From: Tetraselmis striata
Lineage: Eukaryota; Chlorophyta; Chlorodendrophyceae; Chlorodendrales; Chlorodendraceae
NCBI GenBank assembly: GCA_006384855.1
Contig: VCJN01000074.1
Span: 1-64,000 of the forward strand
Length of the DNA: 64,000 nt
Reading direction: 5' to 3'
Under the pieces are notes generated by a model. It was given only the letters and a program-made list of their open reading frames with translations, was not told where the DNA came from and did no database searches. Position 1 is the first letter of the stretch, and every line of letters starts with the position of its first letter. Both the position numbers and the translations under genes were made by a program. Positions 1 through 64,000 of the stretch are shown here, in pieces.

Positions 1-2227
1 AAAACTTGTCGGGTCAAAGCACGGAAACTAATTGGCCCATCTCACAGTGTCTGCAGCCCAGTGAGCGCGCTCCAGGAGACGGGCAGTGATGTCAACGCAT
101 TGCTGCTGAGAGTCCTGCAGGGCGGGAACAAGTATCTGTGTTAGTGACACCTCAGAGTTGCGGCTGCATGTCATCAGATTGAAGCACGGGGCAAGGAGAG
201 GTGGGGCGGAAAAGAGGAGCGCACATGGTTGTCGCGGAAGTCATAGTGCTCCACTGTGCGGGTAGGTTTGGAATGGCGTTGTTGCTGAGGTCCCTGCATT
301 GGAAGAAGATGACGAAGCAGCACAAAGGCATAATGTCAGCATCCAAAGTTTGGTCTTAAGGGGTTGGCTGTCCTTATCATCGTCTCCCAACTCATGCCCC
401 CGCACTCACACAGCGCAGCCAGCACATTTTCGCGATGGGGTACGTGAGTTGAGGAACAGTGCACTGAACCAAACAGGCGAACTACGCTTACAGGGTCTGC
501 AGGCCTGTCAGCCGGCTCCACGTGGCGGGCAATGCATCAATGGCATTGTTTGAGAGATCCATCGAGGTCAGGTGAGTGAACCCGCTCGTTTCGTCATGCA
601 GCTTGGTGATGGCATTGTTTGTAAATACCCAAGCTGTGCCGATGTTGGTCAGCGCCGTCCACGTGCCAGGCAGGGTGCCGGTGATGCCGTTGTTATTCAG
701 GCCGAGGGCCGTCAAGCCCGTGAGCGTACTCCACTCTGGTGGCAAGGTACCCGTCAGGCCGCCCTGAGTCATTGTGATTGACGTCAGGCCTGTCAGCGTA
801 CTCCACTGCGGTGGCAGTGTGGTAGCCAGTCCCCCCATTGATGCCCCTGCAATAGTCGTAAGACTGGTCAAGGTGCTCCACTGCGGGGGAAGCGTGCCAG
901 TGAGCTGGCCGTTGTTTCCATACGACCTGCGGAAGGTAGCAGACAGAGTGCATACAGCTCAGATTCATCGGGCCTCGCGATAGACATGGCGTACTGCCAT
1001 ACACAAACCCAGCAATTTACAGCGGCCCAAAATAGCTGCCAGCCCTCCTGGATTCCATCCCCCATTCCCTCGCCTGGGTGGCAGCAGCAGCAGCAGCACT
1101 CACAGGGAGGTGAGCGCCGTCCAGGTGCTGTATGCGGCAGGCAGCGAGCCGATGATGTCGTTGCCGCTGATGTCACTGTCGCGTCACAGGCATGCCGGCG
1201 GCGGGCGTATCAGGGTTGGTCTCAATTTATGCCGGCGGGGGTTCTGGGTTAGGCGCAAAGTACACCACAGCGCCAAGCAGGCGCATGCACGCGCACATTC
1301 CCAGGTGCTCAAGACGGGCTGGCTGTCAGAGTAGGTAGCGAGGGCGCACATGGATGTCATCTTTGTCAACACACTCAGATCCAGCGGCAACGAGTTTGGC
1401 AGCCAGTCCGCTGTGCCATTTAGACTGTCGCTCGACACGTCCCTGCGAAAGACAACAGCGACGCGCGTTAGCATCCGCCAGACTTGCCGGTCGGCGCGTA
1501 CGAGCTGGCCAGCAGCCCCAGATAATGAGGTTCCAAACTAGAATAGCGGTAAGCGGGAAATTACAGGGAGTCCACGAAGCCGCCGCTGCAGGACACGCCG
1601 GTCCAGGTGGTGCAGTGGTCCGTGGTGTTGTCCCAGGAGTCCATCTTGCCGCCATTGCGAAAGTCGTGAATCGTGTTACGGAACGTCCAGAGCGCATCCG
1701 CCTCTGCGGGGCGGCAGGCAAATACGGACGGTTGCCGACTGTGGGTCAGGTGGAGGGAGAAGCAAGACCTGCTGCGGTATGCTGGTAGTTCCAGTGGCGC
1801 AGCAAATCAGGGCGACGGGCTTTCTCGCCGGGTGTGGGTGCTTGCACCGGCACTCCAACACTGCCGAGGCCAAGGGGAGCGCGTCCAGGAACTCTGCTGC
1901 GCCTGGAACAATACCGCGAAGCACGGCCCGCGACCGATACACGTAGAAATGCCGTGCGCAAGTTATCTCCCACGCCTATGCGCCAGAGAGGCGTGCGAAG
2001 AGTCGGGGCGCTCACAGGCGCCACCCGTGCTTCCTGGTTCGGAGGTATGTGCAGGCGGCGATGGGAGACGTGCGCCCGCGCGGAGCAGGGGAAAATACGG
2101 CACAATATACTACCAGTACGCCGTCAGTACTGCTGTATGAAAGGGGCGAACCTGTTGCCGCATGCGTGCCAGACGGGGGCGTCAGCAGCGTCCCCAAGAC
2201 CACGAGGACAAGCATCCAGCGTGCCAT
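1..2227 (-). CDS. Secreted leucine-rich-repeat protein, 3' end outside window
   Basis: Starts at an ATG at 2227 with a hydrophobic signal peptide (MARWMLVLVVLGTLL...). An exon near 1715-1568 carries an LRRNT-like segment (DALWTFRNTI...WDNTTDHCTTWTGVSC), the usual N-terminal cap of plant-type LRR proteins. Further exons follow at about 1443-1352, 1183-1109, 937-490, 301-232 and 114-46. They encode repeats of the type GTLPPQWSTLTSLTTI and LSNNAIDALPATWSRLTGL. Several exons end inside the codon after LQT at a GT donor, so exon borders follow repeat borders, suggesting growth by exon duplication. The last visible exon is a 69-bp single repeat (114-46) with a donor at its 3' side, so the gene continues past base 1. 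Likely extracellular or cell-surface; ligand unknown. The model between 2227 and 1715 is uncertain. Confidence 0.72.
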
Positions 2228-2399
2228 CCCGAACGTCTGTGCGGGGGCGCGATGCGGCCCCTGGATTCACTCCTGTCAATCACCTTTGCGTCACAGGTCG
2301 GCGAGGGTGAGCAGGGCGAGCGGGATATGGCACTAGCGTGTTGGGTGGCCGGGTGGGTATGGTGCTGGGGTAATGGGGTGTACGAGCAAGCCTAACTAA

Positions 2400-2940
2400 C
2401 GCCTTAAAACACCAGCAACAGGAAAGTTTTGGCAACTCCAGCTAGCAGTCGCTGTAAGAATGTACACGATGTATCAGCAGGATAGCATATGCATCGTGGC
2501 GACTAAACTGCTGCTGCCGCGTTTTTCCTTACTGCTCCATGTAATCCTTACTCATGTGGCGTAGGAATGTAGTCGCTACCGGTAGGATCAAGACGGAAAA
2601 CACGAGGACCGGTATCCCCTTTTTGTAATTCACACAACCGGTATCCCCACCGTACGAAACGTGTATGTGTTGGTCCCAGCAGTGTGCCACTTCGGGAGAT
2701 ACCAGGTACATGCACCCTCTACTGACCGGTCCCTGCGTAAGGATTACTGGTAGTAAGGATTAAGGATTACTACAGTACAAGGATCAGGCGACGCGGTCAG
2801 CTGTGTGATGGGCGGCGCTGTAGTAGCGACTAAGGATCCGTATAGTCGCTAATGTGCTCCCTGGCCTCCTGCTCGACCTTGGTTTCAGGCTTTTGTCTCT
2901 CTTTTGCGGTTAGTTCTGTTTTGCTTTTCATTCTTAATTA
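2400..2940. other. Intergenic repeat-word region
   Basis: No coding sequence seen. The stretch is made of short words that recur across the window, such as TAGTCGCTA and its reverse complement, TAAGGATTA and ACCGGTA. It also holds a fragment at 2617-2640 of the retroelement tail found at 35.6, 37.4 and 55.0 kb (CTTTTTGTAATTCACAC). Confidence 0.5.
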
Positions 2941-3157
2941 CATGAGCCAGCAGCAGGAGATATCGGAAATCACCAAAATAAAAGGCAATCTGAAAGGTCC
3001 TCTACAGCGACTGCGGGGTGGAAGCAGTAACATGAGAAGACGCAGAGTGGGCACGAGCACACGCATCAGACTTGGCCATCTGCACACCGGCAGAGAGTGT
3101 TTAGTTGCTGTTAGTTCTGTTTCTAGTGCGCATTTCTGAAAGCCCTGATGTAATAAT
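2941..3157 (+). repeat. Dispersed repeat family A with its 3' tail
   Basis: Bases 2941-3090 match 59444-59535 (reverse complement), around AAGGTCCTCTACAGCGACTG and GGTGGAAGCAGTAACATGAG, and a more diverged copy at 6578-6735. The right end, 3100-3157, carries GTTGCTGTTAGTTCTGTT...AAAGCCCTGATGTAAT. That tail recurs alone at 55168-55218 and, reversed, at 7145-7200. No long open frame; most likely a short non-coding retroelement or remnant. Confidence 0.7.
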
Positions 3158-3576
3158 AAATGTGTAGTGGTGATGGGTCGAAGTGTTTGATGTAAAGAAC
3201 ACACTGTGTAATCCTAAGTGGTGCTGATGGGTCGAAATGCACGGAACGATTTCAGAGGGATTTCTTGAATGTTGCATCTAGCACACGTAATCATTTCAGT
3301 GGAAGTACGAGCCGCGAGCACGCGAAATATATACGGTGATCCGGATCACCTCAACATGCCGGCTTTTCGGAAATGGTCGAAGCATGGCTGCGTACCGGGG
3401 ATATGTTCTAAACAAGTAGCGCTAAATATTGAAGTGAATAGAGGGGTCGAAAACAGCTCCTACGCTGAAACTTACGCCTATTTTTACGCGGGAACCTGCC
3501 ACGTCATGTTGAACGGGTTTAAAAATGATTAGGTAAGCATAAATATAAGCTGGCGCTCCGGAGGGGTTTGCATTAG
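3158..3576. other. Intergenic, no gene seen
   Basis: AT-rich to neutral sequence with only short frames (the longest, 3269-3532, shows no recognisable domain). A short word, TGATGGGTCGAA, occurs twice (3171 and 3226). Confidence 0.4.
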
Positions 3577-4517
3577 GGTTGGGCTTAACACACTCAAGTA
3601 AAGTCTCTGAAGTTAAGTCATTTTACTTAAGTTGAGTTAAGTCGCTCCCGGAAAATGACTTAACTTGGGTTCGACTTAAGTGCTCAAATATGCTAGCATT
3701 AAATTAAATCCGCAAAATCAAGCAATTACACAGCCACTTGTCGTGGCGAGCCTCACGATAGTAGGGCATCACAAGTCGCAAGGTTTTAAGCATGCTAACA
3801 ACCCAGTTCATTTCACTAGCCACGGTGTCGACCGACGACACATAGTCGTCATAATCATACATGTCTTGGTCCTCGGCGGACCGAGTGCATGACGCCTCAG
3901 CCGCCTCTCGCATGGCATCTAAATCTCAGAAATACGAATGTTGTCTATCTCTGTGATGTACCTCTCGTACAATAGCTTGCCATGAACACTAGTCAAACGT
4001 ATGGCGAGCTTTCACAGCGACTGCCGCAGTTTCTATTGCGCTTAGTATGGGGCGTTGAGAATGCCGCTCGTCATCGCGGCACTCAGCATAATGTATTCGC
4101 TTCCCTCGGGGATGCCGGAAGCCAGCATCGGAGATGCGCGCGACGATGCCGCCGCGCGCGTCGCGGGCGCCGACGTGCGCCGACTATCACTACTGTGCGC
4201 CTGTATGGGTACTCGTACTCGCGATGCTTCAACGAACTACTAACGAATAAAAGCCGGATATATATGAGGTTTAATTGTTCGTACGAGGGGATTAGCGAAC
4301 GGTTGCCGACTAGGTGGCCGGTTGATTTCAGCTTTAGATAGTTCTATTGCGGAAATAAGTCAGTTAATCAAGTATCTTAAGTTAGGTTAAGCTCTTAAGC
4401 TGAAACTTGAGTAACTTAATTGAACTTAGTATTTCTTAAGTAGTTTAGCTGAACTTGACTGAACTTAACTTAACTTACGGTAAGGTAAGACAGCCCAGAA
4501 ACCACTTAAGCCCAACC
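3577..4517. mobile_element. Non-autonomous hAT-like DNA element, about 940 bp
   Basis: Begins with GGTTGGGCTTAA (3577-3588) and ends with the exact inverse TTAAGCCCAACC (4506-4517). Inside both ends lie dense TTAAGTTAAG/CTTAACTTAA words (3590-3690 and 4350-4500) in opposite orientation, making long imperfect subterminal inverted repeats. No transposase frame lies between them. Ends of the form TAGGGTTGGGC are typical of hAT elements, hence the assignment. I could not find an 8-bp target-site duplication, so the superfamily is an inference. Confidence 0.55.
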
Positions 4518-6093
4518 ATGTACATACATTACCCATGAATTTACGCAGCTTTTACTCCCCCTGAAGTCCTGAACACAGTCAAAGGCGGGCTGGCTAGAGT
4601 TCAAACATGTGCTGATCGGCCCGCGCATTTCAACCCTCAACTGCAAGTTGATCGCCCACACCACATGGGTTTTTCCACCTGAATCGCTAATCCTACATGG
4701 TATGATGGCGGAAGACCGGCATAAGGCGCGGCAAGATTGCTTCGATTTGCCGTGATTGTGCGCTCTATATATGGAGCGTGCCACGGCAATAAAGAAGGAA
4801 AGTGGACTATCCGGCCTGCGTGAAGGCAGGTGGTGGCCCTGACCGTCCCCCATAAACATGCGCGCCACACGCTCGCAATATGGACGCCGCGCCAGGGCTA
4901 TCCCGTAAATCAGAGAGAACCCACAAAAACAAAGGGCTCGCACACTAAATCATTTTTATACAGGTTTTACACCCGCACGGCAATGTCGCACTTAGCTCGT
5001 GGTCTTCACCTCGTGCTGGCGCGTTGCGCACCGCATAACGGTGCCCCCCAGCGCCGCCAATACGGATACCACTACCGCGCTAGTGAGTGCATACACAATT
5101 ATCATGCCCTACGCCAGCCAACCCAACACATGCACGCCCTACCTTATCTATGTCACCATGCCATCTCGCGTAGGCACATATATTGAGGTATCTGCCGTAC
5201 ACCATCCGGAAGTCGGTCTAGTCGTCACCTTGCTTGTCGGTGAACAATGCCGCGCACGAAGACTTTGTGGCGGCGCGTCGCCGCTCTGACTTGCGGGCAG
5301 TGATCGGCTGGGCCGAGTTGTTACCAAAGTCGCTTGGCAACCACATCACGCGCACGTATAGACATAGCGAAGGGGGCGGGGGGGGAGGGGGCTAGCCTTT
5401 CGCCCGAAAAACGTGTTAGGGTTTGTGTGATTAACGGACGCGCGCCGCTTGCGATGCGCTAAGTATTACCCACGAACGAGCTGATGATTACTCGCCCAAG
5501 ACGAGGAGAGGACGAAGCCGCAGCGCTTCCCCATTCATCGGAACAAGGTCCAAGACCTTCGACCAGTGTCGACCAACTATAACCCGTGGTTGTCCCTCCC
5601 GTGTCGGCATGGCGCGATCCTTAGTGCCCCCTGCTCGGTATAGGTGCCGAGATATGCGCTTCGATTGGGGCGCATGCCGGCGCATGCCCGTCGTCTAGTA
5701 CATATTCGAGTACAAAGTGACACTACACCGCCACTAGCCAAGCCAGCGCCTAGTGGCACATGGCTACTCCCACGCCGCGGCACTTCTATTGTGCCGCGCA
5801 CCGTGCTGGATCTTGACGCCGGCGTGGAGACTAAGGGCCATCAAAGCGATGGGGCGCTTTGCTCGCCCCCCTCACGATATCCATCGCGCATGTACCCCCG
5901 ACTCCTCATTTACGAGGCATCGCGTCCGTCGTGATCTCAGCAACTGGCATGCCGATGGTCGGAATCGCAGTGTTCTCAACTAGATCCCTAGAGGTATGTA
6001 CGCGTTCCGTTGTGGGACGGGTTTGCCCCCCTTCTTTTCATCAGGGCATGTCAATGGAGGATGCTACTCCGGCCCATCTGAAGTTTATGGGCG
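4518..6093. other. Intergenic, no supported gene
   Basis: Mixed-composition sequence with several short frames on both strands, none with a recognisable domain. A short poly-G tract is at 5371-5390. Confidence 0.4.
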
Positions 6094-6495
6094 TTGAATT
6101 GGCTCGCTTCCGAGCTGTTGGAGCCTAGAAGCGGGGACACTCCGCAAAATATTAAGTGTGCCGGCTTTTCCTGGTTCCTAAACCTGGAACAAACAAATGG
6201 AGGCTCATCATCGAACTCCGCCCCCATGAACCGGTACTGCGAGACGCGTGATCTTTCTTTCGAGTCGCTTTCGCATTTGTGCAATTTAGGGCGCCCTGGG
6301 GATTGCATGCTGCAGGTGGACTGGCAGGGTGGGGTTTACGCGGTTGGAATCGCCCATGAGGAAATGGACTTTTTCACTGTCGATTTCCGCGGCAATCACT
6401 TGTCGATTTCATGCTCATTGAAACGGGGTTTTATGAAGTCCAATTACCGAGTAGTACTCGCGACGCCTATATGTAATCCCATTACCCGCAACTAA
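6094..6495 (+). pseudogene. Reverse-transcriptase fragment (DIRS/Ty3-like)
   Basis: A 133-codon open frame contains CNLGRPGDCMLQVDWQGG followed by VYAVGIAHEEMDFFTVDFRGN and LKRGFMKSNYRVVLATPI. This follows the pattern of retroelement reverse transcriptases around motif A: GD-hydrophobic-x-x-D-hydrophobic-x-x-GY, then H-P-E/D-x-x-x-FF-T-hydrophobic, then the LPFG-like region. The GY and LPFG signatures are altered and no YxDD box follows, so this is a degenerate internal piece. The family assignment rests on pattern recognition only. Confidence 0.5.
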
Positions 6496-6577
6496 GCGAC
6501 AGGCACCGCTATACTTTATGCAAGGCGGGATGTACGGCAGCATCATTCTACACTATACGTAAAGAGTATCATTATAA

Positions 6578-6735
6578 TTACATGAGCTGGTTGTAAAAGG
6601 CGACCAGGAAATCACCCGAAAGGCAATACAAGAAACGTCCTACAGCAATTGCGAGGTGGAAACAACACCAGGAGAGGGTGCGAAATGAGCACGGGCAGAC
6701 GCATCAGACTTGGCCGTCTGCACTCCGGCAGAGAG
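6578..6735 (+). repeat. Diverged copy of repeat family A
   Basis: Shares GAAATCACC...AAAGGCAAT, CGTCCTACAGC, GAGGTGGAA and CGCATCAGACTTGGCC with 2950-3090 in the same order and orientation, with many substitutions. It lacks the tail that follows the 2941 copy. Confidence 0.6.
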
Positions 6736-7144
6736 AATGCCGCCCAGGTACCATGCACGCAAGCAGATACCCGCAGCAGCAACCCCCGCCGCGTGCGCGT
6801 CAGGTGATGGCGGAAGTCAGCGGGTTGGCTGACGACAAAGTTCCGAAGAGCTTGGGCGGACAGGCCACTACGTAGGAAGCATGAAGTCGGGGCGGAAGGA
6901 CCGCCAGGGAAGTTGCGCACAGCAAGCAACACCGCGAAGATGTAGACCACCGTCAAAGCGGATTTTCCGAGGCGACCGCGGTCCTCAACCATAAAAAGGT
7001 AGTATTCGTAGAGTATTCGTATAGTGTTCGTAGCGTGCGATTATCGGGTATAGTTGTAAGTACGAGTAATGTGCGGTAAGTAATACGGATACGGGGTATA
7101 CGAGTACGGCGGGTACTGCACTTTATGCTATTGGTTTACTACCT

Positions 7145-7200
7145 AATTACATCAGGGCTTTCACAAAAGCGCACTACAAAGAGAACTAACAGCAACCATG
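7145..7200 (-). repeat. Solo 3' tail of repeat family
   Basis: Reverse complement of the tail at 3100-3157 and 55168-55218: ATTACATCAGGGCTTTCACA followed by GCGCACTAC and AACTAACAGCAACC. An adjacent GAAAGGTTGCC matches the CAACCTTTC upstream of the 55-kb copy, so the shared unit is slightly longer than the tail. Confidence 0.65.
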
Positions 7201-7565
7201 AAAGGTTGCCAGCAAAAGAATTATGCTATTAGTAGTAATCCAGGGGCGGCAAGCAATAGTCGCTAACCCTTCTTGAAGGCAGAAATTGTCATTATTCGTC
7301 ATCAATGAAACTCCTACAATGTAGAAATCGCACGGATTCTTCCGGATTACCCGACTGTAGGAAAACGGTCGCCGCGCGCCCGTTTTCATTCGTCGGTGAC
7401 GTCATTTCCCCCCCATGAATGGTCGGAGAACCGTTGCAGGAGCTCATTCCTCCGACCGGACCCCCTTCCATTGTAGGAGCGTACTTCCTCCAATAGAAGC
7501 TACCATGTGACGCCAGTGCGGGCGATCGGCCCGAGCATGCCCCTCCGCCGGCTTGATTCCTCGGC

Positions 7566-8120
7566 TCACATCTCCTCCAGCGCGGCGCTGCCGGGGCCCT
7601 TGAGGGGCGTGGGGGCACACCCGGCGCGGTTGCCTTCGATCGAGGTTTCGGGCGACCCGATCTCGTGCTGGGCCGCGCCTTTGCTACTGCAGGCGACTTC
7701 CAGCTCGCCGGTGTCTGTTGCAGAGTCGTCCTCCTCACCGTCGCCGTCGCCGCCGCCGCCGTCATGCGCGGAGTTGCCGGGATGCGAGGCCTCGCCGTCG
7801 GGGTGCGCCGCATGCCAGCGCAACATGTGCGCCTTCTTGTTGGGCAGCGCGAAGGCGGGCTGGGCGTGTCGCGTTGCGCTTACGGCCCTGCGGGCTGCCC
7901 TCGCAGCTAGGGGAGGCCGGCTCGGCTCGTGCGGCTTTGTTCGGGTCATGGGCGGCCACATGGCCCGTGGGGCTGACAGCGCGGGGCTCCGGGCTGCGCC
8001 CCGACCTCGGCGGTCTGCTGGCCGTGGGGGCTTCGGGCTTAGCTGCCGGCGGGCCGGCCATCGCTTAAAGCAGTAGCAGATGCTGCAGCCACGCAGCGCT
8101 CGGGCCGCCGGGCCCGGCAT
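7566..8120 (-). CDS. Possible GC-rich coding remnant, unrecognised
   Basis: A GC-rich island (about 7560-8230) in otherwise mixed DNA holds long open frames on both strands, as expected from composition alone. The minus frame is the more protein-like: a basic/Pro-rich first half, then HMLRWHAAHPDGE, an acidic GGGDGDGEEDDSATDTGELE stretch and a stop at 7566. I do not recognise a family. It could be an exon of a decayed transposon gene. Confidence 0.22.
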   Translation of the reverse strand: MPGPAARALRGCSICYCFKRWPARRQLSPKPPRPADRRGRGAARSPALSAPRAMWPPMTRTKPHEPSRPPLAARAARRAVSATRHAQPAFALPNKKAHMLRWHAAHPDGEASHPGNSAHDGGGGDGDGEEDDSATDTGELEVACSSKGAAQHEIGSPETSIEGNRAGCAPTPLKGPGSAALEEM

Positions 8121-8230
8121 GCATTACGTCTCCAGACGCGAGCTGCTGGGTACGGGTATGACGATGCGTTGCTAGATGATAAGGCCGCCGCGGACGTATT
8201 GCGTGATCGAGGGGGTGTTGCGCGCCCCAA

Positions 8231-9403
8231 TGGTACCGTTCGCGCGCCTGTTATGATTTGCTCGTTTCATATTTGCAAATCATAACTTGGGGTCAGCTGC
8301 GTGTGCTACAGCGTCGGAGAAAGGCCCGGTTTTATCGGCGGGTGCCGCGTTTCCTACAGTCGGCGCATACCGCGCACACGTTTCATTGACGAATGATAAC
8401 TTCTGCCTAAGGGGGGGTATTACGAACTACGATGGTGACAGAGATAGCGATAATCGTCTCGAGGAACAGTAAAATACATATCTATACGGTTGCGCCCCAT
8501 TGCGATGATAGTGATAGCAAGGTACATGCGTAGAGTACGCACTGGCCCCAGGTATCGTCAGAATCACTCGTTTTGTACGTCATCGCTTGAGAACGGGCGC
8601 GAGATCGGCTGCCGGACGCGACTAATCAGCTCGTCCCATGCATCACCCACCCGACCATGCAAGTGTGTGTGTAGTGCCCTCGGGGAATGCGCGGATATGA
8701 CAAGCGAGTGTTGTTGCGACAGTGTGCCAACACGGCTAGCAACCCGCGCGCGGTTTGACGAGATGATACCACACGTGGACGGCCGCGGAAAAGCTATTTG
8801 GGCCGCGAGCGCGACTATTTGGGCCTACCGCATGCGAGTTCTGTAGTAATGTGTACATGGGTACGGGCGGCGGAGCTGGCGATAGCCGAGTAGTAGATAA
8901 AGGCTTTGTAGTTGATTTTTCGAGACACTCGCGGATTGTCTTGAGTTTTGATTGCCGCGGAGCTGCTAGACTGGATCGCCGGCCAATGAGCGTGAGAGTA
9001 ACAAGGGACATAACCGGGTTTTAATCCAAATTTAACCAGGCTGGCGGACTGTGACATCCGCATTCCTGTCAATTTTCAGAGCTGTGCAGTTGGAACAAAT
9101 ATGTGCGAAAGTATATTAGGGATTATTTACAAATCTAATCATTCATCTCTATTTCTACAGGTACATCAGCACTATAAGTACGGTACTCTAAGCCGTTGCT
9201 ATTCAAGTTCCTAGGTTCCTAGGCACCCTCAGCGGAAGACTACCCCGCTACCAGTATCCCTATTCTGTGGTCTCCCCACAGCATAAGTCTACCCGGGTCC
9301 GAAAACCTGAAACCGAGTCAACGACCTAGTGACAAGAGAAAGCCGGAGGCGGCACTCCTGCTCTTTCTCTCGTCACATCATTCTGGCACCTGCCGTTGTA
9401 GTT
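8231..9403. other. Intergenic, no gene seen
   Basis: Short frames only. No recognised domain, RNA gene or repeat except scattered TA-rich words. Confidence 0.4.
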
Positions 9404-9687
9404 TACACTTCTGGCGCGGGCTATATTCCGGGAGTCGAACCGTGCGGAACGGCCAAGTGACGGCGGAGATGCCGCGATGCCGGGCGATGCCGCCGAATTA
9501 GAAAGCAACCGCCCATCTACTACCACCCCCTCAAGCGAGACCGTCTACACTTGTGGCGCGGGCTATATTCCGGGAATCGAACCGTGCGGAACGGCCAAGT
9601 GACGGCGGAGATGCCGCGATGCCGGGCGATGCCGCCGAATTAGAAAGCAACCGCCCATCTACTACCACCCCCTCAAGCGAGACCGTC
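9404..9687. repeat. Tandem duplication, 142 bp x 2
   Basis: Bases 9404-9545 and 9546-9687 are adjacent direct copies, starting TACACTT.TGGCGCGGGC and ending CTCAAGCGAGACCGTC. I see only about two differences (C/G near the start and GGGAGTCG/GGGAATCG), so the duplication is recent. No coding function is evident. Confidence 0.92.
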
Positions 9688-11029
9688 CTCGTCTCCGTTT
9701 ACACCCGCCCGCCCGCCCGGGACTCTGCACGAACCCACGAGACAGCCCATGTCTTATGTGTGAACCAAGTGGGGACTAAGCTGGCGGCGTGACGTTCCCC
9801 GTTCATGGCGTCGCCATGCAGCCGCCGTGTGAGCGTACGTCCGGTCAACGCGACATACGAGTTATCGCACCTAATATGACAATGGCTTCGAAGCACCGCC
9901 CGTTGTCGGCGGCCCCCTCAATGTGTTCACCCGTGCACTCGCCACAACAACATCTAGTGCTGACAAGGATGGCGGCTTGCTCCGTGCGTGCCTTGCTGCA
10001 AAGTGGTGGCGCTCTATCTCCATCCGGTGGTAATATAGACAACGGTGCCACCGCGCCATGTCGCACGCACCCTGCGTTTTCCGCAGTCCTTCTCTTCGAT
10101 TCCGCAAAACCGCTTGCATTATTTACTATTGGCTAGAGAGAACTTCCATGTGGATACATTCAATAGCATCATAGCAATTTATGCGCCAAAGCGGGCACAT
10201 AATCACACATGCTCATCACATTATGGCAGGCTGTGCATGGCGCAGCTTGATTGGAATGAAAAAATAGCCGTGTTCCTATCACTATTTTCAAAAAATTAGA
10301 TAAATCCACCACATTTAGGAAGCGTTCTAGCACATTAAGAGAGCTAAACCCCCCAAGACGGCGCGATGGGAAGCGCAGGTGAGGCTTGTTTGGGACCGCA
10401 CATTCGTTGACGAGTATGACTCAATATGAAAGTGCTCTTTGTAATCATGATATTACATCACTCGATAAAGCGCGCCCATGGCGGGTGCTGCTCATCATCA
10501 GTTGCACATTCCCGAGGTTCACTAAATCCTGCATCGTACCCATCCGCTTCAATATATCGCTCATCTTCATCTATGTCGGACTCCGCCCACTAGTCTCCCG
10601 GACTGTCTCGTAATTATACCGTAATGGCACGTAATGACGTAATCGCGATTTTCCCAGGGAATGGGCATGTAATCGCCGTATCTACCGTGTAATCGGCGCT
10701 TTAGCGACTACTGCTAGACTCGGTAGTCGCAATGACGTGCCCGGCTCGCCAGCGTTCCGTAATATGCTACCAGGAGCATGTTGTGCCATCCGCATAGTAC
10801 ATTGGACCCACATCACGCGTGTGCCCGTAATCGCTCCGGGTTTCGCCACACTCTACTATAACGCCTCACAAGCTCCGTGGCGACGCAACGGCCAACGGTA
10901 TTGTAGGTCTCAAACCGGCTAAGTTGCAGTCGCGCGGACACTTCACCATGCGCAGCAGCCGGAGCGCCAGCGACTAGCCCCTACCAATACCCGCCGCTGC
11001 GAGCCGCCGGCGCCGAGTAGTGGTGTGCC
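9688..11029. other. Intergenic, no supported gene
   Basis: Several frames of 60-115 codons on both strands but no recognisable domain. Around 10610-10740 short words (TAATGGCACGTAATGACGTA, GTAATCGCCGTA, TAATCGGCGCT) repeat loosely. Confidence 0.35.
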
Positions 11030-13540
11030 ATGGGGCGTCGCAACTCCAAGCGCCGTATTCCTGCGGGCAAGGAGGGCTGGACCGCTGCCGAGGGGATTCC
11101 GGAACCGGTGACCAAGAGAATCTGCCGCCGCGCGTGTGGCGCTTGCTTCACGAGGACTCGGTTCTACGACACGCACAGGTGGGCGTGTGCCGAGCCGCCT
11201 CCGCCCACCGCCGCGCATGTTGCAGCCGGTGATGATGGCGCCCTTGCGGTAGCTGCTGCACCGTACGGCCGTCACCCCTCCGCTCCGTCCGGACCGGGTC
11301 AGACCGAAACGCGGGGCGAGCCGGGTGCATCGATACTGTCGATCGCCGCCGCCATCGCCCCCGCTGCCCTCTCCGCCACTCTCGTCTCCCCGAAACGAAA
11401 CAGCGAGCCCCGCACCCAACGGCGGGGAGGGGCGTTCGGTGTCGTTTGATGGTGGCCAAGCAACACGCATGGCAGCGCAAGAGATGAATGCGCTCCCCCC
11501 CCCCCCCCCCCCCCCGTTGCCCTCCCTCATGTCCCGTTACATCATCTGCTACATAGGCCCACCGCCGCCCCGTGATAGCCACCCGTGTGCATCATCCAAC
11601 ATCCAGATCGTCAGTTGGAGATGGGATAACGAGGACACATACCCGGCGGATAGGTAGTTGGTGATGAAGGTGATTTACGACCACGGCGACTCGGAAGAGC
11701 TAACTGAGTCGGAGATACAACCGCTATACATGACGACATAAAAACTGGGCGATTTCACTCGCAGGTTGCCCCAAGGCGCCATTGACGCCCTACCGCGGCG
11801 ATGCGCCCCGTACGCACCCACCGCCAATGCTTTCGCGGGGTGCTTGCCCACGTTGTTGCCCCATAGTTTAGGTATTTGTGAGAGTATCGCATTGGCCACG
11901 TGCAAACGACGATTTGTTGTGCTTCCTTATTACACGCGCATTTGTTTAGATGCTTGCGTGCATGTACATGTGACAGGAGCTACACGAACTTCTCCGATAG
12001 CGACGCCGAATACATTGTCGCGGGGGTTGTGGATGGCGGTCCCTCTGACGACAGCCGCAACCGACGACAACGACGACGAAGGTATGACGATGGCTGGTAT
12101 GACGCTGGCGCGAGGTATGACTTCATTACCGGGACCAGCAACGCTCGGGGGGAAGTGCGACGACGGGAAGAGGTGAGCATGTATCGTGTCGACCCCCCTT
12201 CCCCATGTATGCCGCCTACTAGTCCGTTGCTAACACCAATTCCTCCACCCCGCTTCGCAACAGGCGCCGTCAGTTGTACACCGGTGCCGACGCCACCCTG
12301 ATGGAGGCCGCGCTCAATCTCTGCGAGTGGAGGCTGAAGCACAACATAAAGACGGCGGCGTTCGAGAGGCTGTCGAAGCTGTTGAAGAAGCATATGCTAC
12401 CGAAGGACGGGTCTACCGAGACGTAGTACCAGGTGGAGCAATGCCTAAACGTCCCGGACATAAAGAAGTATATCGTTCACTACTGCCCGTGCGATGAGCA
12501 TCGGTACGGCCACTCCCTGGATGGTGACTGGAGCTACGACGACCGCTGCCCTCGCTTCAATCTGACGCGCTGGACCCCCGAGTCACTGCGCCACCCGCGC
12601 CCCGCCACGTCTCAACCGCGCAAGTTTTACTACGACTTCAACGTCTGTCAGGTGATGCGCCCCCGTTCCCTTCCGTTTGCCCCCACTCATTGGCAGCATT
12701 GTCAGCGCAAAACTTAATAGAGTTATTGTTGCTGTTGCACGAAACACGATGATGCAGGTGGTGGAGCAATTCTTTTGGGATGAGTAATGGGCTCTGTGCC
12801 GAGGCACATGCAGAGACCAATCTATCAATGGGTTTTGGAACTCTGAAGCGTGCAAGGCCATGGATGCTGCCACCAACGGGCAGTTTTCTCACAAAGACAA
12901 CGGGGTGTAAGATTTACTATGGGGAGATGGGTTGGAGCTGCACCACAGCTATATTCTTGCTGGATATTTGGCATTAGGTTCGTACCCCAGTGCTGTTACA
13001 TGTATGAGTATAATTATAGTTGGGTGGCTTTTGCCTTCTGTGGTGTGGCCTTTGCAGGTGTCAAGACATGCCATCATCAAATCAGGGGGAGAAGCACAAC
13101 AAGAAGGTGCTGATCATCATCCCAGGGCCCTTTGCACCAAAGCACGTTGGCATATATGTGGAGGAGACACTCAAGGCAATTGCGAGAACGCAGAGCGCAG
13201 AGGGCGCACTGACTGTTCAAGATGTGTATGAGGTGACTGACACCGATGGCAAGAAGTCCAGAGCGCGCCGTGGCTTGCAGCACCAGGCGTGCACCCACTG
13301 CCAATCTGAAGTGGGCATGCTGCCTTGCAATTGGCTGTTGCTGGCACATAACACTGACGTGCACAATGTGGGCTGATGGACTACATATATACATTGGCGC
13401 CTTCTTTGCTGACATGCATGCGCATGGACGCTTCAATGCTATGAATGGTGGAATGGTGAAATTACATCGTGGCACGGCTGCTCCTACTGCTTGCCACGGA
13501 GTACAGAGGGCACGGAAAAGAAACAAGGTGAGACTGTGAA
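11030..13540 (+). pseudogene. Tnp2/CACTA-like transposase, degenerate and truncated
   Basis: An ATG at 11030 opens a frame with a basic start (MGRRNSKRR) and a small zinc-finger-like motif (CRRACGACFTRTRFYDTHRWAC). Later pieces in other frames read LYTGADATLMEAALNLCEWR (about 12278-12337), then KLLKKHMLPKDGSTE, a stop, and YIVHYCPCDEHRYGHS (about 12472-12520). A C/H cluster of this kind before the catalytic part is typical of Tnp2-family transposases. Further on KVLIIIPGPFAPKHVGIYVE (about 13100-13160) resembles the conserved PGP-P segment of the same family. A stop after DGSTE and frame changes show that it is broken. Nothing downstream of about 13540 matches the C-terminus; the next element begins about 110 bp later and may have cut it. 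A 21-bp poly-C tract lies at 11495-11515. Confidence 0.5.
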
Positions 13541-13687
13541 TGCGTTAAACAGTAATGCAACCTATTTTGCCCCGAGGCACGCGGTGCATTGTGGTTAGGT
13601 CTAAATTAGGGTTTGGGGGCAGCTGTGGGATTGAAAGCTAATATGAATGCCGGTTGATTCATTTTGTGCCAAGTCGGGGAAACCAAT

Positions 13688-13863
13688 TCCGTCCAAGCAG
13701 GGACAAATCAAAAGAGTGAAGGAAACGGGATGGTTACAAGAAGTTTGCGCCATCGGGGGCTGAAACTATGTCCAAACTGGGACAAAAAGAAGTGCGGGGG
13801 CCGTGATGGCTACAAGCAGTTTGTGCCGTCCGGGGCTGAAACTCTGTCAAAGCCGGGACAAAA
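13688..13863 (-). repeat. Left-end cluster of three ~75-bp units, each ending in the 21-bp motif
   Basis: Three imperfect direct units each read TTTGYGCC...GGGGCTGAAACT...GTCCAAAC.GGGACAAA. Their 21-bp cores are at 13688-13708, 13767-13787 and 13843-13863; the second and third units share GATGG.TACAAG.AGTTTG. In reverse complement each core fits TTTYGTCCCA-N5-GACA, the sequence found at 25930-25950. These are candidate transposase-binding repeats. Confidence 0.75.
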
Positions 13864-13893
13864 CATATGAGCGGCTAATTTTGCGGAATTGTA

Positions 13894-16800
13894 CTACATA
13901 TCATCATCTTCGATCACATAATCCCCTCGGCGCTCTGCAGCCTCTTGCCTCCTCTTATCCGCCGCTGCACGCTCTTCCCGCTCCTCTAACTCGGTCATTG
14001 GACGGGGTAGACCCGGCCAATTCTCGAAGTCACTTGGACGCAGTCTTTGAGTCTCGTCCCATGGCTTCTCTTTGAACCATGAGGTCATCCTGGACTTCAT
14101 ACCAGCGATTTGCGTCTTCTGGTTGTCAATGAGGATCATCTTCAAGTTCCTGTGTGTGAACGAGTAGCTATGATCCATATGGTCCCACCACACGGAAAAG
14201 GCCGCAGCGACCTGGAAAAGGCGTGGCAAACCGCACAAGGCGTTAATTTTTTTATGCTGACCCCATTAAGACACTCACCCGGGTTGCACCCCTCACGCAC
14301 CGCGGTTGTCCCGGTTCCGGCTGTGACGTCGACGATTGTTGTCCCGTTTGTTGCCGCCATCTTAAGGTGCTTGGCGAAGAGAGCGATAGGCTTTTGGTAC
14401 TTGTTCACCGTCTGTCTGTTCTCGTCCTTCAATTTCGAACTGTCTTTGAAGTGACCCAACATGATGGATGTAGAGAACCTGGAAAGGCACAACTGGCTTA
14501 GCGAGTAAATAAATACAAGCCGGCTATTTTCCACGGATCAAATCTCACCTTCGGGGATCATTGAAACGGATGTTGTCAGCTATGATGCTTGGCGGGGGCT
14601 TCCTGACGTAGAGGTAGTACTCAGCGTCGTGACGCAGAGAGCTGCCCATCTTCATCCCGCAATCCTTGGCCCAAGTCAGGACGTGATAGATGAGGTCCTC
14701 AGCTTGCTTTTGAACGGCTGTGATTGCGGATCCAAGTTGCTGGTCCGAGAGGTGAATGAAGAAATGGCACCCATCGAGAGCAGTGTGGACGTCAGAAGAT
14801 CCAGTCAGGATATTCAACTGCCTGCGCGGGGGTAAATCGGGAATGAGATAAATGAAAGCACAGTCATCTAGTACGCACCGGGGTTGTGGGGGTTGTCTTG
14901 CCTGGCGAAAGCAAACACGTCGTTGAAGTCGTCCGTACCCCACGCAGCATCCTTCGAGTCCCATGTGTGCGAACCAGCTCCGAAAAGCGCGTCGGCAATG
15001 AAGACTGTTGCCTTTTTGGCACGAACTGCCGACATGGCGTCCGCGACGAATTGTTTTGTCGCGGGAGCCTTGAAGTTCCCCTCCACAATGCAAGTCTTGC
15101 AAAGCTCCGTGTTCAACCACACCTTCTCGTCCTTGTCGACCTCATGGCCCTTGGGCATCACCGGAAGTTTCTCGGCCTGTGTGTATTAGAAAACAGATTC
15201 GGGTTAATATAGCTCACAACGAAAATTCAGAAGAGCATTTGTGGTTGCACAAGATCTTAGTTACCTTCATCGATATCCACAGCTCATTAGAAACATTCGG
15301 AGCGGAAATCGCGATAAGCTCCGGCGCACATGCCAGAAGAGCAAACTCTGTGAAGAAGGAGATGACCAAGTCCGGCATCTGATTCTTGATGCGATACGCC
15401 TCACTCCTGATGGTGGTGTTGGTGGCCGCGATATGCTCTCGAACCGGTAGTGGTGTGAGACAATCGGCGGATTTCATGTCCCCCCATCTGGCAGGAGGGG
15501 TCAGCAAGACCATCAAAGGACCGGAGCGATGAGCACCTTTGAACAAATCCTGGAACTTTCTTGGGAAGCCTGTTGGGCCGAGGTCATCAACCTTGGCTCG
15601 GAACTTGGTGATGGCGTCAAGGCGAGCGGCCGCTTGCTCATCCGACACTTTGTCATCCACATCCATTTCGATGATGTGGTCCGAGAGATATTTCCCCCAG
15701 TTCCTGGCCGGTTCGTCCGGCGTCAGCAGTTGGAGTTCCTGTCCGTGTCCCTTTGCCGTGCCAATAGCATTCATGAGCTTGATGCTTGCTCGACGCAAGA
15801 GATCGCGAAACCGCCAGGTCTCAATCATCGCGAGCCACTCCGCGTTGGTGTGCGTAACAGCCATGGGGCCATTGTTGCCGGCATGCTTTATGTCATCCAC
15901 CAGCTCGTAGAGGCTCGGGGTCACACTGTGCTCGCCTTGGATGAGCAGTCCAACCACCAGGTACATCTGGCCCACAGGGAGATCCGCGCTGTCGCTCTGC
16001 TTGGCAAGAGACGGCTCGTCTAGCCAGGGCGCATGGGGTCCAAAGCCGACATCCTGGGTCGAAAAACAAACTTCAGTACGGAGAAAGGAAACAATGATAG
16101 TATTCCATATGATTAAGACACTGGGGTCGGTCACATCTTACCTCCATGAGGGCGACTCGGAAGTGAGCTCTGTCTTTCCCGAAGCCGTACTTCTTGTTAT
16201 CGAGGATTGTATTGATAGGCTTCCGAATTGCTTCGTAAACCTTGCTCACTTCCTTCTGGGTGAGTTGCCTGCCGTAATTGAGGCGCTTGACTCTATCGAG
16301 TTCTTGCTCGTAGTACACCAATAGGTCTCCGAGTTTGGTTCTGGCTTCGTCCCATCCTCTAACCCCGAGGTCCACGTGCCGGTAGGCTTCAGAAATCTGC
16401 TCAAGGGGCTCAAAAACACTGCGCAAATCATTTGTCAGAATCTAGCAGCATTAACAACACGATAAATTTTCATCATGTACGCAGCTCACCGTTGAGGGCG
16501 CGAGCAGAGGTCAATCAAATTTGAGAACTCGCCGCTCTTCTCATCTTTGATGCCGATCTTCTCAAGTTCAACTTGAAGAACTTCAGACTTCTTGAACTCC
16601 TTCACTACCCTGATTTGCGGAAGTGCCCTAAAGCCGGGGCGATTTGCATCCTGTTCTGCATACCAGCTCTCGAAACATCTGCGAAGGTTCTGCAGAAACA
16701 ATTGCACCGATTTCAAAATTCCGAACGCTTGTACCTCGATGACAAACCGTTTCGTCCCACTGATGACAGAACATTTCGTCCCGCTGATGACAGAACGGTT

Positions 16801-19800
16801 CGTCCCACTGATGACAGACCGTTTCGTCCCACTGATGACAAAACGTTTCGTCCCACTGATGACAAACCGTTTCGTCCCACTGATGACAAACCGTTTCGTC
16901 CCACTGATGACAAACCGTTTCGTCCCACTGATGACAGACCGTTTCGTCCCGCTGATGACAAACCGTTTCGTCCCGCTGATGACAAACCGTTTCGTCCCAC
17001 TGATGACAGACCGTTTCGTCCCACTGATGACAAACCGTTTCGTCCCGCTGATGACAGACCGTTTCGTCCCACTGATGACAGACCGTTTCGTCCCGCTGAT
17101 GACAGACCGTTTCGTCCCGCTGATGACAGACCGTTTCGTCCCGCTGATGACAGACCGTTTCGTCCCGCTGATGACAAACCGTTTCGTCCCATTGTCACAT
17201 ATTTTTAACCCGCTAACGACAGAACGACTTTTGTCACACTTTACGCCTATTTGCTGCCACGGTTAGCTAAATAGTAATTTGGGAGAATGGGTCACTCACC
17301 AGGAGTTTGTGCATCGACGTGTCTCCCACGACGGTGTGACCTGCCTCGTTGAGCTTCATAGACATGTAGCGGCAGACTTCCGGCGAGAGGCCGATGTACA
17401 TCTTAGTCGACGTGAGGTGGATGCCTTTGTTGGCGTTGTAGATTTCCGGGTAGTTTTCTTTCACCATGCGCTTCGCCTCCCGTCTGTGGCTGCCGTCGAT
17501 GTTGGCTTGACGCGCGCCGTGGGCGCCAAGAAACTCGACGATGACGTCGATCTCTGGCTTGTAGGAACTTGAATCCGCCAACCTCGGGTTCTCCCCGCCT
17601 TCGTCTGCTGCGACTAGCTCCTTGAAGTTGGCCATGGTCTGAGCGAGGGGCTCGTACTCATCGGAGAAAAAACCTTGTTTAGGGACTACTGGAAAGGACA
17701 CCGAGAAATTCTCGGCGGACAGGGAAGGATTTCTCTGAATAACAAATGCAAGAAATGGATGTCAGTAAGTTGCATCGTGTATTGATTTATATGTAACTAC
17801 ACATATCTGATCCGGATAGGTACAACAGGTCGCGATAGGCTTTTACCTTGTAGCTTTGCGCCACCATATTGCAGTCTTGCAGCTTTGGGGAACGGAATTC
17901 AAATTCCGGCGGCGGAGCGACGAACTTATCGGATATGAAGCTGAAAATGTAAGGCAGCCCCGTATCCTTGTTGACCACGAGGTTGACTCTGTCGGCGTAT
18001 AGCGTGTTGATGTCGCCACCGTGAGATGTCTTCACCTCTGGATCAGCAATCTCGACTCTGAGGTGGCCGTAAGAGATCCAGTCGACGGCACCGGTGTTGT
18101 GGAAGCCATTCAAGGCCGGCGGGACGGCCAACGTGTTGACGTATGGAAGCGCGTTCTTAAAATCCTTGTCAATGTTGGCCAAGTCATTGATGTAAATCTG
18201 ACCAGACGCGAAACCTGTCAGCGCCTGCGCCAGCACATTCCGCTCGACCAAAGTCCATGCGTAGTAAGACTGGAACCGCGGCTGGAAGGAGAGTGGCGGC
18301 TGGATCGCGTGGATTAGCAACCTCTCAAAGCTGACATCGATCCTGAACTCCTTGTGCACTGTCAAGCGATAAGGTTCAAGGGAGATCTGCGGTAACAAGC
18401 ATAAGAATATTAATACTTATTAAAACACGACATTGACACGAATTCAGACATCATGTAAGCTTTACTCACCCCGTAGTTTCCGGCCGAGTCCAGCTCGACG
18501 TCCTTGATCTTTCCGATACACGCGAGAAGTGGCCCCTTCGGATCATCGAAAAAATCCTTGCCAGTCAGCAGGCTCGCCTTGTGCAATTCGATGTACAAGT
18601 AGATCTCTACATCAGCACTTGCGTTCTTGAACCAGTGGATAGTCCAGCTCCTTGAGGTAAAGTCGCTGTAGGAGTCATTTTCTTGGGACCCGTCCCTCTC
18701 GTCAAAGAAGTCGTCGTAAGAGGCGACCGTCATCAGCTTTGTCTTCCTCTCGGGTCCAGGAGTGCCGGTGATGTCGAGAGCTTGCTTTCGCTTCTCTGCC
18801 GCCCGTTGCCTCTGTTCTTCCTCTGTGCCGAAGACCTCTTCATCCGTGCACATACTGAGGAATTCAGGAATCCTTCTCGGAGCCTCGGCAACAGGGTCTC
18901 GAGAACCAGAGGCTCCAGAACCAGACACTTGCCCGGTAGTCGGCGCTGGAGTCTCGGGCTCGGCCTCTGGCGCCGGGTCAAGTCGAGTGGGCTCGGGCTC
19001 CGGCTCGGGCTCCGGCTCCATCTGAGTGGGCTCTGTTTCAGGCGCCGGCTCGGGCTCCGGCTCCGGCTCAGTGTGCTCTATTTCAGGCTCAGGCTCTGTT
19101 TCCGGTACTTGAGATGGGCCTTTAGACAAAGAAGAGCCTTGATTTGGGGAACCTGTAAAGAATGAGTAGAGAGTACTCAACACACCTGCAGTGGGCGTCA
19201 CGATTAACTACTGAACGGTATCGCCATACACCATCAAAGCCAAGCGTATTTTTTCTTACCTGGGGATCCCGATCTACCAGCTGCTTCCGACGCGGTTGCC
19301 TGCGCCAATTTACGACCTGTTGGAACGTCAGGTAACTCATTGACGAGAAAGTAATCGAAGGGAGTGAGAAGGCAGGGATTGATACTTTAAGTCACAATTA
19401 CCTGGCGTCACAATCGTCTCTGAAACCTTTTCTTTTCCCTTGGATTCCTTTGAAGCTTGAGTCGCTACTGGCTCATGTGCGCGTCCTTTCGAACCTGTCA
19501 ACACACATGATTTCAAACAATGTAAATATGACACAGTGCACTCACAAAGGCAGGGATTGATACTTTAAGTCACAATTACCTGGCGTCACAATCGTCTCTG
19601 AAACTTTTTCTTTTCCCTTGGATTCCTTTGAAGCTTTAGTCGCTGCTGGCTCATGTGCGCGTCCTTTCGAACCTGTCAAAACACATGATTTCAACCAATG
19701 TCAATATGACACAGTGCACTCACAAAAATTATATGATTGGAGAGGCAAGGACCTGATTGATAGTAAGCTTGCATGAGTTTCTCGTAATCGATTAGCCTTC

Positions 19801-21443
19801 GCGCTGTCTGCATTTGAGCATCTGAGAGGACTTGTCCGCTCTTGATTCGGGCCCTCAAAAGCAAGGCGGCCGATCTTTCTCCTTGCGAGTGCGTGCCGTA
19901 AGCCGGCACTCTACCTCTTAAAAGGCTCGGTTTCCAGGGGTTACCTGATGCCTCATCGCCGGCTCCAGCTGCAGAAGCTGAGGCTGCACGGCTCTTCTTC
20001 GCCGCCGGCTGCTCGGGCACAGAAGATGACGCCTTGTGTTTCCTCCCGACTAGCGCTCCGAGCGCATCGAATTCTTTTGCTTTCTCGGTAGGTTTTGATG
20101 TCCGCTTGGACCTTCGACCTAAAAATATCATATCCTGTCAGACCGTTTCGTCCCACTGATGACATACCGTTTCGTCCCTCTGTTGACAGAACGTTTCGTC
20201 CCACTGATGACAGAACGTTTCGTCCCACTGACGACAGACCGTTTCGTCCCACTGATGACGAACCGTTTCGTCCCACTGATGACAGAACGTTTCGTCCCGC
20301 TGATGACAAACCGTTTCGTCCCGCTGATGACAAACCGTTTCGTCCCACTGATGACAAACCGTTTCGTCCCACTGATGACAAACCGTTTCGTCCCACTGAT
20401 GACAGACCGTTTCGTCCCACTGATGACAGACCGTTTCGTCCCACTGATGACAGACCGTTTCGTCCCACTGATGACAGACCGTTTCGTCCCACTGATGACA
20501 GACCGTTTCGTCCCACTGATGACAAACCGTTTCGTCCCACTGATGACAAACCGTTTCGTCCCACTGATGACAGACCGTTTCGTCCCACTGATGACAGACC
20601 GTTTCGTCCCACTGATGACAGACCGTTTCGTCCCACTGATGACAGACCGTTTCGTCCCACTGATGACAGACCGTTTCGTCCCACTGATGACAGACCGTTT
20701 CGTCCCACTGATGACAAACCGTTTCGTCCCACTGATGACAAACCGTTTCGTCCCACTGATGACAAACCGTTTCGTCCCACTGATGACAAACCGTTTCGTC
20801 CCACTGATGACAAACCGTTTCGTCCCACTGATGACAGACCGTTTCGTCCCACTGATGACAAACCGTTTTGTCCCACTGATGACAAAACTATTTTCAATAC
20901 ATTATGTACTGCGGTTTAATAATGTAATGTCTGTAAGTACTGCGCTTCACACTAATATTAAACCACTCCTTACGGCGGAGTACAGGCAGAGGTTCCCCCT
21001 GGCCGCTCTTCACCCCCACCCCCTCCCACCACCAATTAGCATCCTTACTGCTTGCAACAGCTGCCTCGACGGGACGTAATACTACCATGCAGGACCCTGA
21101 TGCCGCTCGTCTCGTTTGTGTTTATATTCTCACTCGTCTGCCTACACCTCGAGCGGTCCTAGATTACACCTCTTCTACAGGGAACCCTAACCGAACTCGC
21201 TAGATCTGGCCGCATCACGCGTCGAGCAGGCAGGCGGCTACTGTACGCTGCCACTCGTCTGCCTACACCTCGAGTGGTCCTAGATTACACCGCTTCTACA
21301 GTGAACCCTAACCGAACTCGCTAGATCTGGCTGTATCACGCGTCGAGCAGGCAGGCAGCTACTGTACGCGCGCGCAACTCACCTGGGGTGGCGTCGTCCT
21401 TGTCTTCCTTGTCCTTGGCAGGCTCGTTCTTCTTCGGCGCCAT
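13894..21443 (-). CDS. Large multi-exon protein ending in a permuted DNA adenine-methyltransferase-like domain
   Basis: ATG at 21443 (MAPKKNEPAKDKEDKDD); about 15 exons, stop at 13894, roughly 1,550 residues. Order: a Lys-rich start; SKRTSK...PAAKKSRAASASAAG (20118-19750); two duplicated Ser/Lys exons (19370-19727); an acidic EPEPEP linker (19130-18940) and a folded part to 18472; exons 18386-17850, 17735-17300, 16690-16493, 16420-16142 and 16053-15265 with no family I recognise. The last exons resemble a beta-class (permuted) N6/N4 methylase. VFIADALFGAG...HTWDSKDAAWG (about 15010-14930) sits where DPPYG is expected. Then come YQKPIALFAKHLKMA (14390-14345) and the SAM-binding-type loop IVDVTAGTGTTAV (14340-14300). 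The DPPY box is altered to DALF, so activity is doubtful. The C-terminus is Glu/Arg-rich and acidic (VIEDDDM). Introns 1 and 8 contain minisatellites. Confidence 0.6.
16741..17198 (+). repeat. Intronic minisatellite array A, 24 bp x ~19
   Basis: Monomer GACARACCG followed by TTTCGTCCCRCTGAT, about 19 head-to-tail copies varying mainly at A/G after GACA and A/G in CCCRCTG. It lies within the intron between the exon ending at 17300 and the exon starting near 16690 of the minus-strand gene, antisense to it. The left edge abuts CTTGTACCTC; the right edge decays at CCCATTGTCACATATTT. Confidence 0.95.
19370..19727 (-). repeat. In-frame tandem exon duplication, 179 bp x 2
   Basis: Bases 19370-19548 and 19549-19727 are adjacent direct copies covering an exon plus flanking intron. 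Each exon encodes GSKGRAHEP.AT.ASKESKG followed by KEKVSETIVTPG, bounded by an acceptor (GACAG) and a donor (CCAG|GTAATTG). Exon length preserves phase, so the duplication adds about 32 residues without a shift. The copies differ at only a few positions (for example CTACTGG/CTGCTGG). Confidence 0.85.
20135..20888 (+). repeat. Intronic minisatellite array B, 24 bp x ~31
   Basis: Same monomer and same plus-strand orientation as the other arrays, about 31 copies; long runs of identical units suggest recent expansion. It lies in intron 1 of the minus-strand gene, between the donor at 21382 and the acceptor at 20119. Because 24 is a multiple of three, it reads open in several frames on both strands (RPFRPTDD, RFVPLMTD, SVGRNGLS); this is not evidence of coding. 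Confidence 0.95.
21131..21372. repeat. Tandem duplication, 121 bp x 2
   Basis: Bases 21131-21251 and 21252-21372 are direct copies starting CACTCGTCTGCCTACACCTC and containing AACCCTAACCGAACTCGCTA and ATCACGCGTCGAGCAGGCAG. About eight differences. They lie in intron 1 of the minus-strand gene, immediately after its donor site; a role as intronic enhancer or spacer is unknown. Confidence 0.9.
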
Positions 21444-21988
21444 TCTGGCGGTAGGTAGGTTGACGCGGTAGATGAGCGTGTTTCTTGGTGGGAAGCGGTG
21501 AGGGAGAGGTGGAAATGACGTGGTTTCCGTCTGCCGCCGCTCTGACCCCTGCTGGACCAACGGCGCGCGTGCGCACACTATAGTGTACTTCGTCGTCGTC
21601 ATCAGGTTCATGTATTTTGCACCGCGACGAATATACAGGGCTAACTACTGCGACTATATATTACTATTACTGGAAGATAAAATATTCCCTACTCGAGAGT
21701 CATAACGGTACGAGAGTACAGTGGCGTGGCAATAATATTCCTTCATGGGATGATATATTCCTTGGATTGGATTCGGGTGTACTTACTAGTATAGAACTAT
21801 TTCCGACATACGAAAGAAGCACGAAATAGCACGGTATTTGAGTCATCAATTATTTTGACCCGTACCTGGATATTATGCACCCCGGTCAACGGCCCGTCCG
21901 AGAACGGTCATCGGCCGTCACTCTTCCTCACCACAGATCACAGTCCTCCCCCCCCCCCCCCCCCCCCCACCCACTCGCCCCGCGCTGC
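21444..21988. promoter_or_regulatory. Shared divergent promoter region of the two element genes
   Basis: This ~545-bp stretch separates the ATG at 21443 (minus) from the ATG at 21989 (plus), so both promoters must lie here or overlap. The centre is AT-rich (ACTATATATTACTATTACTG at 21652-21671, GATATATTCC at 21751), offering TATA-like words in both directions. A C-rich tract at 21947-21969 sits just before the plus-strand start. No start site can be fixed from sequence alone. Confidence 0.4.
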
Positions 21989-24900
21989 ATGGCGGCGGTC
22001 GAAAGCATGGCCTCTTCTCCAGGATCCGGCGCGTCGGACACTACAGTTACATTACCGCTGTGTTCGTGCCGCAGTGGATACTCGTGTGATTGCGACGCGC
22101 GTGCGAGTGATCGTAAGGAGCCTGAGAAAAGGAAGTACACGTGGGGCAAGGGCTGCGATGAGGTCGCCGAAAGCGGTAATGGCAAGGTCTCGTCTCTGAT
22201 CAGCAAGCGCACCTCTCGCGATTGTATCCGCCTCATGCTCGCCAAGGAGGCTAGCGAGCAGTCGCCATGCTGTTCGCGCAAGTGCGTGCACAAGCTATAC
22301 ACACAGTGCGGAGAGGCCCTCGTTGATGCCGTGTTGGACCGTGCGTTGACTGTATACTCTGGCAATCAGAACCGCTCCTTTGACCGGCTCGCTCAGGTTC
22401 TCAGGGGCGGCTACGAGTCGGCATCCGACAAGTTCGATTACATGTTTGATCACGGTGGCTACTTGCGCTCTTTCGATCATCGCGGCCCCATCTACACGTG
22501 TGGGCGTGCGTGGGAGGTCTTGCATCAGGTCTCGAAACACAGACGTCTCGTGATCCAGCGGTCGGTGGTGGATAACGAACCCACGTACATCAGGCAGCGC
22601 AAGCAATACGAGAGCAGACAGACCGGACCGAGGGAGCATGTGCGCATGTTTCTCGAGCACTTCTTCTCGGATGACCTCGGTCACGTCGAGATCATGCCTT
22701 TTCATGACGGAAACAGCGAGACCTTCAAGAAGCACCTACCTCCCTGGATGACCAAGATTTGCGTCTACTACTACTACAAGTCGTGGGCCGAGGACGACAA
22801 CGCCATTCTCCGTGGTGAGGCCCATTTTGTCCCACTGATGACATACCGTTTCGTCCCGCTGATGACAGACCGTTTCGTCCCGCTGATGACAAACCGTTTC
22901 GTCCCACTGATGACAAACCGTTTCGTCCCACTGATGACAAACCGTTTCGTCCCACTGATGACAAACCGTTTCGTCCCACTGATGACAAACCGTTTCGTCC
23001 CACTGATGACAAACCGTTTCGTCCCACTGATGACAGACCGTTTCGTCCCACTGATGACAAACCGTTTCGTCCCACTGATGACAAACCGTTTTGTCCCGCT
23101 GCTGACAGACCGTTTTGTCCCGCTGATGACGAACCGTTTCGTCCCACTGTTGACAAACCGTTTTGTCCCGCTGATGACAAACCGTTTTGTCCCACTGATG
23201 ACAGAACGTTTCGTCCCGCTATCGCCAGAACGTTTAGTCCCACCGACGCCGGACCGATTTCGTCCCACTGATGACAGAACGTTTCGCACCGCTCATGGCA
23301 TACCGTTTCGTCCCACCGACCGCAAAAGTATTTGTCCCACATAATTAGCCGATATCGTCCCACTGCAGAGAGAACGTCTTGTCCCACTGCTGAGATACGG
23401 TTTTGTCCCACTACTGACATACCGTTTCGTCACACTGTTGACAGATTGTTTCGCCATGCTGATTACAGAATTATTCACCCACTACCGATATAATTATTTC
23501 GACCCACTTCAGACCGAACTTTTCTGTCTCGCATTATGAGACCTTATTTGTATACCGACATATCACGCCCCTGCCCCTTTGTAGATTTGGCTACCGAGAG
23601 CGAAGTGAAGCTCGCATCGTTCGACACTTTCCGCCGGACTTGGAAGGAAGACTTCCCGGATGTCACCACGCCGAAGGTGAAGCGATTCAGCCACTGTCCC
23701 ATATGCGCGGCGGGCAAAGCACTCAGAGACCAAGCTCGCGAGATTTGCACAAAGGACATGACGCCAGAGGAACGTCAAGTGCACCGTCAACATCAGCAGC
23801 TGGTGAGGCGTCAGGTCAGAGCTGAGCAGAAGGTACACCTCGAGAGAGTGCGCCAGGAACGAAGGGATCTGAACAACGCCGTCTTCCAGTCGCGCCTTGG
23901 CCATGGAAACTTCTTCTTCTTCGAAATTGATAGCATGGACTCCGCGAAGACCCTGCTGCCTCACTGGGTTCGCATCCCCAAGACTGTGAAGCCCGACATG
24001 CTCCTCAAGTACCACCTCACCTGTGTGAAGTACGACGGATACCGCCCGGACGACATCTACTACTACACCAACACCATCCCCCACGATTCGTCCACGACGT
24101 GCACTCTGATATGGATCACGATCATGAAGGTGAGCTCGTTAGCCTCCCGATAGGTTCGCCGTGGTTGTCCGGTAGCCATGGACTGATGAAAGCTTGTCTG
24201 CGATGCAGGAAATTCAACACCGTGGTAGAAAGATTCCGTACATCAGAATCCAGATGGACAACACCGTCAGGGAGAACAAGAATAGGAACGTGGCGGCCCT
24301 CTGCAATTGGCTTGTGTCTATCGGCATCTGCGACGTCATTCATTTGGTCTTCTTGCCTGTCGGGCACACTCACGAACGGGTTGACCAGATCTTCAGCCGC
24401 ATCAGTCTTGCGCTATCTCGCAGCTCCGCCTACACAATCGAGGCCTTTCTTGACTTGGTGGCGAAGGCATTCTCGCCCACTCCGGAGATTGCTGAGCTCT
24501 CATTCTCCCTCGACTTCTCTGAGTGGTTAAGGCCCCATTTCCAAGACCACATTCAGGACATCAGTAAGCCGCACAAATTCGAGTTCACCCGTGACGACGC
24601 CGCCGCGTCTGGCGGCTCGTTGCGCACCGCCTTGTGGTCCAACACACCGCTTTCGGAGCCCGTGCAGATCTTGAAGAGCGCGCCAACTGGGACGCCCGAG
24701 ATTCGTGCGGGCCGGCCCCTTTTGTACGCTCTCTGCGACAAAAAGAAGCCCGACGCGGTGAAGGTCCAGAGGTACTTGGATGATTTCAAGAAGGTCAGGT
24801 CGTACATCACGGACCTGGCGGTCCAGTGGCACTTCTCCCCAGTCGAGCGCGAGAGCTGGAAGAATCTGCTCGACGACTTGGATGAGATGCAAACTGCTCC

Positions 24901-25855
24901 TTCGGCAGCTTTCTCCGGGTTCTGGCCGCAACGGAAAGAGGAAGTTGACGACTTCTTGCGCGAGCACGGGCAGACCGCGCCTGCTGAGGCACGTCACACG
25001 ATGGCTACCAACGCAGACCTCAACAATGCCGAAGCCGCTCGCGTGGAAGCCGAGGTTCGTGCTCAAGTGCTTCAAGATGACAGCGCCTTCCGGGGAGTTC
25101 ACGCCGGCGCCAAGGAGAGGCTTCATGACAACACATCGCCCAGCGATGCAAAGGGCTCGAACCTCGTTGTCATCGACGTCTCCGATGTGAGTCCCATTGT
25201 TTGTCATTTTTGTCCTTTACGGGACAAAACAATTTGGTTCTTCTACCTTGCTTGTTATTTTGTCCCAGCTGGGACAAAAATGGCGTGGCGTGTCGCTCGG
25301 GACTAACATAGCTCGCGGTCTTGGTCATCGTTAGGTGCATGAGGAAGACAAGTGTCCTGAAACTCTTGGTGATTGGGAGTCGAGATTCGTCATCGGGCTT
25401 GTGAAGTCGCGCGAGACTACCGAAGACACGTTGACCGTGGCCGTATACGAGCCCTTCCATGCCGATGCAAAGGGCAAACCCCTTATGCCCCTATGGTTGT
25501 ACGCGCAGACAAAAGGAGGGAAGAAGCCAGTTGACACAAGCTGGGAGAAGTGCTGACGCTTCCTTGGAAGCTTGTTGAAGCCGTCCCCCTATCGTACGCG
25601 AAGGCCATCCACGACGCGTCGGGAAGTCGAGAGGTGTTCAACGAGGACGGCACCATGGTCAGAAAGAAGTGGTACGGTAAAAGCGTCCAAGTCGTGAAGA
25701 CATATGCGCAAACTGGGTGGCAAATCAGCCAGCCACGAAACAACTGCGTCCACGTCATGTCAACCACCCCAGCGCAACGCAAACCCGGCGGAGTCGTCAA
25801 GTTTAATGCAGCCACGAAGAAGGACTTGCTTGAGTTGGGGATGCTCAACGAATAA
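21989..25855 (+). CDS. DUF7869-type putative transposase, frameshifted near its C-terminus
   Basis: Exons 21989-22814, 23585-24129, 24209-25186 and 25335-25855; the first joins are consistent in phase (R|D LATESEVKL). The N-terminus has a Cys cluster (PLCSCRSGYSCDCDA) and further Cys pairs (SPCCSRKCVHKLY). Exon 2 has HCPICAAGKALRDQAREI, a conserved Cys motif of this family, and FFFFEIDSMD. Exon 3 carries the signature QMDNTVRENKNRNVAALCNW and VFLPVGHTHERVDQIFSRIS, matching the DN-x-x-ENKN / GHTHE-x-VDQ-FS core of DUF7869 proteins, which are common in transposon-rich eukaryotes and thought to have an RNase-H-like fold. In exon 4 the frame VDTSWE(KC-stop) must shift by -1 near 25546 to reach EVLTLPWKLVEAVPLSYAKA and the stop at 25855. 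This is decay, a sequencing error or real frameshifting. Intron 1 holds minisatellite array C. Confidence 0.68.
22826..23440 (+). repeat. Intronic minisatellite array C, ~16 clear plus ~9 decayed copies
   Basis: Same 24-bp monomer and plus-strand orientation as arrays A and B, but here in the sense direction of its host gene, filling intron 1 (donor after 22814, acceptor before 23585). Copies from 22826 to about 23210 are regular. From 23210 to about 23440 they decay progressively (for example TTTAGTCCCACCGACGCC), giving a young-to-old gradient along the array. Confidence 0.93.
25208..25278. repeat. Two single 21-bp palindromic motifs in intron 3
   Basis: 25208-25228 reads TTTTGTCC-TTTACGG-GACAAA and 25258-25278 reads TTTTGTCCCAGCTGGGACAA plus A, a perfect palindrome around AGCT. 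Both lie in intron 3 of the plus gene (25187-25334). Length and spacing equal the core of the minisatellite monomer. Confidence 0.85.
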
Positions 25856-25929
25856 ACTATCAGCAACGTCTTGTGGCTAGCTAGCCGCTGGATGTAATAA
25901 TCATAATAAATATTGATTTCATTGCCTCA

Positions 25930-25950
25930 TCTTGTCCCATTTTGGACAAA
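25930..25950 (+). repeat. Right-end copy of the 21-bp motif
   Basis: Reads TCTTGTCCCA-TTTTG-GACAAA about 75 bp past the stop of the plus gene. It matches the left-end copies in inverted orientation (13767-13787 reversed: TTTTGTCCCA-GTTTG-GACATA). Confidence 0.75.
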
Positions 25951-25960
25951 ATGCTCCAAA

Positions 25961-26639
25961 ACCAACATTGGATATGCGTCGCGGCTGGCCTTCATGCTGT
26001 TGAATGCTGCACTGCACCCAAGGTCTACAAACCCAAGCTACATCACCAGTGAGTCTTAAGTACTGATAGTAAACCCGGGAACTAGGGTATAAACAAACCC
26101 TACGGTGCAAAATGAATTCCACGGCGCAAAATAGGTTAAATTACTGTTGTTATGTGTCTGCATGCAGAAAGCGTATTACTGCTCCAGATGATGCTGATCA
26201 TACATGGGCGGCTTCGGGTACATGCAAGTACTACTTCGGAGTTTGCCGTCCAGACGCCCCGTACTGCGACGGCCAGCTTCTGGGGGTAATCAAGAACTTT
26301 TGGGAGTATGTCAGCACCCTGAAGATCCGTGACCTTTTACATCGCCGTTGCTGCCTGCCCGTGGTTCCCGCTGCAAGGGGCGTTGCTGAAATGTGTGTGG
26401 TCTCACAGGATATGCGGCCCAAGATCAAGAAATGGACAGCGGATGGCGTTGGTCGCTTTGACCAATGACTTTGGCAGGCCAGTCCGGCCGATGCTGCCGT
26501 CAACCGGCACTAGCGGTGCTTGTGGTGTGTGCCAAATGGACATGCGAGGACTTCCTGCACTTCGCGGAGACGGTGGCAATGCTGGTCCTTGGGTTAGGCG
26601 CCCCCGCTGCTATTGTTACGACTAACATAGCCCAGCTTC
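25961..26639 (+). other. Unassigned sequence between two elements
   Basis: A plus-strand frame (26112-26468) reads KRITAPDDADHTWAASGTCK and YYFGVCRPDAPYCDGQLLGV, with Cys/His residues that could belong to a decayed zinc-binding segment. I do not recognise it. It might be upstream sequence of the retroelement that follows or displaced transposase sequence. Confidence 0.25.
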
Positions 26640-27830
26640 GCTGTATGTGGAATCTTCTTTTGGCCACATTTGCAGAAGACTGAAGTTACGTCTTATATCA
26701 AGGATTGCAAGGTTTGCAACCTCAGACACAAAGCAGCATCACCAAGCTCTTGTTGCAGCCTTGCATCCCTTGTTGCCTACTAGTCGGCTATGGAAATATT
26801 CCAGTCTTGATTTTATAACAAACTTGCATGTGGTCGATGGTTATGACATCATTGTCACTTTTGTGGACACGTTATCAAAGCATGTCCATTTTGAACCTTA
26901 TACTAGATCTATAACTGCCAAGCAGCTTGTTCATATTTACATTACCAATTTAAATTTATGGCCTTAGTGTTTGGATGGCGGGTGGCAAGGATGCCAAATA
27001 TACCTCTGAATATTTTGAAGAGCTTTTCGCTGAGCTTGGCACTATCTTTCATCTTAGCATAGCTTTTATCACCCACAGACTGTTGGCCCCACGGAAATAA
27101 TTTGTAAAATTGTAGAGCAGTTGATATGAGCCTTTTTTTTATTATATCCAATCCAAATGGCTGCATTACTTACCGTTCGTTGGCAGAGTTTAATTTCAAT
27201 TACAACTCGGAGTTGTCCTACTCAACAAAACAAACTCCGTTTCAAGCGATGCACGGGTTTCACCGCCGCACTCCATTGGACACGGTCCACCCATTTAATC
27301 ACATTAGGCAGCCCCCTCTGGACCTTCCATTAGATTTACAAAATATCCATAACTTGGTCCTTGAAAATATTGAAATAGCTGAATAAGAATATCAAAGATA
27401 TTACTATCCTGCCTCACACACAACCACTTCTAAGTGTAAACCTTTTGATGAGATCATGATCCGGAATGTCGACCTTCTCATACGAGGGCAAACCCGTACA
27501 AAGTTACAACGAAATATGTAATCAAGATCACTGAAATGATCACCCCTCAGGCATATCGCATTGACCCGCCTCCACAATAATGTAGGTTGGTGTGCCACAC
27601 AGTGTTCCACATTTACAAATTCCCGCCAAAATACGAAAATGGGACACATCAACATGTCAACAAAAAACTACCATATCCTTTGATTGGCAAAGAGGTTACA
27701 CGAACAGATGACCATGTTATAGCCCAAGTTTTGGATTGCGAAATTGTAATCTACCCACGTTGTATGCCTTTAGTTCGACCTTGCTTTTCCGAGTAAGGTG
27801 CCGCAATTTTTCAGAAGCTGCGGATGACTG
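26640..27830 (+). pseudogene. Ty3/gypsy-type integrase remnant with stops and frameshifts
   Basis: Pieces in successive frames follow the integrase order of Ty3/gypsy elements. First comes the CC half of the HHCC zinc finger (FFWPHLQKTEVTSYIKDCKV, then CNLRHKAA, about 26652-26737). Next is the start of the catalytic core (YSSLDFITNLHVVDGYDIIV, TFVDTLSKHVHFEPY, TAKQLVHIYI, about 26800-26950), with the first acidic residue in SLDF. Then, after frame changes, LAEFNFNYNSELSYSTKQTP and FQAMHGFHRRTPLDT (about 27170-27290), and finally VCHTVFHIYKFPPKYE (about 27590), the post-core segment. Several stops separate them. No long terminal repeat was identified and the reverse transcriptase is missing, so this is an old truncated copy. 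Confidence 0.65.
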
Positions 27831-29400
27831 CTGGGTTTCGTTTGTTCGTCCTGTTCAATATGCCAACATTATTCAACAATGCATGTGTTGACATCGGAAT
27901 TCAAAGTCTTCTCAATGGCTAAGAACTATGTTCGAAACCTACGCAAGTATCCGAGCCGCCGTTTCCGCCAAGCAGCTCCAACTTAATCAACAGTTGCTGC
28001 GCCATGTTTCACGCAATATTGCAGCTTTTCCCTTACATGCCACACTCTACCAGCTGAGATCATTTTATTTTCGCGGCGATGAACGTATCGGGATGAGTAT
28101 ACCTTGAGTAAAACCTAGTAAATCTAAATTGGTCACCCACCAACATAGAATATTCTTGACACTGCCACTGACGCGGCCACCGATCGCCTGCCGCTCGGTA
28201 TTCCACAAACAGTCATCCCCGCAACACAAGACGTGTAATTCATTCTTCACAACTCCTCAATCGACATCCTCTGTCAACTCACAACACACAGCCGTAGCGA
28301 GACCCTGTTGTATCTGACCTACCTAATCCCCCCCCCCCCCCCCCCCGCCAAACCTACCCTAGCCGCCGCCAGCTACCTCTCTCATCGCCACAAGACAGCC
28401 CGTGGTAGTTCTCATCAGCGCTGCGTGCAATGCGTTATCCCCTGAGCGCGCATGCAGCCGCTCAATAGCCTGCCGCGACATCTTCATTACATGCCAATAA
28501 AACCCATTCGCCGAATCACGACACTTATTTGCATTACGTTGTGCAGCTGCTACACCCTGCGGCTATTCACCAGGCAGCATGTGCAAATGCATGGTTCATG
28601 GCGCCAGCAGTGTCATGAACCTCGTGACACTATGTTGTGTAGGATTCAGTGCCGCCCGTGTCTACTCTTCAGGTTGTAGCGACCTTGCTTTAGCTTTCCA
28701 TCGCAGTCGTCAGTGTATATGCAAAACATCTTCTTGGCAGCGTTGGAGCTCAAGGGGCGATCCTCCGGCAACAGATGAGCAACTCGTGAATGTTCATACA
28801 CGTATGGGCAGCTGACGCGCGTGTGATGCCCTTGGCGACTCGGCCCTTCTCCGCCGATGCTGGCGCCGTAGACATCGCACGCAAGACGGCGCACATCGCC
28901 GCCGGGCAGCTACATGGTACACATTAGAAATGTTAGCGCATGCTCCATGCAGGGGCGGCAACACGCAGAACCGACTGAACAGTCTATTCGGATGCAAATC
29001 CGGCAATTAGAATGGAATAGAAATAGAATAAGAAATGTTTTGATAGATAAGATTATTTTGAAAGAAAGACATATATATCTTGGTCGTACTGCCGATTTCG
29101 GATGACACTAGAACATTATTTGAGTTTGTATTGCCCATTGGGTATGGATTGGTTCACGTTCATTATTTTGAATTAGATAGCGGTACAGGAATGCGGACCG
29201 ATGCACAGCGATAAGATTACGTTGACGATCACTACGCCTTATCACCAGGTACGGCCGTACCCGGAATCCCTTTCCTATCGTATTTTACGGTATCTTGCGA
29301 TTTCGTACGGGTGAACGGTATGTAATAAATACGCGGTATAATAATGCGAATAATTATAATTAAAGAATATAACACAAATAGAAAAACGATATAAGGGCAG
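27831..29400. other. Intergenic, no supported gene
   Basis: Short frames only. A 22-bp poly-C tract lies at 28327-28347. The stretch 29000-29400 is AT-rich with no coding signal; a similar AT-rich sequence (TTGAGTTTGTATTGCC, the inverse of GGCAATACAAACTCAAA) occurs near 29118 and 31969, an inverted pair flanking the 29-32 kb region. Confidence 0.4.
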
Positions 29401-31200
29401 CACATTTAAACACGGCCAGGCACCGCCGTTTAAATTTAATTGCCACCTGCGCGCCAGTATGGAATATCCTAGCTGACAATTTTTCCATTGAAGGATGGGT
29501 TAGGCCCATGGCCGGTCGTGCGGTATTTACCGCAGGCCGCACCTGGTCGCACGGGATGCGCTCACAGGCAATGGCATCTCCCCACCGCTCTGCTGCCGTC
29601 GCCTGGCCGGTACTCGAGCAGCAATTTATCACATGCTGCAAGCGCAGCTCATACACAAAGGCGGCCGCCTGATCCATATTGGTGCTGCTGCCCGCGCCTG
29701 GGACCCCTGCGGCCGCAGGCTTATGTGCCTGGCACCGCGCTGGCAGCATTGGATGGCGGGAGATCTCCTGGGGTGGCAGGGCGTGCAGCCGCGAGGCATC
29801 AGAAGTCAACCCTCCCATCCATTCCATCCGAGCGTCATTATAACTGAAGCCGCTCGGAGGACAGATGTCGGCTGCTATCCTGACACATGACCCCCTCACC
29901 AACCACGTGTTCAGTACAGAGAACTTGGCTTTCGGAGGGCGGCACGCTACGCACCATTAAACTAGCGGACCCTGTGCGGGTTCGTGCAGCCGGGATGTAA
30001 GACAGCTGCCTTGTTCAGCATCGAAGACTGAGCAGGAACCACGTTGTAAGAAATCTCAAACTTAAAAGGAGGGGCAGACACTGGGGGCCAAAATGATGAA
30101 TTACCTCGAGACATGCCTGCGCGAAGTGCATCCCAGATGGTCGCACATACCTAGGGGCCCCAATACCCGCACACCGTCAGCAAATGCTCACGCACGGGAG
30201 AGCAAGTCCTGAGCATGCTCCGCTGGGGGACGGCCCGGCACGCACCATGTCAGCATGGGTGGGAGGGTGCCGTCATGCCGCACAGGGAGCGCAACGCCCG
30301 GGGGAGGCTGCTCCTCGGAGGAGAACACAGAGGAGACGTCGCCCGCAACGATGGCAAAGGGGTTCAGCAGCACCAGATTTCGGGCTGGGCCTGCGAGCGT
30401 GGCACCCGCCGCGCATCTGAGCATCACGGGCGCAGCCGTTGAAGTGCACGGTCCCACTTGGCATGTGTGTATGCCCCGCTGCAGGGACAAATTCAAATAC
30501 TGGCACCCAAGGACAGCCACTTGGCCATGCAGGGCGGCGATTTGTGCGCTCCATCAGGTCGTTAGATCCAGAGGGCGTTGAAGGATGGCAGAAGCGGAAG
30601 TGGGGGCACAGCCAGGCAGGCGGCTACTCACCCAATTTTCCGGCCCTCATATCCGCCAGGAAGAGCGCCTCCAGCCGTGCCCGGATGCGAGAGTACACCG
30701 CGTCCGCGCCCCAATGTGGGCAATCCAGGTCACCGTCGCCGCTGATGTTGTATCGCACAATCTGTTTGCGCGGCATGACAATGCCAGGCCCTCAGGGATC
30801 CCCAGGGGAGCCTGCCGCCGCCAGTCATGGCACGTGGTCATGCGGACTTGCGCACCTGCGCCTTGCCGCTCCAATACTGGGGCGAGAACACGCTGGCAGG
30901 CGTGGCCTCGTCGGTCAGAAACACAAAGAAATAGTTCGTGTGGATGCGCGCGATGAGGCGGAACACGCGTCCGCCATAGGGTGGCGAGCACCGACTCTCC
31001 GTTCAGGGTGTGCAGCGGCTCCAGCGCCGGAGACCGCACCATCGCTCCTGCGCACAGACCTCGTTTCATTGGCCTCTCCCTGGCGCGGGGATCCAGTGCT
31101 GCGCGCATGGCACTCTAACGGCACGCGGCGCACTCACCCACGAAAACCAACGGCCCTTTCTGCTTGTCCGTCATGTACCAGTGGCCGATCCTGCACGGGG
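29400..31200 (-). CDS. Unrecognised multi-exon gene or gene remnant
   Basis: Protein-like segments flanked by plausible splice sites occur in order on the minus strand: IGHWYMTDKQKGPLVFV (about 31195-31143, bounded by GCAG and GTGAGT), TLNGESVL then YGGRVFRLIARIHTNYFFVF and LTDEATPASVFSPQYWSGKA (31000-30842), IVRYNISGDGDLDCPHWGAD followed by AVYSRIRARLEALFLADMRA (30770-30635), and ARNLVLLNPFAIVAGDVSSV (about 30395-30336). A further candidate, NMDQAAAFVYELRLQHVINC, lies at about 29680-29620. I do not recognise the family. TLNGESVL and YGGRVFRL are in different frames without an obvious intron, so a frameshift is possible. No start or stop can be fixed. Confidence 0.35.
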
Positions 31201-31439
31201 CGGCAAGGGTTGGTAAGGGCTGACAGTACACCGCGACAGCCGAGCGCCCTCTCGCCCTCCATGGCGGAGTGGCCACGTTCCACTTCGCTGCCACCTGTTA
31301 CTCAGAGTCCAGGCTGCGCACCCGTCGCGCGCAGTAGGGCGCCCCGCCTTCCGCTGCGCTGACACCACACCCTTCCGCACCAGCAGCTCTGGCGGGCCTG
31401 TCCTCTTACCTGTACCACATGCCGGCATCAGTGGGGACA

Positions 31440-32740
31440 CGCCATGAGGCTGACGCACTTCCCCCCCCCCCCCCCTCCCCTTCCCCCCAACACGCACACA
31501 CTTTAGGGACAGTTTTTTTGAAGTTGACTCTCACGGCAAAGGACATTAGGACATAGTCCCTATTAGCGCGTGGGTGGCAAACAGTTCATAACGGCGGTGC
31601 CTGGCCGTATTTTGCCATCCTCCCAGGGGTTGTCCTTTTTTCTATTCTATATTTTTCTGATATTATTATATATTCTCTAATTATTATTTCTGAAGTCATA
31701 TCGTAAAAGACTGTGTAGACGCGGTAATGGTTACGCGATCCTTCATGTCCATTACACTTAGATCACTCCACGGCGCTTGTATGTCCTTATAAAATAATCC
31801 TTATACCAACACGCTATGTAACCCTTACCACTATGTGTACGCATCTTTTTTACGCGTGTTGTTATGCCTGATAAGGATTTCCTGACGCGGAATCGTTGTG
31901 CACCGGTCCGAACTACTGTATCGCTATCTAATTTCAAACAACACATGCATATTTTTGCGGAGGAAACGGGCAATACAAACTCAAACAGTGTCCGAAATCA
32001 GTTCGCAATATGACTGAGGTGTTTCCGTCAGTTTTCTTTCGAAATAATCCAAACTATCAACACATTTTCTATTCTGTTCTAATTCTATTTTGTTCTCTTT
32101 CTAATCGGCGGACTTCCATCCTAATAAACTGTTGAGTGGGGCCATTGCACCACAACAATTCCGGTATCTCAACGCCCAGCAAATGCCTGCACCATGCCTG
32201 GAAGTCCCACCAGATGCTTGCGCTTGTCATGCGGGGCACGTAGCGTCCGTTGTGATCGAGCGCAAATGTGTTCGATATCGAGTCATAACCCAGTCTAGGT
32301 CTAAAACCCTACTTGGCTCGTCTTATTCACAATCAATAGTAAAAATGAGCGTTATCCCATTCCCTCGGGGCTCTGGTACCGGGCCGTTGCTCCCGGTGAG
32401 TGCCACTCAGGTCTACGCCTCACGCACAGTTGAAGGCGCGGGCGAGTGTGCGTCCGTCGCAGTGGGGGTTCGCTGCGCTACCTGAGGAGAAGTGCTCCCC
32501 GTGAGCGCAGAGCGTTGGGCGTGCTTGGAGGGCGTCGCGGCGGCATCCCAGAATTAGCTGCGGGGTGCCGGACAAGCAGCGGCAAGCGTCAAGCGCCGCT
32601 TCTGAGCTGCTTGCAAGTCTACACACTACATGCAGCATTATTATGCCATCACAATGACATGTTTAGCTGTTGTTGTCGTTGCGGCGGTGGTGGTGGCGGC
32701 GTGTGTTTCTATGTGCCCGTAGACGTAGACAGTTTCTTTT
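31440..32740. other. Intergenic, no supported gene
   Basis: A C-rich tract at 31461-31490, then AT-rich DNA with short frames. Nothing recognised as coding. Confidence 0.4.
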
Positions 32741-32745
32741 TTTTT

Positions 32746-32806
32746 GGGGGGGGGGGGGGGGGGGGGGGGGGGGATTGCACTCTGGCTGTATTTGTACATG
32801 TATATA

Positions 32807-32842
<36 letters not shown>

Positions 32843-32915
32843 TATGTATAAGTGTGTGTATATACATATATACATACATACACATATATATGTATAAGTG
32901 TGTGTATATACATAC

Positions 32916-32971
<56 letters not shown>
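32746..32971. repeat. Compound low-complexity tract: poly-G, TACA and TG repeats
   Basis: 28 G from 32746 to 32773, then (TACA)n from about 32806 to 32832, TATA-rich variants with a repeated TATGTATAAGTGTGTGTATA (about 32844 and 32889), and (TG)n from about 32926 to 32971. It lies about 55 bp beyond the stop codon of the DUF3431-like gene, so its complement probably falls in or near that 3' untranslated region. Confidence 0.95.
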
Positions 32972-32975
<4 letters not shown>

Positions 32976-33024
32976 ATAATCGGTAGCACCGACACCGGCA
33001 TCAGCATCAGCATCGGCATCGGCA

Positions 33025-33446
33025 TCAGCAGGGCCGAACCTGCCATATGCGCTCCATCACAAAGCGCCGCTTGACGCTGCGCCCGCCTGGGACCAAAGAG
33101 TTGACGTACTGTCGCAGCCAGATGGATCGGACAGCGGCAATGTCCTGCGCAGGGAGATAGCAACGTGAGCACACATGATTGTGTGTGGCTGTGTATGAGC
33201 GGGATGGGCAGGGGGAAGGGGGGGCAGCTTGTGACGGGGGCCGTGAGAGCCAGCAGATGGCGCCGCCAGCGGTGTTACCGTAGCCGCGCAGCGCTGACGG
33301 CGTATGTGGTCCCTCGGTTCCAGTGCACCTGCGCTTGCTTCTTCCTGCGGCACAGGTCCTCGCACGAATACCTGCGACAGGGAGGATGCGCCTCTCAAAG
33401 GGGACAACATCACGAGGCGACAACGAGGGAGATGGGATGCGCGCGC

Positions 33447-33478
<32 letters not shown>

Positions 33479-35209
33479 GGAGAAGGGGGGAGGGATGCTA
33501 TATCAAGATGTGGCGAGGAGTGTGGAGGAAGCCTCATGCTGCTGATAGGTGCGCGGGTTTGTTTGGCATCGGGAGATAGAGGACAGTGTAGGCCTGCACC
33601 TGGACAGCATCGTGCACATCTCGGCTTGCCATTGCCAGTGGTAGCGGGTTGCGCCCTTCATGGCCATGATTTTGACATGCCCAAACGACTTGAATGCATA
33701 CTCCGCCCGGGCGACCTCGTGTAGCACGTCGGTGACGTTGACTCGCGACGGATCTTTGTAGTTCAGGGGCTTGGGAAACGTGCTGGCCAAGCGCCGGCCG
33801 GGGCAGTGGGAGGGCCGTGAGGGAGGGGGGGGGGGGAGGTAGTGCTGGTGCAATAGCTCTGGGGAATTTTGTGCATACAATGTGTAGAAGGCACTTTCAT
33901 GTAGCGATAGTGGCGACTCACCCCTTCAGGAAGACATTCATGCGGTGGAGCCCCTCGTAGCTGCATGGGGGTGATGACAGTTGGGACCAGGCAAGGGGGA
34001 GGGGGGTCAAGGCGCTGTTGATCAGACCAGTGGTTAGGGATGGCTATACTGACTCCGATGCCATGCGGCTAGGTCGGCACTTGGCCGATGCTGGTGACTT
34101 GTGCGAACACTGGACGTGGATGGATGGCTGTCGGGGGTGCAGGGATACGGGCCGCCTGGCATCGGTATGCGTAATAGTATCGGCAAGTGGTTTCCGAGTG
34201 TAAGGTTTGGTCTATGGTGGGGATAATGGAGTCCCGGCGTCCATGGATTGCGGGCTTGTGGAGACTGCAGATGTGGGTGGGAGCCGCTGCCCTGTGGAGA
34301 GTTGTGGGTGGGTGCGAAGGGGGGGGGGGGGGGGGGTGGCAGCTCACTGCTCAATGATCCAATCGAGGTACCTGCACAGCGGAAACCGTGAGGGTTAGCA
34401 AGGGGGAAAAGTCACTCGACTCATGAATCGGGTTGCCTGAAAGGAGGGAGAGCGGTGCGGAGCGCACTCTGCGTGGTGCTTCATGCCGGAGAGGTCGTTG
34501 GCCAGCTGCGATGGCACCGCCTGCACCGTGGCGGCGTGCGCGCTTAACCATCTATGCCGCCATCGGGTTCAAGGTACCGCAGGCCACGGTAACACAGAAA
34601 TCACGTCCATCTACGGGTGCCTCTGGAGAATCCCCCCCCCCCCCCCCCCGGCTGAGCTGCAAAGCAGAAGACGCCAACTCGTTCCGTCCAAGTGGCGGAG
34701 CACCAACACTACAGCGACCCACAGCCTCCCAGGTGCCAGCTCCGCCCCGCACCGGCGTCGCGCATCGCCCACCTTAACGAACGCCGTGCACTCCTCCATG
34801 TGCACCAGCGCCGGGTGGCTGCCCGCATCCACGCCGCACTTGGAGTACACGTAAAGCGTCAGTGGGTCGGCGCAGCTCCAGGCCCGGAGGAAGGTCAGCG
34901 GCTCGTCGCAAAACACCTCACAAACCACAGTCAAAGTGCGCGTCATCAATCGACGTGGCGGTATCGGAGAAAAGCTGTCACGGGACTTGTCCCGTGGAGG
35001 CTTCAAGTGATAAGTGGTGGTGGTTTAGGTGGGGTGCGCACTAGCACAACGCCGACCGTCGGCCGCCGATAGGCGCTCGCGGGGCAAGTCTCCGGCGCGC
35101 GCCGAACGCATTCCGCGCTGAGCCCCTCGCCCTTCGAGCCGGTGCGACCCACCAGGGAAACAAGGAGCAGCAGCGGCAGAAGCTGCTGCGGCGGAAGCAA
35201 GGCCCGCAT
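33025..35209 (-). CDS. Secreted DUF3431-like protein, multi-exon
   Basis: ATG at 35209 starts a signal peptide (MRALLPPQQLLPLLLLVSLV). A second exon (about 34967-34770) gives RTLTVVCEVFCDEPLTFLRA and DPLTLYVYSKCGVDAGSH. Short exons include YLDWIIEQ (near 34372) and YEGLHRMNVFLK (near 33960). An exon at about 33780-33600 reads NYKDPSRVNVTDVLHEVARA and EYAFKSFGHVKIMAMKGATR, and one near 33365-33280 YSCEDLCRRKKQAQVHWNRG and TTYAVSAARLR. The last exon ends YVNSLVPGGRSVKRRFVMER IWQVRPC, stop at 33025. The YVYSKCG start, the W-x-x-GTTYAVS segment and the closing MERIW fit the order of DUF3431, a putative glycosyltransferase-like secretory-pathway family. The middle (34770-33980), where the family has its most conserved block, is poorly resolved. 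Intron poly-C tracts lie at 34320 and 33828. Confidence 0.5.
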
Positions 35210-35561
35210 GGGCTCCAACTTCCAGCTACGTCTACGCGACGGCGGTATCTGTGGGAGTGCGTTCAGGTCGGCGTTCCTCTGACGATGTGGACCGCATGAA
35301 ACGTGACCGGGCAGCAGAGGACGAGTTGAATGCTCCAATAAGGATTCTTAATATGGGTGTGATGATATTATCTGCTTCCAAACTCGGACGGACTTAGTCG
35401 CTAAATCCTTTGCTATATTTGCTGGAAGTCACTGCTTAATGTCACTGGAGCAAAACGAGGCGCGAAGAGGGCGCTGACAGCATACCCCGTACCGGCAAGC
35501 GTGTGTTGATTGATACGGATAGTTAAAATCTATCCCTACTATAGTCGCTAGCGACTACTCA

Positions 35562-35720
35562 TGTGAATTGCAAAAAGGGCAGTTCCCCATATAATTAGAA
35601 AATAGTCGCTACTCGTACCAGTACTACCCCTCTCAAGGCTCATCTGCTGGCGGCGGTCGCAGTGGCGACTAATACTGGTGTGAATTACAAAAAGGGCAGT
35701 TCTCCAGAATTAGAAAATTC
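35562..35720 (-). repeat. Two severely truncated retroelement 3' tails
   Basis: 35562-35603 and 35674-35720 are copies of the tail following the coding remnant at 37403. In reverse they read TTCTAATT.TGG.GAACTGCC followed by CTTTTTGTAATTCACA. They have the opposite orientation to the 37.4-kb copy, so the remnant is flanked by inverted tails that mimic terminal inverted repeats. Confidence 0.8.
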
Positions 35721-35819
35721 TAACACTGGTACCGGGTACTGTACGGAGCTTTTTTAAATAAAGCATACAGTAGCGATATGCCCGCGTACCGGCGGCAGTA
35801 CCAGTAGCGACCACCTACG

Positions 35820-37440
35820 GAGCTTTTGCACGACCCCGACCCCATGGCAGCGGAGGTGGCTACCTTGAGCGAGGATGCAGTGGCCAGGGCGCGCAGCAGG
35901 CTTCACCTCCCCACTCGATTGAAGGGAGCTGGCATCCGCGGCATGGCTACCGTTCGTGATGCCGCCTTCATCGGCTGCATGAATGCCATACATCCTCCCA
36001 AGGTTCCTGACTAGGAACTCCGGCACCAACACCCCCACCCCTGGTTTCTTCGACCCACAGCTCGGGTCCGTACTTGGCCGAGGCAGCTTCAACGCAACTT
36101 CTTCCGCCCGCCAGTATGACCACTTCCTCAACGATGCTCATGGGTCGGATAGCTACGCCGCGGAGATGCGCGAGGCGTGGGGCCGCCTCCAAGCGGCTAC
36201 TGCTGGCCATCTCGGCGACGCAGATGCACGCCAGATGGAGCGAGAAGTGGAGGCTGCGTCGGGCTCGCAAAAGGAGCTGACAGCATTTCTAGACCAGGCC
36301 AACAACTCTCGGCTTCGAAATGAGGTGTGCGCTCTCCCTGCCACATGTAGGGAACGGATCTTGTTCAACCAGCTCGACGCGGCGTCAGGCATGTGGACAG
36401 TGGCCATCCCCACCGCGCGGACAGCCATGACTCGGCATGAGCTGCGGGAGGTCGCTGCCGGGTACCTCTTTCTGCCTAGCCCGTGCTTGGCCCCGGTGGT
36501 TGGGTGCCAGATCATTATGCCCTTGACGGAGCACAACCCCGTCACTGTTGACCTATACGGCGACGCGCTCATGAACCTCCCGGCGCCTGGAGACGCTCAA
36601 TGGCGTGTACAGCACGACGCTATCGCAGATGCCTTCCGCGATCACTGTGTTCACGACCTAGGTATCGCGGTACGGCGGGAGGTGGATGACTTGTTCCAGC
36701 AGGCAGTGCCTCTTGGCAACACCGTACCCAGGGATGAACTCAAGGACCTAGTGCCGGACGCAGAGCTCTTCCTTCCGGCGTTCAACGTCGTGACCGGGAG
36801 TTATGATCCCCGGAGCTTGAAGTCCACGCTGCTTGAGTTCAAGACTATGCGGTACGGGGTCAAGTACACTTCAGTGCCCCGGGCCACGGCTGTGGATCGG
36901 TTTGAGCGCTCCCTGTTGGGCGACATACAACGGGGGTTGGCTGCGCGGGATGCGGCGTGGCACAACACGGAGCCCGGGCAGAAGGGTCCTCTTCGAGACA
37001 TCTGGATATGTCGGAGTACACGGGCATGGTCTTCGACACAGTGGGTGAGGTGAGCAAGGGGGTGCACCGCACAGTGCGTGGTATCGCATGCTTGGCTGCG
37101 GATCGGGGTGCCCTCTCATCGCGGGGCACTCGGTGCATCACCCGGGATCACCATGAGGCCTTGTTCGCAAGAGATTTCCTCGGGGTCCTGAGCTTGGTGG
37201 CCGCTCGAGAGCGCGCTCGCTGCCTCATGAGACGGCGCAGATTCGTCTGCCATCCCGTTGCTGAAGCTGCACAGCACGTCCGAGGATCACCCACACACAC
37301 ACGTGCTCGCGTGGCCCGGACTCTGAACCGTGTGCGCATCACTCATCCATCCCGGCCCGGGATGCGGGCCGCTTTTAGGCGGCTTGCGGTGTTGATTTTC
37401 TAATTCTGGGGAACTGCCCTTTTTGTAATTCACACCAGTA
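35820..37440 (+). pseudogene. C-terminal part of a non-LTR-type retroelement protein with its 3' tail
   Basis: 35826-36014 reads ARARSRLHLPTRLKGAGIRG then MATVRDAAFIGCMNAI, the segment that follows the reverse transcriptase in many protist retroelement polyproteins. A frame change leads to 36030-37015: ARQYDHFLNDA, GSQKELTAFLDQANNSRL, RERILFNQLDAASGMWTVAI, LPSPCLAPVVGCQI, WRVQHDAIADAFRDH, LPAFNVVTGSYDPRSLKSTL. A second change near 37000 leads to EYTGMVFDTVGEVSKGVHRT and ERARCLMRRRRFV, ending RRLAVLIF at the stop 37401-37403. The polymerase itself is absent, so the copy is 5'-truncated. The stop is followed by the conserved tail TTCTGGGGAACTGCCCTTTT TGTAATTCACACCAGTA. Two frameshifts make it inactive. 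Confidence 0.6.
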
Positions 37441-38106
37441 GCGACCACCTATGTACCCTATTTCTCTGCAGGGAATCGGCGCTGGGACGCGGCCCCCCGC
37501 CCGCCGCCGAGGCCTCGCGTCCACCACGAACGCGCAGCCCCACCGCGTCCAACCGAGCTCCTGACTGCTGTCTCGCCCCTACTCTGCCCGGCATAGAGTT
37601 GTGTACCTGTACCAGCTGGCGACGGCTGGCAGACGCGACTACGCTCCCCCCCTCCCCCTCCTCTCACCGCGGCTTCCGCAGTACCGGGCAGGTTTCAAGC
37701 AACGGCGTCCACCTCCCGCCACCCCCGCGCCCCCTCTCCACTTCCGCTCGAGTTTCCCCGCTCGACGCTCGCTGGCGCTATACTGGACGCCCCACGCCCC
37801 CCAACCCCCCTTTCCTCTCCTTAGAGGGTCTTAGGTACCTGAAACCTGCCGCCCCGTGTCGTTCCGGGCCGGCGCTGCCGCCATCGTCTGTGCGGCTCGG
37901 CGCGCCCCACCGCAAAAGGTCAGCACGGTACGAACTGCCGAGCTCCGCGGTGCTCAACGCTTCAGCACCCGTCGCCCCCCACTTCCGGCCCCTCCCTGCC
38001 TGACCCTTGAATCCCCCCCCCCCCCCCCCCCCCCTTTGAATCGACCGCACAGGGCAAAAACAGACGAGCTGTGCGGCGAGGTGCGGTAGGCGGGGGCATC
38101 GGCAGC
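37441..38106. other. Upstream region of the ARMC2-like gene
   Basis: GC- and C-rich, with short frames that reflect composition. A 22-bp poly-C tract (about 38010-38033) lies some 75 bp before the ARMC2 start codon, probably in the 5' untranslated region or promoter. No TATA-like word stands out. Confidence 0.35.
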
Positions 38107-40156
38107 ATGCGGCCGGCATCGCGTGGCTCCGGCAGCGGGGGCCGCAGCCGGCGCTACCATGACCCGCTGCTGCCGGAGGATGGCGAGGCCGACCCGCTGG
38201 CACCCCCTGCCAACTCGCCCGCCGCCATTGTGGCCGCCGCCAAAGCCAGCCTCAAGCAGCCGTCGCGGCCCTTCACGCCTTCCGATGGCGCGCGCAAGCT
38301 GTTTGCGCTCGACGACTTTGGGCCCAGCCGGCCCGGCTCCGCGTACGGCCGGCCGTCGCCCTCCGCCTTCCTGGAGCCGGACAGCCCGCGCAGCCTGCCG
38401 CAGACGCTGCCGCCGTTGACGCCCTCCGGTCCCGCGGGAAGCTTCGGGGCGGGGGGCGTGGGGCTGCCGCCGCTGACGCCGGGGCGCAGCGGCAGCGGCC
38501 TGTCGCGCGGCTCGAGTGGCAGCGGCCTGTCGCTGCGGGGGCAGCCGCGTGAGGGCAGCCCGCCGCAGGTGCTGGCGCTGGAGGAGACTGGTGGCGGAGG
38601 TGGGGGAAGGGGTGGGGGTGGGCTGGCGCCCAAGGTGCGTGCACGGCCGCCGTCTGCGAGCCTTGCGCGCAGCGCCAGCCTGCACGGAGCGGGGCACGGG
38701 GCGGCGGAGGGGGCGGAGGGGGCGGCGCACCCGGCGCCCCCACCCGCAGGGCAGCCGCACGGCAGCGGCCTGCGCCGCAGCTACAGCTTCAACCGGGACC
38801 ACTACGCGGAGGCAGCGCCCTCCCCGGGCAGAGCGTACGGGGGCGGCACGCTGTCGCCCGCTGCGATGGTCAGCCCGCCGCCGGTCACCGCACCAGCGTC
38901 GCCCGCAGGGCGGCCGCGCAGCAGCAGCGGCGCCTCCAGCGGCGGCATGTCCTCCGGGAGCGTCCCGCTGGGGCTGTCGGACGACGATCCGGAGGACGAC
39001 GGCCCGCTCACGGGATGGGGCGGCGACTGGGAGGGCAACGCGGGGTGGCCGGGTGGCGCTGGCGCCGCCGAGTCAACGTCAGGCGGCAGCGCGCCGGAGC
39101 GGCCGTGGTCGTCGCGTGGCCGCGAGGCACCGGCGCCCGGGGCCTGGGACACCGACATCCCGCTGGCGGCGCCCATCCGCATTCGTGGGGACGGAGTCAT
39201 GGACGCCCAAGGCAGCGTGGCGGAGCCGCCGGTGGAGGCGGGCGTGGCACTCATCGACTCGGCCGGCGACGGCATGCAGCAGCCGAGGGTGGGCCACTAC
39301 CTCCTCGTGTCGGCCGGGCCCCTGTCATATAAGCAACCCATAAGCACACACACACACACACACACACAATCCATGTCAGATGCACACCATTTGCTGCTGT
39401 GCCCTCCTGCATGCCCAAGCGGGACCTGCCGACCTATGGGTGTTAATGCACTAAGAGGCGCCGTTTTCCTCCAACCCCGCCACCCCCTCTCATTCAGGAG
39501 GCAGATGACGGCGGGGAGATGCCACCCGGGCTGGCGCCACCGGTGCAGAGCGCGTTTGACCCGCTGGCGCCGCCGCGGCCGCCGCGGCCCCCGGCCGGCG
39601 CGGAGCGCCCGTGCACGCCGGCGCACCCGGGGGCGGTGGCGGCGGCGGCGGAGGTGGCGGCGGCATCGGCGGCGGCGAGCGGACGGCCGGGCACGGCGAG
39701 CGGGCGGCCGCCCACGTCGCGCGGGCGGCCCGGCACCGCGCGCCCCGGGGACGTCAACCGGCTGGACGCGCCCGCGGTGCCCAGCGGCGCGTTGCGCCTC
39801 TCCTTCGACGGCGCGCCCAGCGGCACGCGCACGCTGCGCGAGACCGTGCAGGTGCTGGAGGTCACGCCGCGGCGCGCCCCCGGCGCGGAGGACCTGCACG
39901 AGACGGACGAGTTTGTGGGCTGGCGCTGCAAGCTGGAGGGCGCGCTGCTGGAGCTGTCCGCCTGCCTGGGGGGGCGGGACCCCGACGCCGGGAGCCTCCC
40001 GGGCGCCGCGTCGCCGCAGGAGCTGGGGGAGCGGCTGTCGAGGCTCAAGGTGCGCCCTACCTCACAACACGGCGCCCCCCTGGGTGCTCTCATGGGGGCC
40101 GGGGGCGGCGGCTGTGCATGTGGGGTGGAGGTTTGGCCCCAGGCGGCGGCGGCAGA

Positions 40157-40189
<33 letters not shown>

Positions 40190-42341
40190 CTAGGGTTTCA
40201 GGGTTGTATTTACGAGCTTTAGGGTTTCCAGGTGTCGCTGCACAGTCAGCCCCATGCTGAGACCTTGAAAGCTTGTCAATCATGAGCGTCAGGTCGGGGT
40301 TAGGGTTAATTATACCAGGGGCAACACATGCATTTATTTCGGCTCTCAATGCACCAACGATTATAACAAAGATCAGTGGAGAGCCAACCCTATCCGACCC
40401 CTTAACCCCTAAACCCTACACACCAGATCTGTGAACCAAGCCCCCCCCCCTTATTGTCTGAGCGGCTGTTGGTGTGCGCCCAGGGCATCGTGCGGGCGGG
40501 CATGCGGGCAATGGAGTGGACCGCCTGGCTGGTGGGGCCCAGCAGCACGCTGACGCAGCCCGGCAGCGGGGCGCCCATGCCCCTGCGCGGCGTGCTGCTG
40601 GAGCACCTCGCCTGCTGCGTGGAGGCGGCCGACCCGCAGGTGGTCATCCGCGCGGGGGTGCTCATCCTGCAGGTCGCCAACACCCCCGCCGCGCGCCTGT
40701 CCACCTCCAAAGTGCTCTACACGCTGTCCAAGGTGCCCCCCCCCCCCCTCCCCCCCCCCCCCCAAAAAAAAAAAACTACAAACATTAACCTGACTTCGAG
40801 AAATATGTGCAGTAGATAGTGTGATATCATCACATTTGTTTATCGCGAAAGCCGGTGTGTCTGTGCCTGTGAACCTAATGGATGTTCCGTATGGGCATGA
40901 ACTCCAGGCAAGGTGTTGCACCGAACATTCTGCCTGTTGTCGTAGCGGCGTCGGTGCCTTAATATGCGTGTTTTCCCACGGAGGTGGGGTTGTATTAATT
41001 AAAGCTCGGAATAAACGACCTAACATCTCCCCCCCCCCCCCCCCCCTTCCTTCTCCCAATTTGCCTCGTTGTGCTGGTGCAGGACAAGAACAACGATGCG
41101 CTGTTCCGCTGCGAGGGGCTGATGGTGCCGGCGGTGGAGCTCATCCAGGCGGCCAACCGGCGGCCGGCAGACGTGGGGCTGGACACTCTGGTGTACTGCC
41201 TGGGCGCGCTGAAGAACATGACGTCGGCGGACACCGCCAACCAGCGCGCTCTGGCCAAGGCGGGCGGCGTGCAAGCGACGTGCCAGCTGCTGCAGACGCT
41301 GGTGGCGGTGTCGCGCAAGGCGGCGGCGTCGGCGGCGTCGGCGGAGGACGGCGCCAAGAGCAAGATGTCGGGGATCGCATCCGGCGCGGCGCAGGTCGCG
41401 GTCCAGGCGAGCGGCCTGCTGCGGAATCTCGCGGTCTCCTCCGCCCACGTGAAGCTGTTTCGAGAGGGCGGGCTCGTGAGCGCGGTCTCCGCTGCGCTCG
41501 GCTGCTGGACCAGCCACGTGGAGGTGTGCCTGAACGTGGTGCGCGTCACGGCCAAGCTGAGCCTGCTGCCGGAGTTCGGCGCCGACATGACGGCGCACGC
41601 GTCCTTCATCCCGGCGATGGTGCGCGTGCTGGTGTCGCACATGGACGAGCGCGCGGTGGTGCTACGCGCCGCGTTTGTGCTCGGCAACCTCACGACCGAC
41701 AGCCAGGAGGCGCGCGCCGCAACGGCGGCCGTTGGACGGGCCGACGGCGCCAGTCGCGGCGGCGGTGCCGTCAAGACGCTGGTTGGCCTGCTGGAGAAGT
41801 ACGTCGCCGAGCCGTCCGCGCCGCCGTCCAAGTCGGCCAGCAAGCGCGCCAGCGCCGAGGAGGTGCTGGTCAAGCTGCTGCGTCTGCTCGCCAACCTGGC
41901 AATGCACCCCGACACCGGCCCCGTGGTGGCGGCCCACAGTGGCGTCGCGACGTCGCTCGCGGCGCTGCTGCAGCGGCACAACCTCGCCGACGCCGAGGAG
42001 CTGCTCCTTAACGCCGTCTCGCTGCTCACCAATGTCTCGTTCTACAGCACCGATACCAACGCCGTCCTGCACGGTAACCCCCCCCCCCCCCCCCCCCCCA
42101 CGGCTTCTCCAACAAGTATTGGTATATGCTACAATGCGAACCTTCTTCGAAACGTCGCTGACTTTTTGGCCCCTGACTTTACCCGCTTACGCATCTCGAA
42201 GGACCCAACGGCACCGCCGGCGCGATCTTCGCGAAGGAGCTGCTCAAGCACGTCACGCCGCTGCTGCTTTGCGACAACGAGGAGGCGGTTGTGGAGGCCG
42301 CCCGAGTTTACGGCAATTTCTCGCGCATTCCCGAGGTAGTG

Positions 42342-42373
<32 letters not shown>

Positions 42374-43055
42374 GGGCGTCTGTCTCCGCCCCCGTAAGTC
42401 ACCCCCCTCCGACCTGCGACTTGTCCTGGCTAACGGCAGCGGTTGTACGTCACAGATATGCGAATTCATGCTCGAGACGCGCGTGGTGGAGGCGCTTACG
42501 CTGCTGCTGGATCACCCCAACCTGGAAGTGCTCTACGCCGTGGCCGGCAGTCTCGTCAACCTGACGACTGATCCGCGGTACCGCGACGCGCTGGTCGCGG
42601 CCAACGGCTGCCGTGGCCTACTCGACGTGCTCGAGCGTTGCGTTGCGGCGCTGTACGCGGCGGAGGGTGGCGGCGACAATGTGTCGCCCGACAACATCGC
42701 GTCCACCTCGGCGTCGACGGGAGCCGGAGCCGGCGAAACCGCCAATGTCGATGTCGGCGCCTCTGCTGCTTCGGCCCTGCAGATAGGCAGTGTCTGCGAC
42801 CTGGCCGTCGTCGCCTGCAAGGCGCTCTGCAATATTATCGTCGTGGGGACGGCGGCGGCCTGGAGCGCCGCGGATGTGGAGGCTGCCTCGGACATGCTGG
42901 ACGCGGTCGTCGAGGCGGCGGCGGCGCAGGCCGCGGTACGGCAGAGCGGCCTCGACGAGGTGGCACGGAATCTGCAGGCCGTGCTCCAAGAGGTGCCCGT
43001 CGCAGCCGCGGCTACGGCAACCGGCGGCAGCGGCACGTACCTGGAGCCGTTGTGA
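38107..43055 (+). CDS. ARMC2: Armadillo-repeat protein ARMC2 homologue
   Basis: ARMC2 (PF27 in Chlamydomonas) is an adapter needed to carry radial spokes into cilia. Six exons: 38107-39288, 39498-40049, 40463-40732, 41093-42073, 42202-42335 and 42456-43055, joining to 1,239 codons plus stop. Residues 1-~480 are Gly/Ser/Pro-rich and disordered. A helical part follows (DLHETDEFVGWRCKLEGALL), then armadillo repeats: ADPQVVIRAGVLILQVANTP, LSTSKVLYTLSK-DKNNDALF (across intron 3), LDTLVYCLGALKNMTSADTA, AVQASGLLRNLAVSSAHVKL, VLRAAFVLGNLTTDSQEARA, LLRLLANLAMHPDTGPVVAA, EAARVYGNFSRIPE, LYAVAGSLVNLTTDPRYRDA. The start is the first ATG in the GC-rich frame; a GTG 36 bp upstream is not used. Introns carry long poly-C tracts and, in intron 2, poly-G plus TTTAGGG-like words. 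An intact gene implying a flagellated cell. Confidence 0.85.
40159..40440. repeat. Poly-G tract and interstitial telomere-like words in ARMC2 intron 2
   Basis: About 30 G at 40159-40188, then TAGGGTTTCAGGG, TTTAGGGTTTCC, GGGGTTAGGGTTAA and finally CCTTAACCCCTAAACCCTAC in the opposite direction, ending in poly-C at 40440-40450. The words resemble TTTAGGG repeats of plants and many green algae, but are scattered, not a tandem array. Confidence 0.6.
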
Positions 43056-43979
43056 TCCCTGCATACGTGACTGTTGCGCGTCGGGCGGTGCGGAAAGCCA
43101 GCGACACTAAGCGCAGATGCCCCTCCTCGAGAGAGTTGACAGTCTCCCCTTACTGGCGGTTGGAAACTTATAGTTGTCCATCAATTTATTTTTATATGTA
43201 AAAGACCTGTACGCGAAGTAATACTGCAAGTTAATATTCTGCACAATAGACTGTACACCTCTCCACACAAGTATGGGGTTTGCGGATTCAACCCACATTC
43301 CCGTAGTAAATGGGTAAATCGAGGCCGTGCGCTCATGCATGCATCTTTCCAAGGGCTGCCGGCTTGGGGCCAATGCTGTGATAGTGAGTTGCACCCGGTT
43401 TTGCCGCAGTGTAGCCGTTGCCATCAACACTTATGCTTGTGCCAAAGTATTGCGTGTGGCGATGGCGCTACAAAACCAGCGAGTGCGCCACCTGCGCCTA
43501 TATACACCCATGGGCCATCGTACTCGTACCACGTGGCCAGTGATGTGCCAGCTATCAACCGTGCGTGTACGGCCCTGAAACTATGTCCTTCACAGTATGG
43601 GACACCCCCTATGTATCGACTCAACTGGTTTTGGAGCAAAACCCGCCCAACGCCAACCTAGCCCCTTGCGAACATGTTTCTTCGCCCATCCATGGCCATG
43701 GCAACATGCCATGCTCTTTGCACGCTTCGGGCCCCCATCCCTGTGTCAGGACTTGAAACGCCGAATGTGGTGCCACGACCACTCGTGAAGCATGACAGCT
43801 GTTAGGGTAAATCGGCTTTGATCATGAAATGTGCAACATTCCAGGATTTCAGGCCATGCACCCTAGATTCAGCTGCCCTGCTATTCGTAAACTCAGATTC
43901 GGCGAAAAAGGGCCTGCTGGGACTTTTGTGGAGGACTGTACTGTATAGATATGTAGCCCTCGACTGTATACCTATATAC

Positions 43980-44026
<47 letters not shown>

Positions 44027-45079
44027 CCTAATATATATATACACAGCCTAATATATATATACAGCCTAATATACACACACACACATATATATATATATAC
44101 ATCGACTACTCGATATATAGCCCCATAGATCTTTAAACAATAGTTGCTCCGCAAGGATACATGAGAAAAAATAAGTCCACGTATAACGTACCGCACAGCT
44201 CGAAGCTCAGTGTTGCTCGCGCGGGATTTTTGCGCGTGAGGTGACATATATAAAAATCGAGTTTATGCGGTGAAGAGCTGGCTTGAAGATATTCACCGGC
44301 GTACGTGTCAATTAGGCTACGGACCATAATTTTGGCCCGTAGTGCAACATTTTTCCACGTTTTATATATATGCTGGAACAACTCTGTATACAGCCCACTG
44401 ATACTGAGGTGGAAAATTAGCAGCATATTATACTCGGAGGATACCTGGCTTTCAGCGTCGTTCGTCCAGATGATTCATAGGATACCGGACAACAATGCGT
44501 GTGTGCGAGTAAGATGAATGCGTGTGTATGTGTATCTGCATTCTAGCAAAATTGCCCGTCCGCTTCAGCTTTACTATATGTGCGAGCCAGCCCGCTGCAG
44601 TCAGCCGCCCATCCATCGATGATGAGATGCGTTGAAACTGTTACAGTAATTGATTTCAATGTGGGCTTCTAAAATGTTGATACACCGGTTGACGATGTTC
44701 ATAGGGGTATCAGGACCTGCGACTGAAGCCTCTTGTCTTCGCACCACCGCTGCACACAACCGGTGTCTCTGTGCCTCCCTGTGTGGAGACCGTCTCACAG
44801 CGCATCCTCATCCACCTCATGCCACAGCGCCCGCGCCCGCCTGGGCGCGGTGATGCCGCTGGTATTACAGCACGGGTTGCGCCCGGTGTGGCCTGATCTA
44901 CCTAGCTTTTATTGTGCCTGCCTACTTGCTGTTGGCCAAGAGTGGCTGCCTGAGCTCACCCGCACCACCTCACCCACGCACACACACGTGGCGAGGCCGG
45001 TGAGCCGCCTGCCTATCACCTGCCGTCCGCTGACACCAGTGGCGACCCTCCGCATCAACCACCGCCTGGTTCTGGGCGG
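43056..45079. other. Intergenic region between ARMC2 and the channel gene
   Basis: No gene recognised. A TA-rich microsatellite occupies 43983-44020, followed by three copies of ACAGCCTAATATATATA (about 44024-44075) and CA/TA repeats to 44100. A minus-strand frame at 43639-43424 (SRYIGGVPYCEGHSFRAVHA, then WYEYDGPWVYIGAGGALAGF) is protein-like but unassigned. Confidence 0.45.
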
Positions 45080-48000
45080 TCAGCGCACGAGCTCGTCCGG
45101 CTGCGCCGGCGGCTCCGCAGCGCCGTTGGTGGCCACCGGCACGCTTGGCTCCCCGCCGGACTTCTTCCGGTTCATCTTGCGCACGACGCGCAGCGCCCTG
45201 TCGAGCTCGCTCTCCCCCTTGCGTGCCGGAGCCGGCTTCTCGTCGCCCGCGGGGGACCCCGCAGGCGGCTGCTGCGGCGTTGAGGGCGGGGGCGGCTCTT
45301 CAATGGACGCTGCGCCGGCCGCGGCGCCCCGCCGCCGCTTTGGCATGCTCCGCGCCAGCTGCATCGCCATCGCCATCTCGTTGCGCGTCCGGTCCGTGCC
45401 CTGCTTCGTGTCGGCAGCCGCGGCGCCCTCCTCCGGCACATCAACCACATCCTCCCTGCGGTCGATGGTGATCTGGCGGGGCGGGAGCGGGGGCGGGGGG
45501 AGATGGAAGGAGTTAGCGCGCAGCCAATTCCAAGCCCAGCGTAGCTATCAACTAGACGCTCGTCAGTCCCGAGGGCGCGGCCCCCCGCTGGGCTCAGGCT
45601 CTCCCGTGTCATCATCGTGAAAGGTTTGCGCTGAGAAAGTTGCGGGGATGACCGCCAGCATCATGCTGGCCCCCTTCTAGAGGCTAGCCAAGGCTGCGGC
45701 GCGGCCAGGCTGCACCTGCCGACCTATCCCTGCCATGCCGCGCTGTCCAGCTAGCGGCTGACCGGGCACCCGGTCAGCATTCTGTATTGCACCTTTTTGT
45801 AACATCTTTTCTACTGCAGTGTGCTGCAGAATGGAAGGGCGAAGGGGAGGGGGGGGGGAGGGGGGGGGGGGGGGGGGGGCTCCTGTCAGCTGTCCCTAAA
45901 ACAAAAAAAAACGGTGTGGCGACAGGTTGTGTATACCCTAACACCAAACTAGCCGTTTGTAGCAATGCCACTCTAAGTTAAAACACAGCATCATGACATA
46001 CTGTATTGCCGTGTGCTGCTAAAACACCTTTTGACTGCGTATTAGATTTCTTCTATCATTATTAGATTGTACTTTTGAATTCCGACTAACGCCGCCAAAA
46101 CAGGATAAAAGAACCCAAGCCTCCGCCACCGCGTGCACACCATGGCGGGTGGATAATTCGCACTATACTACTAGGCGATGAGGGAAGTGCCCATAGCCGG
46201 CTGGCCGTGCAGTGCGAGGAACGCCGCAGGGTGCAGGGCTGCAGGGCCACACCAGCTTCAACTGCCGGTTGCTCCACGCCACCTTCTTCTGCCGCATCTC
46301 CCCCTGTTCATTATCAACACAGCATGACAAGGGACAGCGTCAGTATGCCTTACCAACCCTGCCGCCCTTCCTTCTCCCGCACGCTTTGGCCGGCAAGGTA
46401 GCCCCAACGCTACGCGTGGGCGGCGCACGTGGGGAGACATGTCAGCCCGGGGCGCACCGAGGGGTTGATGACCACGTCCAGCTCCCGCTCCGCACTGCTG
46501 GTGAGCTCGATGTACCCGACCAGCAGCTCCCGGGAGTCATGCACGCGCTCCATCAGCGCCCAGTAGCTCAGGCTCTCTCCCTGAGAAGCGCGCATCAGGC
46601 AGGCTCAGTACCTCAGGGGCAAAAGCGCCGCGATGCCCTAACCGCTGACCGGATTGAGCTGCTGCGGCGGGACAGCGGCAAGCAGCGCTGCCGACTCACC
46701 GGGGCGACGAAGATGGAGGGGTCTTGCAGCTCCACAATGTTGGTTTGGGCTGCCGCTGCGGTAGCGCGGCGCAGTCAGAGGGAGGGAGGGGGGGGGGCAA
46801 GGTGTCAGCCGGGGACAGGGACTGGTGGGGCGGACGGGGGGGCGCTCTGGGCGGCTGATTGGCAGCGCTCGCGGCGGCGGCGGCGCAGATGGGGGGGGGG
46901 GGGGGGGGACCTGCGAGAATGGGCACAATCTTGGGCTCGAAGGCGATGTGCGCCAGCAGGGAGGCCGCGAAAGTCCTTGCGGTTGAAGGTGAAGCCGAGC
47001 GGCAACATCAGCGGGTTCTCGAAGCGTGTCGTCCCCTCCAAAGACACCTGGCGAGCAGGCAAGCGAAACGCACAGGATCATGTGACACGGAGCCAGACAC
47101 ACCCGCGCATGTCAAGAGCCGACTTTGCTGTGCATTGGGTGCAAGGTTCCAATGGAACCGCCAGCACCACGACCATTGAGCTCGCGGCACAGTACGCAGC
47201 ATGCCACCTGCCTTTTCTGTGATGACCTTCACCGCGTTCTTTCTGTCTTTCTTCGCCAGCAGCATGTTGAGCGTGACGTGTGTCGTCATCACCAGCGCGT
47301 CCATGCGCAGCATGTCCGAATAGCTGCGCGAGTCGATGCCGTTGCTGGGGTCTAGGTCGGCGTCCATCCACTGCTTGTCGCACAGGATGATGACGGTGTT
47401 GTACTCCTCCAGAGGGATCTCCTGCATCTGGGCGGCGTTGAGGGGGTCGCCATGCAGGTAGTCCAGCGACACCCGCTGCAGCCGGCTTGTGATGCCGCGC
47501 AGGAACGAGTTGCGCAGCCCGGGCGGCGGCGCATCAGGGCCATCCTCCTCTTCGTACTCCGCCAGGTGCTGGTTGAACAGCGTGATCTCGGTGCCCCGTG
47601 GCATGGCAGCCTGGAACACAGCCATGCCAGCAACATGAGGAATGCGGACGGGCCAACAAACTTTCAGAGTGGGGAGCATGTGAGCCACTCAGCTGCGTGG
47701 CGCTGTCGCACGCCGCGAGAAGCCCATGGGATAGGTATACCTAAGCTGTTCCACCATTATCTCAATTGTTGTCACTACCAGCACCATAACAGTCTTGTTA
47801 TTCTCCGTATTTAAGGATTACTCATTGTTTGGGGGTTTAAAATTTATTCACATCTTATAACCAATAAAAAACTGCGCACTTGCTGACACTGTACGGGTGC
47901 CGACGCACCTATTAACTCCCATTATTAGGAGCTTCAAATCGGACTTGCTAACAACCTGTTAAGAGCACTTCGCTACATGGTTGCGCAACCGCTGCGTTTG

Positions 48001-51000
48001 CGTTTGACCTCTGGCAAGCAGGGCGGCGCAGGTTCTCATTCGTAGCAGTGCTCTGATAGTTAAACCGCATCGGCCCCTGCAGTTCCTCAGGCATATGAGT
48101 GCGGGGTACTTCTGCTTGCACTGATGATGCGTTTGCTGCCACTATAAAAATGGGCGATTTTCTCATACCACCGTACTATTACCTCTTCCAGCGATGCACT
48201 CGTCCTCGTCCTTCCTACAGGTGCCGACGCGGTGGTGAGAACACTGCGAATAAGGATAACATGCCCTGCCTGCCAAAAGGCATATTTACACGAAATATCA
48301 ACTATGGCGGAACTACCGCAACTGTTTGTATAATACGTTGCATGCAAGCCCCATTCGGGGCATGTAGCAAGGGTTCTTATTGTAGTCGCTGTGGGTGCGT
48401 GGCACCCGTACTCGTGTGAAATACTAAGGCGCAAGTACCACATCCACCGCTAAAAGTAGTACAGTTATTGGAGATCGCCACAAACCGCTTAAAAGCGGCA
48501 TACGCGAGGCGGGACGGATGAAGGATGCGCGCCCGGCTGAGACGAATACGGGCCACCTATGCGCGTGTGCGCGAGGGCAAACCCTGGCCGCGCTGTGCAG
48601 CTTTGGCAACGAGCCCTGTGTTTAGGGCTACCTGTTTATCCGATTACGCGAAAGAAACGTATACAACAGCAGCAGCATTTACACAAGTCTGGCAAGAAAA
48701 CCCGTACTCGTACTGCTCGGGCGGTGTGGGGAATTTACTATAAACTGCTAACTAGGACTTACTGCTTATATCAGGATTCAACAAAGTGATGCTGCTAAGG
48801 ATTACGATTTTTTATATAATGATGCCCTCTACCCGCTTACACCTCGATGCAAGGTTCCTCTCTCCGCCAGAGGGACTACTCTGCCTCTCTCCTAAACTCA
48901 TTCTGCAGTCGTCTCTATTATAATCCTTGCCGTATCAGTACTGCTTGTACAAGTATTCGAATTTGAGGATGATCCATCGATTCGATTTATACAGGCGGTA
49001 TTAGGCAGGTCCGATTTAATTGTATGTTTTAGAACCCCCCCCCCCCCCCCCTCTGTTTCCAACCCCCCCCCCCCCCCCCCCCCCCCCCTACTTTATTTAT
49101 GTTGATCTCACAGTACTTAGTAAAACATGCCCAAAGTTGCATAATAACTACCACTGGCATGACTTTTTTTAATGGTTTCAATGCATGGCTGTGTGCGGGA
49201 GGGTGTTTCCTCCCATATGCAAGCATAAAATGGAGAGGGGGTGGGGCACTTTTTGGAACCATCACCACATTACAGTCAGCATCCTGACAAACCAACCATA
49301 CGGTGGCCTATCCACCCCTCCATGTAGTGCTATGATGCTGCTAAGCTGCTGTATGCCTGGCCTGGATAGTAAAGACTTTCCGTGCGTTCTCTAGACGCTA
49401 TCCACGTAACCAACACAGTATATTCACGTCGGTCAGGTGCGGTCTGAGCCCCCAGCCGCTCATGCACCGCTCCCAGGTGCCAAGTACTGCTCAACTGTGA
49501 ACATAAAGTTGAGGCCACTTACGAAGTGACCCCCCCCCCCTCCCCCCCCCTCCCCCCCCCCCTCCTGTTTCTCCGGAAAGTAGAGCACTAAACCAATACT
49601 AAGTCGGACCATGCCTTATCCGAGCACCTGTCCCGGTATGAGTACGAGCAGATACAGCCCCGTGATATACTAGTAATCACAACGTATTCAAACCGCCGGT
49701 TCCCACCGCGCGCGGAGCGCGCGTGACTGCACGATCGATGATGACGGTATGCGCTGGCAGAGGCAGGCGTTTATGCTGAGGGTTTACATCGCTGTACGTG
49801 TGCCGGGAATTCGCGATATATAATCGTAGATGTCGCGGAAGCTAGCGATCGGGCCAATCATGTCTAGCAGTGTAGAGACATATCAGCAGCGCATCGCAGT
49901 TTCGTTGGCCCCAGGAAATCAGATATTCTGTCAGATTCTGCCACGCTTCTCCGGTGAATCAATCATTAGGATGCGGAGAGAAGGCGTGATACACACGCGT
50001 CTAGACCTCCCGAATCGAAGTCAACCGCCCATCAGCGGCGTATCATCGGCCCGTCGGCGCGCGGCGGGTATCTCAGTCATTGCTGCTCGGTATCGATATG
50101 ATACTGTACGTCTACGACAATAGGTTTACGTCTGTGATTTGCCGAGTCGAGGATATGGTCTAGAATTGAAATATTGGTCTTATGTACTGAACCGATGTAC
50201 AAGTAGATGATAGATCTCTAAGGATTACATGGCGTCCAGGAAAGCTACCCGTACTCTGTCACTACACAGTACCTGTACCCATATCTGCATGTAGGTCGCT
50301 TTGATATCTCCATATATATACAGTACCTGTATTAAATGCAATTACACCGTCATATACCGCGCGCAAGATACACGTAGCTGTCGTATTTAATCATATATAT
50401 ATTCCAACCTGTAGTCGCTAATTACTTGCTCGTACTGGTACATCAATGTTGCTCGACGACTGCGCATCGTCTCTGTCGGTACGAGTGCGCTGCGGGGGGG
50501 TGTCACGTGATAGATAGTCGCTAGGCGTTCCCGCTGTGCCCCTGATTGGCCGCCGATGCGGGGAGTCGCTATAAATGGGACAACGGAAAATTAAGACAAC
50601 GGTCGTACTGGTACGAGTACTCAAATTGATACCGCGATCGTATAATCGTGTATTTATTCGCACTTCGTCCAGCTTCGCCATAGTGGCAACTTTGTTCCGT
50701 GCAAACAGGAGAGCGATACCTACATATCAATAATTGATGAGCAGCAGACTTCAGGACTTCGGATACTTTCGAAATTAAACAATATCCCTAGGCCGAATCT
50801 TGCTGTCCGGATCGAGCGGCGGCGATGGAATCATAGATCTGGGATGGATAAATACGGGGCGTCACCCGCGAGGTCGCGAGAGAGACAACAGCTCCCCCGC
50901 TGCTACCATTGAAACACCGTAGCTCTGCGATCGCACGGATGCCAACTCAGACCTACGGACTCGGCTGGAACGAACTGAACGACCGACGCACTGGCGCTCT

Positions 51001-54000
51001 TCACCTCGCACGCGAAACAGCAAGTTGTCATCCGTTCTCTACAACACTGTGTCCGCAGTCGCTGGACCGCTGCCGTCGCTCGGGCGTCCAAACGCTGCGA
51101 ACCCTGAACGCCCCGTTTCTTGCCACTCGTTCGGACGCTTTAATCGCGCTGGCATCGTGCCACCTGGCGACCAAGGCCCAAAAGCGCGGCTTTGCGAGCC
51201 GACTCGCGCAAATCAGCCTGCCGATCGAGTGAAGGTCGCGACGCGGCGAGCCTTGGGGCTTGCGTTCAGAGATAGATAGGGGTCCGGCCGCCATGCCAGG
51301 CCCTGCAGCGGCGAGGGTTGGCATCGGAGCGGCGCCGAGCCACGCCGTCCGCGGCAGGCGAGCCAGACCAATAGCGGTGGTGGTGGCCAGGCAGACGCCG
51401 TCGCGGAGGCACCCCAGGGACGTGGGCATTGCGCGGCGTATAGGCGGTAATACTGCTGTGAGCGCTGCGGCGCCCCGTTCGACCTTTGCGCCGCCCTCAC
51501 GGGTGGTCGAGGCGGCCGAGGCGGAAGCGGAGGTCAAGGGCGGGCAGTGCCCCGTCTCGGCGCTGCTCGGGCGGACGCCGCGGGCGGCAGGGGGCACCGC
51601 GCCGCCTGCTGGTGCACCCGTCCGCACACCAGGCCCGCCGGCACTGAGCCTCGCCTCCCTGTTGGATGTCAGCAAAATCCTGGCGTTCGGCATCCAGGAG
51701 GCCATGCTGCAGTACTTCGATAAATACGGCCCAGTGTGCCGGTGAGCAATCCACAGCCCCATAATCCCTACCGCCAATGCCTTATCAAGAGGCAAGGGGG
51801 GGGGATATTAGTTTCACACTCACACTCACACTCACACACACACACACACACACACACCTATACGGCGATACGTACATATGTCTTGATAGGGACAGCCCTG
51901 ACAAGACCATACTTCCTGCTGCGGGTATTCACACCCACATACATGTGGGTATATAAATACGATATATTATGCGAAGAATTTTCAGCAAATCAAGAGTGCG
52001 CTTGACTATTGGTGCCTGATGTCATGCTGCCATCCCTGACCACCTAGATTCGCAAACCCGGTGGACCTCAACGGCGCCGCGGGCTGGCTGATGGTGAACA
52101 GCCCGGACGACATCGAGCACGTGTGCGCGCAAAACGTGAAGAACTACACCGACCGCTACCTCCCGGACATCTACAAGTGGGTGACCGCCGAGAAGGGGAT
52201 CCTGGGCTCGCAGGGAAGCTACAACCGCAAGCACCGCCGCCTGTGCCAGCCGACCTTCCGTCGACCTGCACTCCTGGAAGGCTTTAGCGACGTCATTGCC
52301 GCAAGGCGAGTCGCCGCCCAGGGGCCTCTGGGCCGATCCTGCCTTCTACATAATAGTCACCTGGGGCACGCGGTCTAACGGGTGGAAATTTCTTGCCCTG
52401 CAGGGCGGGGCGGCTCGCGGATCTGTACGGCGCACAAGAGGGCAAGTTCGAGGTGGACATGGCGCTGCAGATGCAGCGCCTCACGCTGGATATCATTGGA
52501 GAGGTGGCGTTCAGCTACGACTTCCAGCAGGTGGATCAGATTGAGAGGTACGCCGCAGAATGGCTGAGCGCTGCTCTGCCCAGAAGCATCGTGTTCTGGG
52601 GGTTGGACTTAGTGGATGGGGTGTGCATGCTTCGGCGCAGTGAGCTTAAGGCCGCAGGCGCGCGCCCGGGAAGGGGGCAGGATAAACTGCTGGACGCGGT
52701 GAACCGCTTCGGCGAGGTGATGGCGGACGTGTTCATAACGCCAATGCCGCTGCTCAAGGCGATGGACCGGGTGGGGCTGCCGGCGCTGCGCGACCTGCGC
52801 GGCTCGCTAGACGTCATCCGCGCCGTCATGCTGGATATCATCCGCGAGCGCCGGCGGCAGCTGCGGGCCGACCCGGGCGCGGAGTACGGCGACCTCCTGG
52901 GGCAGCTGCTGTGCGCGGAGGACGAGGACGGGCACCGCGCGACGGACGAGGAGGTATGGCACGACGTGCACGACATCATGGGCGCCGGCCACGAAACGAC
53001 TGCCACCACAGCCGCCGCCACCATCTACTGCGTGGCTGCGCACCCCGAGGTGGACCGCCTGGTGGCGCAGGAGCTGGCGGACCTGGGCGGCGCGCCCCCG
53101 AGCTACGCAGACCTCGAGCGCCTGCCCTACCTCAACCAGGTCGTGAAGGAGGTGCTTCGCATGTACCCCCCGATCCCGCTGTTCCCACGCCAGGCCGCGG
53201 AAGCCGACCAGCTGCCGAGCGGGCACGCGGTGCAGGCCGGGGACGTGGTGTTCATGAGCTCCTACACCCTGGGGCGCGACCCCACGCTGTGGGAGGATCC
53301 CATGGAGTTCCGCCCCGAGCGCTTTGCGCCCGAGGCGGACGCAACACGCCACATGTACCAGTGGCTGCCCTTTGGCGCGGGCCCCCGAATGTGCCTAGGC
53401 GCCGGCTTCGCGCAGATGAGCGTGGTGCTCATGGCCGCCCACCTCCTGCAGCACTTCCGCTTCCGTCCCATAAACCCCGACACCCTGACGCTGCCCATCG
53501 ACTACGACATCACCCTGAACTTCGGCCCAACCAACGGCCTCAAGATGGCAGTGGAGCGGCGGTGAGCGGATGCGAAACCAGCCCTGGGTCGCAGGTGTAT
53601 TCTGTATAATGTACCCTACTTCGGGCTGTTGAGGTCCTGATCCACAAACACGCTTCCCAACGATCATGGCCAGAGTAGAACGTGCCTACCCCTCCCCCCA
53701 CCCCCCCACACACACACCCTTCGTCCAGCTGCTATAGCTGTGGACTGATTGTAAACTATCTATACATTCGAAGCGAGATTCGTGACCGGTCTACCAATTT
53801 GCTGCATGTCTAGAGGTGTGTTTTTTGGGGCGGGGGGCGGGGGGGGGGGGGGGGGGGACTCACGAGACCCTCGTCCATCTCCATGATGGCGCCTGTCATA
53901 AAGTCATCCTCTGCCCAGCCGATGATGAGCACCTTGACCTGCAGGCACACACCCCAGCAGCATGTGTGACCACCGGAAGACACCTAACACCCTGCATGAT

Positions 54001-57000
54001 ACCCTGCATGCGCAAGGACAGCAAGCAACACCGTGCCTTTTCCGTCTTTCGGATCTTCTGGTCCTCCGCCGTGCCGATCATGGAGAACTCCAGCCCGTCC
54101 TCATACATGCTGTCCGTCATCATGGACAGCGGCAGTCCCGTGTCTTCATCAGCGCCATCCTCCACCGCGGCTTCATCATCTTCATCCATGCTCCAGCTGC
54201 TGCATTCCAAAACGTCAATGAACAAGCAAATGTTTTACACAGGGGGGGGGGGGGGGGGTAGACAGCGCATGGGCTGTCCACCTGCAATGGCAGCGCACCT
54301 GGGGTCAATGTTGGTCAGGATTTCACTGACTATCCCTGGGATGAGATCCGAGCTGGACGGCCCGCTAGCTCCATTCCCAGAGCTCGACTTGCTTAGTGCC
54401 TCAGACAGGTCGTCGTCCGTCGAATCATAAGCATCTGAATTCATGTACTTGAAGTACTCCTCATCAAACGCATCCACCGTCATGCCTGGCATTGCACCAA
54501 AGTGGCGGGAAAGGGAGCGCGGGGGGGCATCAGACGAGGCGGGTGAGGATTAGACTCTTGGTGGAACGGTGGCCATAAGCGACAGGAACGCCAGGCCTGG
54601 GGTGTTGTATAATCCAGCGAAGCGTCGATTTTTCGGCGGTGAGCTTTATTGCCGTACGGGTACCCGTATGTATAGTGCAGCGGATTGGGCCTATAGGTGC
54701 ATGACTGAAGCGCTTATCTACTGGCATGTACTACTAAGTACTGTAATCCACCCACCCACCCGCCCACCCGCCCACCCCCCCACGGTCCTTAATTACACAG
54801 CCGTCCGATTAGGATCTCACGGCTGGGATGTACTGGTACTGGTACTCGCTACTCGCTGCTGGTAATGGAAAACAAATTAAAAACCTCTGGTACCCTGTCG
54901 CGACGACTTCAAAGCGCTGGCCGCAATGCGAACGCTCGCTGCTGGTATAATCCTTACTGGTGTGAATTACAAAAAGGGCTGTTCCCCAAATTAGAAAATC
55001 AACACAGCAAGCCGCCGGCAGAACTGCTGGTACTGGTGTGAATTACAAAAAGGACATTGGTACTGGTACTCGCTAACGACTACTCGCTGCTGGTATTAAT
55101 GGAAAAAAACCTCTGGTACTTCAAAGCGCTGGCAATGCAATACATGGAACTGCTGGCAACCTTTCATAGTTGCTGTTAGTTCTGTTGTAGTGCGCTTTTG
55201 TGAAAGCCCTGATGTAATATATTACTGGAACTGTAGGCCAGTGACATAGAACCCGTTCTTTTAAAATTTTCTGAAAAATCGACGCATCGCTGATTCAACT
55301 GTCAAGTTACTTCATATATATCATATGGGCAGGTCCGTACCAAATGGCGATTCTGTCTCAAACACAGCGAGCCGATCCTCAAATGAACCACGGGATACGA
55401 CGTCCACCCAGGCGCTTGTCATGTCCGGACGCACCGGGACCGGGGAGAGGCCTGGAGACAGCGCCGAATTGGGGCACAGTGAGGCATACGTCCTGCTTCA
55501 GGCGGCAGCTGGGCCCAACAGGAGCAGATACCCGCGGCTGAACCGAAGGCACTCACTTGAAGTTGTCCCAGGAAGAGTCTATTCCCTTCATGAACATTAT
55601 CTCGTCGCCCGGCTTGACCTGTACATGGTACCCGGTTGTCAGGGCCCCGTGTGGCATGTGGCAGCGCGACGCTGTGTTTTGGAGGGCCGCTTCGAAGGGC
55701 TCACCACCGCATCCACGGGGTCCCACTTGCACGTCTTGCACGCGACGTTCAGCAGCCCCACCACCGTTGCGTCCGGAAAGAAAAACTTGAGGTCTCTGTA
55801 CCTCACCCCCGTCAGCTCTGGGAAGCACTTCACCATCTGCTGCCCGCTGCCCATGAAGTCGCACTGCGCGGCTGTGATGAACCCACTCACAGGCCGCTGC
55901 GCCAGGCCAGCCAACCTGGACAGGGGAGAATTCCCGGAGTATACAGGGTTGAGATGTGGTATCCATGCCAGACAATCACCTTGCGCAACCCAGGCCATTC
56001 TGGCAGACACTGTGACAATTGTACGGCGTGGGTGATGGCCATGCTCTTCCCGGGTACGGGCGCTTACCTGATGTTGTTCAAATTGTATGTTGACAGAGGA
56101 ATGACAAACTCCGAGCAAGCCTGCCGCAGCTAGGGCGTTGGGAGGTTTGAGAGGAAGGGAGGGAGGGGGATTCAGCATCCCTGAAGAGGCCGGGTTTCCA
56201 GAGCAATGTGAGTTAAGTTATGCTGGGCATATCCGCAGCGGCGCGCCCACCAGCTGGGCGGAGGCGCCGGTCTTGAGCTCCACCACAATCATCCCGCGCA
56301 CGGCGGCCTCCTCCTTAGAGAACATCTCATCCAGGAACACGGCTGTCCTCAGCGCCTGCGCGTCCGCTTCGTGGGCAGCGCGCGATGCGTCGCTCACGAT
56401 GATGGTGCTTCTGGCTGTCTTGGCTGCCACCATTTCCAGATATTCCGGGATCATCGGTGGGCCCTAGGGGGCGAGCGGGAAGAGAAGTGGCGGGGGGGGG
56501 GGGGGGGGGGAGGCAGGAAGCTGAATGTACGCTCCCAGGTCAATGTGTGCTGCAGGGGCAGTGCTGCAATGTTTGACGCCAAGCAACAAAGAGAGGGATG
56601 GCCCATGCCTGGCGGAAGATGATCTTGGAGCCATGGCGGTCTACCTCTGGGACGACTCTCTCGTAAAGGGCCTCCATTTCCAGCTTGGGCTTGTCACAGA
56701 GGACCACGATGCGGATGCCCCCTTCGTAGCGGTACGCAGCGCACGTCTGCAGCGCATGTGTGGGAGTTGGCGGGGGTTGGGAGGAAGGGACATGGGCACT
56801 GGCGTTCTGTCGGCAAGTGCCACCCTTGGTAAATAATAAATGCTAAAGCAAAGGAGGCCACGCACCTCCTTCAGGATTCTGGCCACAGCATTCCTGCACA
56901 GCGCGGATTCCATCCATGACAACACAAGCACGTGGCCCTTCTCGTACTGCATGCCAATGGCCGTGACACGGTCAGTGAGCGCAGTTACACGAGGCCCCGG

Positions 57001-58280
57001 TGAAGTGATAGCAAGAGGAGGGTGGGAGCAGTACCACGCGGCTGCCCCTCTGGACGTTGGTCTCGAGCACCTGAGAAGCACGTGGGCAGCATCCACGCAT
57101 CAGCGCGCGTGGACTAGGCGCCCACTTTAGTGTCAGCATGGGCTGGACAGGGGATTCTGGTGGGGGAAGGCGTGCCCACCTCCATGAAAAACTGCTCCAC
57201 CATGGCCAACAGAATGGTGAAGAATACCAGGCCTGGCGGCAAGGCAGCATCCAGAGTGAGCCATGCTGTGCCGGGAACCCCAATTGCCAAACGTGCTCCA
57301 GGCATGAGCTGTGTGGGTATGGTGTGGCCCGGATCCTACCCGCTGTGGCCACAAATATGGCGTATACTTCTGACTCCTCATCCATGTCGTCCGGGTCGGG
57401 GAAGCCATCCTGGAAGAACAGCTGCATCACCTGGTACACGCTGGTGAAGAGGTCGACGTGCTTGATGGCGTAGTTTAGCGCGCCGGCGCCAAAGATGAAG
57501 GCGCCCACCAGGCTCATGAAGACGATAATGTCGTTCGCTGTGCTGGACCGCCTGCAGTGCGGCATCGCAGGCGCCCGCGGCCGCGTCACGCCACCGCACC
57601 CAGCAAGCTGACTACATTAGAGGACACTGGACACCCATGCCCTGCACCGAGTCCGCTGCGCCCGGGACGCAGCACGTACCAGTTGTAGTATTGGTAGGCG
57701 AGCTTGTCTATGTTCAGATTGGTGGACATGCCCTGCGGCAAGATTCAGCCTCAAGGGTCAGCCTGAGAGCAGCGCCGGCATCGGCATCACTGCAACGCCT
57801 GGCTGGCCGATAGATGCCGCGCGCCTACCTTGCCCTTCCTCCTCTTTGTCTCGGCCGCGCCTTTCCAAGCTGCCGACTTGACGTTGGACAGCTGCTTCAT
57901 TACATTGCTGACATTGTAGTTGTAGATGGAGATGGAGCTGCATGGGTACAAACAATCGCGCGCTGAGCCCCTGCTGGGCCCTATGCGTGAGTGATTGGTT
58001 GCTGTGCATGGGTGCACCTGCGCTGGCAGGAGGGACAAGGCGCGTGCCTGTTGAGAATGTTTTTGCTTCTCTCCTCCATCTGCGCCTTCCGCTCCTTCTC
58101 TTCGCGTATCCGCTCTGGCTCGAGATTCTTGAGCGCCAGCGGGCTGGTGGATATGCGACGCTCCCGGCACCGCCGCGGGGGACTCGCCGCAAATGCGCGT
58201 GAGCTGGCTCCGCCCAGCAACGCATGCTGCTGCCGGTGAACCAGCGGCAATCGGTGCCTACCAACTGCTGCGCGGCGCAT
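45080..58280 (-). CDS. CASTOR/POLLUX-type ion channel with a nested antisense P450 gene
   Basis: Probable start ATG 58280 with an Arg/Ala-rich, organelle-targeting-like leader; stop 45080. Clear exons: 57937-57829, 57732-57680, 57551-57340 (STANDIIVFMSLVGAFIFGA membrane segment), 57265-57180 (LPPGLVFFTILLAMVEQFFM, pore-side helix), 57070-57035, 56946-56866 (EKGHVLVLSWMESALCRNAV, first RCK-like domain), 56746-56609, 56463-~56250 (STIIVSDASRAAHEADAQAL RTAVFLDE), ~55945-55685 (CFPELTGVRYRDLKFFFPDA), ~55615-55562 (VKPGDEIMFMKGIDSSWDNF), ~54485-54310 and ~54205-54040 (acidic insert), 53938-53864 (VKVLIIGWAEDDFMTGAIME, second RCK-like domain), 47610-47212 (RGTEITLFNQHL; YNTVIILCDKQWMD), ~47050-46910, 46745-46702, 46582-46461 (ESLSYWALMERVHDSRELLV), ~46303-46250 and 45476-45080. 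Motif order equals plant CASTOR/POLLUX, envelope cation channels. The reading frame shifts near 46966-46970. Intron 53863-47611 holds the P450. Confidence 0.72.
47611..51292. other. Repeat-rich part of the large channel-gene intron
   Basis: No exon of the channel recognised here. Contains poly-C tracts (49036-49051, 49064-49088, 49529-49563), a coding-derived repeat at 49100-49340 and many TAGTCGCTA/TAAGGATTA words. Confidence 0.5.
49100..49340 (-). repeat. Dispersed coding-derived repeat, copy 1
   Basis: Matches 59760-59990 over about 225 bp in the same orientation (CAGTACTTAGTAAAACATGC; TTTCAATGCATGGCTGTGTG; TATGCAAGCATAAAA). On the minus strand both copies read similarly: CNVVMVPKSAPPPLHFMLAY here, CNLLMVPKNAPPPLRFMLAY there, then PPAHSHALK / LPAHSHALK. 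Substitutions largely preserve residues, so the source was protein-coding, probably a transposon gene. This copy lies inside the channel-gene intron. Confidence 0.75.
51293..53565 (+). CDS. Cytochrome P450 (clan 97/4-like), nested in the channel-gene intron
   Basis: Haem monooxygenase. Exons 51293-51741, 52048-52305 and 52404-53565 join to 622 codons; intron 2 uses a GC donor (GCAAG|GCGAGT). Residues 1-~130 are Ala/Arg/Pro-rich and look like a plastid-targeting leader. Diagnostic motifs in order: I-helix HDIMGAGHETTATT (oxygen binding), K-helix VKEVLRMYPP (E-x-x-R), FRPERF, and the haem loop FGAGPRMCLGAGFA with its Cys ligand. The early region (NSPDDIEHVCAQNVKNY; ILGSQGSYNRKHRRLCQPTF) and the end GLKMAVERR resemble CYP97-clan carotenoid hydroxylases and their CYP4-like relatives. 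Subfamily and substrate are not decidable here. All essential residues are present and the gene looks functional. It lies antisense within the intron 53863-47611 of the channel gene, only ~300 bp from the next channel exon. (CA)n lies in intron 1 at about 51834-51857. Confidence 0.88.
54955..55056 (-). repeat. Two truncated retroelement 3' tails
   Basis: Reverse complement of 55018-54955 reads GGCGGCTTGCTGTGTTGATT TTCTAATTTGGGGAACAGCC then CTTTTTGTAATTCACACCAG. It includes the last codons (RRLAVLIF-stop) of the protein at 37.4 kb plus the tail, so this is a 5'-truncated copy of the same family. A shorter tail (TTTTTGTAATTCACACCAGT) is at 55033-55056. Both lie in the intron between channel exons at 55562 and 54485. 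Confidence 0.85.
55168..55218 (+). repeat. Solo 3' tail of repeat family
   Basis: GTTGCTGTTAGTTCTGTT...GTGCGCTTTTGTGAAAGCCC TGATGTAAT matches 3100-3157 and the inverse of 7145-7200. It lies in an intron of the channel gene. Confidence 0.75.
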
Positions 58281-59430
58281 TGTGCCGGGCTGGGAGGAAC
58301 AGAGCGTGGCGCCACCGCCTGCTCCACCCCTGCTGCCGCTGCTGCATGACTGAACACGCATCGCCGTGATCCAAGTGCGACCAGCCCCCACCAGCTGTGG
58401 CATGATTCCACGGCGCACGGGCGGCTACCTTCTGTCTCTCAGCTGCAGTCGCAGGGCCCACCTAACCACCACTGCTCTCCGTCACTGCAGCGGTGGACGT
58501 ACAGCCGGGCATGTCAGCGTGGCCGCCCAATTCCATGCAGGCAGCCACTCCCACTCCAATAGCTGCACAGCCTGCTAACGAATTGGCCCGCATGTTAGTA
58601 CAGTATGTATGTGTACCTGTGTACCCCTCCCCCTTTCCCAACACCCAACACACAACACGTCCCGGCCACGTATTCGGGCGGCATTGGTTGCAAGTGGGCG
58701 GCAGTGTGAAGTATGCATACAGCCACATCCGGTGTGGCAACCGTGTGGAAAAATATGGCTCTGATTCCTGCCCAGTGGTGCAGCAGCGTCGTCGTAGGGC
58801 GGCAGATTTACGCAGGGCTGTCAGTTCGCTATTGGTATGTGGGGGCAGCCGTCCATGCGAGCGACGACCGTTCAGCGCCCTACGGAGAGGTGTCGATATT
58901 CGCTGCACTGATGCCCCCATCAACTAGTCCAGGACGAGGCGGGGCAAGTGGAAAAATACGCCGACTGCTGTCGCACCATCGCGCGTGTCAAATAGATGTC
59001 GCCCCAGCACCAACTGCCCCACCATATGTGGTGTTATGCCAGGGCCTCCCTGCGAATACAGGTTGTGCTTTCTCGTTCATTCGCCGCAGGGGAAAAAACT
59101 TCGCGCTCTGACGCACCTGCTGCTGATACAAGGAAGGTCGCCGGCAGTAGCAGAAGTGAATAGAGCGCTGCGCGTGGACGACAAACTGCGAGGATGTTGC
59201 GTGGCCAGGTACCCTGTCCGCTCTTGGCGGAAGGGACGACGGGCTGCGAGTGTGTGTCCAGGCCTTGCTGTCCGACAGCAGGATCGGCCTGGTTGTGGCG
59301 GGCGCAGCACCGTTCGACAGCTCACGCCGCGAAAATACAATATATCGGGCGGTGATCCTGCTGGCGCGCGGGCGGCGCGCGGCCCGACGACAAGAGACGC
59401 CGTTATGTTTAGAACATTACTCCTGGTGTG
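58281..59430. other. Region upstream of the channel gene
   Basis: Presumed promoter side of the channel gene. Frames of 60-150 codons occur on both strands without a recognisable domain. Upstream exons of the channel gene cannot be excluded. Confidence 0.3.
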
Positions 59431-59439
59431 GATTACAAA

Positions 59440-59535
59440 AATAAGTCTTCTCATGTTACTGCTTCCACCCCGCAGTCGATGTAGAGGACCTTTCTGATTG
59501 TCCCTTTTTTCTTTGGTGATTTCCTGATATCGCCT
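59440..59535 (-). repeat. Repeat family A, third copy
   Basis: Reverse complement matches 2955-3045 closely: GATATC.GGAAATCACCAAA, AGGTCCTCTACA.CGACTGCG, GGTGGAAGCAGTAACATGAG. Preceded at 59420-59445 by TGGTGTGGATTACAAAAA, a variant of the retroelement tail. Confidence 0.75.
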
Positions 59536-59659
59536 TCTATTGGTACCAGTACCCGTACCAGGTAGTAGGTAGGACGTACATACAGGTTTTCGGATGGAGA
59601 TGTGTGAGTTCGAGTACACAGTAATGCAGCTACTAGTATGTTATATTTTAGGTGCCCAC

Positions 59660-59735
59660 CACCCCCCCCCCCCCCCCCCCCACGCCCCCCCCCCCCCCCC
59701 AACCCCTCAACTTTACACCCCCCCCCCCCCCCACC
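59660..59735. repeat. Poly-C tracts
   Basis: Three runs of 12-20 C separated by short interruptions (CACG, AACCCCTCAACTTTACA). They directly precede the coding-derived repeat at 59760, as poly-C also does for its other copy (49064-49088), so the C tract is probably part of the mobile unit. Confidence 0.85.
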
Positions 59736-59759
59736 CCGCAACTATCTTATATTAGGTCT

Positions 59760-59990
59760 GACAGTACTTAGTAAAACATGCCCTCAGCTACATAAAAACT
59801 CCCATTGGCATGACTTTCCTTGAACTCTTTCAATGCATGGCTGTGTGCAGGAAGATGGTCCCTGTTATATGCAAGCATAAAACGGAGAGGAGGTGGGGCA
59901 TTTTTTGGAACCATCAGCAAATTACAGTGAGCATCAAGGCAACCCAACCATATGGTGGCCCTGTCCACCGGTATATGTAGTGCTATATAT
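59760..59990 (-). repeat. Dispersed coding-derived repeat, copy 2
   Basis: Minus-strand frame GCLDAHCNLLMVPKNAPPPL, RFMLAYNRDHLPAHSHALKE, SFYVAEGMFY-stop. Homologous to 49100-49340 over its whole length. It may be the last exon of the unrecognised gene at 60.3-61.0 kb or an independent insertion. Confidence 0.75.
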
Positions 59991-60299
59991 GTTGCCGCTG
60001 ACCTGCGGTATATGTTGCTGCTACTTGTTGCTACTGCTGTGGCTGCTCTGCCCTCCATTCACCCCTGCTACGCGATGTTGTTTGCGTATCTAGCTCATGC
60101 AGCTTCTCAGCACATTTGGCCCCCCAGACGAGCACTTGGTACGCGTCCCGCTCACAGGTTTTTGCATAGGGGCAAAACTATGTTGTAGCTCAGCATCAAT
60201 CATGCCTCCATTTGCATCACCTGCCCATATCAGCGCAATGCATCATCAGTGGGCGCAACATAGCATGGCAGTCATTAAGATAAGGCTCGAGGAAGAGAA

Positions 60300-61027
60300 G
60301 GCGGGGTGCAGAGACGGCAGCAAGCCTCACCTGATGACCCTGCGCACATGACACATAAGATGGGGATGTTCTCCCAGGCAAGCGGGGTTCTTCTTTTTGC
60401 GCGTGTAGTACTCAATCTCCACGGGGTAGCACAGGTCATGCGGTAATCGCTGACAAAGGAAGCATGATGGGGATGATCATCATCAGGGCTTGCATGCCGC
60501 ACATGAAGATGTCTGTGTTCTTGGCATCTCAAGGCCATTGGCAGCCAGCCATTTGCACCACAGGAGGATCATGGCAATGTCAGATGCAGTTGATGTATGC
60601 TACATGACATGTTGCATGCAAGAGGGGCAGAGGAGCCCACCGCCAGTTTCCGCTACACGTCGAACGAGAACTTGTCGGTTGGCACGCCATGCATCACCTT
60701 CCATTATATCTTCTTTTGCAACCTGCGGGTGATGTCACACTTGTCTTGGGGCTGGCGCCTTCTACCTCTTGAGGCGGTGGTGACGTCTATGTGTTGCACG
60801 CATGATGCAGAGATGCCGGCGTCGGACGAGCTGGCTGTCGAGCTGGCATGCTCAAGGAGCCCGCGGAATGTGCGCGTCTCTAGCCATTGCCCATTGAAGT
60901 CGAAGACAATCTTGCCCATGAGCCTGCCTTCCCACACCACAGTCATCAGCTTTAGGCTGACTTCGTCACCGTCTGCCATCCCTAGAAACGATGGCGGGCG
61001 AGGTTGGGCCAGCAGGAGGTAGCGCAT
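60300..61027 (-). CDS. Unrecognised gene, possibly transposon-derived
   Basis: ATG at 61027 opens MRYLLLAQPRPPSFLGMADG, VSLKLMTVVWEGRLMGKIVF, DFNGQWLETRTFRGLLEHAS, then a Ser-rich and basic stretch to about 60740. A later segment (about 60445-60335) reads DLCYPVEIEYYTRKKKNPAC and LGEHPHLMCHVRRVI before a GTGAGG donor. I do not recognise a family. The repeat-derived frame at 59990-59770 lies downstream in the same direction and could be the 3' part. The first frame has a coherent, non-repetitive composition, which is the main support. Confidence 0.35.
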
Positions 61028-62345
61028 GACTGTCAATCGTGGCGCAGCGCCGCCGCCGCTTTATAGTACGGTATTGTTTGCCTGGATGATACCGTTGCCA
61101 GCGCACGCGGTGCGGCGGTGAGTGACCTAGCTCAGGCCACAAGCCGCCCAGTACTGCTTAAGTACTGAAATGAAAGTTTCAACCCCAAATTAAAGATCAG
61201 TTTCTCAGTTTCTCCGGAAATCCGGTACCTAAAAAATCCGTACGTTTAATCCTAGCTGCCTAATAGTAGGGGTAATCGACATTTTTTTTATACGACTACG
61301 ATTACCTACGCGCGCGCGCACGCCGGGCGCTACCCCTGTGTACTCGACGCAGCCATACTTGTACTCGTACTACCAGTAGTCGCTACCTTCGTTCCACCAG
61401 CAGGCAGCAGCAAAATTAGCGACTACTGTATCCCTGCATTACTCCCGCCCCCAAAGCAACACTACGCCATGATCGCAATGCGTGGCGCCAGTGCATGACG
61501 CGATCCGCCCAACGTAATCGGAACTTATACATAATAGAGCAACTCGAAATATATTGTGTATCGGAGTAAACTCGAAACCATCTACCCGTAGCTACTGTCG
61601 AATGAAGTGCCACCGCATCATAAGGTATGAATTTACGCCGCCACTCAACGGCTCATCGCCATCCGAGACAGTCGATGATACGATGATGTGCACAGTTACA
61701 AAATGGGAAATGGAAGTGCTGCTATGAGAAGTTATTGTCTGACAAAAATGATGGTACCCCTGACCAGAATTCCCTACCAGTACATGACTACATGGCTGCC
61801 CGGCAAAGTCCACTGGTGGCCTGGCGGGGATGTGTGCACATGGTGAATATGAATGGATCGTTCCAGTGATTCAAGTGTTAACATTTCTGCGATGCAAATC
61901 ATAAAGTCGCCCAATCACGCCGTCTCGTGACTCCAGCAAACCTTGGCATTCGATCCTGTACGTGAGCTGCGACTCCCACCTGGAATGGGAGCAGCTGCTG
62001 TGTGGAAAGGACTGAATACAGAGGATAAAGGGATGGTTGCTTGCTGCAGCTTGCCAGTTCCCAGAGCACTGCACTGTTGACCTGTAGTTCGGTATGGGCT
62101 GCTTGGCAGTATTGTGTGGCTGTGACAGTGTGTGTCACAGTCCCACGATACTGCCCAGCAGCAAATGTTGGTAGTGTTGGTGTTGGTGAGTGTAGGTGCT
62201 GCAGGGGCCATCAAGAAAAAATGGTTTCTTCGTGACAATAATTAAAGGGTGAAATATTACAATCCACGTGTTTAGGCTGCCCAAGCTGCGCATGCTTGCA
62301 GGGAACATTGAGCGCGAAGAAAGTAGGCTGATCACATCCGAGGTA
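61028..62345. other. Intergenic, no supported gene
   Basis: Short frames only. TAGTCGCTA-type words at about 61378 and 61417 and a (GC)n-rich CGCGCGCGCGCACGC at 61308. A short imperfect palindrome around CTGTGACAGTGTGTGTCACAG is at 62121-62141. Confidence 0.4.
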
Positions 62346-63873
62346 TCACTCCTCTTTCGGTGAGGACAGGAAAGAAAGCGCCTTTGCAAGCATCTTGTGC
62401 AGCCAGAATAAGTTGAGAGCATTCAGCAATACGTTCGCGATTCTGAAAAGCCAGATCACAGGTGCGGGTACACCGCCCGGTCGGGGGTTCTCCAGCTGCT
62501 GCCCCGATGTCTCCCAGTAGACATACGACATATCTGGTACACCGCAGAATGCATCCTTGATCAGAATGTCAGTGAGATGCCACAGCAGTCAGGCAGTGAT
62601 GGCTGACGTTAGTATCCGGGAGAATGATTAGTAGGTGTGTGCGACTGAGGGGCACAACATGAGCCAGCAGAGCAATGGGTGAACCACATGGGCAGCGTAC
62701 ATAAGCCGAGCACATTCCGAGCTAGGAAGAATGACGCCACCATGCAAAGCCCGTTGCACATGTATAGCTTGGAGTCCTTCAAGCCCATCGTGTACAAGAA
62801 CCTACGCGCACACATCACGCAAGGGGTGAGCACTGCTGTGGTGATAGAGGGTCACTGATCGGCAGGCATGGGGCTGTACACTCACCAGCGGAGGTGAACA
62901 AAGGGAGTGCTCATCTCCCAGGTTAGAAACGCAGCACCTGCAGATGCGGGAGATACCGTTAGCAAGGGCGGTGTGCCAGTGGTAATGGCGATGTGTGATT
63001 GATGCCAAGTTTGCGGTGCGCGCACCAAACCATTCGCCCCATCCAGTGAAGTAGATGTAAGTATACAACCCGGAGCAGCACACTCCGTGAATAAGGTATC
63101 CAGCGCCCTCCTCCTTGAAGTTCAGGACCACATTTGCAATGTCGTGCAAAAAGTAGGAGGCGCTGAAGCCAGCTAGGTGATTAGACAGCACCGAGCCGGT
63201 ATAGCATGGATCGCTTCGCAGATCCGGCATAAAGAGCAGAACGTAGAGACACGCCGGCACCTACCACAGGCATCCCATCAGTCTGCCTTTGACAAGTGGC
63301 ACCAGCCTCTGCAAGACATTTGCCAGGGCAATCAGTAGGCAGCCTGCTGGTTTCTCATCATGTCATGCTGTGCTGATATTTACTACCAAAGGCCGGCGGC
63401 TGTGTTTTGCTCCCCGCCTATTGAGTCCGGCTTATGTTACTGCATACGTGCAGCCGGCGATCCACAGCCCATGCATCCCAAAGCCCATGCATGCAGCCGC
63501 CGCCTTGGGCCCTCACCGCGAATAGGTTGTGAAGTGCTCCGGTGGCCCGCGTTGCAACGCCGTGCAGAGTGGCGTACTTGGATTGCTTGTCCAGGTGCTT
63601 GGGGTCCTTCCCCATCATCCGCAGTGCCCAGCTAGCCACAGGCGGCAGCCGCAGCCCATAATTCACCAGCAGGAACAGCAGCCCTGCGGAGTCACGCGAC
63701 ATAGCAATCCGGCTCAGTACGCGCACATCCTTTCCGGAAAGGACGTGCGCGTACCGAGCCGGATGCGCTGGCAGGGCTGTGTCGATCGCACCCCCAAGCA
63801 GCACGTTGCGGCCACGATCGCCTGTGGCCTCCCCCCAGAGGTCCGGGCTGGAGATGCTGGCCGCCGTGGCCAT
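62346..63873 (-). CDS. TLC-domain (TRAM/LAG1/CLN8) membrane protein
   Basis: TLC proteins are multi-pass endoplasmic-reticulum or plasma-membrane proteins linked to lipid synthesis or membrane composition; this one most resembles the TLCD4/TMEM56 group. Five exons: 63873-63517, 63260-63026, 62937-62886, 62801-62701, 62533-62346, joining to 310 codons with every join in phase. Motifs in order: KYATLHGVATRATGALHNLF; VLSNHLAGFSASYFLHDIAN; GYLIHGVCCSGLYTYIYFTG, with the conserved luminal His; AAFLTWEMSTPFVHLRWFLY, the classical E-x-S-T-P-F-x-x-x-R-W block; SFFLARNVLG; and PAPVIWLFRIANVLLNALNL FWLHKMLAKAL, the closing N-x-x-W-hydrophobic-x-x-hydrophobic segment. The protein ends SSPKEE, a basic/acidic tail rather than a KKxx signal. 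No breaks seen. Exon 1 carries a 58-bp palindrome. Upstream ATGs cannot be excluded. Confidence 0.87.
63707..63764. repeat. 58-bp near-perfect palindrome inside a coding exon
   Basis: 27 of 29 base pairs match around the centre TTTCCGGAAA (63731-63740). The two exceptions (63716/63755 and 63727/63744) are A-C in the plus strand, hence G-U wobbles in the minus-strand transcript of the TLC gene. The segment encodes RYAHVLSGKDVRVLSRI in exon 1. It would form a long hairpin in mRNA or a cruciform in DNA. Confidence 0.95.
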
Positions 63874-64000
63874 GGCAGCCGCTGTCGACTTTTTGAAAGC
63901 CTTTACCTACCACGGCAGTGATCGCGCGCGCTGTCTTGCTTCAGACTACCTGGGCCTGCCTGGCAACACGCTAATCAGCGGCGTGTGCTGTTCTTCCCTG

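What the first reader, a model, noticed from the sequence alone, without database searches (positions are those of the whole stretch)
13688..25950. One 21-bp quasi-palindrome unites element ends, an intron and three satellites
TTTYGTCCCA-N5-GACAAA occurs at 13688, 13767 and 13843 (reversed), 25208, 25258 and 25930 with identical 10+5+6 spacing. The 24-bp minisatellite monomer is exactly this 21-mer (with CTGAT as spacer) plus CCG. This suggests the arrays are amplified copies of the element's own recognition site, possibly transposase-binding decoys, titration sites or replication/silencing signals.
Basis: seen in the sequence. Interest (0 to 1): 0.9.

Follow-up and report, generated by a model that had tools for sequence, protein, structure and literature searches.

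The report
Transposon with intron arrays of its end-motif
A 12.6-kb jumping gene in a green alga carries six copies of one palindromic DNA word near its two ends and three long tandem arrays of a variant of that word inside its introns, which suggests that a protein-binding site of the element was amplified inside the element itself.

Summary
The motif is real and not chance: 85 hits in the window (0.8 expected), all inside one element. The six isolated sites are subterminal, 140-316 bp (left) and 197-941 bp (right) inside, best written as a 22-bp palindrome TTTTGTCCCA-RY-TGGGACAAAA with invariant GTC-N8-GAC. The 24-bp monomer matches it at 15 of 20 positions (P = 5.5e-5). All three arrays are intronic and recur at the same places in two other copies with different unit numbers; array 3 keeps one exact donor/array junction in at least 100 places. 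Both intron palindromes outlast neighbouring intron 22-mers (p 0.011 to 0.00016); the 3' site does not outlast its neighbour. DUF7869 is predicted to be a DDE integrase/transposase core. Most likely: dimeric binding sites of an element protein, one variant of which expanded into intron arrays. Binding, and any function of the arrays, are inferred.

The parts
13548..26148 (.). whole element, 12,601 bp
   Evidence: homology of other copies stops at or within a few bases of 13548 and 26148 in most of the 33 loci that one search aligned; both termini found as inverted repeats
13544..13547 (.). left target-site duplication GTTA
   Evidence: same 4 bases at 26149-26152
26149..26152 (.). right target-site duplication GTTA
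13548..13575 (+). left terminal inverted repeat AACAGTAATGCAACCTATTTTGCCCCGA
26121..26148 (-). right terminal inverted repeat AACAGTAATTTAACCTATTTTGCGCCGT
13687..13708 (.). subterminal palindrome 1 (left)
13766..13787 (.). subterminal palindrome 2 (left), in a 76-bp tandem duplication
13842..13863 (.). subterminal palindrome 3 (left), in a 76-bp tandem duplication
25208..25229 (.). palindrome B, in the last intron of the DUF7869 gene
   Evidence: 228 exact genome copies, 0 in the reversed-pattern control
25258..25279 (.). palindrome A, perfect 22-bp palindrome in the same intron
   Evidence: 213 exact genome copies, 0 in control
25930..25951 (.). palindrome C, beyond the stop codon of the DUF7869 gene
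   Evidence: 207 exact genome copies, 0 in control
16738..17191 (+). array 1, 24-bp units, in an intron of the minus-strand gene
20139..20884 (+). array 2, 24-bp units, in an intron of the minus-strand gene
22825..23520 (+). array 3, 24-bp units (decayed after 23208), in the first intron of the DUF7869 gene
22007..25855 (+). DUF7869 (PF25273) gene, predicted DDE transposase; exons about 22007-22813, 23584-24129, 24209-25186, 25335-25855; this copy is out of frame by one base near 25553 relative to family proteins
13894..21443 (-). second element gene, divergent, many exons, C-terminal part weakly like N6_N4_Mtase (PF01555)

Best explanation
The window holds one copy of a multi-copy two-gene DNA transposon of a green alga (proteins named Tetstr1, which I decode from memory as Tetraselmis striata). 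SHOWN: ends, terminal repeats, six subterminal palindromes, three intronic arrays of a related 24-mer, recurrence in other copies. INFERRED: the palindrome is the site of a dimeric DNA-binding protein of the element (the DUF7869 transposase or its partner), loading protein near both ends beside the terminal repeat, which itself carries a variant half-site (TTTTGCCCC). Sites stand only in non-coding DNA (untranslated flanks and the last intron), so that the right-hand set spans an exon. One asymmetric variant (strong left half, weak right half, fixed CTGAT spacer and CCG linker) was amplified once into a tandem array by slippage or unequal exchange; arrays in the three introns share that origin. 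The arrays persist because introns tolerate them; a regulatory effect (titration of the protein, chromatin) is possible but not shown.
Confidence: 0.55

Rival explanations
1. Neutral minisatellites: a short palindrome is prone to slippage and expanded in introns without any role; the isolated sites are leftovers of the same family and bind nothing.
For: Arrays show homogeneous centres and decayed edges and vary in length between copies, as minisatellites do; folding of array RNA shows no common pattern; palindrome C is no better kept than its neighbour.
Against: Six palindromes, three near each end, are hard to get by slippage alone, though two of them are a duplication; intron palindromes outlast their neighbours; the left terminal repeat holds an 8-of-9 half-site (P = 0.004).
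Confidence: 0.25
2. The word is a site of a host factor (chromatin, silencing, replication or recombination protein) that the element has gathered.
For: A dyad with invariant GTC-N8-GAC would suit any dimeric DNA-binding protein; sites lie in both flanks and introns.
Against: All 85 window hits lie in the element and 31 of 44 exact palindromes are tied to an exact right terminus; the distant DUF7869 family lacks it in the one stretch read.
Confidence: 0.12
3. RNA-level role: hairpins in introns and 3' flanks steer splicing, 3'-end formation or small-RNA production.
For: Palindrome A and its intron fold better than shuffles (z -4.1 and -4.4) and one array piece does (z -6.4).
Against: Two other array pieces do not (z -0.9 and +0.2); arrays keep one DNA orientation although two lie antisense to their gene; left site 13687 and palindrome C lie at or beyond likely transcript ends (my reading of TGTAA signals).
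Confidence: 0.06
4. The second element protein, weakly methylase-like, reads the palindrome and the arrays as a self-marking (epigenetic) signal.
For: PF01555 match at E 2e-5 in the minus-strand gene, found in 5 of 17 family members scanned; a motif-I-like IVDVTAGTGTTAVA is present in four of 17 members and, with V to I, in one more.
Against: Below Pfam's cut-off (25.1 and 25.4 against 26.7 bits); 12 of 17 models do not show the motif-I string (many models are partial); where a DPPY-type motif is expected 13 of 17 read ADALFG (the expectation is from memory), which would argue against catalysis; structure could not be predicted.
Confidence: 0.08

Closest known systems
TIR DNA transposons with subterminal repeats bound by their own protein (En/Spm-CACTA TnpA sites, Ac/hAT subterminal repeats; recalled, no call)
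   Same: Short motif repeated within a few hundred bases of both ends next to distinct terminal repeats; two-gene layout as in En/Spm
   Different: Termini AACAGTAAT, 4-bp duplication, DUF7869 transposase, and the motif also amplified as three intron arrays
Tetris foldback transposon of Drosophila virilis (PMC4079207, abstract and introduction read)
   Same: A DNA transposon whose internal tandem repeats relate to its end region and seed satellite-like arrays
   Different: Tetris repeats are about 220 bp inside its terminal repeats and it appears non-autonomous; here 24-bp units lie in introns of element genes
Kolobok superfamily (PMC9587614, abstract and background section read)
   Same: DDE transposase (here predicted), 4-bp duplication, termini beginning RR, accessory protein genes in some lineages
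   Different: Kolobok duplicates TTAA; here GTTA, GTTC, AGTT
Retrotransposons with captured DNA methyltransferases (PMC5890265, abstract and section list seen)
   Same: A mobile element of algae encoding a methylase-related protein
   Different: Those are C5 enzymes in retrotransposons; here a weak N6/N4-type match in a DNA transposon, activity doubtful

Membership tests
PF25273 (DUF7869) | Pfam score above cut-off | tested here: met
   128.8 bits in the window exon, cut-off 26
DDE (RNase H-like) transposases | three conserved acidic residues at the RNase H positions | tested here: met
   D385/D388, D468, E507 invariant where covered (17/17, 17/17, 18/18 of 23); predicted at end of strand 379-386, after strand 460-467, in helix 506-522
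DDE (RNase H-like) transposases | fold like solved DDE enzymes | tested here: met
En/Spm (CACTA) | CACTA-type termini and 3-bp duplication (recalled) | tested here: not met
   termini AACAGTAAT, duplication 4 bp
Kolobok | TTAA duplication | tested here: not met
   GTTA, GTTC, AGTT in three copies; definition
other DDE superfamilies (Academ, Novosib, Dada, Zisupton and so on) | sequence relationship of the transposase | not tested
   no reference sequences at hand; no paper in the library holds the term DUF7869
N6/N4 DNA methylase (second protein) | Pfam PF01555 above cut-off | tested here: not met
   25.1 and 25.4 bits against 26.7
minisatellite | head-to-tail units of 10-60 bp, length-variable | tested here: met
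   24-bp units; unit numbers 11-19, 20-37 and 25-36 for arrays 1, 2 and 3 over three copies

The most novel reading that the evidence does not exclude
The intron arrays are a working part of the element: dozens of in-built copies of its own protein-binding site that titrate transposase (copy-number self-limitation) or seed chromatin on the element, so that a transposon regulates itself with a private satellite.
Probability: 0.15. Interest if true: 0.8.

Novelty: new variant of a known kind. Interest (0 to 1): 0.5.

Why it matters
Links between transposons and satellites are usually seen as debris. Here the array unit resembles a repeated palindrome near the element's ends, and arrays stand at fixed intron places in many copies, so one can ask directly whether a transposon amplifies its own protein-binding site and what that does to its activity. 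It also gives DUF7869, a domain of unknown function seen in this alga, in unnamed environmental contigs and in a sea urchin, a likely role as a DDE transposase, with defined ends, terminal repeats and target duplication.

Tried and rejected
Chance similarity of monomer and palindrome: rejected at P = 5.5e-5. Motif as terminus: rejected. Coding arrays (24 is a multiple of 3 and the unit reads open in five of six frames; one plus frame holds TGA): rejected, since gene models P0059, P0060, P0061, P0064 and P0068 skip array 3, none of five minus-strand models aligns to arrays 1 or 2, and of 163 collected proteins only one (P0050) contains one of six unit-derived peptides, once. Viral origin: the array word gave 0 matches in the viral contigs, and of the stretches matching patterns of two DUF7869 proteins (29 and 6) none encodes a relative. 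Rfam: no match in the window at gathering score. PDB by sequence: none at E up to 1. Stronger conservation of arms among close copies: not significant. Site C against its neighbour: no difference. The first intron control is rich in CpG, so a second one without CpG was used. No paper in the library holds DUF7869; the listings of searches on transposase sites or subterminal repeats with satellites (1, 2 and 6 papers; titles and starts of abstracts seen, Tetris read in part) and on TnpA (none) showed no report of this arrangement. Ten searches of an open-licence library are not proof of absence. The fold list names no eukaryotic transposase beyond mariner-like ones (Mos1, Metnase); that is not evidence of exclusion.

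Full report
WHAT IS THERE. The window is contig C54 of a 224-Mb genome whose proteins are named Tetstr1; I read that name from memory as the green alga Tetraselmis striata. Thirty left-end and thirty right-end copies were fetched, the best-scoring of 399 and 415 first-look candidates. In the 33 that a plus-strand comparison could align (18 left, 15 right, the window's own copy once at each end) similarity to the window mostly stops at or within a few bases of 13548 on the left and 26148 on the right. Reading all 60 in the proper orientation, 59 show a terminus AACAGTAAT.. (L043 did not). The two ends form inverted repeats. The window copy is flanked by GTTA on both sides, a copy on C154 by GTTC, one on C2525 by AGTT; of the seven copies with both ends read, three show such a duplication and four do not. 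The terminal word occurs 550 times at up to one mismatch, none for the reversed control. Of 100 exact termini listed, 20 neighbouring inward-facing pairs are 7.3 to 28 kb apart, 14 of the 20 between 11.1 and 12.8 kb.

THE WORD. Only 25258 is a perfect palindrome, TTTTGTCCCAGCTGGGACAAAA. All six sites and the array unit share GTC-N8-GAC. They lie 140 to 316 bases inside the left end and 197 to 941 bases inside the right end, not at the ends; the right set is split by an exon, with two sites in the last intron (25187-25334, my reading) and one beyond the stop codon. The half-site words TTTTGTCC and GGACAAAA occur 9 and 5 times in the element, arrays included, and never in the other 51 kb; the shifted word GGGACAAA occurs once outside. 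The left terminal repeat carries TTTTGCCCC, 8 of 9 like the half-site, the right one TTTTGCGCC, 7 of 9; a random 28-mer reaches 8 of 9 with probability 0.004.

IS THE ARRAY UNIT THE SAME WORD? The unit TTTCGTCCCACTGATGACAAACCG agrees with the palindrome at 15 of 20 arm positions; random circular 24-mers reach this in 5.5e-5 of cases. Its left half is strong (9 of 10), its right half weak (6 of 10; my count). Variable positions in 193 units of nine arrays are mainly 4, 10, 20 and 22; positions 10 and 20 also vary among the isolated sites when these are turned to match the unit best, with shared alleles (A or G at 10; A, G or T at 20).

THE ARRAYS. All three lie in introns: five known gene models join 22813 to 23584 or skip the stretch between across array 3, and none of five minus-strand models aligns between 20890 and 20139 or between 17191 and 16738. 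All have one orientation in the element although the two genes are divergent. Copies on C18 and C24 have the arrays at the same places; arrays 1, 2 and 3 count 19, 31 and 25 units in the window, 15, 37 and 36 on C18 and 11, 20 and 28 on C24. The junction of splice donor and array 3 occurs 189 times at up to three mismatches (control 0), and the 100 listed rows are all exact over 29 bases. On contigs up to C586, 26 of 31 exact junctions have palindrome A downstream, 24 of them 2.0-2.8 kb away; two are 8.8 and 9.7 kb away and five have none. The same variants segregate in nearly all nine arrays, so the arrays most likely have one origin. In total 17,499 motif hits at up to two mismatches lie in the genome against 328 for the reversed pattern.

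IS THE WORD UNDER CONSTRAINT? I compared four nearby 22-base words (20 fixed bases each) of one intron by exact genome count: palindrome B 228, control 147, palindrome A 213, control 160. Paired by place over 63 loci on contigs up to C586, each palindrome is kept more often than each control (p 0.011, 0.0015, 0.0025, 0.00016). The window letters equal the consensus of the 33 right-end copies in all four words. Against this, palindrome C equals its neighbour (207 and 204), and among 33 close copies the arms show no significant deficit of variants (p = 0.34). So the intron sites give a signal and the 3' site does not; the left sites were not put to this test. Loci share history, so the p values are only indicative.

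FAMILY LIMITS. A distant DUF7869 family in the same genome was read in one 1781-base stretch: its C-terminal region reads through without an intron at the matching place (my reading), and it has no palindrome. On the 12 contigs up to C586 where one search found it, no exact palindrome A lies within 10 kb (compared by eye). The word thus looks particular to this family, as binding sites of a transposon's own protein would be.

VERDICT. The shared word is real, subterminal rather than terminal, and amplified in introns. Binding by an element protein is the most likely reason (0.55). That the arrays do something is open (0.15). The anatomy is a new variant of a known kind: a DDE transposon with subterminal repeats.

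Noticed in passing
13894-21443, minus strand: Second element gene with a weak N6/N4 methylase match; where a DPPY-type motif is expected it reads ADALFG, so activity is doubtful.
   Followed up: partly
19369-19726: Tandem 178-bp duplication that appears to hold one small exon and its intron twice (my reading of splice sites).
   Followed up: no
21131-21369: Tandem 121-bp duplication in the first intron of the minus-strand gene (my reading), close to the region between the two divergent genes.
   Followed up: no
about 25553: The DUF7869 gene of this copy is out of frame by one base relative to family proteins such as P0059.
   Followed up: partly
26600-27600: Sequence resembling an LTR-retrotransposon integrase region next to the element (by eye, not tested).
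   Followed up: no
52357-53562: Cytochrome P450 gene (PF00067, E 1.7e-66).
   Followed up: no
L091 (G000:C2707:70200-71980): Distant DUF7869 family; several places have long open frames of about 760 aa, so it may be recently active.
   Followed up: partly
9404-9687: Tandem 142-bp duplication outside the element, 98% matching.
   Followed up: no
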